Shown: one piece after another, positions 1-64,000 of the stretch | How positions within the stretch are numbered: the first letter of the stretch is position 1 | How the letters are laid out: every line of letters begins with the position of its first letter | NCBI RefSeq assembly: GCF_014859525.1 | Contig: NZ_JACUUB010000008.1 | Span: 1-64,000 of the forward strand | Direction: 5' to 3' | Source: Marinobacter sp. | Lineage (GTDB): Bacteria; Pseudomonadota; Gammaproteobacteria; Pseudomonadales; Oleiphilaceae | DNA length: 64,000 nt | Program-made: the position numbers and the translations under genes | Notes under the pieces: generated by a model | The model's input: the letters and a program-made list of their open reading frames with translations, nothing else | What the model was told of the DNA's origin: nothing | The model's database searches: none

Positions 1-72
1 ATTGCCCGGGTTCTCGCCCGTCGTGATGGCAGCCAGGAGATTCTCTGGGAACAAAAAAAATCCGGCCTCTAG
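1..72 (+). CDS. C-terminal fragment of an unidentified protein (partial, enters from left edge)
   Basis: Frame 1 reads IARVLARRDGSQEILWEQKKSGL then TAG at 70-72; its end overlaps a terminator hairpin. Too short to identify. Confidence 0.35.
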   Translation: MARVLARRDGSQEILWEQKKSGL

Positions 73-85
73 GACCGGATTTTTC
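53..85. terminator. Bidirectional rho-independent terminator between convergent genes
   Basis: AAAAATCCGG (56-65) / CCGGATTTTT (75-84) perfect stem with A-run on one side and T-run on the other. Confidence 0.75.
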
Positions 86-101
86 ATAAACATCTGGAGC
101 G

Positions 102-2132
102 TCAGACTTTAAAAGCCTCCACAAGACGCTGCAGGGACGCCGTCAACTCAGACATTTGGCGAGAGCTCGCCAGTGTCTCTTCCGCGTTTGATGCTGTGCT
201 ATGCCCCAGCTCGCCGATGCGCTCTACGTTAACGTTGACGTTCCTGGTCACCGCCGACTGCTCTTCTGCTGCCTGGGTAATCTGATGACTCATGTCGACG
301 ATCTGTGTGATACCTGCCGCAATTCTGTCCAGGGCCTCAGTGACTTCGCCAGATTTCTGCACCGTCTGCTCGGTAGCCTCGTGACTACTGGTCATGGCCG
401 CAACGGCTTCCTTGACCCCGCCCTGCAAGCGGGAAATCATTCCTTCGATTTCTTCGGTTGATTTGTGTGTACGCTGCGACAGTGAGCGAACCTCATCCGC
501 CACCACCGCAAACCCGCGGCCCTGCTCCCCGGCTCTGGCCGCTTCTATGGCTGCGTTCAGGGCCAGAAGATTGGTCTGCTCGGCAATGGCCTTGATCTCT
601 ACCAGTACCTGACTGATGTTCGCGCTGTCGGCGCTGACCCGATTAATCACATCAACCGCCCCTGCGATTTCAGACGACAACCGGTTGATGGTCTCAACGG
701 TATTGGCAACAACCTGGCGCCCGGTTTCAGTATCCCGCTCGGCGCTGCCAGCACTGTCTGCAACCCGGTGCGCGCTTTCGGTCACCTCATTGACCGCACC
801 AACCATCTGGCCCATGGCCTCATTGATCTGCCCTGTCTCGTCCATCTGGCGAGCAACCGCGTCGCTGTTTGCTGAAGCCGTATCATTAACTTTGACTGCC
901 TGCCGGTCAACATCGTTCGTGGTGGTACTCACCGATCGAATCAGCTCGGCAATGCGGTCCGTCATATTGTTGAATTCGGTAGTCAGTTCGCCGAGCTCGT
1001 CCCGGTTGTTCAACTGAATGCGAGTGGTCATGTCACCGGCAGCCACGCTGCGGGCAGCGGTGCTGAACCGGTTGATCGCCGTCCTGACTGACATAAAAAA
1101 GCCGACATAGAGGTAAACCACGAGCACCATGACTGCAATCAGAGCACCGATGATCAGGCGACGCTGGCCAGTCTCGCGGTTCAGCCGTTGTTCGAGGTTA
1201 CCGGCGACCACCTCAAAAATACTGTCGATCAAGGTATCGTAATGACCGAGCTGACCAGTCACCGAAGAATCAAAATCTTGCCAGGGCAACTCAAGACGCA
1301 TGGGGGTAATGATGCTGGTATCAATTTGCTCACGAAGCGTCAGCAGGCTCTCATCTACCCTCGCCAACGCACCACCGGCCTGGCTTGCCAGCCGTGGCGA
1401 CGTTTCGGCCGCTACTGACAAGGAGGGCGACAGGAGCGAACTCCGGTTGATCAACTGATCGTAGATTTCATTAAGAATCTCGCTCAAGCTGTAGCCTACC
1501 TGACCATCCAGCAGAGCATAAATGCCATAGGAACGCGCCCGGCCAATCGCCGTTCTGGCTTCCGGCAAAGCATTTCGAACCAACCCCAGTAATAAAAGAT
1601 TCTCCCGTGAAGCACCCTGCCCCAGGCCCGAAATCTCAATGGTTGCAGGCAGTAATGCCATCACCTTTTGAACAAATTCCTGGTAATACTTGAACTGTGG
1701 ATCGATATTGCCCTGGTAGTTGTTGTTTTCCTTCAGTTCGATCCATTCAGCCTCCAATGCCCGTACCTGATCGCCCCACGACCCGGATGCATCAAACGAT
1801 CGATCCGGGCCTGTGAGATCAGACATCAAAACATCAATGCGGTCGGCGGCGGCCCGGGCGCTCTGAAGCAATGCTGGCTCATCTTTAAGAATACCTGGAG
1901 CCTGATAGTCCCGGTAATCCATCGACGCAGACAGCAACTGGTCAACCTTGCGCAACTCAGCAAGGCCTTCTACACCACGGGTCATGGTTTGCACGGATTG
2001 ATTCAGGCTGGAAATCACCAGCCAGGACAGGACGAGGATGGGTCCCAAGAACAAAATACTGATGAGGCTGAACTTGTAGACCATCGGCAGCCGGTTCATC
2101 AGGGTAATCGCTGGATTGATCAAATAGTTCAC
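102..2132 (-). CDS. Methyl-accepting chemotaxis protein (TM - periplasmic domain - TM - HAMP - MA signalling domain)
   Basis: Conserved hairpin region [44 protein letters not shown]-like linker after second TM. Confidence 0.95.
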
Positions 2133-2178
2133 GCTGCCCTCGCTGATTCTAATAACTGAATCGTTATTCTTTCTTTTA

Positions 2179-2205
2179 TTATCGCCTAAGGTCTCAAAAA
2201 CTAAA
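2179..2205 (-). promoter_or_regulatory. Putative sigma-28 (FliA) promoter for the MCP gene
   Basis: Minus strand TTTAGTTT-N11-GGCGATAA compared with the enterobacterial FliA consensus TAAAGTTT-N11-GCCGATAA; 47 bp upstream of the ATG. Confidence 0.65.
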
Positions 2206-2246
2206 TCACCATTAAGTGTTATTCTGTAACGTTGTTTGCCAAAACT

Positions 2247-3134
2247 TCACACTACCCCTGCGATCACCAACAGCGCCACACCACAAATCCAAACCAGCAT
2301 ACTGCGGTTCAGAAGACCACGTATGGCATCCAGGCTTCGACCGCCAAAGTCGGCCCACTCATCCGGATGGAGTCTTGCAAACTGTTCCGGATCAAGCGCA
2401 TACCCGGTTAACGACCCGTGCGCTGAAATCATGAGGATTTCTTCCGTTTTTCTTCCAAAACCGGGCAGCACCTTGCCCGCTTCTCGCACCCAACCCGCCA
2501 GGTCACCGGCCAAACCAAGCGTACAAGACAGCAAACGTGCCGGAATCCAACTGGCCATATCCGCCAGTTTCTGGAATTTTGGGCGAGCAGCATTTTGCGG
2601 CCACTGCTCTGCCAGCGCCACCAAACCACGGGCAATCAGAGCCGCACCGATACCTCCAACCACGTACCAGAAAGCCACCAGGAAAAAGCGCTCAAAAATA
2701 GCGATCACGAGGGCCTTTGAAAGTGAACGGTGCATGGCCTCAGGCGATAACGCCGCCCCACGCTCTTCTGCAGGAAATCGATCCTGAACCTGGCGCCACG
2801 CCCCTTGCATATCACCGCGAGCCCAGGCATCGGAATAGCCAGCCAGCAGCTGCCGCCAGCCCGGCGTGCCCATTAACAAAACCAGTATGATCAGTTCAAG
2901 GGGGTAGGCTGCAAACCGGAAACCAATCCAGCTCAACCCCCATACAAGCCCCAACAGTATAATCCCGGGCACGACCACAAGAGCCAAACCCATGCGGATC
3001 GTCTCTTCGTCACCGGCTCGAATCATTGATCCCCGGTGAAACCAACCACGAAACATCACATCACTATCCAGCCGTCCAAGACGATCCAGCCGGCGCCTTA
3101 TGAGATAAGCCAACAGAAAAACGACGAACACCAT
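2247..3134 (-). CDS. ampE: AmpE-like regulatory signalling modulator, integral membrane protein
   Basis: Membrane protein immediately downstream of ampD; sequence features (FAAYPLELIILVLLMG, ERFFLVAFWYVVGGIGAALIAR) fit AmpE/CobD-like family. Confidence 0.8.
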   Translation of the reverse strand: MVFVVFLLAYLIRRRLDRLGRLDSDVMFRGWFHRGSMIRAGDEETIRMGLALVVVPGIILLGLVWGLSWIGFRFAAYPLELIILVLLMGTPGWRQLLAGYSDAWARGDMQGAWRQVQDRFPAEERGAALSPEAMHRSLSKALVIAIFERFFLVAFWYVVGGIGAALIARGLVALAEQWPQNAARPKFQKLADMASWIPARLLSCTLGLAGDLAGWVREAGKVLPGFGRKTEEILMISAHGSLTGYALDPEQFARLHPDEWADFGGRSLDAIRGLLNRSMLVWICGVALLVIAGVV

Positions 3135-3707
3135 TCAGGCAATCTCCTCATCGGTCAACAGCGCCTTAAAAAAAGACCAGTCGAACGCTGGCCCAGGATC
3201 GGTCTTACGACCCGGTGCAACATCACAATGTCCGGCAACCCGGTTTTCAGTAACGTCAGGCCACGCCATCATCGTCAGCCTGGCGATATACGCCAGCGCC
3301 TGATATTGCTCCGGCGTGTAGGGAATATCGTCGGTGCCTTCAAGCTCGATGCCGATGGAGAAGTCATTGCACTCATCTTGCCCCCTAAAGCAAGAGCGGC
3401 CAGCATGCCAGGCCCGATCAAAACAGCTGACAAACTGAACAACAGAGCCATCCCGCCGAATCAGCGCATGAGCCGATACCTGCAGTGCTGCAATGCTTTG
3501 AAAATAGGGATGGGCCGCCGGATCCAGCCGGTTACAGAAAAAATCTTCGATCTCGGGGCCGCCAAACCGACCCGGGGGCAAGCTGATGTTATGGACAATC
3601 AGTAAAGAGATCGCTGAGTTCTCGGGCCTGGGACCGAAATTCGGTGAAGGTGCCCATCGGCTGCCAGGGTAGCGGCCGGTCAGCCTCAAGTGCTCCGCCA
3701 GGGCCAT
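3135..3707 (-). CDS. ampD: 1,6-anhydro-N-acetylmuramyl-L-alanine amidase AmpD
   Basis: LLIVHNISLPPGRFGGPEIEDFFCNRLDP..., SIGIELEG, VAGHCDVAPGRKTDPGPAFDW amidase_2 motifs. Start chosen at MALAEHLRL within the ORF 3135..3803. Confidence 0.93.
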   Translation of the reverse strand: MALAEHLRLTGRYPGSRWAPSPNFGPRPENSAISLLIVHNISLPPGRFGGPEIEDFFCNRLDPAAHPYFQSIAALQVSAHALIRRDGSVVQFVSCFDRAWHAGRSCFRGQDECNDFSIGIELEGTDDIPYTPEQYQALAYIARLTMMAWPDVTENRVAGHCDVAPGRKTDPGPAFDWSFFKALLTDEEIA

Positions 3708-3854
3708 GGTCGCCGGCGGGCAATGACGATCTTTGTTGACGGAATCGGAATTTCGCAAGAGGCATCCACAGTCGCTAAGTGATTGTCTGGTCGATTGAAT
3801 CACAAAGCGACTGTCGATGCTACGGAGCCTGCGGCCCTCCGCTCGCGGCGTGAA

Positions 3855-6158
3855 TCAGTCTTTCCGGTTGTGCCTCAGGTTATCAATAATGGATTCCAGC
3901 GCCCGATCAAAGATCAGTCCATCATCCAGCATGGTCAGCACGCCGTCCTGAAGCGCGGTAGCCAGGTCGTCACGGTGATATTCCGCGACTTTCGCACCGC
4001 TGCGATTAACAAAGATGTATTTGCCCGTGGCTTTGATGAAGGCTGCCAACTTACAACGCAATCGAACATCATCACGAACCAACTCAACCCAAGAGCCAAC
4101 CCGCAACCGGTCTGCACGATCCAGCCATTCGGCCGAGACGACGGGCGTCTGCAGCTCATCCTTTACAACGGCAGCGACCTCTGGCAACAATTCCGGAGCA
4201 GAATGGACCCTCTCCGCCTTTGCAGCCACCGTTGCGGGCTCGCGGGTAACGGCTAAACTCTCAAACGGATTGGCATCCGATATTGTCTCAACCTCCCTCG
4301 CGGAGGCGGCAGCAGCAGACTCCGGCTTTTGCTGTCCCTCGACCGGCGCTGTTACCAGCTTCTGAAAGACATCCACGTGAGCAAGCTCAAGATCTCGGAT
4401 GGCGGTGTCCGTCGAAAAGGGATCCCAGGAAATTTCCTGCAGTGCTCGCCGCAGCTCTTCGACCACCTCCGGAATCGCCCTGAGAAGTTCTGAGCGGGTG
4501 TTACCCGAGACCGGCGCTGGATCAACACTCCAGATCAACCGCTCAGTAGCCGCGCAAGCAGATTGCCACTGATCGCTGTCCTCGCCCTGACGCAACACAA
4601 CCCACTGCAGATATCGGGTCCAGGGTTCAGTGAGGATCTGCATTACGGGTGCCGGAATATCACGACCGGCCGATTCTTCACTGACCAGACTGGTCGCAGC
4701 CTGGCTCGCACGCTCCTGGCGGGCCCTGCCCTCTTCTGCATCTTTAAGCCGCTGCTCAACCAACTCCCGACGGCGCCGGTCAAGGTCCATAAAATGCCCG
4801 AAATCTTTGAGCAACTCATCGAACAAACTGACATTGTCGGTAAATTCACTCAAAACCCGATCAACAACTTCTTCGATCTTTTCGCGCAGCGGGTCTCGCA
4901 TTCCGGGCCGCTTTTCAGACCAGCCAATCGCAGACAGCGCCATCTCGTTCAGGAGTTTGCGAACGGGGTGGCCACCCCGATTGAAGAAGTTTCGATCGCT
5001 GAGAGCCACCTTCAACACCGGGATCTGAAGCCGGCTGATCAACGATTTCATCACTGAGTGCAACTGACGATCTTCCAGAATGAAGTCAAACAGCATCGAG
5101 ACCAGATTGATGACATCACCATCCACCTGCCCCAGCGATACGGCCTTGCCACCCGGCTCTTGCAACACCGAGACAATCTGCTGCCTGAGCGGTATCACGT
5201 GTGCACCATCATGGCCCCGAAAACTGCTCTGCAGACCGTTCAGGCGAACCATCAAACCGCCCGTATCCAAGGTGATGCCGCCAAGCGGCGAACTGCTGCC
5301 AGGAACAGCCTGGTCACCTTGATGCAAGAGCGCGCTCAGTTCTGAGAATGTCGGCGAGCGCGAGCCGCCTGGAATATCTCCGTAGGTATCAGGCGTTGTC
5401 GTCGAGGCTGGTGGTACCGGACCCTGCCCCTGATTGGTGTTGCGACCGGCAACTGACGCACTTCCACCCGGGGGTCGCTTCATATCCGGTAACACACCTT
5501 CCGCAATCAGCGTCTTGTTGGCTTGTTCATAGAAGCCCGCGAGCTTATCGACCAACAGTCGCTCAAACAGCTTCAAAACAACCAGTTTGGCACGGATATC
5601 AATCTCCAGGTCTGCACAGGCCTCAGAGATAGCACCACAGATGACTTCGGGGCTGAGCGGCATCTGATCGTCCGACAGCTTGATATCTGGTACAAGATGG
5701 CGCACACGGGCTGCCAGCATACGCACCGGTTCCTGATATTGGTTACGTAACTTGGTGAGCAGGTTTTCGATGGCAACTTGCTGCTCCAGCTCGGAATGGT
5801 CGAGCAGGCTCAGGGAGTCCTGGTCCACCTCTTCCAGCGAAGCTGCAGAATGAAGGGGCTTAAACCGGCCAGTCTCATTGAACGCCTGGCTGATATACTG
5901 AAGCATGGAGACCGTGATCGACTTACGACGCAGTCGCAATTCACGCATGGCATCGAAATACGCAGCCTGATCCTGGTTTGAACCGGCTCGGTCAGACAAC
6001 GTGAACAGGCTATCATCCGCTCGCTCAAAAAATGATGACAGCAACGCTTTCAGCGACTGCCCCGATGCGTCACGCAACCTGATAAGTGCTGGCGGCAGCG
6101 AAAACCGGCTTAGCGGTTTCTGGCCGGATAAACGGACAACCTTGTTATCGTGCGCCAT
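3855..6158 (-). CDS. DUF1631 family protein
   Basis: Long 767 aa ORF with DUF1631-like features (SLLDHSELEQQVAIENLLTKLRNQY; WLDRADRLRVGSWVELV...); divergent to nadC. Confidence 0.8.
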   Translation of the reverse strand: MAHDNKVVRLSGQKPLSRFSLPPALIRLRDASGQSLKALLSSFFERADDSLFTLSDRAGSNQDQAAYFDAMRELRLRRKSITVSMLQYISQAFNETGRFKPLHSAASLEEVDQDSLSLLDHSELEQQVAIENLLTKLRNQYQEPVRMLAARVRHLVPDIKLSDDQMPLSPEVICGAISEACADLEIDIRAKLVVLKLFERLLVDKLAGFYEQANKTLIAEGVLPDMKRPPGGSASVAGRNTNQGQGPVPPASTTTPDTYGDIPGGSRSPTFSELSALLHQGDQAVPGSSSPLGGITLDTGGLMVRLNGLQSSFRGHDGAHVIPLRQQIVSVLQEPGGKAVSLGQVDGDVINLVSMLFDFILEDRQLHSVMKSLISRLQIPVLKVALSDRNFFNRGGHPVRKLLNEMALSAIGWSEKRPGMRDPLREKIEEVVDRVLSEFTDNVSLFDELLKDFGHFMDLDRRRRELVEQRLKDAEEGRARQERASQAATSLVSEESAGRDIPAPVMQILTEPWTRYLQWVVLRQGEDSDQWQSACAATERLIWSVDPAPVSGNTRSELLRAIPEVVEELRRALQEISWDPFSTDTAIRDLELAHVDVFQKLVTAPVEGQQKPESAAAASAREVETISDANPFESLAVTREPATVAAKAERVHSAPELLPEVAAVVKDELQTPVVSAEWLDRADRLRVGSWVELVRDDVRLRCKLAAFIKATGKYIFVNRSGAKVAEYHRDDLATALQDGVLTMLDDGLIFDRALESIIDNLRHNRKD

Positions 6159-6226
6159 GTAATGCTCCAGATTGTATTCAGCGATGAAGCTCGGGATTTC
6201 TGTTACCTACATCATACGGCCGATGA

Positions 6227-7222
<996 letters not shown>

Positions 7223-7237
7223 AACAAACTGCGCAAC

Positions 7238-7579
7238 TCAGGCCCCGGACAACAGCCGATCCATCTCTTCAAGGGCCTGCACCAGGCCCCGCCCCGAGAG
7301 TTGCTGACCTCGGAAATACTCTTCGGCCATTGGTGCAATACCAGACACAGACGGCAGTGGATGGCCGCTTTCGATCAGCACCTTCATCTTTTGCAGAAAC
7401 ACGAACTGCAGCCACTGCGGGAATGACATCGTGTCCAGGCAAAAAGGTTCGGCGCTCTGAAAGGCAGCTTCCGGCGGGGAGACTGACGCCCAGACATCAA
7501 GTCGTCGGAGCTCAATTTCAATCTGCAACAGGCTGTCGGTAACCCGATCAAGATGGCGTTCGCGGGTAGTCATGCTCAT
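7238..7579 (-). CDS. YqcC family protein (DUF446)
   Basis: Small protein with LDTMSFPQWLQFVFLQKMKVLIESGHPLP, typical of YqcC/DUF446. Confidence 0.8.
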   Translation of the reverse strand: MSMTTRERHLDRVTDSLLQIEIELRRLDVWASVSPPEAAFQSAEPFCLDTMSFPQWLQFVFLQKMKVLIESGHPLPSVSGIAPMAEEYFRGQQLSGRGLVQALEEMDRLLSGA

Positions 7580-7583
7580 GAAA

Positions 7584-8381
7584 TCAGTCAGCCAAGGGTT
7601 CTAGTTCAACAGATTCACCATGGAGCACACGGTAAAGATCCTCATACTGACGGGTCAGCGCGTGTTTCGGGGCCATGTGAATCAATGGCTGCCGGCTTTG
7701 ATGGGATTCTTTCATTTTTACCGAGCTGGACAAACGGACGGGCAACACGGGCAGGCCCTCGGCGATCAACTCCTTTACCAACTGTTTTGGCAAGCTGGCT
7801 CTGGGCTGGAACTGGTTGGCAATAATCCCCTCTACCACCAACTCCGGATTGTGATCTTCCTGAAGCTCCCGGATTTCATGCAGGATGCTGTATAGCGCCT
7901 GACGTGAGAAATCATCGCAGTCAAAAGGAATCAGGCAGCGCTGCGCCGCAATCAGCGCAGAACGTGTGTAAAAGTTCAGTGCAGGCGCAGTATCAATGTA
8001 AATCTCGTCGAACGACTCGCCGAGTTTTTTCAGATACTCACGAAGCTTATAAATCTTGTGCTTTGCTTCCAGCTTACGCTCCAGAAAGTCCAGCTCCGGG
8101 CTCGATGGCAGAACAAACAGATTATCAAAAGACGATGCATGCACGAACTCGTCCGGGCGACGGTTAAACATACTAAAGGCAACCGTCTGCTCAAGAAGAT
8201 CGGCGGCCGTATCTTTCAGCTCTGCTGATGGCTTGCCCAACAGGTAATGCGTTGAGTTGCCCTGCGGGTCCAGGTCGACCACCAGGGTACGCTTGCCCCG
8301 GGCCGCACTGATGGCTGCCAGGTTGCAGGTAATACTGGATTTTCCTACACCACCTTTCTGATTGAAAACAACCCGTCTCAT
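7584..8381 (-). CDS. ParA family (MinD/Soj-type) ATPase
   Basis: Deviant Walker A KGGVGKSS, DLDPQGN, DEIYIDTAP. Confidence 0.9.
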   Translation of the reverse strand: MRRVVFNQKGGVGKSSITCNLAAISAARGKRTLVVDLDPQGNSTHYLLGKPSAELKDTAADLLEQTVAFSMFNRRPDEFVHASSFDNLFVLPSSPELDFLERKLEAKHKIYKLREYLKKLGESFDEIYIDTAPALNFYTRSALIAAQRCLIPFDCDDFSRQALYSILHEIRELQEDHNPELVVEGIIANQFQPRASLPKQLVKELIAEGLPVLPVRLSSSVKMKESHQSRQPLIHMAPKHALTRQYEDLYRVLHGESVELEPLAD

Positions 8382-8420
8382 GTCGTCTCTCCAATGGCCA
8401 TTATCGTTATTAATCCGTTA

Positions 8421-9119
8421 TTACCACCCCATGACGGTCTTCACGAAAGGGATGGTCAATCTCCGTTGAGCCTGCAGCGAGTTCTCATCCAGAGTATCCA
8501 AAAGCCCCAACAGGTCACCCAAACGGCGGGGCGCTCTACGCATGATAAAACCGGCCACGTCCTCACTCATCACCATGCCGCGCTGCTCGGCCCGCGCTAT
8601 CAGAATTCTGAGCTTATCTTCATCCCTGTAAACACCCAGCTGAATCATCAGGCCATGAGCCATCCGGGAGCCCAGATCCGCCAACCCAAAGGGCAGTGCG
8701 GCCGGCACTTCCGACAGCGCGACCAGTAACAGGCTGGCCCTATCCAGGACGCGGTTGTATAAATGAAAGACCGCCTCTTCCCAATCATCGTTGCCGGCGA
8801 TCAGATCCAGGTCATCCAGACACACAAGATCGTGAGATTCAAGACCAGTCAGGGCCTCAGGCCCGAAAGGCATCAACTCCTGAATACTGATGCAGAGAGC
8901 TCTTCGTCCGCGCTGTTCCGCAAAATGGCAGGCGGCCTGCAACAAGTGACTCTTGCCCGTATCGGAATCACCACAGATGACCACCACCGGCACGCCGGAC
9001 GGCTGCTGACACACAGCCTCCAACCGTCGAGCCGCTTCACGATTTCGGTCACCATGAAAATTGTCAAATCGGGCATCATCGCGAAGCTTGACTCCGAGCA
9101 CCATCTGCGAAGTGGTCAT
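8421..9119 (-). CDS. hda: DnaA regulatory inactivator Hda (DnaA-related AAA+)
   Basis: FVxGDSDTGKSHLLQAACH-type Walker A (CGDSDTGKSHLLQAACHFAE), DLVCLDDLDLI Walker B; no DNA-binding domain IV. Start at MTTSQMVLGV overlapping upstream stop. Confidence 0.85.
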   Translation of the reverse strand: MTTSQMVLGVKLRDDARFDNFHGDRNREAARRLEAVCQQPSGVPVVVICGDSDTGKSHLLQAACHFAEQRGRRALCISIQELMPFGPEALTGLESHDLVCLDDLDLIAGNDDWEEAVFHLYNRVLDRASLLLVALSEVPAALPFGLADLGSRMAHGLMIQLGVYRDEDKLRILIARAEQRGMVMSEDVAGFIMRRAPRRLGDLLGLLDTLDENSLQAQRRLTIPFVKTVMGW

Positions 9120-9676
9120 GAGCGTTTGGCTCTCCAGGCGCGCGCGCTCCACACAACGGTGTAATGGCAACCACTGAACACAGCAGACGCAGCCACCAAC
9201 AGGACGCCTGCCTCCATCACCCAGGAAGGCATTGGCAGTCCTGCCATCAGAATAATGATCGCCAGAACGACCAGAACCTGAACAAAGGTGTTGATCTTTC
9301 CGGGAATGCTCGGCTCCATTTCAAAGCGCCCTACCCCGTAGTGGTAAAGGAGCCCACCGGCAACAATGACCAGATCGCGCCCAAGCACCACAGCAAACAG
9401 CCAAAGCGGAAGCACACCGGTAAACGTCAGCATTAAATACGCCGAGATTAGCAGCGCTTTGTCCGCCAGGGGGTCTGCAATCGCCCCCAGTCGGGAGCGC
9501 CAGTTAAAATGACGAGCCAGAAAACCATCGAGGGCATCTGTGGTTGCGGCAACCGCAAAAATGACCAGTGACAGCCGATAACTGCCTTCCAGCAAGGCAC
9601 CGGCGAACGGGATGATGAGTAGAATTCGCAGGAACGTCAGAGCATTGGGAATCCATCGCCAGCGGTGCAATGTCAC
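9116..9676 (-). CDS. CDP-alcohol phosphatidyltransferase family protein (PgsA-like)
   Basis: TDALDGFLARHFNWRSRLGAIADPLADK matches the CDP-alcohol transferase motif D(G)-x2-A-R-x8-G-x3-D-x3-D. Confidence 0.88.
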   Translation of the reverse strand: MTLHRWRWIPNALTFLRILLIIPFAGALLEGSYRLSLVIFAVAATTDALDGFLARHFNWRSRLGAIADPLADKALLISAYLMLTFTGVLPLWLFAVVLGRDLVIVAGGLLYHYGVGRFEMEPSIPGKINTFVQVLVVLAIIILMAGLPMPSWVMEAGVLLVAASAVFSGCHYTVVWSARAWRAKRS

Positions 9677-9696
9677 GAACGGACCTCCGATGCCGT

Positions 9697-11013
9697 TTAG
9701 TCGCTACCACCGCTAACAACCGGAGCCGGTTGCCAGCGGTAATAAAGCACTTGATACAAAGATTCGAACGCTTGCTCAGCATCTTGTTCGTCACTGTCCA
9801 GAAGCGGCTGATAAACGAACAAAGCCGCTTCCGGATTTTGAGCGTCTGAACCCGCCAGCTCCGACACTGGCTGAGGCTCAGCTAAAGCGCCAGTTGCCGG
9901 CACAGTTCTGGGCAGCGAAGCCTCCTCTGGTTGCGCGTCCATCACAACAAAGCGCGGGTCCAAAGCGATGTACTGCCGCAACTGGTCCAGCTCACCGGTA
10001 AAGGTAACTTGCACCGTCAAGCGTTCGTTTCTGACCCTTGAAGCCCCTACCGAGACCACCGGTGTAAAACCGCTGAGGGCTTTGTTCACATTGCCATAGT
10101 CCGCCAGCGAGTTGACACCCTCAAGCACAATATCAACCCGTGGAGAGTCGCCCACCTCGCCTGCAGCAACGGCATAGCGACTGGCGTAAGCATCCGCCCA
10201 GCGCCCGACGACTGCACGGGCAAGCTCTTCCGGGCTGGCTGCGGTAACGGATTGTTCAGAACTGCCCATGCTCATGCCATCAAATACCCAGCCTGCACGC
10301 CATTGACCGCCAGACCGACTAACCCGCATCAGTGCCAGCGCATCATGGGACATGTCTGCCGAGGCTTCTCGAATGCGACCGGTAAACTGCCCCCACAGGT
10401 CAGAAAGCAAGGCCCGGTCCCCCTGCACGCTACTGGATGGAAAAGCCACGGGCAATCCGCGCTCTTCCGCTGCCGCAAGAAAGTGTTTCCGCCAGCTGGC
10501 CGTAGCCTCTTCTTCGCGATCAGCGCCTTCAGAAGCAGCCGTAATCAGCTTGCGATCACCCCGATCTTCAACGGCCACCCAGGCCAGGGTCAATGGACGG
10601 TTGGCACCCCAGACTGGCGCACTGATAGACGCCAGGGCACGGTTAACACCCACGGCCCCAAAGCTCATTTGCATTCTTGTTTCGCCGTCGTTCCGGCGAA
10701 CCTGGTAAGCCAGCAGCAGTGATTCCGCGTTGCTGAGCACCTCGTCAACACCGTCCATCGCCAGCACATCACGACTGCCAGACACCCTTACCATGACTCG
10801 CCGAAGCCCTTCGGCATAACCTGCCCGCAGGTCATCAGGCCCAGAACCCGCTACCGCAACGTCGGCGTTATAAAGCCCTGAGACCGTGACCGCAGATGCC
10901 GGCGCTGCCAGCCCCACGAGCAGGCCGATGGCCGCTACTACGGCGGCTGCACCTTTGAACATTCTGATGTGGATTCTTTCCGATTCAGTCATGTAACACC
11001 CTGACGTTCCCAT
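9697..11013 (-). CDS. DUF2066 domain-containing protein
   Basis: Signal-peptide-like N-terminus then VSGLYNADVAVAGSGPDDLRAGYAEGLRRVMVRVSGSRDVL; divergent from purM. Confidence 0.75.
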   Translation of the reverse strand: MGTSGCYMTESERIHIRMFKGAAAVVAAIGLLVGLAAPASAVTVSGLYNADVAVAGSGPDDLRAGYAEGLRRVMVRVSGSRDVLAMDGVDEVLSNAESLLLAYQVRRNDGETRMQMSFGAVGVNRALASISAPVWGANRPLTLAWVAVEDRGDRKLITAASEGADREEEATASWRKHFLAAAEERGLPVAFPSSSVQGDRALLSDLWGQFTGRIREASADMSHDALALMRVSRSGGQWRAGWVFDGMSMGSSEQSVTAASPEELARAVVGRWADAYASRYAVAAGEVGDSPRVDIVLEGVNSLADYGNVNKALSGFTPVVSVGASRVRNERLTVQVTFTGELDQLRQYIALDPRFVVMDAQPEEASLPRTVPATGALAEPQPVSELAGSDAQNPEAALFVYQPLLDSDEQDAEQAFESLYQVLYYRWQPAPVVSGGSD

Positions 11014-11118
11014 GATTGGCGCACAGGATACACCAACCGCACAGAGGAGAGTAGCAAGCGCCGGTTGCGGTCAGGCAATCATGCATCGTGAATATTTGCC
11101 CGCTTTGCCGAATTACGG

Positions 11119-11147
11119 TTGGAGCACCCGGGCGCACCTGCTAAAAT
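11119..11147 (+). promoter_or_regulatory. Candidate sigma-70 promoter for purM
   Basis: TTGGAG (11119-11124), 17 bp spacer, TAAAAT (11142-11147), 36 bp upstream of the ATG. Confidence 0.55.
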
Positions 11148-11183
11148 CCGCCGCCTGACCCACAGGCCAATGGTTACATTCCC

Positions 11184-12248
11184 ATGAGCGAGCATAAGCC
11201 GTCCCTCACCTACCGCGATGCCGGCGTTGATATCGACGCTGGCAACGATCTGGTAAACCGTATCAAGAACACAGCAGCCCGCACCCGCAGGCCCGAAGTC
11301 CTCGGAGGTCTGGGCGGATTTGGCGCGATGGTGTCCATTCCGGCCGGTTATCGGGAGCCGGTTCTTGTGTCCGGAACTGACGGTGTGGGCACCAAGCTGC
11401 GCCTGGCCATGCAACTCGAAAAGCACGACACCATCGGCATCGACCTGGTCGCCATGTGCGTTAACGATCTGATTGTGGGTGGCGCCGAGCCTCTGTTCTT
11501 CCTGGACTATTACGCCACGGGTAAACTCAACGTCGAGATTGCCGCAAAGGTGGTCGAGGGTATCGGGGCTGGCTGCGAGCTGTCTGGTTGCGCCCTGGTA
11601 GGCGGAGAAACCGCGGAAATGCCAGGCATGTATGAGGGCGAAGACTACGACCTCGCCGGATTCTGTGTTGGCATTGTTGAGCGTAGCGAAGTCATTGACG
11701 GCAATCGCGCGCAGCCAGGCGACGTTCTGCTGGCACTGGGATCCTCCGGGCCGCACTCCAACGGCTACTCCCTGATCCGCAAGATCATTGAAGTTAGCGA
11801 GGCCGATCTCAGTCAGCCCATGGGTGACACTACCCTGGCCCAGGCACTAATGGCACCCACACGGATCTATGTAAAGAATCTGCTGCAGCTGATCCGGGAA
11901 GTGGACGTACGCGCACTCTCCCACATCACTGGTGGCGGGCTGCCCGAGAACATTCCCCGGGTTCTCCCGAACGGCACTGTTGCCGCCATAGACACCCAAA
12001 GCTGGGAGCTGCCGCCTGTATTCCAGTGGCTCAAAGATGCCGGCGGCGTAGCGATCGAAGAAATGTATCGTACCTTTAACTGCGGCATCGGCATGATTGT
12101 CTGTGTCCCCGCAGACCAGAAAGATCTCGCAATCGATACACTGAACGCCATGGGGGAAAACGTCTGGCAAGTAGGAATGCTGGAGAAAGCCGAAGCCGGT
12201 GATGCAAAACCCGAAGTTCGTTATGCGCCAGGGTTAGTCAAGGCATGA
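11184..12248 (+). CDS. purM: Phosphoribosylformylglycinamidine cyclo-ligase
   Basis: [53 protein letters not shown]. Confidence 0.97.
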
Positions 12249-12907
12249 TGGCTGATTCTGCGCCGCTTCCAACCATTCTGGTGCTGGCTTCTGGCAGCGG
12301 CACCAACTTGCAGGCACTGATTGATGCCAGCCGCGAGCGAGACTTCCCCGGCGAAATTATTGCAGTGGGCTGCAATAAACCGGGTGCCTTTGCCCTTGAG
12401 CGGGCAGCGCAAGCCAATATCAAAACCTTTGTCGTCAATCATAAGAATTTTGGCTCGCGGGAAGAGTTTGATGGCGCACTGATGGCTGAGATCCGTCGAC
12501 TCAATCCGGATCTCATTGTGCTTGCCGGCTTCATGCGAATCCTGACCGGCGATTTTGTGCGGGCGTTCCGCGGCCAGATGTTGAACATCCACCCCTCACT
12601 ACTACCTGCGTACACCGGGCTAAACACGCACCAGCGAGTACTGGCAGCAGGTGACAGCCACCACGGCGTATCCATTCACTTCGTCACCGAAGAGCTCGAT
12701 GGCGGGCCGGTTATCGCTCAGGCGGAAATCGCCGTCAACGCCGACGACACGCCCGAATCTCTTGCTGAGCGGGTTCAGCTTCAGGAACACCTGCTGTACC
12801 CCATCGTGGTGCGCTGGTTTTGCGAAGGCAGAATCCAGTTAGGCACCGAAGGCGTGTTGTTTGACGGCGAAATCCTGAACCAGCCCATGCGGTTATCGAA
12901 CAGCTGA
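12245..12907 (+). CDS. purN: Phosphoribosylglycinamide formyltransferase
   Basis: [48 protein letters not shown]; overlaps purM stop. Confidence 0.96.
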
Positions 12908-12983
12908 ACAGATTGTCATCCCACCGCTGCTCCCTAACCGCTACACTGTCGCAATAACATACAGCGAACGTAAGGGGCACCGG

Positions 12984-13730
12984 ATGCACATAAACAACAC
13001 GCTAATCCGAATCATCACCTGCCTGGCCGGACTCTGGCTCGGCCTGGCGTCGCTCACCATCGCAGCATCAGAGCCTCAGCACTCTGGCTCTACCCTGACC
13101 CCTTTTGAGGCCACTTACTCTGCCTCCATGTCAAAGGGCATCAGTCTAAGCGGCTCGGGCACTCGATCTCTGAGCGACCAGGGCAACAATGTCTGGCTCT
13201 ATCGCACAGAAGTAAAGTCATTCATCGCCGATATCGACGAGTCGCTGGTATTTTTGTGGGAGGACGATCAGGTTACTCCGCTCCGCTACCGATACCGCCT
13301 TTCCGGCCTCATGATCCGTAACCGTGAACAATCCATTGACTTCGATTGGCAAGCCGGCATCGCAAAAGGCAAATACCGCGGCAAATCCTTTGAACTGGCA
13401 CTGGAAGACGGCGCACTAGACCCTCTGGGATTCCAGATGCAAATGCACCAGGATCTGAAAGCCGGCGAACGGGACCTGACCTACCGGATCATCGACAAAG
13501 GCAGATACAACGAAGATCGCTTTGCGGTTGTCGACGAAGAAAGCACCAGTGGCAACGGCCAAACCAGAAAAACGCTGAAAGTCGAAAAAGTCCGCGATGA
13601 GAGCTCAAAGCGCGAGACCTTGATGTGGATCGATCCCGACCAAGGCCATCTGCTGGTGCGGCTGCTTCAAGTGGAGCCCGATGGCAGCGAATACGAACTA
13701 AGCCTGAAAGACGCCACTATCGACAACTAA
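12984..13730 (+). CDS. DUF3108 domain-containing secreted protein
   Basis: Signal peptide; LTPFEATYSASMSKGISLSGSGTRSL... typical DUF3108. Confidence 0.75.
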   Translation: MHINNTLIRIITCLAGLWLGLASLTIAASEPQHSGSTLTPFEATYSASMSKGISLSGSGTRSLSDQGNNVWLYRTEVKSFIADIDESLVFLWEDDQVTPLRYRYRLSGLMIRNREQSIDFDWQAGIAKGKYRGKSFELALEDGALDPLGFQMQMHQDLKAGERDLTYRIIDKGRYNEDRFAVVDEESTSGNGQTRKTLKVEKVRDESSKRETLMWIDPDQGHLLVRLLQVEPDGSEYELSLKDATIDN

Positions 13731-13738
13731 CCTACCGC

Positions 13739-13770
13739 TGAGCACGCATCAGCCTTTGATGCTGTGCTCA
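13739..13770. terminator. Hairpin between convergent DUF3108 and avtA genes, overlapping the avtA stop codon
   Basis: TGAGCAC-GCATCA / TGATGCTGTGCTCA stem with one bulge; no clear T-run, so termination function is inferred. Confidence 0.4.
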
Positions 13771-15026
13771 GACCATACGGCTTTGACCTCGTCAGCAATG
13801 ATCCGCAAACCTTCAGCAACCTGATCGTCGCCCTGTGAATACGTAACGCGCAGGCATTCGTGGCGGTGTTTCCAGTCATCCTCTGGCAAGCCAGGGAAAA
13901 AGTAATGGCCAGAAACCACCAACACCCCTCTCTGTTTCAATCGCTGATAGAGCTCAAAGCTGGATATTGGCAAACCCGGAAACCAGAGCCACAGGAACAT
14001 TGCACCTTCAGGTTTGTGAATGTACCAGCGACAGCTGTCTTCACCCATGGCATCGCGGAAAGCATCAACCGCTCTCTCCATCTTGGCCCTGTAGAACGGA
14101 CATACCACCTCTCGACTCAGAGACAGAATCTCGCCAGACCGAACCAGCGGCTCCGCCAGCATGGCACCAAAGCTGCCGGTGGCCAGATTCATGATGGCGT
14201 TGATGCCGGAAAGCGCCTTGATGACTGGGGCCGCAGCAATGACGATGCCGGTGCGTGCCGCCGGCAGCCCAAGCTTGGACAGGCTCAGGCACAGAATGAT
14301 CTGCTCGTTCCACGTTGGCTGCGCGTCCACAAACAACAGACTCGGGAACGGTGTTCCATAGGCACCATCCACAATTAATGGAATGTCCTGCTGCCGGGCA
14401 AGCGCCTCCAGGCGGGCCAACTCTTCATCGGTAATGACATTGCCGGTGGGATTAGTGGGGCGCGATACACAGATGGCTCCGGTTTCGCCGGTCACTTCGA
14501 CCGCGTCAAAATCCACTCGATACTTGAACTCATGGGCGTCGGTGAAGGAGATTTCCGGCTGTACCGCATGAAACAAACCTGGCTCGATGCCGGCATCAGC
14601 GTAGCCGATGTACTCCGGCGCCAGCGGCAACAGAATATGCTTTCTATGGCCATCGCCGTAATCGCCCGCGAACATGTTAAACAGCATAAAAAAAGCCGCC
14701 TGACTGCCATTGGTTAGGGCGATATTGCCTGACGTCAGGCCCCAGCCATACTCCTTGTTCAGCAAATCAACCAACGAAGCAATAAACTGTTTTTCACCCT
14801 GAGGCGGGTCGTAGATGCCCACCAGGTGGCGAACCTGCCCTTCATCTGCAGCCATCTGCACCAAAATATCCTGCACCCGCTGCTGAATCTCGGGAATGTG
14901 CCCCGGGTTGCCGCCGCCCATCATGATCATCCCCTCGCCGGAAGCCATGGCGTTACCCAGGTCGTCCATTAGCGACGTGATGCCGGCGTCGGCAGTGAAC
15001 TTACGTCCAAAAGCAGAGAGTTTCAT
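13749..15026 (-). CDS. avtA: Valine--pyruvate transaminase
   Basis: Class I/II PLP aminotransferase: ICVSRPTNPTGNVITDEE, DGAYGTPFPSL, LSLSKLGLPAARTGIVI; MMGGGNPGHIPE N-terminus typical of AvtA. Confidence 0.92.
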   Translation of the reverse strand: MKLSAFGRKFTADAGITSLMDDLGNAMASGEGMIMMGGGNPGHIPEIQQRVQDILVQMAADEGQVRHLVGIYDPPQGEKQFIASLVDLLNKEYGWGLTSGNIALTNGSQAAFFMLFNMFAGDYGDGHRKHILLPLAPEYIGYADAGIEPGLFHAVQPEISFTDAHEFKYRVDFDAVEVTGETGAICVSRPTNPTGNVITDEELARLEALARQQDIPLIVDGAYGTPFPSLLFVDAQPTWNEQIILCLSLSKLGLPAARTGIVIAAAPVIKALSGINAIMNLATGSFGAMLAEPLVRSGEILSLSREVVCPFYRAKMERAVDAFRDAMGEDSCRWYIHKPEGAMFLWLWFPGLPISSFELYQRLKQRGVLVVSGHYFFPGLPEDDWKHRHECLRVTYSQGDDQVAEGLRIIADEVKAVWSEHSIKG

Positions 15027-15100
15027 GGTGCTTATCCGTTAAAAAGCGATTCAACAGGTACCTTATTACCTGGGGCATGGTTAGCACAAACCGGAGCCCC

Positions 15101-15700
15101 TCAACCTTCGAGGGATATGCCCAGGTTGCTAACACCATCGTTAGCCGCATCCAACCGCAACTGGCTGACGAAGTCGTCCCTCGGGGTGCGCTGGCGCTTG
15201 AGCGTCAGCAATGTGTCACGCTGGAACAACTTGTCCTCTTTTAGCAATGGGTGCTGCTCGAACAGGCGAACCAGTTCGTCTTCGTCCATGCCCTCACCTT
15301 CAGACATCTCGACGAAGTCCATGACGGTTTTGGTAGCCAGGTGGGACGCGTCGGTAGCCCGATGTTTGTTAGGGTTCAGACGGTTAAGCAGAGCCTGCTC
15401 CAGCAGTTGGCAGAAATCGAAGGCTGGATAAACGCCGTAGGCGTCGTATTCGTCTACAGCGGGGCTGAGAGCCTCGAGTTTTGTCAGCAACTGGGGGATC
15501 GCCGCTTCTGTAGCGTCTTTCTGGAGCATGTCCCAGCCCAGATCGAGCAGCTGACGCATTTTACCACCGCTTTTCATCCCTACAGCGTCTGCAAACAATG
15601 CGTAATTGGGGAAGGCGCGTTCGGCCAGGGCCAGCAGGAAGGCGCACTCGCGCCAGCCCTGCAGTTGTGATACGGCTTTAAGAAACTGGTTGGCATTCAT
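15101..15700 (-). CDS. YjaG/DUF416 family protein
   Basis: [27 protein letters not shown]...; size and motif fit DUF416. Confidence 0.82.
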
Positions 15701-16263
15701 GTTCTTGGCAGGGTCACGCCGGTCTGGCCCAGGTATTTGCCGCCGCGGTCTTTGTAGCTGGTTTCGCAGATTTCGTCAGACTCAAAGAACAGCATCTGGG
15801 CGACGCCTTCGTTGGCGTAGATTTTCGCGGGCAGGTTGGTGGTGTTGGAGAACTCCAGGGTGACCTGACCTTCCCATTCCGGCTCGAGCGGGGTGACGTT
15901 AACGATGATGCCGCAACGGGCGTAGGTGCTTTTGCCCAGGCAGATGGTCAGTACGCTTCTTGGGATGCGGAAGTACTCAACGGTGCGGGCCAGAGCAAAG
16001 CTGTTGGGAGGAATGATACAGACGTCGCCGGTGTAGTTTACAAAGCTGTTTTCGTCGAAGTTTTTCGGGTCGACGGTGGCGCTGTGGACGTTGGTGAAGA
16101 TTTTGAATTCGTTGCTGCAACGTACGTCGTAACCGTAGCTGGAGGTGCCGTAGGAGATAACGCGGCCTTTTTCGTTTTCACGAACTTGCCCGGCTTCGAA
16201 CGGTTCGATCATGCCGTGCTGCTCGGACATCCGGCGGATCCACTTATCGGACTTGATGCTCAT
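15697..16263 (-). CDS. dcd: dCTP deaminase
   Basis: [67 protein letters not shown]. Confidence 0.96.
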
Positions 16264-16373
16264 GGGGGAAATTCTCGATTTAAGCTGGAAAAATTGGGGC
16301 GTAGTTTACCTGTTCCCTCGGGGTCTGTCGAAGCCTTGGAGGTCGCGTTTTTTAGCTTGCGAGTCCGGTGACT

Positions 16374-16481
16374 GCGGCATCAGGGTCTTCTGTCCAAAAA
16401 CCGCTACGAGCACATCCATGTGCGCTTCTCTCAGGCCATCCCTGGCCTTCGAAATTTTTGGACAGAAGACCCTGATGCCGC
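16374..16481 (-). repeat. Structured intergenic element, copy A (108 bp; 27 bp perfect inverted arms, conserved core with two mini-palindromes)
   Basis: Arms GCGGCATCAGGGTCTTCTGTCCAAAAA (16374-16400) / reverse complement (16455-16481), 27/27. Core read on minus strand contains AGGCCAGGGATGGCCT and GCACATGGATGTGC; 52/54 identical to copy B core. Confidence 0.92.
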
Positions 16482-16524
16482 GATCGAACAGAGGTTTGGG
16501 AGTCTCCGTATCCTTTTAGTCTGC

Positions 16525-17625
16525 TTAATGCTCGTTTAAAGAGACGCTGGAAATAGTACCACCGAGATTTCGTTCCCATGTGGACAGTTCCGCCCCCACC
16601 CGTCGGGCAATATCGCGATAACGCAGGGCCACTTCAGAATCCGGTTCAGCCACCACGGTCGGCGACCCGCTGTCAGTCTGCTCGCGGATGGTCATGTGCA
16701 GAGGCAGCTGGCCCAGCAGGGTGGTTTCGTATTCTTCTGCGATACGCTCGCCGCCACCGTGGCCGAAGAGGGGTTCTTCGTGGCCGCAGTTGCTGCAGAT
16801 GTGAACGCTCATGTTTTCGATCACGCCAATCACCGGGATGTCCACTTTACGGAACATTTCGATGCCTTTTTTACCGTCCAGCAGGGCGATGTCCTGCGGG
16901 GTGGTTACGATAACGACGCCGGTGACCGGGACTTTCTGGCCGAGGGTGAGCTGGATGTCGCCGGTGCCGGGGGGCATGTCGACGACAAGGTAGTCGAGCT
17001 CATCCCACAGTGTCTGTTCAAGCAACTGCATCACCGCACCACTGACCATGGGACCACGCCAGGCCATGGGGGTTTTGTCGGTGGTGACGAAGGCCATGGA
17101 GTTGGCCTGCAGGCCATGAGCCTTGATGGGCACAAAGTATTTGTTTTCCCGAACGTCCGGTCGTTGGCCTTCCGGCACGCCCAGCATCATGCCTATGCTG
17201 GGGCCGTAAATGTCGGCGTCCAGGATGCCTACCCGAGCGCCCTCGGCGCTCAGGGCCAGGGCGAGGTTGACGGCGGTGGTGGATTTACCCACACCGCCTT
17301 TGCCGGAAGCAACGGCAATGATGTTTTTCACGCCGGCCACCGGTGCAAGGTCTTTGTTGACTTTGCATGCGTGGATTTTCTGGCCCACGTGGACGTCGGC
17401 GCTTTCTACGCCGTCGACGAACTCAAGAGCGTTGGCGACGATTTGCTTGAGGCCGCCGGCGATGCCTTTGGATGGGTACGGCAGCTCGATCATCAGGGTA
17501 ACTTTGCCGCTGTCATCTGCACCCAGAGATTTCACAGCGCCCAGTTCGTAAAGATCTTTGTTGAGGTAAGGGTCCCGGTATTCGCGGACGGCGGCTTCGA
17601 GTGCCTGCTGGGAAATCTGGGTCAT
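16525..17625 (-). CDS. apbC: Iron-sulfur cluster carrier protein ApbC/Mrp
   Basis: VASGKGGVGKSTTAVNLALAL, DYLVVDMPPGTGD, ENMSVHICSNCGHEEPLFGHGGG. Start at MTQISQQALE rather than the longer ORF start. Confidence 0.93.
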   Translation of the reverse strand: MTQISQQALEAAVREYRDPYLNKDLYELGAVKSLGADDSGKVTLMIELPYPSKGIAGGLKQIVANALEFVDGVESADVHVGQKIHACKVNKDLAPVAGVKNIIAVASGKGGVGKSTTAVNLALALSAEGARVGILDADIYGPSIGMMLGVPEGQRPDVRENKYFVPIKAHGLQANSMAFVTTDKTPMAWRGPMVSGAVMQLLEQTLWDELDYLVVDMPPGTGDIQLTLGQKVPVTGVVIVTTPQDIALLDGKKGIEMFRKVDIPVIGVIENMSVHICSNCGHEEPLFGHGGGERIAEEYETTLLGQLPLHMTIREQTDSGSPTVVAEPDSEVALRYRDIARRVGAELSTWERNLGGTISSVSLNEH

Positions 17626-17803
17626 CGGGGTCTCCGGAATAAGCCAATCACCTTGAATGCAGGTGAAAATTGATGGCATGAAAGGTATCATCTGTGGCCG
17701 TTTCTGACCATATGGGGCCTTTACCTGGAACAATCAATGATGATTGCCACCAGCTCCCCTTTTTTCTTTCCAACCCGACTCAACATAAGGTTCGGACATC
17801 ACC

Positions 17804-19840
17804 ATGACGCAAGCGAGTAAGCAACAGCGCGATATTCTGGTCACCAGCGCCCTGCCCTATGCCAACGGGCCCATTCATCTGGGACACCTGCTGGAATACA
17901 TTCAGACCGATATCTGGGTACGCTACCAGAAGATGCGTAATCAGAACTGCTACTACGTTTGCGCCGATGACGCCCACGGCACTGCCATCATGCTGCGTGC
18001 CGAGCGCGAGGGCATAACGCCGGAGCAGCTGATTGATCGGATTCGTCAGGAGCACCAGCAAGATTTTGCCGGCTTCCACATTCGCTTCGACAACTATCAT
18101 TCCACCCACTCGGAGGAGAACCAATATTTCTCTGAGTACATTTACCGCCAGCTTCAGGAAAATGGGAACATTGCCACTCGCAAGATTACTCAATTCTTTG
18201 ATCCTGAAAAAGAAATGTTTCTGGCCGACCGTTTTATCAAGGGCACCTGCCCCAAGTGTAAAACCGATGATCAATACGGTGACAACTGCGAAGCCTGCGG
18301 CGCCACCTATACCCCCGCGGAGCTGATTAATCCCCGCTCTGCTGTGTCTGGCGCTACGCCGGTGGAGAAAGAATCCGAGCACTATTTCTTCAAATTGCCG
18401 GAGTTCCACGATTTCCTGAGCAAGTGGACCCGCAGTGGCGCTCTGCAGCCGCAAGTGGCCAACAAACTGGCTGAGTGGCTGGATGCAGGCCTTCAGGAAT
18501 GGGATATCAGTCGGGATGCGCCCTATTTCGGGTTCGAGATTCCGGATGCACCGGGCAAGTACTTCTATGTCTGGCTGGACGCACCTATTGGTTACCTGGC
18601 CAGCTTCAAGAATCTGTGCAACCGGGAAGGCATCGATTTCGAGCACTTCTGGAAGAAAGATTCCACCGCCGAGGTGTATCACTTCATCGGCAAAGATATC
18701 ATCAACTTCCACGCCCTGTTCTGGCCGTCGATGCTGCACGATGCCGGTTTCCGCACACCAACAGCGGTCTGGGCCCACGGGTTTGTGACCGTGAATGGCA
18801 AGAAAATGTCCAAGTCGCGCGGCACCTTTATCATGGCGCGCACCTATCTGGACCACCTGAACCCGGAGTATCTTCGCTATTACTTTGCGGCCAAACTGAC
18901 TGGCGGCGTCGACGACATGGACCTGAACCTTGAGGACTTTGCCGCCCGAGTAAATTCAGACCTTGTCGGCAAAGTGGTCAACATCGCCAGTCGCAGCGCC
19001 GGGTTCATCACCAAGCGCTTTGGCGGCATGCTGGGCAAGGTGACCGAACAAGACAAGATCCAGGAGTTCATTGACGCTGGCGAGCAGATCGCCGAGTTCT
19101 ACGAAAGCCGTGAATTTGGCCGCGCCATGCGCCGAATCATGGAACTGGCCGACATCGCCAATCAATACGTTAATGACGAGCAGCCCTGGGTAATTGCCAA
19201 GCAAGAAGGTCAGGAAGACAAGCTCCAGGCGATTTGCACCAACGCCATGAACATGTTCCGCCTGCTGATGACCTACTTGTCACCGGTGCTGCCGGAAACC
19301 GCGAAAGCCTCGGCGTCGTTCCTGAACGACCGCATGGACTGGAATCAACGCGCCGACTTGCTGGAAGATCACGGTATCGATGCATTCAAGCCGCTGATGA
19401 GCCGGGTTGACATGGCTCAGATCGAAAAAATGCTGGACGCCTCCAAAGACGAAATGCAGGCAGTCATAGGGCAACCGGCTACGACTCCGGCCCAAGACCT
19501 CGAACCCATCGCCGATGAAATTGAGTTCAACGATTTCGCCAAAGTGGATCTGCGCGTCGTCAAGATCGTGAAAGCCGAGCATGTGGATGGTGCCGACAAG
19601 CTTCTTCGCCTGACGCTTGATGTAGGGCATGGAGAACGCAACGTGTTTGCTGGTATCAAGTCGGCTTACAAACCGGAAGACCTGGAAGGCCGTATGACCG
19701 TCATGGTGGCCAACCTGAAACCCCGAAAGATGAAGTTCGGCATGTCCGAAGGCATGGTTCTGGCGGCAGGCCCTGGTGGCAAGGACATTTTTATTCTGTC
19801 TCCCGATTCCGGGGCCACCCCCGGCATGCGGATAATGTAA
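17804..19840 (+). CDS. metG: Methionine--tRNA ligase
   Basis: [48 protein letters not shown] (KMSKS), C-terminal EMAP/tRNA-binding domain [20 protein letters not shown]. Confidence 0.98.
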
Positions 19841-19864
19841 GCAGCAACAGGCAGAGACATTCCG

Positions 19865-20446
19865 ATGACAGAGTATTTGCTGATACTGGTCAGCACCATC
19901 CTGGTGAACAACTTCGTGCTGGTGCAGTTCCTGGGGCTGTGTCCGTTCATGGGGGTTTCCGGCAAGCTGGAAACCGCTATGGGTATGTCTCTGGCGACTA
20001 CCTTTGTACTGACTCTGGCGTCAGTGTGCAGTTATCTGGCCTACACTTACCTGCTGGAACCGCTGGATCTCGCGTTTCTGAGAACCATCACATTCATCCT
20101 GGTCATTGCCGTGGTGGTTCAGTTCACTGAAATGGTGGTACGTAAAACCAGTCCTCTGTTGTACCGGGTGTTGGGTATTTTTCTGCCACTGATTACCACC
20201 AACTGTGCGGTGCTGGGCGTCGCCCTGCTGAACATCAACAAAAACAACAATTTCGTCGAGTCCGTACTATACGGCTTTGGCGCTGCAGCCGGTTTCTCCC
20301 TCGTGCTGGTGCTATTTGCGGCCATGCGTGAACGGATTGCCGTGTCCGACGTTCCGATGGCCTTCCGGGGCGCGTCTATCGGCCTGATCACCGCAGGCCT
20401 GATGGCGTTGGCGTTCCTGGGCTTTACTGGCCTGGTTGCGGTCTGA
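19865..20446 (+). CDS. rsxA: Electron transport complex subunit RsxA
   Basis: [32 protein letters not shown]; operon order rsxABCDGE. Confidence 0.97.
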
Positions 20447-20453
20447 CGGAGCG

Positions 20454-21038
20454 ATGGATATGTGGACGAGTTTTCTGATTGCTGTGGTTGTTCTGCTCGC
20501 TCTGGCCCTGTTGTTTGGCGGATTGCTGGGTTTCGCCGCCGAAAAATTCAAAGTACAAGGCAACCCTTTGGTAGATCAGATTGACTCCCTGTTGCCTCAA
20601 ACCCAGTGCGGCCAGTGCGGCTTTCCCGGGTGCAAGCCATACGCCGAAGCCATCGCCAACGGCGAAGCCATCAACAAGTGCCCTCCTGGCGGCGAGACTA
20701 CGATCAAAGCACTGGCCGATCTTTTGGACATTGAGCCACAACCCCTGGATGCCGACCACGGCGTGGAACAAGCCAAGCGGGTCGCAGTCATCCGTGAAGA
20801 CGAATGCATTGGCTGCACCAAATGCATTCAGGCATGTCCGGTCGATGCCATTCTGGGAGCCGCCAAACACATGCACACGGTGATCGAAAGCGAGTGCACC
20901 GGCTGTGATCTTTGCGTTGAGCCCTGTCCTGTTGACTGCATTGACATGATCACGATCCAGCCAGACATCCGCAGCTGGACCTGGACCCCGCCCAAAACCG
21001 CCATAATTGCGACCGACCGCCAGGGAGCCAACGCCTGA
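20454..21038 (+). CDS. rsxB: Electron transport complex subunit RsxB (Fe-S)
   Basis: [48 protein letters not shown]; start at MDMWTSF. Confidence 0.97.
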
Positions 21039-22867
21039 TGAGCCAGTTGTGGGATTTTTCCGGTGGAATTCATCCACCTGAGAACAAACGGCAGTCAACC
21101 AGCCGCCCCATCCGAATGGCCGGTATTCCCGATCGTCTGATTCTGCCCTTGCAGCAGCACATTGGCGAGCGAGCAGAAGCCATCGTCACTGTGGGTGATC
21201 GAGTGCTCAAGGGCCAGACGGTGGCCGAGGTAACTACTGGCATAGGTGTGCCAGTGCATTCGCCAACCTCAGGCATTGTTGAAGCCATCGAGCAACGCCC
21301 CGTACCACACCCATCCGGCATGGTTGACTGGTGCGTCATCATTAAGCCGGACGGCGAAGATCGGTGGTGCGAGCTTCAGCCTGTGCCCGATTACAAGCTG
21401 CTTGAACGCCAACAGATACTTCAACGCATCCGCGACGCCGGCATCTCGGGCATGGGCGGTGCCGGATTCCCGACCGACATCAAACTGCGCCCACCCCGGG
21501 ACCGTAAAGTTGAAACCCTGATTCTGAACGGCGCTGAGTGCGAGCCGTACATTACCGCCGATGATATGACTATGCGTGAACATGCGGCCGAAGTGGTGGC
21601 CGGCATGAAAGTGATGGCCTGGATTCTGCGCCCGTCCAAGTGCGTTATCGGTATAGAAGATAACAAACCAGAAGCCATCGCGGCCATGCAAGAGGCCGTT
21701 CAGGACACACAGATTGAAATTGCGGTAGTGCCGACCAAATATCCGTCCGGTGGCGAAAAGCAACTGATCCGCATCCTGACCGGGCTGGAGGTTCCCAGCG
21801 GCGGCCTCCCTGCCGACATTGGCGTAATGTGCCACAACGTGGGCACGGCAATGGCTGTGTCCCGAGCAATTTTTGAAGGCAAACCGCTGATCTCCCGTGT
21901 TTTGACCATCACTGGAGAAGCGGTGCAAGAACCCGGTACCTTTGAGGTACTACTTGGCACACCCATCAGCAACCTGTTGGCGATGGCTGGCCTCCAAACC
22001 AGCAAACTGAGCAGACTGGTACTGGGTGGCCCGATGATGGGCTACACCCTCAAGACCGACACCATACCGATAGTGAAAACCTCCAACTGTGTGATTGCGG
22101 CCACTGCCACTGAGCTACCCGCACCACCACCGGAACAGCCTTGCATCCGCTGTGGCCAGTGCGCAGAAGTCTGCCCTATGGAACTCCTGCCGCAACAGTT
22201 GTTCTGGCACGCCAAAGCTGCGGAGTTTGAAAAGGCCGAGCATCTTAACCTGTTCGACTGCATCGAGTGTGGCGCCTGCTCTTACGTTTGCCCAAGTGCC
22301 ATTCCACTGGTGCAACACTACCGCTTCGCCAAGGATGAAATTCGTACTCAACGTGCCGAACAGCTGAAATCAGACCGTGCTCGTGAACGTTTCGAGGCGC
22401 GACAGGCACGCCTCGAACGCGAGCAACAAGAAAAAGAACTGCGCCGTAAAGAGCGGGCAAAAGCCGCAGCTGACGCCCAGGCTCAGAAACAAGCCGAAGC
22501 AGAACACGTCGTCGCGAAAGGCGATGCCGTAGATAGTCGTGATGCCAAAGCGGCACTTGTGCAACAGGCCCTGGAGAGGAAAAAAGCCAAAGCAGCTCAA
22601 GCCTCGGGCAGCACCCTACAGGCAACACCGGCATCCGAGGAAAAGCCTGACATCGAAGCACTGGAAAAGCAGCTGATGCAGGCAGAAGCCAAACTGAGCA
22701 CCATGCAAGGCATGCTGGATGAAGCCAAAGAGCAGCAAGCTGATAACCTGGACAAGCTGGAGCGAGCGGTGGCCAAGAACCATGACCGGGTTGAGCGAGC
22801 CCGGGAGGCTCTCACCGAAGCCCAGAAGCGGGCCGGCTCTGAGCCCGCTGCGCAGTTGTCCGAGTAA
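21038..22867 (+). CDS. rsxC: Electron transport complex subunit RsxC with charged coiled-coil C-terminal extension
   Basis: GGIHPPENK, GAECEPYITADD, CIRCGQCAEVCPMELLPQQLFW, CIECGACSYVCPSAIPLVQHYR, Ala/Glu/Lys-rich tail. Confidence 0.97.
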   Translation: MSQLWDFSGGIHPPENKRQSTSRPIRMAGIPDRLILPLQQHIGERAEAIVTVGDRVLKGQTVAEVTTGIGVPVHSPTSGIVEAIEQRPVPHPSGMVDWCVIIKPDGEDRWCELQPVPDYKLLERQQILQRIRDAGISGMGGAGFPTDIKLRPPRDRKVETLILNGAECEPYITADDMTMREHAAEVVAGMKVMAWILRPSKCVIGIEDNKPEAIAAMQEAVQDTQIEIAVVPTKYPSGGEKQLIRILTGLEVPSGGLPADIGVMCHNVGTAMAVSRAIFEGKPLISRVLTITGEAVQEPGTFEVLLGTPISNLLAMAGLQTSKLSRLVLGGPMMGYTLKTDTIPIVKTSNCVIAATATELPAPPPEQPCIRCGQCAEVCPMELLPQQLFWHAKAAEFEKAEHLNLFDCIECGACSYVCPSAIPLVQHYRFAKDEIRTQRAEQLKSDRARERFEARQARLEREQQEKELRRKERAKAAADAQAQKQAEAEHVVAKGDAVDSRDAKAALVQQALERKKAKAAQASGSTLQATPASEEKPDIEALEKQLMQAEAKLSTMQGMLDEAKEQQADNLDKLERAVAKNHDRVERAREALTEAQKRAGSEPAAQLSE

Positions 22868-22885
22868 CCCATTTCAGGATCCGTC

Positions 22886-23938
22886 ATGGCATTAGTTCAA
22901 CAATCTTCACCCCATGCCCACCATGCCCGACCAACGTCTCGGCTCATGCTGTGGGTTATGCTGGCGACCGTTCCGGGCCTGATCGCCCAAACGGCATTCT
23001 TCGGCTGGGGCAATCTGATCAATGTGATCTGGTGTGTGGCTCTGGCACTTGCCTCTGAAGCCGTCATTCTGAAATTGCGCAACAAGCCGATCGCGTTTTT
23101 TCTGAAAGACAACACCGCCGCCGTCACGGGTTTGTTACTGGGATTGTCACTACCCCAGTTTGCGCCTTGGTGGGTATCCGGCATTGCGGTCATTTCCGCC
23201 ATCGTGGTAGCCAAACAGCTGTATGGTGGACTTGGCTCCAACCCATTCAATCCAGCCATGGTGGGCTACGCTCTGGTGCTGATCTCCTTTCCAGTAGCAA
23301 TGACCACCAACTGGGCACAACCCGCTACCTTGTGGGCGGGTGCGCCTGGTTTTGGTGAGACACTGGCCACCATTTTTTCTGGCAGCCAAACCAGCATTGA
23401 CGCTTGGACGATGGCGACACCGCTGGACGAGTACAAACATAAAATTACTACGCACACCGCCGCCGAAGTGTTGCAACACCCAACCTTTGGCGACCTGGTC
23501 GCACGGGGCTGGGAATGGGTAAACCTGGCTTTTCTGGCCGGCGGCCTGGTATTGATTTGGCTAAGGATCATCACCTGGCATATTCCCGTTGCGTTCCTGG
23601 CGGCTATTGCCATCATGAGTCTGGCGTTCGGCAACAACGCCGATCAATATGCGCCCCTGCAACTGCATTTGCTGGCAGGTGGTACCATGCTAGGCGCCTT
23701 TTTCATTGCCACAGACCCTGTGTCTGCAGCCACCAGTCACCAGGGTAAACTCATCTATGGCGCGGGGATTGGTGTACTGATCTATCTGATCCGGACCTGG
23801 GGAAACTACCCGGACGCGGTTGCCTTCAGCGTGCTGTTGATGAACTTTGCCGTGCCCTTTATCGATCACTACACCCCGCCGAGAACCTTCGGACACCACA
23901 AAGCCAGACGGGGCGTCCCCGGCAAAAGCGGAGGCTGA
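22886..23938 (+). CDS. rsxD: Electron transport complex subunit RsxD
   Basis: [35 protein letters not shown]. Confidence 0.96.
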
Positions 23939-23941
23939 CCC

Positions 23942-24643
23942 ATGAATGCGATCACCACCTCCATCCGTCGCAGCGCCATAGGCCTTGGCCTGTTTGCCAT
24001 TATTACCGGCGGCACCATTGCCCTTACCCAGGGCATCACCAAAGACAGAATTGCGGAACAAGCAGCCCGGGCAGAGGCCAGGGCACTGTTCGAGATTATT
24101 CCCGAACATCAGCACGACAACGATTTGTTGCGCGACGTAATTACTCTGCCTGCCAGTAATCGCCAACCAACACTTGGGCCGGTGAAGGTTTGGGTAGCAA
24201 GGCGTGACGGCCAACCCGTTGGCCTGATCATGCCGGCAGTGGCCCCCGATGGTTACTCCGGAGAAATCCGGTTACTGGTCGGCCTCGACCTGGAAGGCCG
24301 AATACTGGGCGTTCGCGTCACTCATCATCGGGAAACCCCCGGGCTTGGTGACCGGATTGAAACCCGAAAATCGGACTGGGTTTACGGGTTTGATGGCCGC
24401 TCTCTCGGCAATCCGCCTACCGATCAGTGGAACGTCAAGAAAAACGGCGGCGTGTTTGATCAATTCACAGGGGCGACCATTACGCCCCGTGCCGTGGTTA
24501 ATGCAGTGCAGCACACCCTGACCTACTTCCGCCAGAACCGGGAGTTAATTCGGGAGCGCCTGAACGAGCCACCCTCACCCCGGAACAGACAACTGACTCC
24601 GGATGCCATCGCCGGCGAGTCCAACACTGCGGAGCACTCCTGA
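23942..24643 (+). CDS. rsxG: Electron transport complex subunit RsxG
   Basis: N-terminal [32 protein letters not shown] (FMN-attachment motif region). Confidence 0.95.
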
Positions 24644-24645
24644 TC

Positions 24646-25362
24646 ATGGCCACAAAATCATCCAGCGACATTGTCAAAGAAGGCCTGTGGACCAACAACC
24701 CTGCGCTGGTTCAGGTGCTCGGGCTCTGCCCATTGCTGGCAGTCACCAGCACTGTCGTCAACGCGATCGGACTGGGTATCGCCACTCTCATGGTGTTGAT
24801 CGGCTCTAACCTGTCGGTCTCCCTTATCCGCAATTTTGTTAACGAATCGGTGCGCCTGCCGGCGTTCGTGATGATCATCGCGTCTTTTGTAACCTGTGCA
24901 GAGCTGCTAATGCAGGCGTTCACCTACGAGCTCTACCAGATTCTCGGTATTTTCATCCCCTTGATCGTTACGAACTGCGCCATTCTGGGCCGGGCCGACG
25001 CCTTTGCCTCCAAGAACCCGCCCCTGCCCGCACTGCTTGACGGTGCCATGATGGGGTTGGGCTTTTTGGCAGTGCTGATCATTCTTGGCGGCATGCGCGA
25101 ATTGATTGGCCAGGGCACACTGTTTGCCGACATGCACCTGTTACTCGGCCCGACCGCGACGGACTGGGTCATCCAGCCCTTTGAACACTACCCAGACATG
25201 CTGTTCATGGTGTTGCCCCCGGGCGCATTTGTCGGCCTTGGTTTGCTCATCGCACTGAAAAACGGCATTGATCACCATCTTAAAGATCGGCGGCTGGCAG
25301 CCCAACCGGCCCATGCTGGCGCTGGCAGTAAAAGGGTCAGGGTTACCGGCAATGTTTCCTGA
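24646..25362 (+). CDS. rsxE: Electron transport complex subunit RsxE
   Basis: [44 protein letters not shown]. Confidence 0.97.
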
Positions 25363-25406
25363 GCCTAATGCCTGAACCCGACACTTGAGCCTGAGCCCGG
25401 ACAACG

Positions 25407-26045
25407 ATGAACAAAGATAAACGCACTGAAATCTTCACACGACTCAGAGACGAGAACCCCAACCCCACCACGGAGTTGAACTACAGCAATCCGTTCGAAT
25501 TGCTGATTGCAGTGATTTTATCTGCGCAGGCTACAGATGTGGGCGTTAACAAGGCTACGGACAAGCTGTACCCAGTGGCCAATACCCCGGAAGCGATCTA
25601 TAAGCTGGGAGTGGACGGCCTGAAGGAATACATCAAAACCATCGGCCTGTTTAACAGCAAAGCTGAAAATGTGATCAAAACCTGTCAGATCCTGGTCGAG
25701 AAGCACAACAGCCAGGTACCGGATAATCGTGAAGACCTGGAGGCGCTACCCGGTGTCGGCAGAAAAACCGCCAATGTTGTGCTGAACACAGCGTTCCGCC
25801 AACCCGCCATGGCGGTGGATACGCATATTTTTCGGGTCTCAAACCGAACCGGCATTGCGCCCGGCAAAAACGTTCTGGAAGTCGAAAAGCGACTGATGCG
25901 ACTGATCCCGAAAGAATTCCTGATGGATGCTCATCACTGGCTGATACTGCACGGTCGGTACACCTGCACCGCCCGGAAACCGAAATGCGGAGCCTGCCTG
26001 ATCGAGGATTTGTGCGAGTTCAGACAAAAACGGGATTATCAGTAA
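25407..26045 (+). CDS. nth: Endonuclease III
   Basis: LLIAVILSAQATDVGVNKAT, LPGVGRKTANVVLN, VDTHIFRVSNR, C-x6-C-x2-C-x5-C cluster. Confidence 0.97.
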   Translation: MNKDKRTEIFTRLRDENPNPTTELNYSNPFELLIAVILSAQATDVGVNKATDKLYPVANTPEAIYKLGVDGLKEYIKTIGLFNSKAENVIKTCQILVEKHNSQVPDNREDLEALPGVGRKTANVVLNTAFRQPAMAVDTHIFRVSNRTGIAPGKNVLEVEKRLMRLIPKEFLMDAHHWLILHGRYTCTARKPKCGACLIEDLCEFRQKRDYQ

Positions 26046-26071
26046 ATCAGAGCGTTTTCGTTCTACAAATA

Positions 26072-26103
26072 ACAGAAAAGCCGGCAAATGCCGGCTTTTC
26101 TGT
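26072..26103. terminator. Bidirectional terminator between nth and the chalcone-isomerase-like gene
   Basis: ACAGAAAAGCCGGCA-aa-TGCCGGCTTTTCTGT perfect 15 bp stem with A/T tracts. Confidence 0.88.
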
Positions 26104-26126
26104 GAACGCAGAGCTCTGTTGACACC

Positions 26127-26702
26127 TTAACGCTTGCCCAGCATTCGTTCTTTTAAGTCTTTCTGAGCGGGCCTATCAGATAACCAGATGCCGAAAAGGG
26201 CCTTCTTGAACTCTAGGTCGCCAACACTGTCACGCTGCTCTCCATTCTTGAAAACCTGCACGCCGATGTCTGGCAGGTACACCAAATCAAACACGTCGCC
26301 TTCCCGGATCTCTTCCTGAAACACTGCCATGAACTGGTCCACTTCAACCTGTATCCTGGACAGATCACCACCTGTAGCAGCTTTAAAACCGTCCATCGTG
26401 GCTTCTGTCATTCGTTCACTGGTAATCATGCCAGAGATAATGTGCAACGTAATGGCCTGAGGCTCATCAGCCACAATCACAGATTCAGCGTCATTCACTT
26501 TCTCAGGAACATAGAGACCACCAACGTAAAGATTCATGAACCATTTGGAACGCGTGCCGGCGCCATTGAGCTGAAGTTCATGCCCCATGGTAGAGTAGGT
26601 ATCCGGTACGTCCACACCGCCAACATTCAAGGCGTAAGCCGGCATAGCCAGGCTACCGGCAAGCAGCAATATTGAAAAACCTGCCGTAAGCGTCTTCTTC
26701 AT
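26127..26702 (-). CDS. Chalcone isomerase-like family protein, secreted
   Basis: Signal peptide MKKTLTAGFSILLLAGSLAMPAYA then LNGAGTRSKWFMNLYVGGLYVPEK typical of bacterial CHI-like proteins. Confidence 0.82.
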   Translation of the reverse strand: MKKTLTAGFSILLLAGSLAMPAYALNVGGVDVPDTYSTMGHELQLNGAGTRSKWFMNLYVGGLYVPEKVNDAESVIVADEPQAITLHIISGMITSERMTEATMDGFKAATGGDLSRIQVEVDQFMAVFQEEIREGDVFDLVYLPDIGVQVFKNGEQRDSVGDLEFKKALFGIWLSDRPAQKDLKERMLGKR

Positions 26703-26844
26703 AATCCCTTCCTTTCGATCATTATTATTGAATGCGTCATCCGTTACCGGGCCGACTCCCACTCACCGGCCCGCGTCGCCATTCTAACAATGATAATTGC
26801 GGGGCAATCGCCACTTGGTTCTCATTTGCTGCCACATTCAACAA

Positions 26845-26876
26845 AAAAGCCGACCATGCTGCCATGGTCGGCTTTT
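26845..26876 (-). terminator. rpoS terminator
   Basis: AAAAGCCGACCATG-ctgc-CATGGTCGGCTTTT; T-run on minus strand, 23 bp past the rpoS stop. Confidence 0.85.
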
Positions 26877-26898
26877 ACAGATTACCCGTCGCTGCTGG

Positions 26899-27891
26899 TT
26901 ACTTGAACAGCAAGCTTCCAGACAGTCCTTCCTTCTCAAGAATCTCTCTGAGGCGGCGTAATGCTTCAACCTGGATCTGCCGGACCCTCTCACGAGTCAA
27001 CCCAATTTCCTGGCCCACTTCCTCCAGGGTACTGATGGGATAACCCCGAAGCCCGAAGCGGCGCGAAAGCACTTCCTGCTGTTTGTCACTGAGCTGGTCA
27101 ATCCACTTTTCAAGGCAGGAACACATGTTATTGTCCTGCAGGAGATCGGCCGGATCAGACGCGCCCTCATCTGCAACCGTATCCAGCAAGGATTTGTCGC
27201 TGCCAACACCAATCGGCGTATCCATCGACGCCACCCGCTCATTCAGACCGAGCATGCGCTTGACGTCTTGAACAGGCTTGTCCACCATCCGGGCAATTTC
27301 TTCTGCCGTGGGCTCGTGGTCAAGTTTCTGGGTCAGTTCGCGGGCAGCACGCAGATAAAGGTTCAGTTCTTTTACCACATGGATGGGCAAACGGATGGTG
27401 CGGGTCTGGTTCATGATGGCCCGCTCAATGGTTTGACGGATCCACCAGGTGGCATAAGTCGAAAAGCGGAAACCCCGCTCCGGGTCAAACTTCTCAACAG
27501 CGCGAATCAGACCAAGGTTACCCTCTTCGATCAAATCAAGCAGCGTCAGACCTCTGTTCACATACCGGCGAGCTATTTTCACGACCAGTCGCAGGTTACT
27601 TTCTATCATGCGCTTACGGCCAGACTCTTCACCCTTGCGTGCCAGACGCGCGAAGTAGACTTCTTCTTCCGGTGTAAGGAGGGGTGAAAACCCGATTTCG
27701 TTGAGGTAAAGCTGGGTGGCATCCAGCTGCTTGGCGCTGGTGTAATACTTACCCTTGGTGGGAAAATCGTCTTCGGCCACCGGTTCGTCTGGTGATGACT
27801 TATCCGGCTTGTCTTCTGCTAACTGATGCTCGTCTGCGTCTTCAATATCTTCAACGCGATCAATAATGATGTCTTCTTGCTCTGCTGACAT
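26899..27891 (-). CDS. rpoS: RNA polymerase sigma factor RpoS
   Basis: [74 protein letters not shown], adjacent to nlpD. Confidence 0.96.
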
Positions 27892-28083
27892 TTTCTACCC
27901 CGCCTCTCAATAATCCTGTGGTCGCCCGAGACTTTTTATTATTGCGGACTGTTCCGGTGTTGGTTTTCTTCAGGACATTTGCTAGTTGGCTGGCAATCAC
28001 AGTTGCCGTTATTGTTGTTCTACTTCGCGGTTCTTGGTCAGGCCTTCCGGGCAATCACATCGGAAACGTCCAGCTTCCTGTTT

Positions 28084-28968
28084 CTAGCGCTTTGGCAGGT
28101 ATCTGGCTGGGTCAACCGGGTTTCCGTTCCTGCGAATTTCAAAATGCAGTATTGGCTTATCAGTACCAGAGCTACCTAATTCAGCGATCACCTGTCCGGC
28201 GTTAACATTCTCCCCCTCTTGCACCAAAATCTTGCGGTTGTGCGCATATGCGCTCAGGTACTGCTCGTTATGATTGACGATGATCAGGTTGCCATAACCC
28301 AGCAACCCACTACCGGCATACACGACGTTACCTCCTGATGCCGCTTTAACAGCATCCCCGGGTTTCCCGGCAATATCAATACCTTTATTGACTTTTCCTG
28401 ACTCTGAAAAATTAGCAATAACAGTGCCAGAATGCGGCCATTGCCACTGGATGTTGCCGACCGTTTGGCTGCCAGTTGTTTGTCGCGCAGGTGGCGTTGT
28501 GGTCCTGGCGGGCGGCGGTGCAGCCGTTCGGGAGGGCGTCGGCGTGCTTGCCGATGGCCTTGGTGCCGCCGCCTGGCGAGACGGGGCTGGTGAGGTTGAG
28601 GCCTGAGCAGTCTGGCGTATGGTGCCCTTCTTATCCAGTCGGAGCACCTGGCCGACTCTGATAGTCCAGGGTGCCGACAGGCCATTGGCATCGCCCAGCT
28701 CGCGATAATCACGGCCATATCGCCAGGCAATGCCGTAGAGGGTTTCACCGGGTTTGACCACATGGCTTCCCCAGTAAACCGGAGGGTTGTAGAGGTCATC
28801 ACCATAGATAGCATTGGTGTTACACCCGGAAAGCATCAGGCCAACCAACAGGCCAATCATGGCCAGTGCCCCTGTACGCTTGGAGGATAAACGCTGACAC
28901 ACGGCTTCCGAAACAGGCCAGGGCCTGAATGGAACAACAGCTTGGATGTGCCACTTTAGATACATCAC
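28084..28968 (-). CDS. nlpD: NlpD-like lipoprotein (LysM + LytM/M23 domain)
   Basis: LSGC lipobox; HVVKPGETLYGIAWRYGRDYRELGDAN LysM; C-terminal GKPGDAVKAASGGNVVYAGSGLLGYGNLIIVNHNEQYLSAYAHN M23 domain; upstream of rpoS. Confidence 0.9.
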   Translation of the reverse strand: MMYLKWHIQAVVPFRPWPVSEAVCQRLSSKRTGALAMIGLLVGLMLSGCNTNAIYGDDLYNPPVYWGSHVVKPGETLYGIAWRYGRDYRELGDANGLSAPWTIRVGQVLRLDKKGTIRQTAQASTSPAPSRQAAAPRPSASTPTPSRTAAPPPARTTTPPARQTTGSQTVGNIQWQWPHSGTVIANFSESGKVNKGIDIAGKPGDAVKAASGGNVVYAGSGLLGYGNLIIVNHNEQYLSAYAHNRKILVQEGENVNAGQVIAELGSSGTDKPILHFEIRRNGNPVDPARYLPKR

Positions 28969-29148
28969 GTAATAAAAAACGCCCTTTTATAATAAATCCA
29001 TCTGAGAAACCGGTCTTAACAAAGCAGTTTCTCATGTTTCAGGACTAACTTATTAATATATTGCACGATTTATGAGCAATTCCAAGTTACTCTGCGCACA
29101 GGATTGTTACCGTCTGGAACAATCATGTTGTGCGCCGGGTAACACTTT

Positions 29149-30132
29149 TCACCCATTCAGCCCGGCCATCCTGTGCCGCCGCTCTGCGATCCGTCCGGAC
29201 CATTCCAGCGTGAGCACCAGCAACACCCCCACCAACGCCATACCACACGCCAATAGAATCTGGGGGTCTTGGCCATACAGGCTCGCCCAGGTTTCAGGCC
29301 CCACCGGAGACTGACTGACCGCCACCCGCTCACCAGCGCTGTCGGTCCGCCAGCTCAAGGTTTCTTGCCAGGGCCAAACCCGGCCCAGCGCACCCATCAT
29401 AAAGCCGGTCAACAACACCAAAACGGCGTCGTGGAAATGACGGAAGGCCAGCGTAATCAAACGGGCAACCGACAACAAACCGACCATGCATCCGGCAATA
29501 AACAAGCCCAGGTGAGCAACTTCAAAGGTCTTGATGGCTGCCAGCACTGGCGCATACATACCTATGATAAGCAGCAGAAAGCTCCCGGAGATACCCGGCA
29601 AAATCATCGCGCAAATCGCCAATGCTCCGGCACCGAAGAAGGCAAGACCAGATGGCGCCAACTCACTCGCAGGCAATGTCGTTATCCACCACGCAAACGC
29701 AATGCCTGCCAACAAAGGAAGCAGAAGTACTGCAGAGGCCCGGCGAACCTGCTGCCCCACGTGCCACACCGACGCAACAATGAGCCCAAAGAAAAAGCTC
29801 CAGATCAGCACCGGGTGGGTTTGCAACAACCAGGTAATAACAGAGGCCAGGCTGGCAACACTGGTGAGCACACCGGCCAGCAGGAAAGCCAGGAAGGTGC
29901 CATCCACAGACCGCCAGAAACCTGCAAAGTCGCCTTTCAGCAGTCGCTGTATAAAAGCGACGGGGGCTGCACTGATCGCTTCAAGCAGCCGAAAATAGAT
30001 ACCGGTAATAAATGCAATGGTGCCGCCAGACACACCAGGCACAATGTCTGCGGCGCCCATCGCCATGCCCCGCAAAAATACCGTTACAGGATGATGTTGG
30101 CGGGCTGTTACGCGCTCCCCGGGGTGGTCCAT
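29149..30132 (-). CDS. DUF368 domain-containing membrane protein
   Basis: FLRGMAMGAADIVPGVSGGTIAFITGIY and MILPGISGSFLLLIIGMY. Confidence 0.9.
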   Translation of the reverse strand: MDHPGERVTARQHHPVTVFLRGMAMGAADIVPGVSGGTIAFITGIYFRLLEAISAAPVAFIQRLLKGDFAGFWRSVDGTFLAFLLAGVLTSVASLASVITWLLQTHPVLIWSFFFGLIVASVWHVGQQVRRASAVLLLPLLAGIAFAWWITTLPASELAPSGLAFFGAGALAICAMILPGISGSFLLLIIGMYAPVLAAIKTFEVAHLGLFIAGCMVGLLSVARLITLAFRHFHDAVLVLLTGFMMGALGRVWPWQETLSWRTDSAGERVAVSQSPVGPETWASLYGQDPQILLACGMALVGVLLVLTLEWSGRIAERRHRMAGLNG

Positions 30133-30788
30133 CAGCGAACCACTCCGCCAAGCAGCGGCACAAAGTGCACCGGTTCCAGTTCACGACGCTCGAAACGGTC
30201 ACCCTTGCGGATAATCTCCACCAGAACCTGTTTGTACTCACCCACAGGCGCGATCAGAACGCCACCCTCATCCAGCTGATCCATCAACTCCTGAGGAACC
30301 TCAACCGGAGCCGCTGTCACGATAATGCCGTCAAACGGCCCCCGCTCGGGCCAGCCCATTCCGCCATCCGCATGCTTGAGCATGACGTTACGGATATTGA
30401 GCTGACGCAGGCGTTCTCGAGCGCGCTCCTGCAGGGGGCGAATTCGCTCAACACTGTAGACTTCTGCAAACAGTTGCGACAACACGGTGGTCTGATACCC
30501 GGACCCAGTGCCCAGCTCAAGCACCCGGGCTGGCTCATGGGCCAGCAACAACTCCGTCATACGGGCTACTGTATGAGGCTGAGACAGGGTCTGGCTGTAA
30601 CCGATCGGTAACGAAGTGTCTTCATAAGCGCGATGGGCCAGGGCCTCATCCAGAAAGATATGCCGAGGTACCTGACCGATAACTTCCAAAACCCGGTCTG
30701 ACTCAATGCCAGCATCGCGCAACCGCTGCACCAGGCGCATTCGAGTGCGCCTTGACGTCATTCCGATGCCTTCAAGCTGAGCACTCAT
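30132..30788 (-). CDS. pcm: Protein-L-isoaspartate O-methyltransferase
   Basis: [41 protein letters not shown]. Start at MSAQLEGIG within ORF 30132..30827. Confidence 0.95.
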
Positions 30789-31555
30789 GCCTGCGTACCC
30801 TCCAGGCCGGGTAAGCCGTCTACCCACTCCCGGAGGCCAGACAGTGACTCATGACGGGTCATATCAATTTGAACCGGGGTAATCGAAACATACCCTTCAC
30901 GCACGGCGTGAAAATCCGTTCCCGGTCCGGCATCGCCGCCACGGCCTGCGGCGCCAATCCAGTAACGCTGTTTGCCCCTTGGGCAGGTCATCGGGACTGC
31001 GCCTTCAGCTCGCTCCCGATGCCCAAGGCGAGTCACCCGAAAGCCGGACAACTCACTCCAGGACACATCAGGCACGTTCACGTTCAGAATCGAGCGAGGC
31101 CCAAGAGACAACGCTCGCGTGCTTTCCAGCAGCATCCGCACTACGCGAGCCGCTGTTTGATAGTGGAAATGGCCATTATTCACTAACGAGACAGCAATCG
31201 CGGGCAGACCAAGATGACGGCCTTCGGTGGCTGCGGCTACGGTGCCGGAATAGATGACGTCATCGCCAAGATTAGCGTGGGTATTGATCCCCGAAACCAC
31301 ACGGTCAAAGGGTTCATTGAACAGTCCGTTAACCGCAAGATGCACACAGTCTGTCGGCGTACCGTCCACCGAGTGAAAGCCGTTAGGGTGATCTTCAACC
31401 GTCAACGGACGGCTGAGTGTCAGTGAGTTGCTGGCACCGCTGTGATCACGGTCCGGCGCAACCACTTCAAGTTCACCCAGCCCCTGAAGACCCTCGTAAA
31501 GAGCCACCAGCCCGGGTGAATGCACGCCATCATCATTCGACAACAGAATACGCAC
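30785..31555 (-). CDS. surE: 5'/3'-nucleotidase SurE
   Basis: [65 protein letters not shown]. Confidence 0.97.
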
Positions 31556-31572
31556 AGTGTTCTCCGCTAGCT

Positions 31573-32631
31573 TTATCGCTTGTTATCACGGCTGAGGCTC
31601 ATGTCCTGCAGCTCAAAAATATCACCCAGCACCGTCGTGGCGTACTGCCCTGGCGGAAGCAAAAATTGCAGCCGCAGGGTGCTTTGGTCCAACCATTGCC
31701 AATGCAACTGTTCTGGCCGGGTCACCAAGGCACGTCGTTCAGGTTTCATTCGGGTACTTAAAAACAGCTTTTCAAATTCCGGATGTTTGGCAACAACCGC
31801 TCGCTCAAACAGCGCGAGGTCTTCACTCGCACTGGTGCCACCATCACCCCAGAGTGGGCCGGTGGGCTCACCACTCGCTTCAGGCTCCCCAGGCAGGCAA
31901 ACATACCAGCTGCCTGCACAGACTCGCTCTGCCAGCACTTCGTTAAATAGCCAGGAACGTGCCGCCGAAAAGTACAATACGTTTTTCGAACCGCTTCCGC
32001 CACCGCCACGGCGACCACCTTTTTTCCGGTTCAACCGGGACGGGTCAAGATTCACCGCCCGATCCAGGTTGCCACCCTCATGACCAAACCGCTGCGGCCC
32101 AAAATAATTAGGCGCTCCCCGCTCAGCCAGCACAGCCAATGCCTGCTCCAACGTCGCCGGATCTCCGGAAACCTCGCGAAGCACCAGGTCAAAGCCATTG
32201 TAACGATGCTCGCCCCGACGGAGCTTGCGGGCATGGCGATGGCTGCCCAGTACCGGCCAACGCTCGGCAATGGTGGCCAGAAGCTCGGCGTCTCTGGCTT
32301 CCCGGCCCGGACAGTAAAGACTGAACCACTGCACCGTGACCGCATGACGGTCTTTCAGACCACAAAAACCCACCTCAAAAGCTTTACAACCCGCCAGTGC
32401 GGCCAACTCCTGAGCAACGTACTCTGTGTTGTCGCCGGTTTTCTCTATACGCACGCACAGATGCTCACCAGCTCCCGAAGAGCCCGTCCCCGGCGCTTCA
32501 AACTCTGGCCACAGCTGCTCAATCACCCGGAAATCCTCCGGCGAGGTTTTCAGCAGGGCTTTACCTGGCCGCATTCCAGATGATGTCGGCCAATCCAGCC
32601 GCCAGCGAGGAGCCCCCTCTACCGCACTCAC
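31573..32631 (-). CDS. truD: tRNA pseudouridine(13) synthase TruD
   Basis: [38 protein letters not shown]. Confidence 0.95.
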
Positions 32632-33107
32632 AGACTCACCGGCTCAAGCAAACACACTGCCTGACAGGCAATACCCTCACCCCGGCCAGTAAATCCCAGT
32701 TTTTCAGTGGTAGTCGCTTTAACACTCACACGACTGACCGGAACACCAAGATCTTCAGCAATATTGAGCCGCATGGCTTCTGCATGAGGAGCCAGCTTCG
32801 GAGACTGGGCAATGATCGTAGTATCGACATTCACCACCGCAAAGCCTTCGTCCAACACCCGCTGCATCACCCGCCGCAAAAGGTCTCGGCTATCCGCTCC
32901 GGCCCACTCATCACTGGTATCCGGAAACAAATGACCGATATCACCCAGCGCCGCCGCGCCCAGCAAAGCATCCGCTAACGCATGCAGCAGCACATCACCA
33001 TCCGAATGGGCTTTCAGACCATGACTGTGGGGAATCTCAACACCCCCTAAAATGACAAAATCGCCCTCACAAAAGGCATGGACATCAAAGCCCTGGCCAA
33101 TACGCAT
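32628..33107 (-). CDS. ispF: 2-C-methyl-D-erythritol 2,4-cyclodiphosphate synthase
   Basis: [47 protein letters not shown]. Confidence 0.97.
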
Positions 33108-33152
33108 GATCGTCTCCGAAACCAGACAGGAAGTTACATGGAGAGGAAAGCC

Positions 33153-33854
33153 CTACTGCCGGCCAAGAATAAACTCGGCCAGCGCCAGGTCCGACGGCAC
33201 CGTAATCTTGAGATTATCCGCCCGGCCTTCCACTAAAGCCGGCAGTTTACCGGAAAACTCCATGGCAGAGGACTCATCAGTCACCGCATGGCCATTTTCC
33301 AGTGCAGACTCCAGCGCTGCCCTGAGCGCGCCGAACCGAAACATCTGCGGAGTCAACGCCCGCCAGAGCCGGCGCCGATCCACCGTCTGCTCCACCTCAG
33401 GCTGATCTCCCTCAGCCGCCAGCTTCAAAGTGTCCGCCACTGGCGCAGCCAACAGCCCGCCGACGGGATGCTCGAAAAGGGTATCGATCAGATTGGAAAG
33501 ATCATGCGCGTCCAGGCACGGCCGCGCGGCATCGTGCACCAGCACCCAGTCACTGTCATTAGCCTGCTCCGACAGCGCATGCAATGCCGAGAGCACCGAA
33601 TCCGCTCGTTCTTTACCACCGGTGCAACTCTGGATTCGATCATCCTTAGCCGATTCACTATCGGGCCACCAATGATCCGCCGGATTCAACGGCACCATAC
33701 AACCTTTGAACGACGCGTTATCCAATAAACGGGAGAGCGTGATATCGAGAATGAAACGATTATTGATCTTGAGGTACTGCTTGGGGCATTCAGCGTTCAT
33801 GCGCTGACCAATGCCAGCGGCAGGGATAACAAGCCAAAGTTCAGGATTTGTCAT
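33153..33854 (-). CDS. ispD: 2-C-methyl-D-erythritol 4-phosphate cytidylyltransferase
   Basis: LVIPAAGIGQRMNAECPKQYL; VLVHDAARPCL; start at MTNPELWLV. Confidence 0.95.
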   Translation of the reverse strand: MTNPELWLVIPAAGIGQRMNAECPKQYLKINNRFILDITLSRLLDNASFKGCMVPLNPADHWWPDSESAKDDRIQSCTGGKERADSVLSALHALSEQANDSDWVLVHDAARPCLDAHDLSNLIDTLFEHPVGGLLAAPVADTLKLAAEGDQPEVEQTVDRRRLWRALTPQMFRFGALRAALESALENGHAVTDESSAMEFSGKLPALVEGRADNLKITVPSDLALAEFILGRQ

Positions 33855-33878
33855 AGACGGCTCTGCACACAGTACGGG

Positions 33879-33986
33879 GAGCACCGGGGCCCTTCTTTCC
33901 GGGAATGTCGAAGGCCAAGGATGGCCTGAGAGAAGCGCACATGGATGTGCTCGTAGCGGTTCCCGGAAAGAAGGACCCCGGTGCTC
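33879..33986 (+). repeat. Structured intergenic element, copy B (108 bp; 27 bp inverted arms, 26/27)
   Basis: GAGCACCGGGGCCCTTCTTTCCGGGAA (33879-33905) / TTCCCGGAAAGAAGGACCCCGGTGCTC (33960-33986); core has AGGCCAAGGATGGCCT (33912-33927) and GCACATGGATGTGC (33937-33950). Confidence 0.92.
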
Positions 33987-33998
33987 TATGCACGGAAT

Positions 33999-34271
33999 TT
34001 AGTTCTCGACGACCAAGAAAAAAGTCTCGTCTTCACGAATAAGCCCGAGGTTCATCCGGGCACGCTCCTCTACCGCCCCCTGCTCATTACGAAGATTACG
34101 CACCTCTGCATAAAGCCGGTCATTACGCCCAGCCAACTCGGCATTCTCTGCTCGCTGCTCCGCAATCGCCTTCTCCAGCGACCAAACCTGAGCAAAGCTA
34201 CCCTCCCCGACCCACAGGCGAACCTGCAGCAGGAGAATCAGCACTACCAGAATGGCCCAAAGCGTTTTCAT
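33999..34271 (-). CDS. ftsB: Cell division protein FtsB
   Basis: Short bitopic protein with coiled coil, between eno and ispD: LVVLILLLQVRLWVGEGSFAQVWSLEKAIAEQRAENAELAGRNDRLYAEV. Confidence 0.9.
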   Translation of the reverse strand: MKTLWAILVVLILLLQVRLWVGEGSFAQVWSLEKAIAEQRAENAELAGRNDRLYAEVRNLRNEQGAVEERARMNLGLIREDETFFLVVEN

Positions 34272-34371
34272 GCCAGATTAGCTCAGAAAATAACCAGAAT
34301 TAAAGTCAGCGTTGAAGATCAAGTATAGACCTTATAGTAGATTAGCAACAACTTCATGTAAGTCACTGTGC

Positions 34372-34417
34372 AAAAAGGCCATCGTTTCCAAATTTTCATC
34401 CGGAACGCGATGGCCTT
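34372..34417 (-). terminator. Probable eno terminator
   Basis: AAGGCCATCG...CGATGGCCTT stem with TTTTT after it on the minus strand, 55 bp past the eno stop. Confidence 0.6.
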
Positions 34418-34471
34418 AACATTTTGTTACCTGCCAACAACCACCAGCAGGCCAGGGATCGTCGCTAAAGC

Positions 34472-35794
<1,323 letters not shown>

Positions 35795-35824
35795 CTAAAC
35801 GGTTCAAGTTATAAGTTCAGCCTA

Positions 35825-35937
35825 GAGCAGGTGGGGGATGACTTTCCGAAACTGTGCGGAGCCATGGATGGCGGAGCCCAAGCGTCACATGGATGTGCCG
35901 AAGGAGCGTGTTTCGGAAAGCCATCCCCCACCTGCTC
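35825..35937 (+). repeat. Structured intergenic element, copy C (113 bp; 28 bp inverted arms, 27/28; diverged core)
   Basis: GAGCAGGTGGGGGATGACTTTCCGAAAC (35825-35852) / GTTTCGGAAAGCCATCCCCCACCTGCTC (35910-35937); core has GCCATGGATGGC (35861-35872) and CACATGGATGTG (35886-35897). Confidence 0.88.
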
Positions 35938-35972
35938 GTACTCCCGAACAGGACAAAAACGAACACCGCCAA

Positions 35973-38497
<2,525 letters not shown>

Positions 38498-38537
38498 TCA
38501 AGATGGGTCGCCAGACTACCAGAAAGCACCCCTCTAC

Positions 38538-39881
38538 TCAATCACAATCCCTCTCCACGATCAGCCGCCAGCCGGCGGCAGGGGCGCTTCCCGAGTATTG
38601 TTCAGAACACCACAAATCGCCAACGGCGATCAGCTCACTGATTCCCTGCCCGTGCCGGTAAACCAGCGGCAGCAAAGCTCTCTCCCAGGGCGGCACGCCC
38701 TGCTCCTGCAGCCAGGTTTTTAAGGCGCGTGACGGCTCTGCAGCAGCCAAGCGTAACCGTTCGCCGCCTTGCCTCGTAGATACCCGTATTGGCGGCGGTG
38801 TGATCTTTGGGTTAGCGGCCGAGAGTTTTGGCACCAATTGCAGCCGCCAAGGTCCCCATTGGAGTATCCGACCGGGAACAAGATCCGCTGTCGAATCCGG
38901 AACGCCTAGGTTCGGCACCAGGTAAAGATGCGCCCGATAACGCCGAAGGCTGAAACCCTCTCCCCGGATTTCAGGGACCCGGTCTTCACCAGCGTTCAGC
39001 ATGCTTTGCAAGGCCTTATCCCAGTCAGACAACGCCGGTACCCGCCACCCCTGGCGGTGAATCCACCAACGCATCAGATTAGTTTGCTCGGCTCCGCTCA
39101 AGCCCTGAAAGGGCTCAAGTTTCAATCGACCGGCATCTGCACAGCTCCGCCACTGAAGTTCTGCCAGCCGCTGATTGAGCCATTCGCTCTCGCCACAGGC
39201 ACGAGCCGTACGAGCCATCCGCTTGAGCAGTCCCGGCCAACGGGATTTCAGGCCCGGCAAGACACTGTGGCGCAGATAGTTGCGATCAAACGCCAGGCTG
39301 GTATTGCTCGGATCCTCTACCCAGGCCATACCCGAAGCGCGCGCCATCTGCTCCAGTCGTTCACGACTGACCTCCAGCCATGGACGAAAAAGCCACCCGC
39401 GACCCAGAGGCCTAGTGCCGGGCATACCCGCAAGACCGTGAACACCTGTTCCTCGGAGCAAACGAAACAGTACTGTTTCAGCCTGATCATCACCATGGTG
39501 AGCCATCAGTATCAAATCGTTATCACCTAATCGATTTTTGAATGCCTGGTAGCGGGCGCTTCTTGCGGCGCCTTCCAGCCCGCCGGCCCCGGTGTTGGCA
39601 AGGGCCACATCAACCCGCTCCACCACCAATTGCACACCCAGTCGCGCGCACTCATCCCGGCAGAACTGCTCAGTTTGTTCATGGTTTGGCTGGAGCTGAT
39701 GATTGACGTGTAAGGCAGTGACATCAGGATGACAGGCCGCTGCAACCTGCAGCAACAAAGCCGAATCCAGGCCGCCACTAAAGGCGACCCAAAGTCTCGT
39801 GTACTCGGGGAGTGAGCAGACTGGCCCAAGCAGGTCGTCAGGCCAGCCGGGGGGCTGGATGGCGTTACCGCCCGCCTTCAT
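38538..39881 (-). CDS. tilS: tRNA(Ile)-lysidine synthase
   Basis: [14 protein letters not shown] (PP-loop), [29 protein letters not shown]. Confidence 0.94.
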
Positions 39882-40818
39882 ACTTGGTTAGACGTTCATA
39901 ACGGCGGGAGACCAGCTCATCCAGCGGCAGCCGGCTTAGCTCAGCGACACCTTTCGCCAGTCGCACCTTCAAAGTTTTTGCCATTTCTTCGGGGTTCCGG
40001 TGCGCACCACCAAGAGGCTCGTCAATCACATTGTCGGCAACGCCCAACTCTTTCAGGCGCTGGGCGGTTACACCCATGGCCTCCGCCGCCTGGGCCGCAT
40101 ATTCCGCACTCTTCCACAGGATAGACGCACAACCTTCTGGAGAGATCACCGCGTAGGTGGAGTACTGCAACATATTCAACTGGTCGCACACACCAATGGC
40201 CAGCGCGCCGCCGGAACCGCCCTCACCAATCACCGTAGAAACGATCGGCGTCTTCAGACGAGACATCACCGCCAGGTTAAAAGCGATGGCCTCACTCTGG
40301 CCACGCTCTTCAGCACCAATGCCCGGATAGGCACCCGGTGTATCAATAAACGTGAGGATCGGCATCTTGAAGCGCTCAGCCATTTCCATCAGGCGCAACG
40401 CCTTACGGTAACCTTCCGGGCGCGGCATGCCAAAGTTACGCTTGACCTTGTCGCGTATTTCACGGCCTTTCTGGTGGCCAATAACCATCACCGGCGTATT
40501 GTCCAGACGGGCAGTGCCACCGATGATGGCCTGATCGTCCGCGTAGCGGCGGTCGCCGTGCAATTCATCGAAATCATCAAAAATCAGATCGATGTAATCC
40601 TGGGTGTAGGGCCGGCGGGGATGACGCGCCAGCCGGGCTACGTCCCAGGACTGCAGATCAGAAAAGATGGTCTCAGTCAGGCTGACGCTTTTCTTTTTCA
40701 GACGACTGATTTCATCGGTAATGTTGATGTCGGTGTCGTTACCAACCATGCGAAGCTCTTCAATTTTGGCTTCAAGATCGGCGATTGGCTGTTCGAAATC
40801 CAGGTAATTAGGGTTCAT
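39865..40818 (-). CDS. accA: Acetyl-CoA carboxylase carboxyltransferase subunit alpha
   Basis: [65 protein letters not shown]. Confidence 0.98.
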
Positions 40819-40920
40819 GATGTTCCATCATTTGATTGCCAGGCAGGCTCAAACCCGCCATAACCAGAATTTGGGACAAAGATAGCAGCGCAAATCACGC
40901 AACTAAAGCGGACATTGGTA

Positions 40921-43900
40921 TTAATCATAGACCAGTTCTACAGACTGGTCGCCCACCAGGTGTTTCAGCTCGAACAACAAGTTGTCATCGGGCTGCACCC
41001 GCCAGGACTCACCGAGTTCAATGCGAGTTCGAGCCTCCGCACTGCTGTATTCAATCCAGACCGGACTGCCATCATTACGGAACGGACGCAGGGTTTCGTC
41101 CAGCTTGTCCAGCAGGCCATTCTGCAGTTGCTCCGAGTGCAAGGCCAACCGGATACCCCGACTGAACTGCTGCCGAGCGGTGGCTACATCCATCACTGAG
41201 CTTACCCGCATTTTCATTTGCCCTGAGTAATCGTCGTGACTGACCTGCCCTTCCACAACAATCACCTGGTCCGATTGTAACAACTCCCGGTTCTCAAAAA
41301 AGGCCTCAGAGAACAGCGTAGCTTCAATACGGGCGCTGCGATCGTCCAGTGTGATGAAGCACATGGTTGAACCAGTGCGGGTTTTCATTGTGCGTTGGGC
41401 CACCACCAGACCAGCCACCCGTTGGGGTGACTTATTGGGCTTGAGGTCGGCAATGGACGACCGCACAAACCGCCGCACCTCTCTTTCGTATTCGTCGAAC
41501 GGGTGTCCCGTGAGGTAAATGCCGAGGGTGTCTTTTTCGCCTTTAAGACGCTGTTTTTCAGGCCACTCACGAACCCCGGCCACATCCTCGTAGGGGTCGC
41601 TATCTTCTCCGCCTTCCAGCATTTCCCCAAACATGTCGACCATACCGACGGCATCATTCCGGGATTGTTGGCCGGCCTGCTGCACGGCCTTGTCGATGCT
41701 CGCCATCAGTTGGGCACGACTGGCACCCAGTTTATCCATGGCGCCCGCGCGAATAAGCGCTTCCATGGCGCGCTTGTTGACCTTCTTCAGGTCAACCCGG
41801 CGGCTGAAATCGAAGATATCGAGGAACGGTCCGCCCTCTTTGGCGGCCGCAACCACACTGTCAATCGGGCCTTCACCCAAACCTTTGATGGCGCCCAAAC
41901 CGTATATAATCTGTCCTTGATCGTTCACCGTGAAAGTGTACTCAGACCGGCTAACATCGGGAACCAGAAGGTCAAGCTTCATATTCCGGCATTCTTCGAC
42001 CAGCGTCACCACCTTGTCGGTGTTCTGCATATCGGCGGTCAAAACTGCCGCCATAAACTCAGCCGGATAATGAGCCTTCATCCAGAGAGTCTGATACGAC
42101 ACCAGGGCGTAGGCAGCCGAGTGAGACTTGTTGAAACCGTAACCTGCGAACTTTTCCACCAGGTCGAAGATGTTTTCGGCCAGCGTTTTATCAATGCCGT
42201 TTTTGGCACAGCCATCCAGGAAGAACGCCTTTTGTTTTTCCATTTCTTCAGGCTTTTTCTTACCCATCGCCCGGCGCAACATGTCCGCGTTACCCAGGCT
42301 ATAGCCAGCCATCACCTGAGCAATCTGCATAACCTGCTCCTGATACAGGATGACACCGTAGGTAGGCTCCAGTACCGGTTTCAGGCCGTCGTATTGATAA
42401 TCCGGATGCGGATAAGACAACGGCTGACGACCGTGCTTGCGGTCGATGAAGTCATCCACCATGCCGGATTGCAAAGGCCCCGGGCGGAACAGCGCTACCA
42501 GGGCAATCATGTCTTCCAGGGAGTCTGGCTGCAGGCGCCGGATCAGGTCTTTCATGCCCCGGGATTCCAACTGAAATACCGCAGTGGTCTCGGCTTTCTT
42601 GAGCAGCTCGAAGGAGCGTTTGTCATCCAGCGGGATGGCAGCTATGTCCAGCTCTCCTTCTCCGCGCTCCTGCCGGCGCGGGTTGATCATGTGCAGCGCC
42701 CACTTGATGATGGTCAGCGTCCGCAAACCCAAGAAGTCGAACTTAACCAGCCCGGCCTCTTCAACATCGTTCTTGTCGAATTGGGTAACCAGGCTGCCGC
42801 CCTCATCATCACAGTACAGCGGCGAAAAATCGGTAATCTTGGTGGGCGCAATGACCACACCCCCGGCGTGTTTACCGGCGTTACGGCACACCCCTTCCAG
42901 CTTCAGGGCCATTTCCCAGATTTCCTGGGCTTCTTCGTCCTGCTCCAGAAACTCCTTGAGTTGGGGCTCTTGCTCAATGGCTTTGCTGAGCGTCATGCCC
43001 ACTTCGAACGGGATTAGTTTGGAGAGCTTATCAGCAAGGCCGTAGGACTTGCCCTGAACCCGCGCCACATCCCGCACCACCGCTTTGGCGGCCATGGTGC
43101 CGAAGGTGATGATCTGGGAGACGGCCTCGCGGCCATACTTCTGGGCGGTGTATTCGATGACCCGGTCGCGGCCTTCCATGCAGAAGTCGACGTCAAAGTC
43201 GGGCATGGAGACCCGCTCCGGGTTCAGGAAACGCTCGAACAGCAGGTCGTATTCCAGCGGGTCCAGATCGGTAATCAGCAGTGCATAAGCCACCAGGGAG
43301 CCGGCACCCGAACCACGGCCCGGACCCACCGGCACGCCGTTGTTCTTGGCCCATTTAATGAAGTCCATCACGATCAGGAAGTAACCGGGAAACCCCATCT
43401 GGGTGATGATATCCAGCTCGAAATTCAGGCGCTGGTAATACTCGCCGCGCTTTTTCTCGTAGTCCGGGTCGTCCTTGGGCAGGGTAACCGCCAACCGGGC
43501 TTCAAGCCCTTCCTCGGACACTTTGCGAAAATACTCATCGATGGTGAGACCGTCAGGAATCGGGTAGTTCGGCAGGGAGTACTCGCCAAGGGTAACATTG
43601 ACCGTGCAGCGCCGGGCAATTTCGAGGGTGTTCTCCACCGCTTCCGGAATGTCCGAGAACAGCTCGATCATTTCCTCAGGGCTGCGCAGATATTGCTGCT
43701 CGCTGAAACGGCGATCCCGGCGCGGGTCGTCCAGGGTGCGGCTTTCACCAATGCAAACCCGGGCTTCATGAGCCTCGAAATCATCGGCTTCCAGAAAGTG
43801 CACATCGTTGGTAGCCACCACCGGCAGGCCCATTTCTCCAGCCAGCTGCACGTTCAGGTGCAGGCAGTCCTCATCGCCCGCTCGCTCGGTGCGCTGCAGT

Positions 43901-44406
43901 TCCAGGTAATAGCTGTTCGGGTATAGGTTCATCCAATAACGGGCGCGCTCCCGGGCCAGCTCCGGCTTATCCGCCAGCAGAGCCCTGCCTACATCGCCCA
44001 TTTTGGCACCCGAGAGGGCTATCAGGCCACGGGCACGGGCCTCCAGCCAGGCTTTCCGGATAATCGGCTTGCCGTACCGCTGACCCTCGGTGTAGCCCAA
44101 CGAGATAATTTCGGTAAGGTGACGATAGCCTTTGTCATCTCGCGCCAACAGAGTCAGCCGGAAAGGGTTTTCAGGCTCTTCCGGGTTTTCAAGCCACAGA
44201 TCGGCACCGATGACCGGCTTCACACCCGCGCCCATTGCCGCCTGGTAGAAACGCACCAGCGAACACATGTTGGATTGTTCCGTGAGCCCGACCGCCGGCA
44301 TGCCCAGTTCGGCCACACGCTTGATCAGTGGCTTGACTCGTACCAAGCCATCTACCATGGAGTATTCCGAATGCACGCGAAGATGTACGAAGGTATTTGC
44401 CATCAT
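40921..44406 (-). CDS. dnaE: DNA polymerase III subunit alpha
   Basis: [19 protein letters not shown] (PHP); [45 protein letters not shown]. Confidence 0.98.
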
Positions 44407-44942
44407 CTGTTGCCAATCAGTGTACGGATATCGTCTTCGGTCTGGGGGCCGAAGAGTGTTTCAACAAGCTTGCCATTTGGGCCAACCACAAACGTGGCGG
44501 GCAACGCCATCGGCATCTTCCAGCCAAACTCTGGTGCCGGGTCTCGGCCCAGCATCGTGAATTCAATGCCCATGCGATGGCCAAGCTCTTCCAGCGCTTG
44601 CCCTTCGATGCCATCAAAATTAACGCCCAGCACCGTAATGTCCGGCGCCTTGTCGAGATGATTAAGCTCTGGAATCTCCTCCAGGCAGGGCTTGCACCAC
44701 TCAGCCCAGTAGTTAACCAGAACCCATCGGCCTCGGTAGTCGTCCCAGTTCACCAGGATACCATCGGACCGTTCAAGCTCTGTTCTTTCGCAACCGGACA
44801 GAATCAGGGTCATGCTCAACAGGGCAAACACCAGCCAGCGCCGGCGGAGCAGAGTCGGGGTCAGTCGAATGGACAGGGTCCGAGGGTACTGCAAGGGATA
44901 TCCTCCTGTTAGACTACGGTCCACAAAATAGACCGAAGTCAT
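44403..44942 (-). CDS. TlpA-like thiol:disulfide reductase lipoprotein
   Basis: LSGC lipobox; [23 protein letters not shown] (WCKPC active site). Start uncertain inside ORF 44403..45092. Confidence 0.85.
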
Positions 44943-44957
44943 CACTGTAAGCCGGGC

Positions 44958-45942
<985 letters not shown>

Positions 45943-45982
45943 CCCAGCTCTTAGATACCCACTGACCAATCCGGATAACCCT

Positions 45983-46342
45983 ATGCTCCACAACGACAAA
46001 GCCAAAACCACTGCCCGCCTGACCATTGCGCTTTATCTGGGCGTGCTCGCGACACTACTGATAACCACATTCTACCCGGCGCCCGTAGAAGGGGTGTCGT
46101 TAACGCTGATGCTGTCCGTCAAACTACTGCCCTTACTGGCCTTTGCCGTACCGGTCTTCCGGGGCCACAACCGTGGCTACATCTGGCTGGGGTTCGTGGT
46201 GATCTTCTACTTCACTCAAGGTGTTGTGTCGGCCTGGCTCAGCCAGGGCGCAGTCGGCCCGGTCATTCTGACAATACTAACGTTCCTCCTGTTCAGCGTG
46301 GCCATGGTTCATCTGAAAGTTAACCGCCCGGTTGCCCACTGA
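45983..46342 (+). CDS. DUF2069 domain-containing membrane protein
   Basis: Small multi-TM protein with FRGHNRGYIWLGFVVIFYFTQGV; start MLHNDKAKTTAR. Confidence 0.82.
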   Translation: MLHNDKAKTTARLTIALYLGVLATLLITTFYPAPVEGVSLTLMLSVKLLPLLAFAVPVFRGHNRGYIWLGFVVIFYFTQGVVSAWLSQGAVGPVILTILTFLLFSVAMVHLKVNRPVAH

Positions 46343-46418
46343 GAGTGCAACAGACCAGACATTAACCCAGATGACCGAGCCCGAGCACACCAGGCCCACG
46401 CTGCCACACAGGCAGCCA

Positions 46419-47480
46419 TCAACCCGGTCGCATGCCACATTGACCCAGCAGTTCCTGCCAATGCCGGGTGTGCTGCATCATGGCCTGATCAAGCTGCCGC
46501 CAGATGCTGATGTCGGACTGATCCGACAGATGGCGTTGATACCAGTGCTCAAAGCTCTCGGGCATAACCTCCCGCTGTTGGTCCGCCAGCTCAGCCAAAG
46601 CTACAATCAACGAATCCCTGGCTCTGCTGACATCGCTCATGTATGGCTGAACTTCACCGATGTAAATATTAAAGAAAAAATTACGGACAATGTCTGACTG
46701 ATTATTAGGACGGCTGTTCAGACACAGAGGCCGCTCATCCAGCCGCGTTTTGATCATGTCACTGCCTGCATTCAAGCTGGCAATCAGTAGGCGGGCACTG
46801 TTGATGATCTGGCCAGCACGGAACTCGGCTTGCCAACGCTGATGGATACGGCCCAGATCGTCCAAAGATACGTCAAGCTGCTGCGCAGCCAACGCCGACA
46901 CAGCCTGATTCATCTGCCCCAGATCTCGTGTCAGGTCAGACACCACATCGGACTCCGACGCCACCGGATAGAAACCTTTAGACAGAGTCAGTAAGCGCTC
47001 AACCTCCTCGACACCCCAGGTTGCATTCCACACAGCGATGGGGAGCGAGGCCCGTTTGCTTTCGATTGCGCCAAGCAAGGTCTGCTCAAGACCTTCGTCC
47101 TCCACCTGCGAGAGGCAGTCTTGCGCAGCCCGGATAAACCGAATCTCATAACGAAGCCGATTCAGCGGCTGCATCACCCGGCCCATAACCGAGTTTCTCT
47201 CCCCGACTACGTACTGCAATTCACAACCGTACAACGACATAAAGTCAAGCATGCCCAACTCAAGGTCGGGCATATCCAGTACACGTTCACGGCGGCGGGG
47301 AGGCGTCGAAGCATCGGGCAGGGTATTGGGAATAGCGACCACAGGCGTGTCGAGCACCCGACCAAGGCGCTCCAGGTACTCCTCCATCATGGGCTCGGCG
47401 TCACCAAAAGGGTTGCAACCAGCCAGTAGCAGGGCACAGATACCCGGAACCAGCCATTGCAGCAGTGGATGTCCGGGCAT
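46419..47480 (-). CDS. DUF3080 family lipoprotein
   Basis: LLAGCNPFGDAEPMMEEYLERLGRVLDTP; LDFMSLYGCELQYVVGERNSVMGRVM. Confidence 0.8.
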   Translation of the reverse strand: MPGHPLLQWLVPGICALLLAGCNPFGDAEPMMEEYLERLGRVLDTPVVAIPNTLPDASTPPRRRERVLDMPDLELGMLDFMSLYGCELQYVVGERNSVMGRVMQPLNRLRYEIRFIRAAQDCLSQVEDEGLEQTLLGAIESKRASLPIAVWNATWGVEEVERLLTLSKGFYPVASESDVVSDLTRDLGQMNQAVSALAAQQLDVSLDDLGRIHQRWQAEFRAGQIINSARLLIASLNAGSDMIKTRLDERPLCLNSRPNNQSDIVRNFFFNIYIGEVQPYMSDVSRARDSLIVALAELADQQREVMPESFEHWYQRHLSDQSDISIWRQLDQAMMQHTRHWQELLGQCGMRPG

Positions 47481-47491
47481 TGTCTAACCTC

Positions 47492-48184
47492 CTAACGCTT
47501 TCGCAGTAGTGCGTCCACCTCCGCAAAGTCTCGCGCAACCGGTCGCCCGCTGTCTGGTAACTCACCCTCCCGGACCAGCCAGACGGTTTTCAGACCGGCA
47601 TGCTCTGCTGCTTTTAACTCTGCCTCAATGTCCGACAAAAATAACACTGACTCTGGATCAACGCCCAGCTCTGCCAGAATGTTCTGATACGACTGCGGCT
47701 CTTTCTTGCCGCCGACGGCGGTATCAAAATAGCCAGAGAAAAAGGGCGTAAAGTCACCCTCGTTGCTGTAACCAAAGATCAGTTTCTGAGCTTTTACAGA
47801 ACCCGATGAATATACGAACAATCTCAAGCCTCGATCATGCCAGCGCTGAAGGTAATCGGCGGCATCGGCATAGATATGCCCTTTCAACTCGCCCTGATGG
47901 TATCCCTGTTCCCAAACCATGCCTTGCAACGCTTTGAGCGGCCCTTCTTTTCTATCCTCCGCAATCCAGTTTTGCAGCACATTGATCAGGCCTTCAAGAT
48001 CCTTTCCGTCTACCCCACTTTTCTGAGCCACCAGAGCCAGCTGTTCTGTCACAGCCGGGGTGGTGTGGTGATGAGCGCGAATAAAATCCGGCAGATGTTG
48101 GCTGGCGTAAGGGAACAGCACGTCGTGTACAAACGAAATGGAACTGGTGGTGCCTTCAATGTCGGTCAGAACCACACGAATCAT
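47492..48184 (-). CDS. mtnC: Acireductone synthase (enolase-phosphatase E1)
   Basis: VVLTDIEGTTSSISFVHDVLFPYA; LRLFVYSSGSVKAQKLIFGYS; FLSDIEAELKAAEHAGLKTV. Confidence 0.96.
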   Translation of the reverse strand: MIRVVLTDIEGTTSSISFVHDVLFPYASQHLPDFIRAHHHTTPAVTEQLALVAQKSGVDGKDLEGLINVLQNWIAEDRKEGPLKALQGMVWEQGYHQGELKGHIYADAADYLQRWHDRGLRLFVYSSGSVKAQKLIFGYSNEGDFTPFFSGYFDTAVGGKKEPQSYQNILAELGVDPESVLFLSDIEAELKAAEHAGLKTVWLVREGELPDSGRPVARDFAEVDALLRKR

Positions 48185-48741
48185 TCTGCCGCTCCTGCAA
48201 GTGCCTCATACCTTGGCAGACGGGCGGCAATGTCTTCGCCGGTAAAACTGGCAACCCAGCCCTCAGGGTTGGTAAACAGGCGAATGCAGGTAAACTCCGG
48301 CTCCGGGCCCATATCAAACCAGTGATGGGTTCCGTTCGGCACGCTGATAAGGTCGTTCTTTTCGCACATCAGCGCATAAACCTGGTCGCCAAAGTGCAGA
48401 TAGAATAAGCCCTGACCTCGCACAAAAAACCGAACTTCGTCTTCGCTGTGGGTATGCTCATCCAGAAACTTCTGCCGGAATGCTTCTTTTTGCGGGTTGT
48501 CCGGGTTCAGACTCACTACATCTGCGGTCTGAAACCCGCATTCCCGCTTTAACGCAGCCACCTCATCAGCATACACGGCCAGTATCTGCTCCTGAGTGGC
48601 ATCGGCCGGCAAATTCCGGGTCGGCCAACGTTCAAAGCGCACACCCTGCTTGCCGAGGGCCTCTGCAATAGTCTGCGGATCGGTCGTGACCGTATGGGCT
48701 GCGTCTGGCTGGCTCTGGTTAAAAATACTCAGGGTGGTCAT
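48181..48741 (-). CDS. mtnD: Acireductone dioxygenase
   Basis: FLDEHTHSEDEVRFFVRGQGLFYLH; PNGTHHWFDMG. Confidence 0.96.
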   Translation of the reverse strand: MTTLSIFNQSQPDAAHTVTTDPQTIAEALGKQGVRFERWPTRNLPADATQEQILAVYADEVAALKRECGFQTADVVSLNPDNPQKEAFRQKFLDEHTHSEDEVRFFVRGQGLFYLHFGDQVYALMCEKNDLISVPNGTHHWFDMGPEPEFTCIRLFTNPEGWVASFTGEDIAARLPRYEALAGAAE

Positions 48742-49367
48742 GGGCGAGCTCTCATGGTTTCAAGTTCACATTCAAACAGGAATTCGAAGGCTTCTACGTG
48801 GCGCAGGCAGTCGGCCATGGTTTTACCCCAGGTGTAAAGGCCGTGGCCCCGTATCAAATAGCCCGGCTGCTCCGGATGTTCGCGGAACCATGCCTGGGAC
48901 TCTTCCGCCAACGCTGGAATGTCCTGAGTGTTATCAAAGACTGGAATGCTGAGGACAGCATCGTGGGTTTTAACTCCGGAAAATGCTTTCTGAAGTTCGT
49001 AACCCTCAACAGTCAGTGTATTACCTTGGGTCAACCGGCTCAGCACCGTTGCCTTAACCGAGTGCGTATGCAACACAGCGCCAACGTCCGGAAACATCTG
49101 GTAAAGAACCGTGTGCAACAACGTCTCGGCGGACGAAGTGCATTCACTTTGTACCGCTCGACCATTCAGATCCACCACCATGACATCGCCGGCGGTCAAC
49201 TGGCCCTTATGGCGCCCTGATACGGTAATGGCAACGTGGTCAGGGTCGATCCGTGCAGAGTAGTTGCTGCTGGTAGCCGGGGACCAGCCCCGGTCATACA
49301 GAAACCGACCCGCATCAATAATTGACTGAGCGGCGGTGGCGTATCGGGTTACATCAAACACACGCAT
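48738..49367 (-). CDS. mtnB: Methylthioribulose 1-phosphate dehydratase
   Basis: GRFLYDRGWSPATSSNYSARI; VGAVLHTHSVKATVLSRL; YLIRGHGLYTWGKTMADCLRHVEAFEFLFECEL. Start at MRVFDVTRY. Confidence 0.95.
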   Translation of the reverse strand: MRVFDVTRYATAAQSIIDAGRFLYDRGWSPATSSNYSARIDPDHVAITVSGRHKGQLTAGDVMVVDLNGRAVQSECTSSAETLLHTVLYQMFPDVGAVLHTHSVKATVLSRLTQGNTLTVEGYELQKAFSGVKTHDAVLSIPVFDNTQDIPALAEESQAWFREHPEQPGYLIRGHGLYTWGKTMADCLRHVEAFEFLFECELETMRARP

Positions 49368-49401
49368 TCTCCCGGTTAGTACGAGCCAGGCCAGGCACGA
49401 A

Positions 49402-49426
49402 GTGGCCGCCATTATAGGGCGGCCAC
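49402..49426 (-). promoter_or_regulatory. Candidate mtnB promoter: consensus -10 (TATAAT) inside a 9 bp perfect palindrome
   Basis: GTGGCCGCC-attatag-GGCGGCCAC; minus strand TATAAT at 49416-49411, 44 bp upstream of the mtnB ATG; -35 weak. Confidence 0.45.
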
Positions 49427-49449
49427 GGCCTGCGGAAAACCGCTTTGGT

Positions 49450-51648
49450 TCACGCCGTCAATGGCAACCGGCGCTGTCGCTCTCCGGTCAGCGCAAACAG
49501 GGCGTTGCCCAGTGCCGGAATCACCGGCGGCACGCCAGGCTCACCCACGCCCGTCGGCGCAGCGTCACTGTCGACGATGTCCACGATAACCTCGGGCGCC
49601 TGATGCTGCTGCAGCAATCGGTAATCGTGAAAATTACTCTGACGCACTTCGCCTCCATCAAAGTTAATTTCACCGTACAACGCCGCGGTCAGGCCAAACA
49701 GGATGCCGCCGGCGATCTGATCCTCGACGATCCTCGGGTTAACCACCTGACCACAATCAACGCTGCAGGTCACTTTGTAGATTTTGATTTCACCCTGCTC
49801 GATTCCGGCCTCAACCACTTGGGCAACGTAGGTACCGAAACTCTGGAACAGAGCTATGCCCCGGGCCCTCCCCTCGGGCGCAGGCTGGTCCCAGCCGGCA
49901 AGCCTGGCAGCCCGGTCCAGAACCTCACGATGGCGGGGCTCGGCATCCAGCATTTTCCGACGAAACTGCACCGGGTCTTCACCAGACTCATGGGCCAGCT
50001 CATCCATAAAGGTCTCAACCGCAAAACCATTATGAGAATAACCCACCGAGCGCCACCAGGTAATCGGTACGCCGGGATCGGTATGGGTGTGCCGAACACT
50101 GACATTAGGCACCTGATACGGGTAACTAGTGGCGCCCTCAATAGCCGATATATCTTTTGGCGTGGCAATACCTTCCGCCATCAGACCAACCCTTCCCAAG
50201 GTGTCGTAAAGAAACTTCGGAGCCCAGGGGTATTGAGCGGGCGCCGCATTACGAACGTACCAGTCCAGTATCTTCGGACCGACAACCTGGTGGTGCCAGC
50301 CAGTCAACTCGCCGTCGTTCAGGCTGCCCTTCATCCGGTGCAGCATGGCCGGGCGCAGAAAACCGTGGCGGGTATCTTCTTCACGGGACCAGACCAGTTT
50401 GACTGGCACTTTGAGTTGATAAGCAACGGCTGCGGCTTCTTCGATGTAATCCTGCGTTAAACGACGGCCAAAACCGCCGCCCAGAAACGTTGTGTGGATG
50501 GTGATAGCACTGGGAGACAGATCCGAGTGCCTGGCGGCAGCAATTCGCCCCAGATCCGGTGCCTGAGTCGGCGCCCATACCTCCATGCCCCCGTCGTGAT
50601 ACCACGCTGTGGCGTTCATGGGCTCCAGGGTGGCGTGAGCCAGATAAGGCTGCTCGTATTCTGCTTCAATCACTTTCGTAGCCCGATCAGCGGCTTTGTC
50701 AACATTGCCTTCAGACCGCTCCCTCGCACCCGGGTCGTTCGTGGCCGCCTGCCGGTATCCTTCGAAAACCTGATCGGTCGAGAGATCAATAGCCTTGGTA
50801 AAGTCCCAATCCACCTGCAACGACTGCTGAGCCTTTCTGGCTTGCCAGTAGCTGTTGGCAACCACCGCAACGCCACGCTCCGTAATGAACGCATCCCGCA
50901 CACCGGGCAGGCCAATAATGTCATTCCGATTGAAGTCGTTAGCAGCTCCGCCGTATCGTGGGCTGCGAGTCATGACGGCATAGACCATGCCCGGCAGATC
51001 CACATCTATCCCATATACAGCCTTGCCGGTAGCTTTGGCGCGAGCGTCCAGCCTTCCAACCTGGCGGCCGATGTATTTCCATTCGGAACGTGGTTTCAGT
51101 GCAACCTTACCCCGGATCACTTCTTTGTCAGCCAACTCCACCAGCTGCCCGTATCGCAAAGAATCAATACCGTTCGGATGCACCACCCGACCGTCCTCGG
51201 TGGTGCAGGCGCCGGCATCCACACCCCACACCCCGGCCGCCGCCATCACCAACATCTGTCTGGCAGAAGCACCCGCCTCACGCAGAGGTTTCCAGCTGGT
51301 AGCAAGACTGGTACTGGCACCGGTTAACTGCAATCCGTACAGGGGGTTGCGGTATTCCGGAGCCACCGGAGCAAATTTCACTTTCATTCGGGCTGGGTTT
51401 ACGTCCAGCTCTTCGGCAATCAGGGTGGTCAACCCGGTGTAGGTGCCCTGACCCATTTCTACCCGGGCCAGGGTAAAGACAATGTTGTCATCGCGGGTCA
51501 GTTCGAGCCACACATCCGGTTTCCACTCACCGGTATCCGGCTGGAAACCCGTCTGAACCGATGCACAGCCAGGTAGCGATACCGCCAGGATCAAACTGCC
51601 CGAAGCACCGGTACTGACTTTAAGAAAATCGCGGCGATTCATGGTCAT
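49450..51648 (-). CDS. Xanthine dehydrogenase-family molybdopterin-binding subunit (isoquinoline 1-oxidoreductase beta-like), Tat signal
   Basis: MTMNRRDFLKVSTGASGSLILAVSLPGC twin-arginine/lipobox-like leader; VEMGQGTYTGLTTLIAEELDV; TTFLGGGFGRRLTQDYIEEAAAVA. Confidence 0.9.
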   Translation of the reverse strand: MTMNRRDFLKVSTGASGSLILAVSLPGCASVQTGFQPDTGEWKPDVWLELTRDDNIVFTLARVEMGQGTYTGLTTLIAEELDVNPARMKVKFAPVAPEYRNPLYGLQLTGASTSLATSWKPLREAGASARQMLVMAAAGVWGVDAGACTTEDGRVVHPNGIDSLRYGQLVELADKEVIRGKVALKPRSEWKYIGRQVGRLDARAKATGKAVYGIDVDLPGMVYAVMTRSPRYGGAANDFNRNDIIGLPGVRDAFITERGVAVVANSYWQARKAQQSLQVDWDFTKAIDLSTDQVFEGYRQAATNDPGARERSEGNVDKAADRATKVIEAEYEQPYLAHATLEPMNATAWYHDGGMEVWAPTQAPDLGRIAAARHSDLSPSAITIHTTFLGGGFGRRLTQDYIEEAAAVAYQLKVPVKLVWSREEDTRHGFLRPAMLHRMKGSLNDGELTGWHHQVVGPKILDWYVRNAAPAQYPWAPKFLYDTLGRVGLMAEGIATPKDISAIEGATSYPYQVPNVSVRHTHTDPGVPITWWRSVGYSHNGFAVETFMDELAHESGEDPVQFRRKMLDAEPRHREVLDRAARLAGWDQPAPEGRARGIALFQSFGTYVAQVVEAGIEQGEIKIYKVTCSVDCGQVVNPRIVEDQIAGGILFGLTAALYGEINFDGGEVRQSNFHDYRLLQQHQAPEVIVDIVDSDAAPTGVGEPGVPPVIPALGNALFALTGERQRRLPLTA

Positions 51649-51649
51649 A

Positions 51650-52138
51650 TCAGGCATCCTCCCCAGCTGGCTCATAATGGCCTACGCCGCCAGCGACGGC
51701 TTCCACCGCCGCAACAATCCGCGCATAGGTACCACACCGGCACAGGTTTCCGGTCATTGCGTTCACAATCTCCTCACGGGATGGTGACGGGTTATTGGCG
51801 AGCAAGTGCGCCGCTGTCATGATCTGCCCGGACTGGCAATAGCCGCATTGAGGTACACCCTGGTCGATCCACGCCTGTTGCAAAGGGTGCAGCTGACTGT
51901 CGTTCGCTAAACCTTCAATGGTTGTGATATCGGCACCATCAACCATTTCAACCGGCGTTAAACAAGAACGCGCAGGCTGACCGTTCACATGCACGGTGCA
52001 GGCCCCACACAAGCCTGCACCACAGCCAAACTTGGTACCTTTTAGCCCTATTTCATCCCGTACCACCCACAGCAAGGGGGTATCAGAGTCAACTTCAACA
52101 GTGTGTCTATGACCATTAATGGTCAGGCTGAACGCCAT
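51650..52138 (-). CDS. (2Fe-2S)-binding small subunit of the molybdenum hydroxylase
   Basis: [65 protein letters not shown]. Confidence 0.94.
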
Positions 52139-52177
52139 GGCCCATTCCTTTTGTTGTTGCACACAAAAATAACTCGT

Positions 52178-52384
52178 TTATTTGACGACTTCCTTGCCAT
52201 CTTTATCTACCCAAATCTTACGGTCACCCGTATCCATTTTGCCTTGGGAATCCCATATTTCTCGATCTTGAGTCGCGCTTTCGATCTTGCCATTGTCATC
52301 CCAGATCACTCTGTCTTTACAACCAGCCAGCACCAAAAGGCTCGCCAGCATCACCACCGTCAAGGAACGCTTGTTCATACTCAC
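52178..52384 (-). CDS. Small putative lipoprotein with three internal DRxIW..GK repeats
   Basis: LLVLAGC lipobox; DRVIWDDNGKIES / DREIWDSQGKMDT / DRKIWVDKDGKEV. Confidence 0.7.
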   Translation of the reverse strand: MSMNKRSLTVVMLASLLVLAGCKDRVIWDDNGKIESATQDREIWDSQGKMDTGDRKIWVDKDGKEVVK

Positions 52385-52442
52385 TACCTCAGAAGAAGAT
52401 ACTCACGCGAATCGCCGGCACCATCTAACTCACCGGCCTAAC

Positions 52443-53024
52443 TTACCGGCGGTTGTGGATTTCCCGGTTGTTCTGTTTATCCCTGTCACCTTTACGCACC
52501 ATGACATAAACCGCCCCGGTGCCGCCATGGTGTTTCTGGGCCGAATGAAAGGCGAGCACGCTGTCGAGTTCTGGCAACCATTTCGCCAGGTAGCTTTTTA
52601 ACTGGGCTATGCCGTCCGGATTGCGTTCGCCTTTGCCGTGCAAAATGATCACCGATCGCAGCCCGTAACGCACGCAGTCGTTAATGAAGCCGAATACCTC
52701 ACGACGCGCCTGTTCCACAGTCATTCGATGCAAATCCAGCCTCGCCTCTATCGGGTATTGCCCCAGCCGGAGTTTTTTGAAAACACCGTGCTGGATACCC
52801 GGGCGCACCCAGCACAGCAGGTCTTGCGCAGTCAGGGGCTCGACCATGTCTGACGTCAAAGGGTTCAAATCCCGAATCGGCGTTTCAACCGCAGATTTCT
52901 GTCGCTCCAAGTGCCCGGGTGTCAGCTCTTTGGGCACTGACACTTCGGCACGATTCGGCCTGCGGATGCGCCGGACATCTTTCATCTCTTCAAGAAACGC
53001 CAAGCGTTCATCTTTACTGGTCAT
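52443..53024 (-). CDS. Smr/MutS family protein
   Basis: LDLHRMTVEQARREVFGFINDCVRYGLRSVIILHGKGERN Smr domain. Confidence 0.92.
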   Translation of the reverse strand: MTSKDERLAFLEEMKDVRRIRRPNRAEVSVPKELTPGHLERQKSAVETPIRDLNPLTSDMVEPLTAQDLLCWVRPGIQHGVFKKLRLGQYPIEARLDLHRMTVEQARREVFGFINDCVRYGLRSVIILHGKGERNPDGIAQLKSYLAKWLPELDSVLAFHSAQKHHGGTGAVYVMVRKGDRDKQNNREIHNRR

Positions 53025-53222
53025 GGGAGAAACTGCTTATGGATTGACAAGTATCAGAACTCTACCACTGAGGGGGACTACCATAAAGAAAAGCCCTCTG
53101 CTGCTCTGCGACGAAAATCGTAGGGCAGAATGCAACACCACTGAACTACACTTCAGACGTATGACAATAACTACGGAGCATCGGCCCGGGCCGACCAACT
53201 CCGGCACACCACGGATTGCGAT

Positions 53223-55139
53223 ATGGCTGCAGCAAATCAGGATACAACCCGCCCCCAGAATACCAGGGCCATCATGAACTTCCTGAGGGAGCACTCGCCT
53301 TTCTCGAGCATGGACGACACCCACTTGGCCCATTTTGCCGAACATGCCACATTACGCTTCTATGCCGATGAAGATGTTGTGTTATCGCCAGAGGACGGCG
53401 TGGTAAAGCGCTTTTACATCGTCAAGCAGGGTCGGATCCGCGGCGAACGCCACAACGAGAAAGAGGACCGGGCCGAGACCACCTTCGAGATCAGCCAAGG
53501 TGAATGCTTTCCATTGGCCGCCTTGATCGGCGAGCGTCCCACCCGAACCCTGCACCGGGCCTCGGGTGACACCTTCTGCCTGAGCATCGAACAAAAGGCA
53601 TTCATCACCCTGTTTTCCGAAAGTGATTCATTTCGCGACTTCTGTTTACGTGGGGTAAGCAGCCTGCTGGATCAGGTCAACCAGCGCATTCAGTCAAACG
53701 CCATGGCATCCATTGGTTCCAGCAACAGCCTGGACACACCGCTGGAACGTTATGCCCTGCGCAACCCAATCGTGTGTTCGCCAGATCTGCCGGTGCACAA
53801 GGCAGTCGCCCGCATGCATGAAAACAACGTAGGCAGCATCATCATTACCGACGACAACCGTCATCCCACCGGGATTTTCACCTTGCGGGATTTACGCACG
53901 ATGATTGCTGAAGCCAAGGGGCCGCTGGATACCCCCATACGTCAGGTGATGACACGAGACCCTTGCCGCCTGCCGGCCACGGCCGATGCGTTTGAGGCCG
54001 CCATGCTGATGGCCGAGCATCATTTTGCGCACCTCTGTGTAGTGGATGAGAACGACCTGCTGATCGGTGTGGTCTCAGAGAGAGATCTGTTTTCCCTGCA
54101 GCGCGTGGATCTGGTCAACCTGGCCCGAACCATTGGCACCGCAACTCACCTGCGCACTCTGGTCAGCCTGCGCGCAGATGTATCGCGACTGGTTGACTCT
54201 ATGCTCGCTCACGGCGCGGACTCAGGGCAAGTGGTCAAGATTATCACCACCCTGAATGACGTCACCGTGCGACGGGTACTGGAACTCAACCTGAAAAAAG
54301 ACGACCCCGGCATTCCCTTCACCTGGCTGACCTTTGGCAGTGAGGGGCGACAGGAACAAACACTGCTCACAGACCAGGACAATGGCATTCTGTTCGAAAC
54401 GCCTGACGGCATGACCGAGGAACAAGTACGGGAAAAACTGCTGCCTTTCGCCCGCAAGGTCAACGACGAGCTGGCGGAATGCGGTTTTACCTTGTGCAAA
54501 GGCAACATCATGGCCAGCAATCCCAAACTGTGCCTGAGCGTTGCCGAGTGGGATGACTGGTTTATCCGCTTTATCGATGCCTCAACCCCGCAAAACCTGG
54601 TCTACTCATCAATCTTCCTGGACATGCGCGCTGTTTTCGGCCCCACAGACTCTCTTCACCGCCTGTTGGAGCGGGTTCTTGCGCGAATACGTAAAAATGC
54701 TCTGTTCCAGAAAATGCTGGCCGGGAATGCGCTCCAGCGCAAACCGCCGCTAACCATGTTCCGGAATTTCCGATACCTGAACGAAGAAAAAAAGCATGTT
54801 CTGGACCTAAAGCGCCAGGGCCTGGCGCCTTTTGTCGAGTCAATCCGGGTATTTGCCCTTGCCAACGGCATTGAAAATGCCAACACGCTGGAGCGAATGG
54901 AACAACTCTCAAAGAAGGGCGTATTTGACGCTAAAGACGCTAACGCCTGGAAAGAGGCCTACAGCCTGATCCAGGCCATCCGGATGCGAGCCCACCAGGA
55001 AATGCTGGACAGGGACGAACCGCTGACCAATTACATTGACCCTGACGACCTGAACCCGCTGGACCGTCGAATTCTGAGAGAATCGTTCCGCCAGGCTCAG
55101 CGGCTTCAGCAAAAACTGGAAGTTACTTACCAACTCTAG
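53223..55139 (+). CDS. Cyclic-nucleotide-binding-like / CBS-pair / DUF294 putative nucleotidyltransferase
   Basis: N-terminal CAP_ED-like domain; ENNVGSIIITDDNRHPTGIFTLRDLR CBS; TFGSEGRQEQTLLTDQDNGILFE DUF294 NTase motif. Confidence 0.9.
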   Translation: MAAANQDTTRPQNTRAIMNFLREHSPFSSMDDTHLAHFAEHATLRFYADEDVVLSPEDGVVKRFYIVKQGRIRGERHNEKEDRAETTFEISQGECFPLAALIGERPTRTLHRASGDTFCLSIEQKAFITLFSESDSFRDFCLRGVSSLLDQVNQRIQSNAMASIGSSNSLDTPLERYALRNPIVCSPDLPVHKAVARMHENNVGSIIITDDNRHPTGIFTLRDLRTMIAEAKGPLDTPIRQVMTRDPCRLPATADAFEAAMLMAEHHFAHLCVVDENDLLIGVVSERDLFSLQRVDLVNLARTIGTATHLRTLVSLRADVSRLVDSMLAHGADSGQVVKIITTLNDVTVRRVLELNLKKDDPGIPFTWLTFGSEGRQEQTLLTDQDNGILFETPDGMTEEQVREKLLPFARKVNDELAECGFTLCKGNIMASNPKLCLSVAEWDDWFIRFIDASTPQNLVYSSIFLDMRAVFGPTDSLHRLLERVLARIRKNALFQKMLAGNALQRKPPLTMFRNFRYLNEEKKHVLDLKRQGLAPFVESIRVFALANGIENANTLERMEQLSKKGVFDAKDANAWKEAYSLIQAIRMRAHQEMLDRDEPLTNYIDPDDLNPLDRRILRESFRQAQRLQQKLEVTYQL

Positions 55140-55153
55140 GTGCTGGAATCACC

Positions 55154-55861
55154 ATGCTCGAATATATAAAGCAATGGCTGGCGCAGCGCCGAGGCGGCGC
55201 CATCGGCGATCACGATCCCGGCAATTTGCCAGAACCAAAGACAGTGGCCGAGCAACAGCTATCACGTTGCAGGCTGATTGTACTGGACCTTGAAACCACC
55301 GGGCTCAACGCGTCGAAAGATGAAGTTATTGCCATTGGAGCCGTCGCGATTGAAGGCGGCGTCATTCACCTGGACGACCAGTTTGACCTGATTTTACGGA
55401 GGCCCGAGCTCGACATCCGAGAAACCGTACTGATCCACGGTATTGGCCCGGAGGCACTCACCCAGGGTCATGAGACGGAAGATGCCCTGCTCTACCTCCT
55501 GGAGTGGATGAATGGCGACCCGGTTCTTGCTTACCACTCAGCCTTCGACCAAAAGTTCCTTGAAAAGACCCTAAAAGCGCAGCTCGGCTATGCCCGCCCC
55601 CATATCTGGATGGATGTTGCAGAACTGCTGCCGGCGCTCTTTCCAAATTCAAACGTGAAAGGCAGGGGCCTGGACGACTGGGCAGACTTTTTTGGACTCG
55701 AAGTTAGTGAACGGCATCACGCTGCAGCCGATGCGTTAGTAACCGCAGAACTGACACTCATCGCCCTGAACAAAGCACGGAAGAATAACGTCAAAACTCT
55801 GAAAGAATTGGCTGAAAAGCTGCATTATCAGCGCCGTTTAAAGAACATGCAGCGCTATTAA
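55154..55861 (+). CDS. 3'-5' exonuclease (DnaQ-like DEDD)
   Basis: LIVLDLETTGLNASKDEVIAIGAVAI; LAYHSAFDQKFLEKTL; ERHHAAADALVTAEL. Confidence 0.92.
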   Translation: MLEYIKQWLAQRRGGAIGDHDPGNLPEPKTVAEQQLSRCRLIVLDLETTGLNASKDEVIAIGAVAIEGGVIHLDDQFDLILRRPELDIRETVLIHGIGPEALTQGHETEDALLYLLEWMNGDPVLAYHSAFDQKFLEKTLKAQLGYARPHIWMDVAELLPALFPNSNVKGRGLDDWADFFGLEVSERHHAAADALVTAELTLIALNKARKNNVKTLKELAEKLHYQRRLKNMQRY

Positions 55862-55991
55862 CCACCCGGAACCAAGCCCCAATTGCCCGCCCTGTTTAAG
55901 GGCAAGTTACTGAGAGTTAGACCATTTGCCAATATCCTTAAATCCATTGACCAGTAAAGTCGGAGGAGACAACAAGTCGGAGAAGCACTAC

Positions 55992-56066
55992 ATGAATAAT
56001 AAATTCTCTATTCGCATTAACCCACAAAATAACCACCCAACCTCCACAACAACAATACAGGAGTGA
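55992..56066 (+). CDS. Possible 24-aa leader peptide / uORF upstream of the DUF4212-symporter operon
   Basis: ATG at 55992 with GGAGAAG upstream; MNNKFSIRINPQNNHPTSTTTIQE*, stop TGA at 56064-56066, ending in the SD region of the next gene. Confidence 0.3.
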   Translation: MNNKFSIRINPQNNHPTSTTTIQE

Positions 56067-56071
56067 TTTGT

Positions 56072-56335
56072 ATGTCAGGTCATAGCTACGACGCTGAGAA
56101 CTACTGGAAGGCGAACCTTCGCCTGATCTTCGGGAGCCTGATCATCTGGGCTCTGGTCTCATACGGTTTTGCCATTTTGTTACGCCCCATGCTCGCCGGC
56201 ATCCCAATTGGCGGCACAGATCTTGGCTTCTGGTTCGCCCAGCAAGGCTCGATCCTGGTCTTTATGGCTCTGATTTTCTTCTACGCCTGGCGCATGAATA
56301 AAATCGACGAAAAATTCGGCGTACACGAGGAGTAA
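56072..56335 (+). CDS. DUF4212 sodium/substrate symporter small subunit
   Basis: YWKANLRLIFGSLIIWALVSYGFAILLRPML; FWFAQQGSILVFMALIFFYAWRMNKIDEKFGV. Confidence 0.93.
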   Translation: MSGHSYDAENYWKANLRLIFGSLIIWALVSYGFAILLRPMLAGIPIGGTDLGFWFAQQGSILVFMALIFFYAWRMNKIDEKFGVHEE

Positions 56336-56341
56336 GAACCA

Positions 56342-58111
56342 ATGAGCCAATTTGCAATTAACCTCCTCTTCGTAGGGGGCTCGTTCCTGATCTATATCGG
56401 CATCGCCGTCTGGGCAAAAGCCGGTAGCACCAGTGATTTCTACGTCGCTGGCGGCGGTGTTCACCCCGTCACCAACGGCATGGCCATTGGCGCCGACTGG
56501 ATGTCTGCGGCATCCTTTATCTCAATGGCGGGCCTGATTGCCGCTGGCGGTTACGCCAACTCAAGCTTCCTGATGGGCTGGACCGGTGGTTACGTACTGC
56601 TCGCCATGCTGCTGGCACCGTACCTGCGCAAGTTCGGCAAGTTCACGGTTCCTGAGTTCATCGGTGATCGTTATTACAGCCCTAACGCCCGCCTGATCGC
56701 GGTTATCTGTCTGCTGGTAGCATCACTGACCTACGTTATCGGCCAGATGGCCGGCGCAGGTGTTGCCTTCTCTCGCTTCCTGGAGGTCGAAGCGACTAAC
56801 GGTCTAATCATCGCGGCGGTCGTGGTTTTCATCTACGCTGTGCTCGGTGGCATGAAAGGTATCACCTACACCCAGGTTGCCCAGTACTGCGTACTGATTA
56901 TCGCCTACACCATTCCGGCCGTGTTCATCTCCCTGCAGCTGACTGGCAACCCGATTCCGATGTTCGGTATGTTCTCTACCCACACTGAGTCTGGCCTGCC
57001 TTTGTTGGAAAAGCTGAACCAAGTGGTCACCGACCTTGGCTTTCGGGAATACACCGCAGATGTGGACAACAAGCTGAACATGATTCTGTTTACTCTGTCC
57101 CTGATGATCGGTACTGCCGGCCTTCCTCACGTTATCATCCGTTTCTTCACCGTACCTAAGGTATCCGACGCTCGCTGGTCCGGCGGCTGGGCTCTGGTCT
57201 TCATCGCCCTGCTTTACCTGACGGCTCCGGCTGTTGCCTCCATGGCGCGTCTGAACCTGATGACCACCATCTACCCGGAAGGCACCTCTGCCCAACCGAT
57301 CGAGTACGAAGCGCGTCCGGACTGGATTCGTACCTGGGAAGAAACTGGTCTGATCAGATTTGAAGACAAGAACAACGACGGTCGCATTCAGCTGTATGAC
57401 GATTCCAATGCTGGCTTCGCCGATACCGCCGCTGCACGTGGCTGGAACGGTAATGAACTGTCCGTTAACAACGACATCCTGGTACTGGCCAATCCGGAAA
57501 TTGCCAACTTGCCTGGCTGGGTTATCGGTCTGATTGCGGCGGGTGGTCTTGCTGCGGCACTGTCGACGGCGGCAGGTCTGTTGCTTGCAATATCCTCCGC
57601 GGTCAGTCACGACCTGATCAAAGGCCGACTCAACCCCAACATCAGCGATAAAGGCGAGCTGCTTGCGGCGCGTATCTCTATGGCGGTGGCCATAGTGGTC
57701 GCGACCTGGCTGGGAGCAAACCCTCCGGGCTTCGCCGCACAGGTGGTTGCACTCGCCTTCGGTATAGCGGCTGCCTCACTGTTCCCGGCATTGATGATGG
57801 GCATCTTCTCCAAGCGAGTGAACAACTTTGGCGCAAGCCTGGGTATGCTGTCCGGTCTGCTGTTCACGCTGATCTACATCTTCGTGTTCAAGGGTTGGTT
57901 CTTCATTCCAGGCACAGCTAACTTCCCGGATACCGCTGAGTACTGGGTATTGGGCATCTCCCCGCTGTCCATCGGTGCGGTTGGCGCTCTGGTTAACTTT
58001 GCGGTAGCCTTCAGTGTATCGAAAGTGACTGCCGAGCCGCCCATTGAAATCCAGGAGCTGGTTGAAAGCGTCCGTTACCCACGCGGTGCCGGTAGCGCTC
58101 AAGACCACTAA
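56342..58111 (+). CDS. Sodium:solute symporter family protein (acetate-type/VC_2705-like subfamily) with EF-hand-like loop
   Basis: FYVAGGGVHPVTNGMAIGADWMSAASFISMAGLIA; LPHVIIRFFTVPKVSDAR; DKNNDGRIQLYD insert. Confidence 0.93.
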   Translation: MSQFAINLLFVGGSFLIYIGIAVWAKAGSTSDFYVAGGGVHPVTNGMAIGADWMSAASFISMAGLIAAGGYANSSFLMGWTGGYVLLAMLLAPYLRKFGKFTVPEFIGDRYYSPNARLIAVICLLVASLTYVIGQMAGAGVAFSRFLEVEATNGLIIAAVVVFIYAVLGGMKGITYTQVAQYCVLIIAYTIPAVFISLQLTGNPIPMFGMFSTHTESGLPLLEKLNQVVTDLGFREYTADVDNKLNMILFTLSLMIGTAGLPHVIIRFFTVPKVSDARWSGGWALVFIALLYLTAPAVASMARLNLMTTIYPEGTSAQPIEYEARPDWIRTWEETGLIRFEDKNNDGRIQLYDDSNAGFADTAAARGWNGNELSVNNDILVLANPEIANLPGWVIGLIAAGGLAAALSTAAGLLLAISSAVSHDLIKGRLNPNISDKGELLAARISMAVAIVVATWLGANPPGFAAQVVALAFGIAAASLFPALMMGIFSKRVNNFGASLGMLSGLLFTLIYIFVFKGWFFIPGTANFPDTAEYWVLGISPLSIGAVGALVNFAVAFSVSKVTAEPPIEIQELVESVRYPRGAGSAQDH

Positions 58112-58157
58112 GCTGAAAGACAGCCTGATTCATTGATGACAATGACGGGTTGAAACC

Positions 58158-58194
58158 GAGCGGGCTTCCTCAGTGAGGGAGCCCGTTCTTTTTT
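58158..58194 (+). terminator. Rho-independent terminator after the symporter gene
   Basis: GAGCGGGCTTCCT-cagtg-AGGGAGCCCGTTC followed by TTTTTT. Confidence 0.75.
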
Positions 58195-58214
58195 GAGTTG
58201 AGGAATCCAATCGT

Positions 58215-58721
58215 ATGTTCTGGACTTTTGTTGCCACCATTATTTGTGGGCTTGGTGCCGCAGGTATTGCCCTTGGCATCCGGGCCGCCACCGCAAAACG
58301 TGCGCCTCGATGGATCATCCCTGTATTTGCCGGCGCTGGCATGCTTGGCTACCTTGTTTATGGAGAATACACCTGGTTTGACCACAAACGTTCTTTGCTC
58401 CCTGAAGAAGCCGTTGTGGTTGCCACAGAGCAAGAACAAATCTTTTTCAGACCCTGGACCTTTGTTGTCCCCTACGTCACAGCCTTTTCGACGGTCGATA
58501 CCAAGGGATTGCGCCAGGACACCGAAGACGGGAACATCATTCGCTTTACTTTGTATCGGTTCGAGCAAACGGTCACAGATGCAGTATCTCACCGGGCCCA
58601 CCTGATCAACTGCCAGAGTCGGGAGCTGGTACCACTGGATGCCAATGGCTCGCCAAGAGTGGATAACATGAAACGGCTGGAGGCCTCGGACCCCTTGTAT
58701 CAAACTGTTTGCGGCAGTTGA
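58215..58721 (+). CDS. Hypothetical membrane-anchored protein
   Basis: 168 aa with two predicted N-terminal hydrophobic segments, in frame between symporter and sensor kinase; no family recognised. Confidence 0.75.
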   Translation: MFWTFVATIICGLGAAGIALGIRAATAKRAPRWIIPVFAGAGMLGYLVYGEYTWFDHKRSLLPEEAVVVATEQEQIFFRPWTFVVPYVTAFSTVDTKGLRQDTEDGNIIRFTLYRFEQTVTDAVSHRAHLINCQSRELVPLDANGSPRVDNMKRLEASDPLYQTVCGS

Positions 58722-58748
58722 CTGCCGATCACCGGATAACAATCAAAC

Positions 58749-61700
58749 ATGATTAGCGCCTGGCTGCTGATATTCATATCTATTAGCTACATTTCCTTGC
58801 TGTTCGTGATCGCCTGGGCCGGCGACCGACACCCGGGGCTTTACCGTCGCAGACTGGCGCGAACTCATATCTATGCTTTGTCATTGGCCGTCTATTTTAC
58901 CTCCTGGACATTCTACGGGGCGGTCGGCCGGGCATCCCAGGAAGGCTTTGCCTTCTTGCCTATTTATCTTGGTCCGTTGCTGGTTTTCCTGTTCTTTGCG
59001 CCTCTGCTGCGCCGGATCATTCACATCAGCAAGCGCAACAACAGCACATCGATTGCCGACTTTATTGCGTCCCGCTATGGCAAATCCCAACTGCTGGCGG
59101 CCATGGTGGCAATTTTTGCACTCATTGGCAGCGTTCCTTACCTCGCACTTCAACTGAAAGCCATCGCCCTGGGCTTCAACGTCTTAACAGCAACCGGAGA
59201 CGGCTACCAGGAACTAAGCAGTGCCGCCTGGAATGACTCCGCCTGGTACATCACTCTTGCTCTTGCCATTTTTACGGTGCTGTTTGGCACCCGTCACCTG
59301 GAGTCCACTGAACATCACCGGGGTATGATCCAGGCCGTAGCCTTTGAATCCCTGATCAAGCTGGTCGCGTTCGTCGCCGTTGGCCTGTTCGTCGGATATG
59401 GCCTCTACAATGGTTTTGGTGATCTTTTCACCAGAGCCAAAGAGGCAGATCTTCTCGGCACTCTGACCACTGACGCCCTGGAAACACCGGCGTTTCTCAC
59501 CCAAACCCTGGTAGCCATGCTCGCCATTGTCTGCCTACCCCGACAATTTCACGTAATGGTCGTTGAAAATGCCGACCACCGGGACTTCGAGATAGCCCGC
59601 TGGGCCATGCCCATCTATCTGGTGATCGCCAGTGCTTTTGTCTTGCCTATCGCTGCAGCCGGGCTGCTCAACGCCGAGTTAGCAGGTGGCGACCCTGACA
59701 TCATCATTCTGCAATTGCCTATCCAGGCTGGCCAACAATGGCTCGCGGTACTGGCCTTCCTTGGCGGTGGCTCCGCTGCTGCTGCCATGGTGATTGTCTG
59801 CTCGGTGGCTATTGCCACCATGGTCAGCAACGAGATCATCATGCCGGGTCTGCTCCGTTACTTCCGACCGGGCATGAATCGACGAGCAGACCTGAGTTTT
59901 CTGCTACTAACCATTCGGCGTGTTGCCATTTTTGTGGTTCTGTTTACTTCCTACGGCTTTTATCGAATGGCCGGGGCGGATTACAGCTTAACGGCCTTTG
60001 GTTTGCTTTCGTTTGCCGCAGCAGCACAATTCGGGCCTGCTCTGGTCGGCGGCATTCTCTGGCGGCGGGGTAACTTTCATGGTGCCGCCTGGGGCCTCGG
60101 CCTCGGTTTTCTCATGTGGTGTTACACCCTGCTACTGCCGGCGCTGGTATCAACCGGCTGGATATCAGACACCCTGATCGAACAGGGCTTGTTCGGCCTC
60201 AACTGGACCCGCCCTACAGCACTCTTTGGCTCTGAGCTGGATCAGATCAGCCATGGCATTCTCTGGAGCCTGGGGGTCAATACCCTCACCTATGTGTTGC
60301 TTTCTCTGGTCACTCGGCAGCGCATTCGAGAGAAAATCCAGATTGCGACTTTTTTCCATGAGGCCAACGCCAAGCCCGAGAATGCCCACCATCAGAGCTG
60401 GCAGGGCGAAATACTGACCTCAGACCTGCAGGCATTGGCAGATCGGTTCATGGGTGAAGAGCGCTCAGAAAGCATCTTCCGCAACTATGAGCGAAGAAAC
60501 GCCATACGGCTACACCCTCACCGGCCCGCATCCACGCATTTAATGAAGTACACAGAGCGTCAGCTTGCCTCGGTGATCGGTGCATCAACTGCTCGTGTAG
60601 TACTCGAATCCACCCTCACCGGGCGGGACATGCAAATTGAGGATGTCGTCAGCATCGTTGACGAAGCCTCACAGGCGATGACCTTCAGCCGCGAACTGCT
60701 GCAATCGGCGATCGAGAACATCAGCCTGGGCGTCTCGGTGGTCAATCATCAGCAACAATTAGTAGTCTGGAACCATCGCTACCTGGAGTTGTTTCACTAT
60801 CCAAAAGGGTATGTCCGGGTTGGCCGGCCGGTTGAAGACCTGATGCGCTACAACCTGACCAATGCCAATCTGTCGGCCAGACGCATCGACGACATCATTG
60901 AAAACCGCTGCGAAAGCATGCGTAATGGCAAGCCCATGTCTTACGAACGGCAACGGCCGGACGGCACCGTGGTCAGAGTTGATGGCAGCCCCATCCCGGG
61001 TGGCGGTTATGTCACCACGTTCCAGGACATCACTGCGATGCGCCGCACCGAACAGGCACTCAAAGAAACAAACATCTATCTGGAACAGCGGGTGCGAGAG
61101 CGTACCCAGGAACTGCAGGTCATTAACGAACAAATGCTGAAGGCCAAATCCGTTGCGGAGCAGGCAAACCAGAGTAAAACCCGCTTTCTCGCATCCGCAA
61201 GCCACGACCTTCTGCAGCCATTAAATGCCGCACGCCTGTTTACGTCTGCTCTGTCGGGCAAAGTGATAGCGGGTGATACCCGAGAGCTGGTCGAACACAT
61301 CGACAGCTCCCTCGGGGCGGCAGAAGAGATCATCAGCACACTGCTCGACATTTCTAAGCTCGACGCCGGCGCGCTCGAACCCGACATCGGCGTCTTTCCC
61401 GTCAACGACCTGCTGCGCCACCTCGCCACAGAGTTCTCGGCCATTGCCCAGGATCAAGATCTGGACCTACATGTGGTACCAAGTACGGCCTGGGTTCGCA
61501 CAGACGCCAAGTTACTGCGCAGAGTCGTGCAGAACTTTTTGTCAAATGCCATACGCTACACCGCGAGTGGCAAGATCCTCATGGGGTGTCGTCGTCTCAA
61601 TGGCTACTTACGCATTGAAGTCTGGGATACTGGCCCTGGCATGTCAGAAGAGCAGCTCAGCCATGTGTTTGAGGAGTTCCGCCGGTTTCAGCATGGGCGT

Positions 61701-62267
61701 GACAAGAAAGGGCTCGGACTTGGCCTAGCTATTGTTGATCGGATAAGCGGCATGCTGAATCATCCGGTGACGGTCCACTCCGTTCAGGGCAAAGGCAGTG
61801 TATTCGGTATCACAGTGCCCATTGTCCCGCCCGATCAAACCCGGATAGAGGCCACCAAGCCCGGAGCCAGTCCACGCCGGGTCGCCAGCCTTGGTGGTTT
61901 ACATGTCCTGTGTATCGACAATGATCCGGCCATACTTCATGGCATGGTGGCTTTGCTTGGCAACTGGCAATGCGATGTGACCGCTGCGGAAAGCCTGGAA
62001 GACGCACTCGAAAAAGTGGCAGACCGAACGCCAGAGATCATACTTGCTGACTATCAGCTGGATGATAATCGCAACGGCCTGGATGCCATGGATAGCATCA
62101 GAGATCAACTTGGCGATTCAATACCAGGCATCCTCATCACAGGATACATGGCACCGGAAGTACGCGAAGACGCGACTCATCGCGGCTACCAAGTCCTTTA
62201 CAAGCCGGTTAAACCGGCGGCTCTTCGAGCGCTCGTCAACAAACTACTCAAACAGAAACGCGCATGA
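58749..62267 (+). CDS. Hybrid sensor histidine kinase with N-terminal sodium/solute symporter-like domain, PAS, HisKA, HATPase and REC (CrbS/MxtR-like)
   Basis: SSS-like multi-TM region (ILQLPIQAGQQWLAVLAFLGGGSAAAAMVIV); FLASASHDLLQPLNAARLFTSAL H-box; GLGLGLAIVDRIS; C-terminal REC with LADYQLDDNRNG. Confidence 0.92.
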   Translation: MISAWLLIFISISYISLLFVIAWAGDRHPGLYRRRLARTHIYALSLAVYFTSWTFYGAVGRASQEGFAFLPIYLGPLLVFLFFAPLLRRIIHISKRNNSTSIADFIASRYGKSQLLAAMVAIFALIGSVPYLALQLKAIALGFNVLTATGDGYQELSSAAWNDSAWYITLALAIFTVLFGTRHLESTEHHRGMIQAVAFESLIKLVAFVAVGLFVGYGLYNGFGDLFTRAKEADLLGTLTTDALETPAFLTQTLVAMLAIVCLPRQFHVMVVENADHRDFEIARWAMPIYLVIASAFVLPIAAAGLLNAELAGGDPDIIILQLPIQAGQQWLAVLAFLGGGSAAAAMVIVCSVAIATMVSNEIIMPGLLRYFRPGMNRRADLSFLLLTIRRVAIFVVLFTSYGFYRMAGADYSLTAFGLLSFAAAAQFGPALVGGILWRRGNFHGAAWGLGLGFLMWCYTLLLPALVSTGWISDTLIEQGLFGLNWTRPTALFGSELDQISHGILWSLGVNTLTYVLLSLVTRQRIREKIQIATFFHEANAKPENAHHQSWQGEILTSDLQALADRFMGEERSESIFRNYERRNAIRLHPHRPASTHLMKYTERQLASVIGASTARVVLESTLTGRDMQIEDVVSIVDEASQAMTFSRELLQSAIENISLGVSVVNHQQQLVVWNHRYLELFHYPKGYVRVGRPVEDLMRYNLTNANLSARRIDDIIENRCESMRNGKPMSYERQRPDGTVVRVDGSPIPGGGYVTTFQDITAMRRTEQALKETNIYLEQRVRERTQELQVINEQMLKAKSVAEQANQSKTRFLASASHDLLQPLNAARLFTSALSGKVIAGDTRELVEHIDSSLGAAEEIISTLLDISKLDAGALEPDIGVFPVNDLLRHLATEFSAIAQDQDLDLHVVPSTAWVRTDAKLLRRVVQNFLSNAIRYTASGKILMGCRRLNGYLRIEVWDTGPGMSEEQLSHVFEEFRRFQHGRDKKGLGLGLAIVDRISGMLNHPVTVHSVQGKGSVFGITVPIVPPDQTRIEATKPGASPRRVASLGGLHVLCIDNDPAILHGMVALLGNWQCDVTAAESLEDALEKVADRTPEIILADYQLDDNRNGLDAMDSIRDQLGDSIPGILITGYMAPEVREDATHRGYQVLYKPVKPAALRALVNKLLKQKRA

Positions 62268-63910
62268 ACCAGCAGACCGACAAAAAAGACGCGATCAACC
62301 CGTTCGGTAAACTCACCTTTCTGGTTGTTGATGACTTCGAGAACTTTCGCCTGTCGATGCGACAAATGCTCAGGAGCTGTGGCGCCGATAAAATTGAGCT
62401 GGTCGCCCATGCTACACCGGCCATTCAGTACTGTACGTACAACCACGTTGATGTTGTGCTGTGCGACTACAATCTCGGCGAAGGCAAAAATGGCCAGCAT
62501 ATACTGGAAGAGCTGCGGCATAAAAAATTACTGAACCGGTCTTCATTGTTCCTTATGGTCACTGCCGAAACCTCAAAGGAAATGGTGATGGGCGCCAGGG
62601 AGTATCAGCCTGACGGGTATCTCACCAAGCCCCTGAATCGCGCGATGCTCGAAAAACGGCTTGGTGCGCTCATACAGCAACGAAACGCCTTACTCTCCAT
62701 CACTCGTGAGATTGACCGGGAGAACTACCCAGAAGCGATCTCACAATGCCTTCAGATGCTCCCCAGGCAGCCCCGATACAAGACCTGGTTGATGAAAACG
62801 CTCGGGGAGCTGTATTTTCTCGTCGGTGACCTCTCCCATGCACTGAAAGTCTATGAAGACGTGCTCGCACAGCGTGAATTGTCGTGGGCACGTCTGGGCC
62901 GCTGTAAGATTCTTCTGAAGAACCGGAACTTTGATCAGGCGGTTACCGGCTTGAAATCCCTGATTGAGAAACACCCAGATTATATGGAGGCCTATGATCT
63001 ATTGGCCGAAGGCCTGGAGAAGCAAGGCAAATTGATACCGGCTCAACAGATTCTGGAAAGAGCCGCCGAGCATTCTCCCAACGCCCTGCTTCGTCAGAAA
63101 CACTTGGCGGAGCTCGCTGGAGCAAATCAGGACATTGACACGGCCTCTCAAGCCTGGAGGCAAACCGTTTCCCTCGGCACCTATTCTATTCATGACAATG
63201 CGGACCACTATCTGGCGCTGGCTCAGAGCCTGTCAGACTTGAGCGAAGGGCACCCTGAAGAAGACGGTGCAGCGCAGGCTTCAGAAGCGCTGAGTGTACT
63301 GTCTCGGATGGAGAAGCGATTCACAGAAGATGAGAGTGTTCCGGTGAAAAGCCGAATTATTCAGTGCCGGGTACACGCCGGCCAGGGCAATCATCGCGAT
63401 GCAGAAAAGCTCTTAGGCAGTGTCCGGCAAGAGCTTGAAAAACTGGAGGAAATACCCTCAGACCTAGGCCTCGACTACGCCAAAACATTGTTCCGTATGA
63501 GTCACGACGATCAAGCCAAAGCGCTGTTATCGGATTTGGCAGGGCGATACAGCGATAACGCCGACGTTCTTCAAAAAATTGAGAACCTTCTCGATGAACC
63601 CGTCGGTTTCCGCCAGAAGATTGAAGCCCGAGGCCATAACCGCGACGGCATCACAGCCTTTGAGTCCGGCGATCTGGATGGCGCAATTGATGCGTTCAGC
63701 AGCGCCCTGGCAATCGTGCCGGATCACGCCGCTTTGAACCTCAACCTTGTTCAGGTATTACTGCGAAAGCACGATCAGGCACCAGCTGACCACTCATTAC
63801 TTTCGCGCTGTCAGGCGCACTTGCAACGACTAGACACGTTACCGGAACAGCATCGCCAATACCGGCGTTACCTTGCCCTGACCAGAAAAGTGAAAGGAAT
63901 GATCGAATGA
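62264..63910 (+). CDS. Response regulator receiver domain fused to tetratricopeptide repeats
   Basis: FLVVDDFENFRLSMRQML...VVLCDYNLGEGKNG...DGYLTKPL; followed by TPR-like helical repeats; overlaps upstream stop (ATGA). Confidence 0.9.
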   Translation: MNQQTDKKDAINPFGKLTFLVVDDFENFRLSMRQMLRSCGADKIELVAHATPAIQYCTYNHVDVVLCDYNLGEGKNGQHILEELRHKKLLNRSSLFLMVTAETSKEMVMGAREYQPDGYLTKPLNRAMLEKRLGALIQQRNALLSITREIDRENYPEAISQCLQMLPRQPRYKTWLMKTLGELYFLVGDLSHALKVYEDVLAQRELSWARLGRCKILLKNRNFDQAVTGLKSLIEKHPDYMEAYDLLAEGLEKQGKLIPAQQILERAAEHSPNALLRQKHLAELAGANQDIDTASQAWRQTVSLGTYSIHDNADHYLALAQSLSDLSEGHPEEDGAAQASEALSVLSRMEKRFTEDESVPVKSRIIQCRVHAGQGNHRDAEKLLGSVRQELEKLEEIPSDLGLDYAKTLFRMSHDDQAKALLSDLAGRYSDNADVLQKIENLLDEPVGFRQKIEARGHNRDGITAFESGDLDGAIDAFSSALAIVPDHAALNLNLVQVLLRKHDQAPADHSLLSRCQAHLQRLDTLPEQHRQYRRYLALTRKVKGMIE

Positions 63911-64000
63911 CCGACCACAATATCGATTTCTCCATGGTACTTGCCTCAGCCGTTCATGACATGAAGAATTCCCTGGGCATGCTCCTGAACACGGTTGACG
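63907..64000 (+). CDS. Start of a probable histidine kinase (partial at right edge)
   Basis: MTDHNIDFSMVLASAVHDMKNSLGMLLNTVD, with HDMKNSLG resembling a HisKA H-box; overlaps the REC-TPR stop. Confidence 0.6.
   Translation, partial: MTDHNIDFSMVLASAVHDMKNSLGMLLNTVD

Follow-up and report, generated by a model that had tools for sequence, protein, structure and literature searches.

CsrB/CsrC and RsmX/Y/Z are each encoded by one dedicated gene and carry 5-20 or more sites. The consensus of CsrA/RsmA is 5'-(A/U)CANGGANG(U/A)-3', and the SELEX-derived sequence is RUACARGGAUGU (quoted in PMC6849547). TwoAYGGAY (Rfam RF01731), one feature of which is a tandem GA in a stem, was proposed to be a CsrA-sequestering RNA on the basis of its motif content (PMC4333381). 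In Rfam it belongs to clan CL00106, which also includes CsrC. We know of no test of the sequestration proposal. A search of the literature on palindromic repeats of Marinobacter found nothing relevant.

In the present study, we analyzed a stretch of 64,000 nucleotides from a Marinobacter genome (referred to below as the window; the genome is labelled G000), in which an earlier note had described a family of three structured elements. The coordinates given there were correct: copy A at 16374-16481 (108 bp), copy B at 33879-33986 (108 bp) and copy C at 35825-35937 (113 bp). So was the pairing of the outer arms, which, as read from the sequence, is 27/27 in A (5' arm on the GGA strand at 16455-16481, 3' arm at 16374-16400), 26/27 in B (33879-33905 with 33960-33986) and 27/28 in C (35825-35852 with 35910-35937). 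The GGA strand of A is, however, the minus strand, whereas B and C lie on the plus strand, and C has a core of another subtype (57 nt, with extra GGAs). Likewise, the identity of the A and B cores at 52/54 positions is found, but only after A is reverse-complemented. R1, a covariance model for which 31 copies were used, scored A, B and C at 115.1, 114.2 and 109.9 bits, respectively. The minimum free energies (MFE) corresponded to z scores of -10.8, -8.6 and -7.9 against dinucleotide shuffles, and none of 200 shuffles equalled them; the single-sequence MFE structure of C fails to show the two small hairpins together, and there they are supported by the alignment only. Copy A lies between two minus-strand genes in the same sense as these, and B (ftsB-ispD gap) and C (kdsA-eno gap) are antisense to the minus-strand genes on both sides. 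At 26055-26117, in the gap between two convergent genes, the window also contains a strong palindrome that includes runs of T and of A (CAGAAAAGCCGGCA...TGCCGGCTTTTCTG); it draws weak matches to Thr_leader and BSnc120 and is probably a bidirectional terminator.

Within an outer stem of 27-30 bp, each copy has two hairpins with the CANGGANG motif in their loops, which fit the CsrA/RsmA consensus in the form CANGGAYG. In B, sequence and fold give the hairpins AGGCC-AAGGAU-GGCCU (loop 1 at 33917-33922, plus strand, with a GA/GA internal loop beside it) and GCAC-AUGGAU-GUGC (loop 2 at 33941-33946). The loops of A, on the minus strand, are AGGGAU (16438-16443) and AUGGAU (16414-16419), both in columns conserved in alignment A3, and those of C, on the plus strand, are both AUGGAU (35864-35869 and 35889-35894). 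Among 101 distinct copies of a Marinobacter relative (G018), selected with the covariance model and without a regular-expression filter, the loop columns A-N-GGA-Y are 98-100% conserved with N free, and they fit both the consensus and the SELEX sequence. The distance between the two GGAs is 20-23 nt in 341/341 copies, although this set was selected by a regular expression requiring GG[AG] and its invariance is thus partly built in, unlike that of the 101 copies. A copy has a median of five GGAs on the GGA strand and about two on the other. The genome has one csrA gene, with a product close to that of E. coli, and in the Marinobacter genomes searched there was no match above the cut-off to the RsmZ, RsmY and CsrB models. 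Binding or sequestration of CsrA by the elements is, in our opinion, a well-supported guess.

The earlier note did not recognise the element as a named family, and at gathering thresholds Rfam indeed gave no match in the whole window; comparison at an E-value threshold nevertheless identified it as TwoAYGGAY-like. RF01731 matched A and C on the strand of the GGA loops with 32.4 and 30.0 bits, short of the gathering score of 43 bits; no RF01731 match was reported for B, which had a partial CsrC match (16 bits, E 0.49). Genome-wide there were seven matches to RF01731, two of them above 43 bits (C56:9833, 48.6 bits; C53:13993, 45.2 bits) and five below. The model had no match in 14 control genomes, and with stricter filters 18 of 274 gammaproteobacterial genomes had matches, several of them multi-copy. 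Two adjacent hairpins with AYGGAY loops are present, both strictly so in C, and in A and B with loop 1 as the relaxed form ANGGAY. The tandem GA is likewise found, since A and B read UC-GA-AGGCC...GGCCU-GA-GA, and in C the internal loop would be GGA/GGA instead of GA/GA, judging from the letters alone. Together, these model and motif comparisons show that the element is, as a putative RNA, homologous to TwoAYGGAY at the family level. A match of A to mir-4520 in the same database (41.7 bits, gathering score 90) was rejected as chance, a long perfect stem happening to share letters.

The covarying arms of the earlier note were borne out on a large set, in which the outer stems covary strongly and 98.1% of the cells are paired, compared with 66.0% in shuffles. 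The covariation score was 0.827 against 0.200, and none of 500 shuffles was as high; these figures come from an alignment fitted to the covariance model, which leans towards the structure, and with MAFFT alone double changes were seen in 32/37 pairs. In 348 elements, the imperfect pairs on the GGA strand comprise 182 G-U and 22 A-C (26:6 in G000, 35:4 in G018 and 121:12 elsewhere), and in the same set G-G outnumbers C-C by 30 to 1. Because both G-T and A-C counted as mismatches in the element finder, it cannot favour either. The excess of G-U is found whatever the direction of the neighbouring genes (sense, antisense, convergent and divergent settings, with ratios of 36:3, 27:7, 37:5 and 23:1 in the individual gene contexts), which indicates that the folded GGA strand is under selection; this strand asymmetry is the strongest evidence for selection on one folded strand. 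The asymmetry alone fits folded single-stranded DNA as well, and the CsrA-type loops favour RNA. Continuation of the outer stem into the flanks was also considered, but pairing between the two flanks of a copy was no better than after the flanks were swapped (4.09 vs 4.01), and an apparent TTTGG/CCAAA complement was therefore dropped. The explanation that we consider probable is a dispersed TwoAYGGAY-like RNA in which a long protective stem ends in two hairpins for CsrA/RsmA, spaced by 20-23 nt.

The family is much larger than the three copies first described. The search with the covariance model, as the earlier note had suggested, found further copies in this genome and in relatives, almost always intergenic. 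In G000 it gave 79 matches, or about 70 copies less about eight reverse-strand echoes of the palindrome, and BLAST with copy B gave 24 matches, of which two are self-matches of the palindrome. Marinobacter shengliensis has about 120 copies by the same model, and the counts elsewhere in the genus run from 3 to more than 90 per genome, with 3-12 in the low-copy genomes (G004, G011, G012, G016 and G020) and 57 to at least 97 in most others. Copies often lie at contig ends (C160, C5, C151 and C110 of G000; C1:1-59 and C3:1-59 of G018); thus, the palindromes seem to break assemblies, and the true copy numbers may be higher. Genes were called from codon usage by a simple script rather than by a standard annotator; they contain no copy in G000 and two in G018. 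Several Marinobacter-like elements were also seen in contigs titled as a Klebsiella pneumoniae metagenome-assembled genome (CAMDML01...; L222, L235, L246 and L272), a title that is probably a mislabel, and the only match to the two-hairpin pattern in the viral collection is on one viral-labelled contig (L317:11976-12016). Some copies are enlarged: their second hairpin has a common insert, which is about 80 nt long and itself forms two small hairpins, and the inner length is 133-138 instead of 54 (L018:1483-1674, L143:6623-6815, L227, L284, L309 and L312, and also L017 and L019). Copies L017-L019 were at first candidates for interruption by an insertion sequence, which was rejected in favour of this common enlarged hairpin. 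The B site holds the enlarged form in G018 and the compact form in G000.

High and variable copy numbers could also be those of a non-autonomous mobile element of the REP/BIME, MITE or IS200-like kind, which would move as a folded single strand and offer the hairpins to a transposase as substrate, and the earlier note had named REP/BIME-like spread as one possibility. Strand-specific folding and the short conserved motifs in the immediate flanks fit this, and so does the BIME-like arrangement of close neighbours (<400 bp), which are back to back in 43/43 cases, 44-195 bp apart with the GGA strands outward and never tandem or facing (for example, L178, L184, L039, L050 and L393). However, copy number is not linked to the Y1 (RAYT) transposase: nine genomes with 57-96 copies (G001, G005, G008, G009, G019 and G021-G024) have no match to PF01797, whereas G004 has 22 such matches and only 8 copies. 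The arms differ between copies, unlike terminal repeats, and the inverted repeats common to the copies of a MITE are missing; over the outer 18 arm positions, copies of one genome are mostly alike at 5-10/18, and at 15-16 at most. No copies share arms within G000 or within G018, and hence there is no sign of recent transposition there. Across the 64 kb of synteny with ten relatives, the only occupied sites are those of A, B and C; the A site is filled in 9/10 relatives in one orientation, and the B site in 8/31 genomes. At the ftsB-ispD site, which is empty in about 20 relatives, a target duplication that would mark an insertion is not clearly seen, and G001 and G019 may hold a decayed arm there. 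We therefore consider a mobile element unlikely. The orthologous sites, together with the lack of arm sharing, indicate an old family that, where examined, is passed on mostly by vertical descent: the majority of copies are inherited in fixed positions between genes and are not spreading at present.

The intergenic position, the frequent occurrence in convergent gaps and the very stable hairpin would also suit a cis-acting element at the 3' end of neighbouring transcripts (a stabiliser, terminator or processing signal) independent of CsrA. Orientation relative to the genes is near random, however, with the copy in the sense of the upstream gene in 29 cases against 27 in G000 and in 55 against 41 in G018, and there is no U-tract. 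Selection for the fold is strand-specific in antisense settings as well; thus, read-through from neighbouring genes cannot be the sole source of the RNA. Such an element would furthermore leave the invariant loops unexplained, and we regard it as quite improbable. For a TwoAYGGAY-like RNA, the flanks point to a unit that extends somewhat beyond the stem and may have its own transcription. In G000 and G018, about 80 nt of the 3' flank are rich in A and C and poor in T; CNCCAAA is frequent there, and GGCTAGG sometimes occurs, 15-21 nt past the arm. In the 5' flank, TATYNC (GACTATYNC) lies 10-29 nt upstream of the arm in 18/82 paired copies (for example, L050, L178 and L312); this motif is unlike the sigma70 -10 box, for which no enrichment was found upstream of the copies.

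The arms of orthologous copies change in concert. Between G000 and G018, two different species of Marinobacter, we found 47 same-orientation pairs with matched flanks, a few of which are cross-pairings within clusters; their arms range from identical to unlike, while the 500-bp flanks are about 87% identical. Compensated double changes comprise 102 transitions and 117 transversions, single changes 33 to or from G-U and 35 other mismatches, and flank substitutions 817 transitions and 620 transversions; in the 14 closest pairs there are 17 doubles and 12 singles. Compensation through G-U should favour transitions, and no such bias is seen in the double changes. Since doubles exceed singles and transversions are as many as transitions, much of the covariation resembles the outcome of one arm being copied onto the other in the DNA. 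The view of the earlier note that selection on the fold lies behind the fixed core and the variable paired arms is thus upheld by the strand asymmetry but covers only part of the covariation. A 2-bp indel is common to both arms in L335/L387. The core at the C site points one way in G000, G018, G002 and G022 and the opposite way in G005, G013 and G008, and core subtypes change at fixed sites. When template switching occurs between inverted repeats, the two outcomes on record are that the arms are homogenised and that the spacer is inverted (PMC8604942); template switching has also been proposed to maintain RNA hairpins (PMC8794818). From these patterns, template switching is the likely mechanism of the concerted change, although strong selection in large populations could yield double changes without it. 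The record of stem evolution in this family is unusually clear. That the elements are DNA-level palindromes kept perfect by template switching alone, a reading which the transversion-rich concerted changes, the common indel and the inverted cores would fit, is already disfavoured and very improbable, because strand-symmetric correction predicts G-U equal to A-C rather than the ratio observed. The 3' flank, T-poor and C-rich on the GGA strand, makes a C-to-T bias an unlikely source of that asymmetry.

In the TwoAYGGAY-like RNA that we propose, the GGA strand would be transcribed and CsrA would bind both loops, probably as one dimer bridging them; many such RNAs might then jointly titrate CsrA or serve as marks on the transcripts in which they occur. 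Two forces would keep the arms complementary: the folded GGA strand would be under purifying selection, and template switching during replication would copy one arm onto the other and occasionally invert the core. More tentatively, the elements may form a distributed CsrA sponge of 70 to more than 100 independently transcribed two-site RNAs, whose stems template switching would both keep perfect and renew. If this is true, scattered RNAs take on the role that belongs elsewhere to a few dedicated sponge RNAs. Marinobacter is a host with scores of natural copies of a proposed RNA family, in which the suspected link to CsrA is directly testable. Furthermore, the orthologous pairs, whose arms change fast and in concert and whose core is occasionally inverted, offer natural data on whether compensatory selection or template switching lies behind long RNA stems that are perfect and yet changing.

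Compared with CsrB/CsrC and RsmX/Y/Z, the elements likewise have several GGA motifs in hairpin loops and CsrA as the presumed ligand; however, they are short, numerous and dispersed, and each combines two main sites with a long outer stem. They resemble REP/BIME and RAYT-associated repeats in being intergenic, palindromic and present in many copies with inverted neighbouring pairs, but here the arms are variable, the core is conserved and there is no link to Y1. With TwoAYGGAY the elements share two hairpins with A-N-GGA-Y loops, the GA/GA internal loop beside hairpin 1 and a poorly conserved external stem, whereas the copy number in Marinobacter is far above any figure that we found stated for TwoAYGGAY. 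The family is thus a variant, in very many copies, of an RNA family already known as a candidate for CsrA binding.
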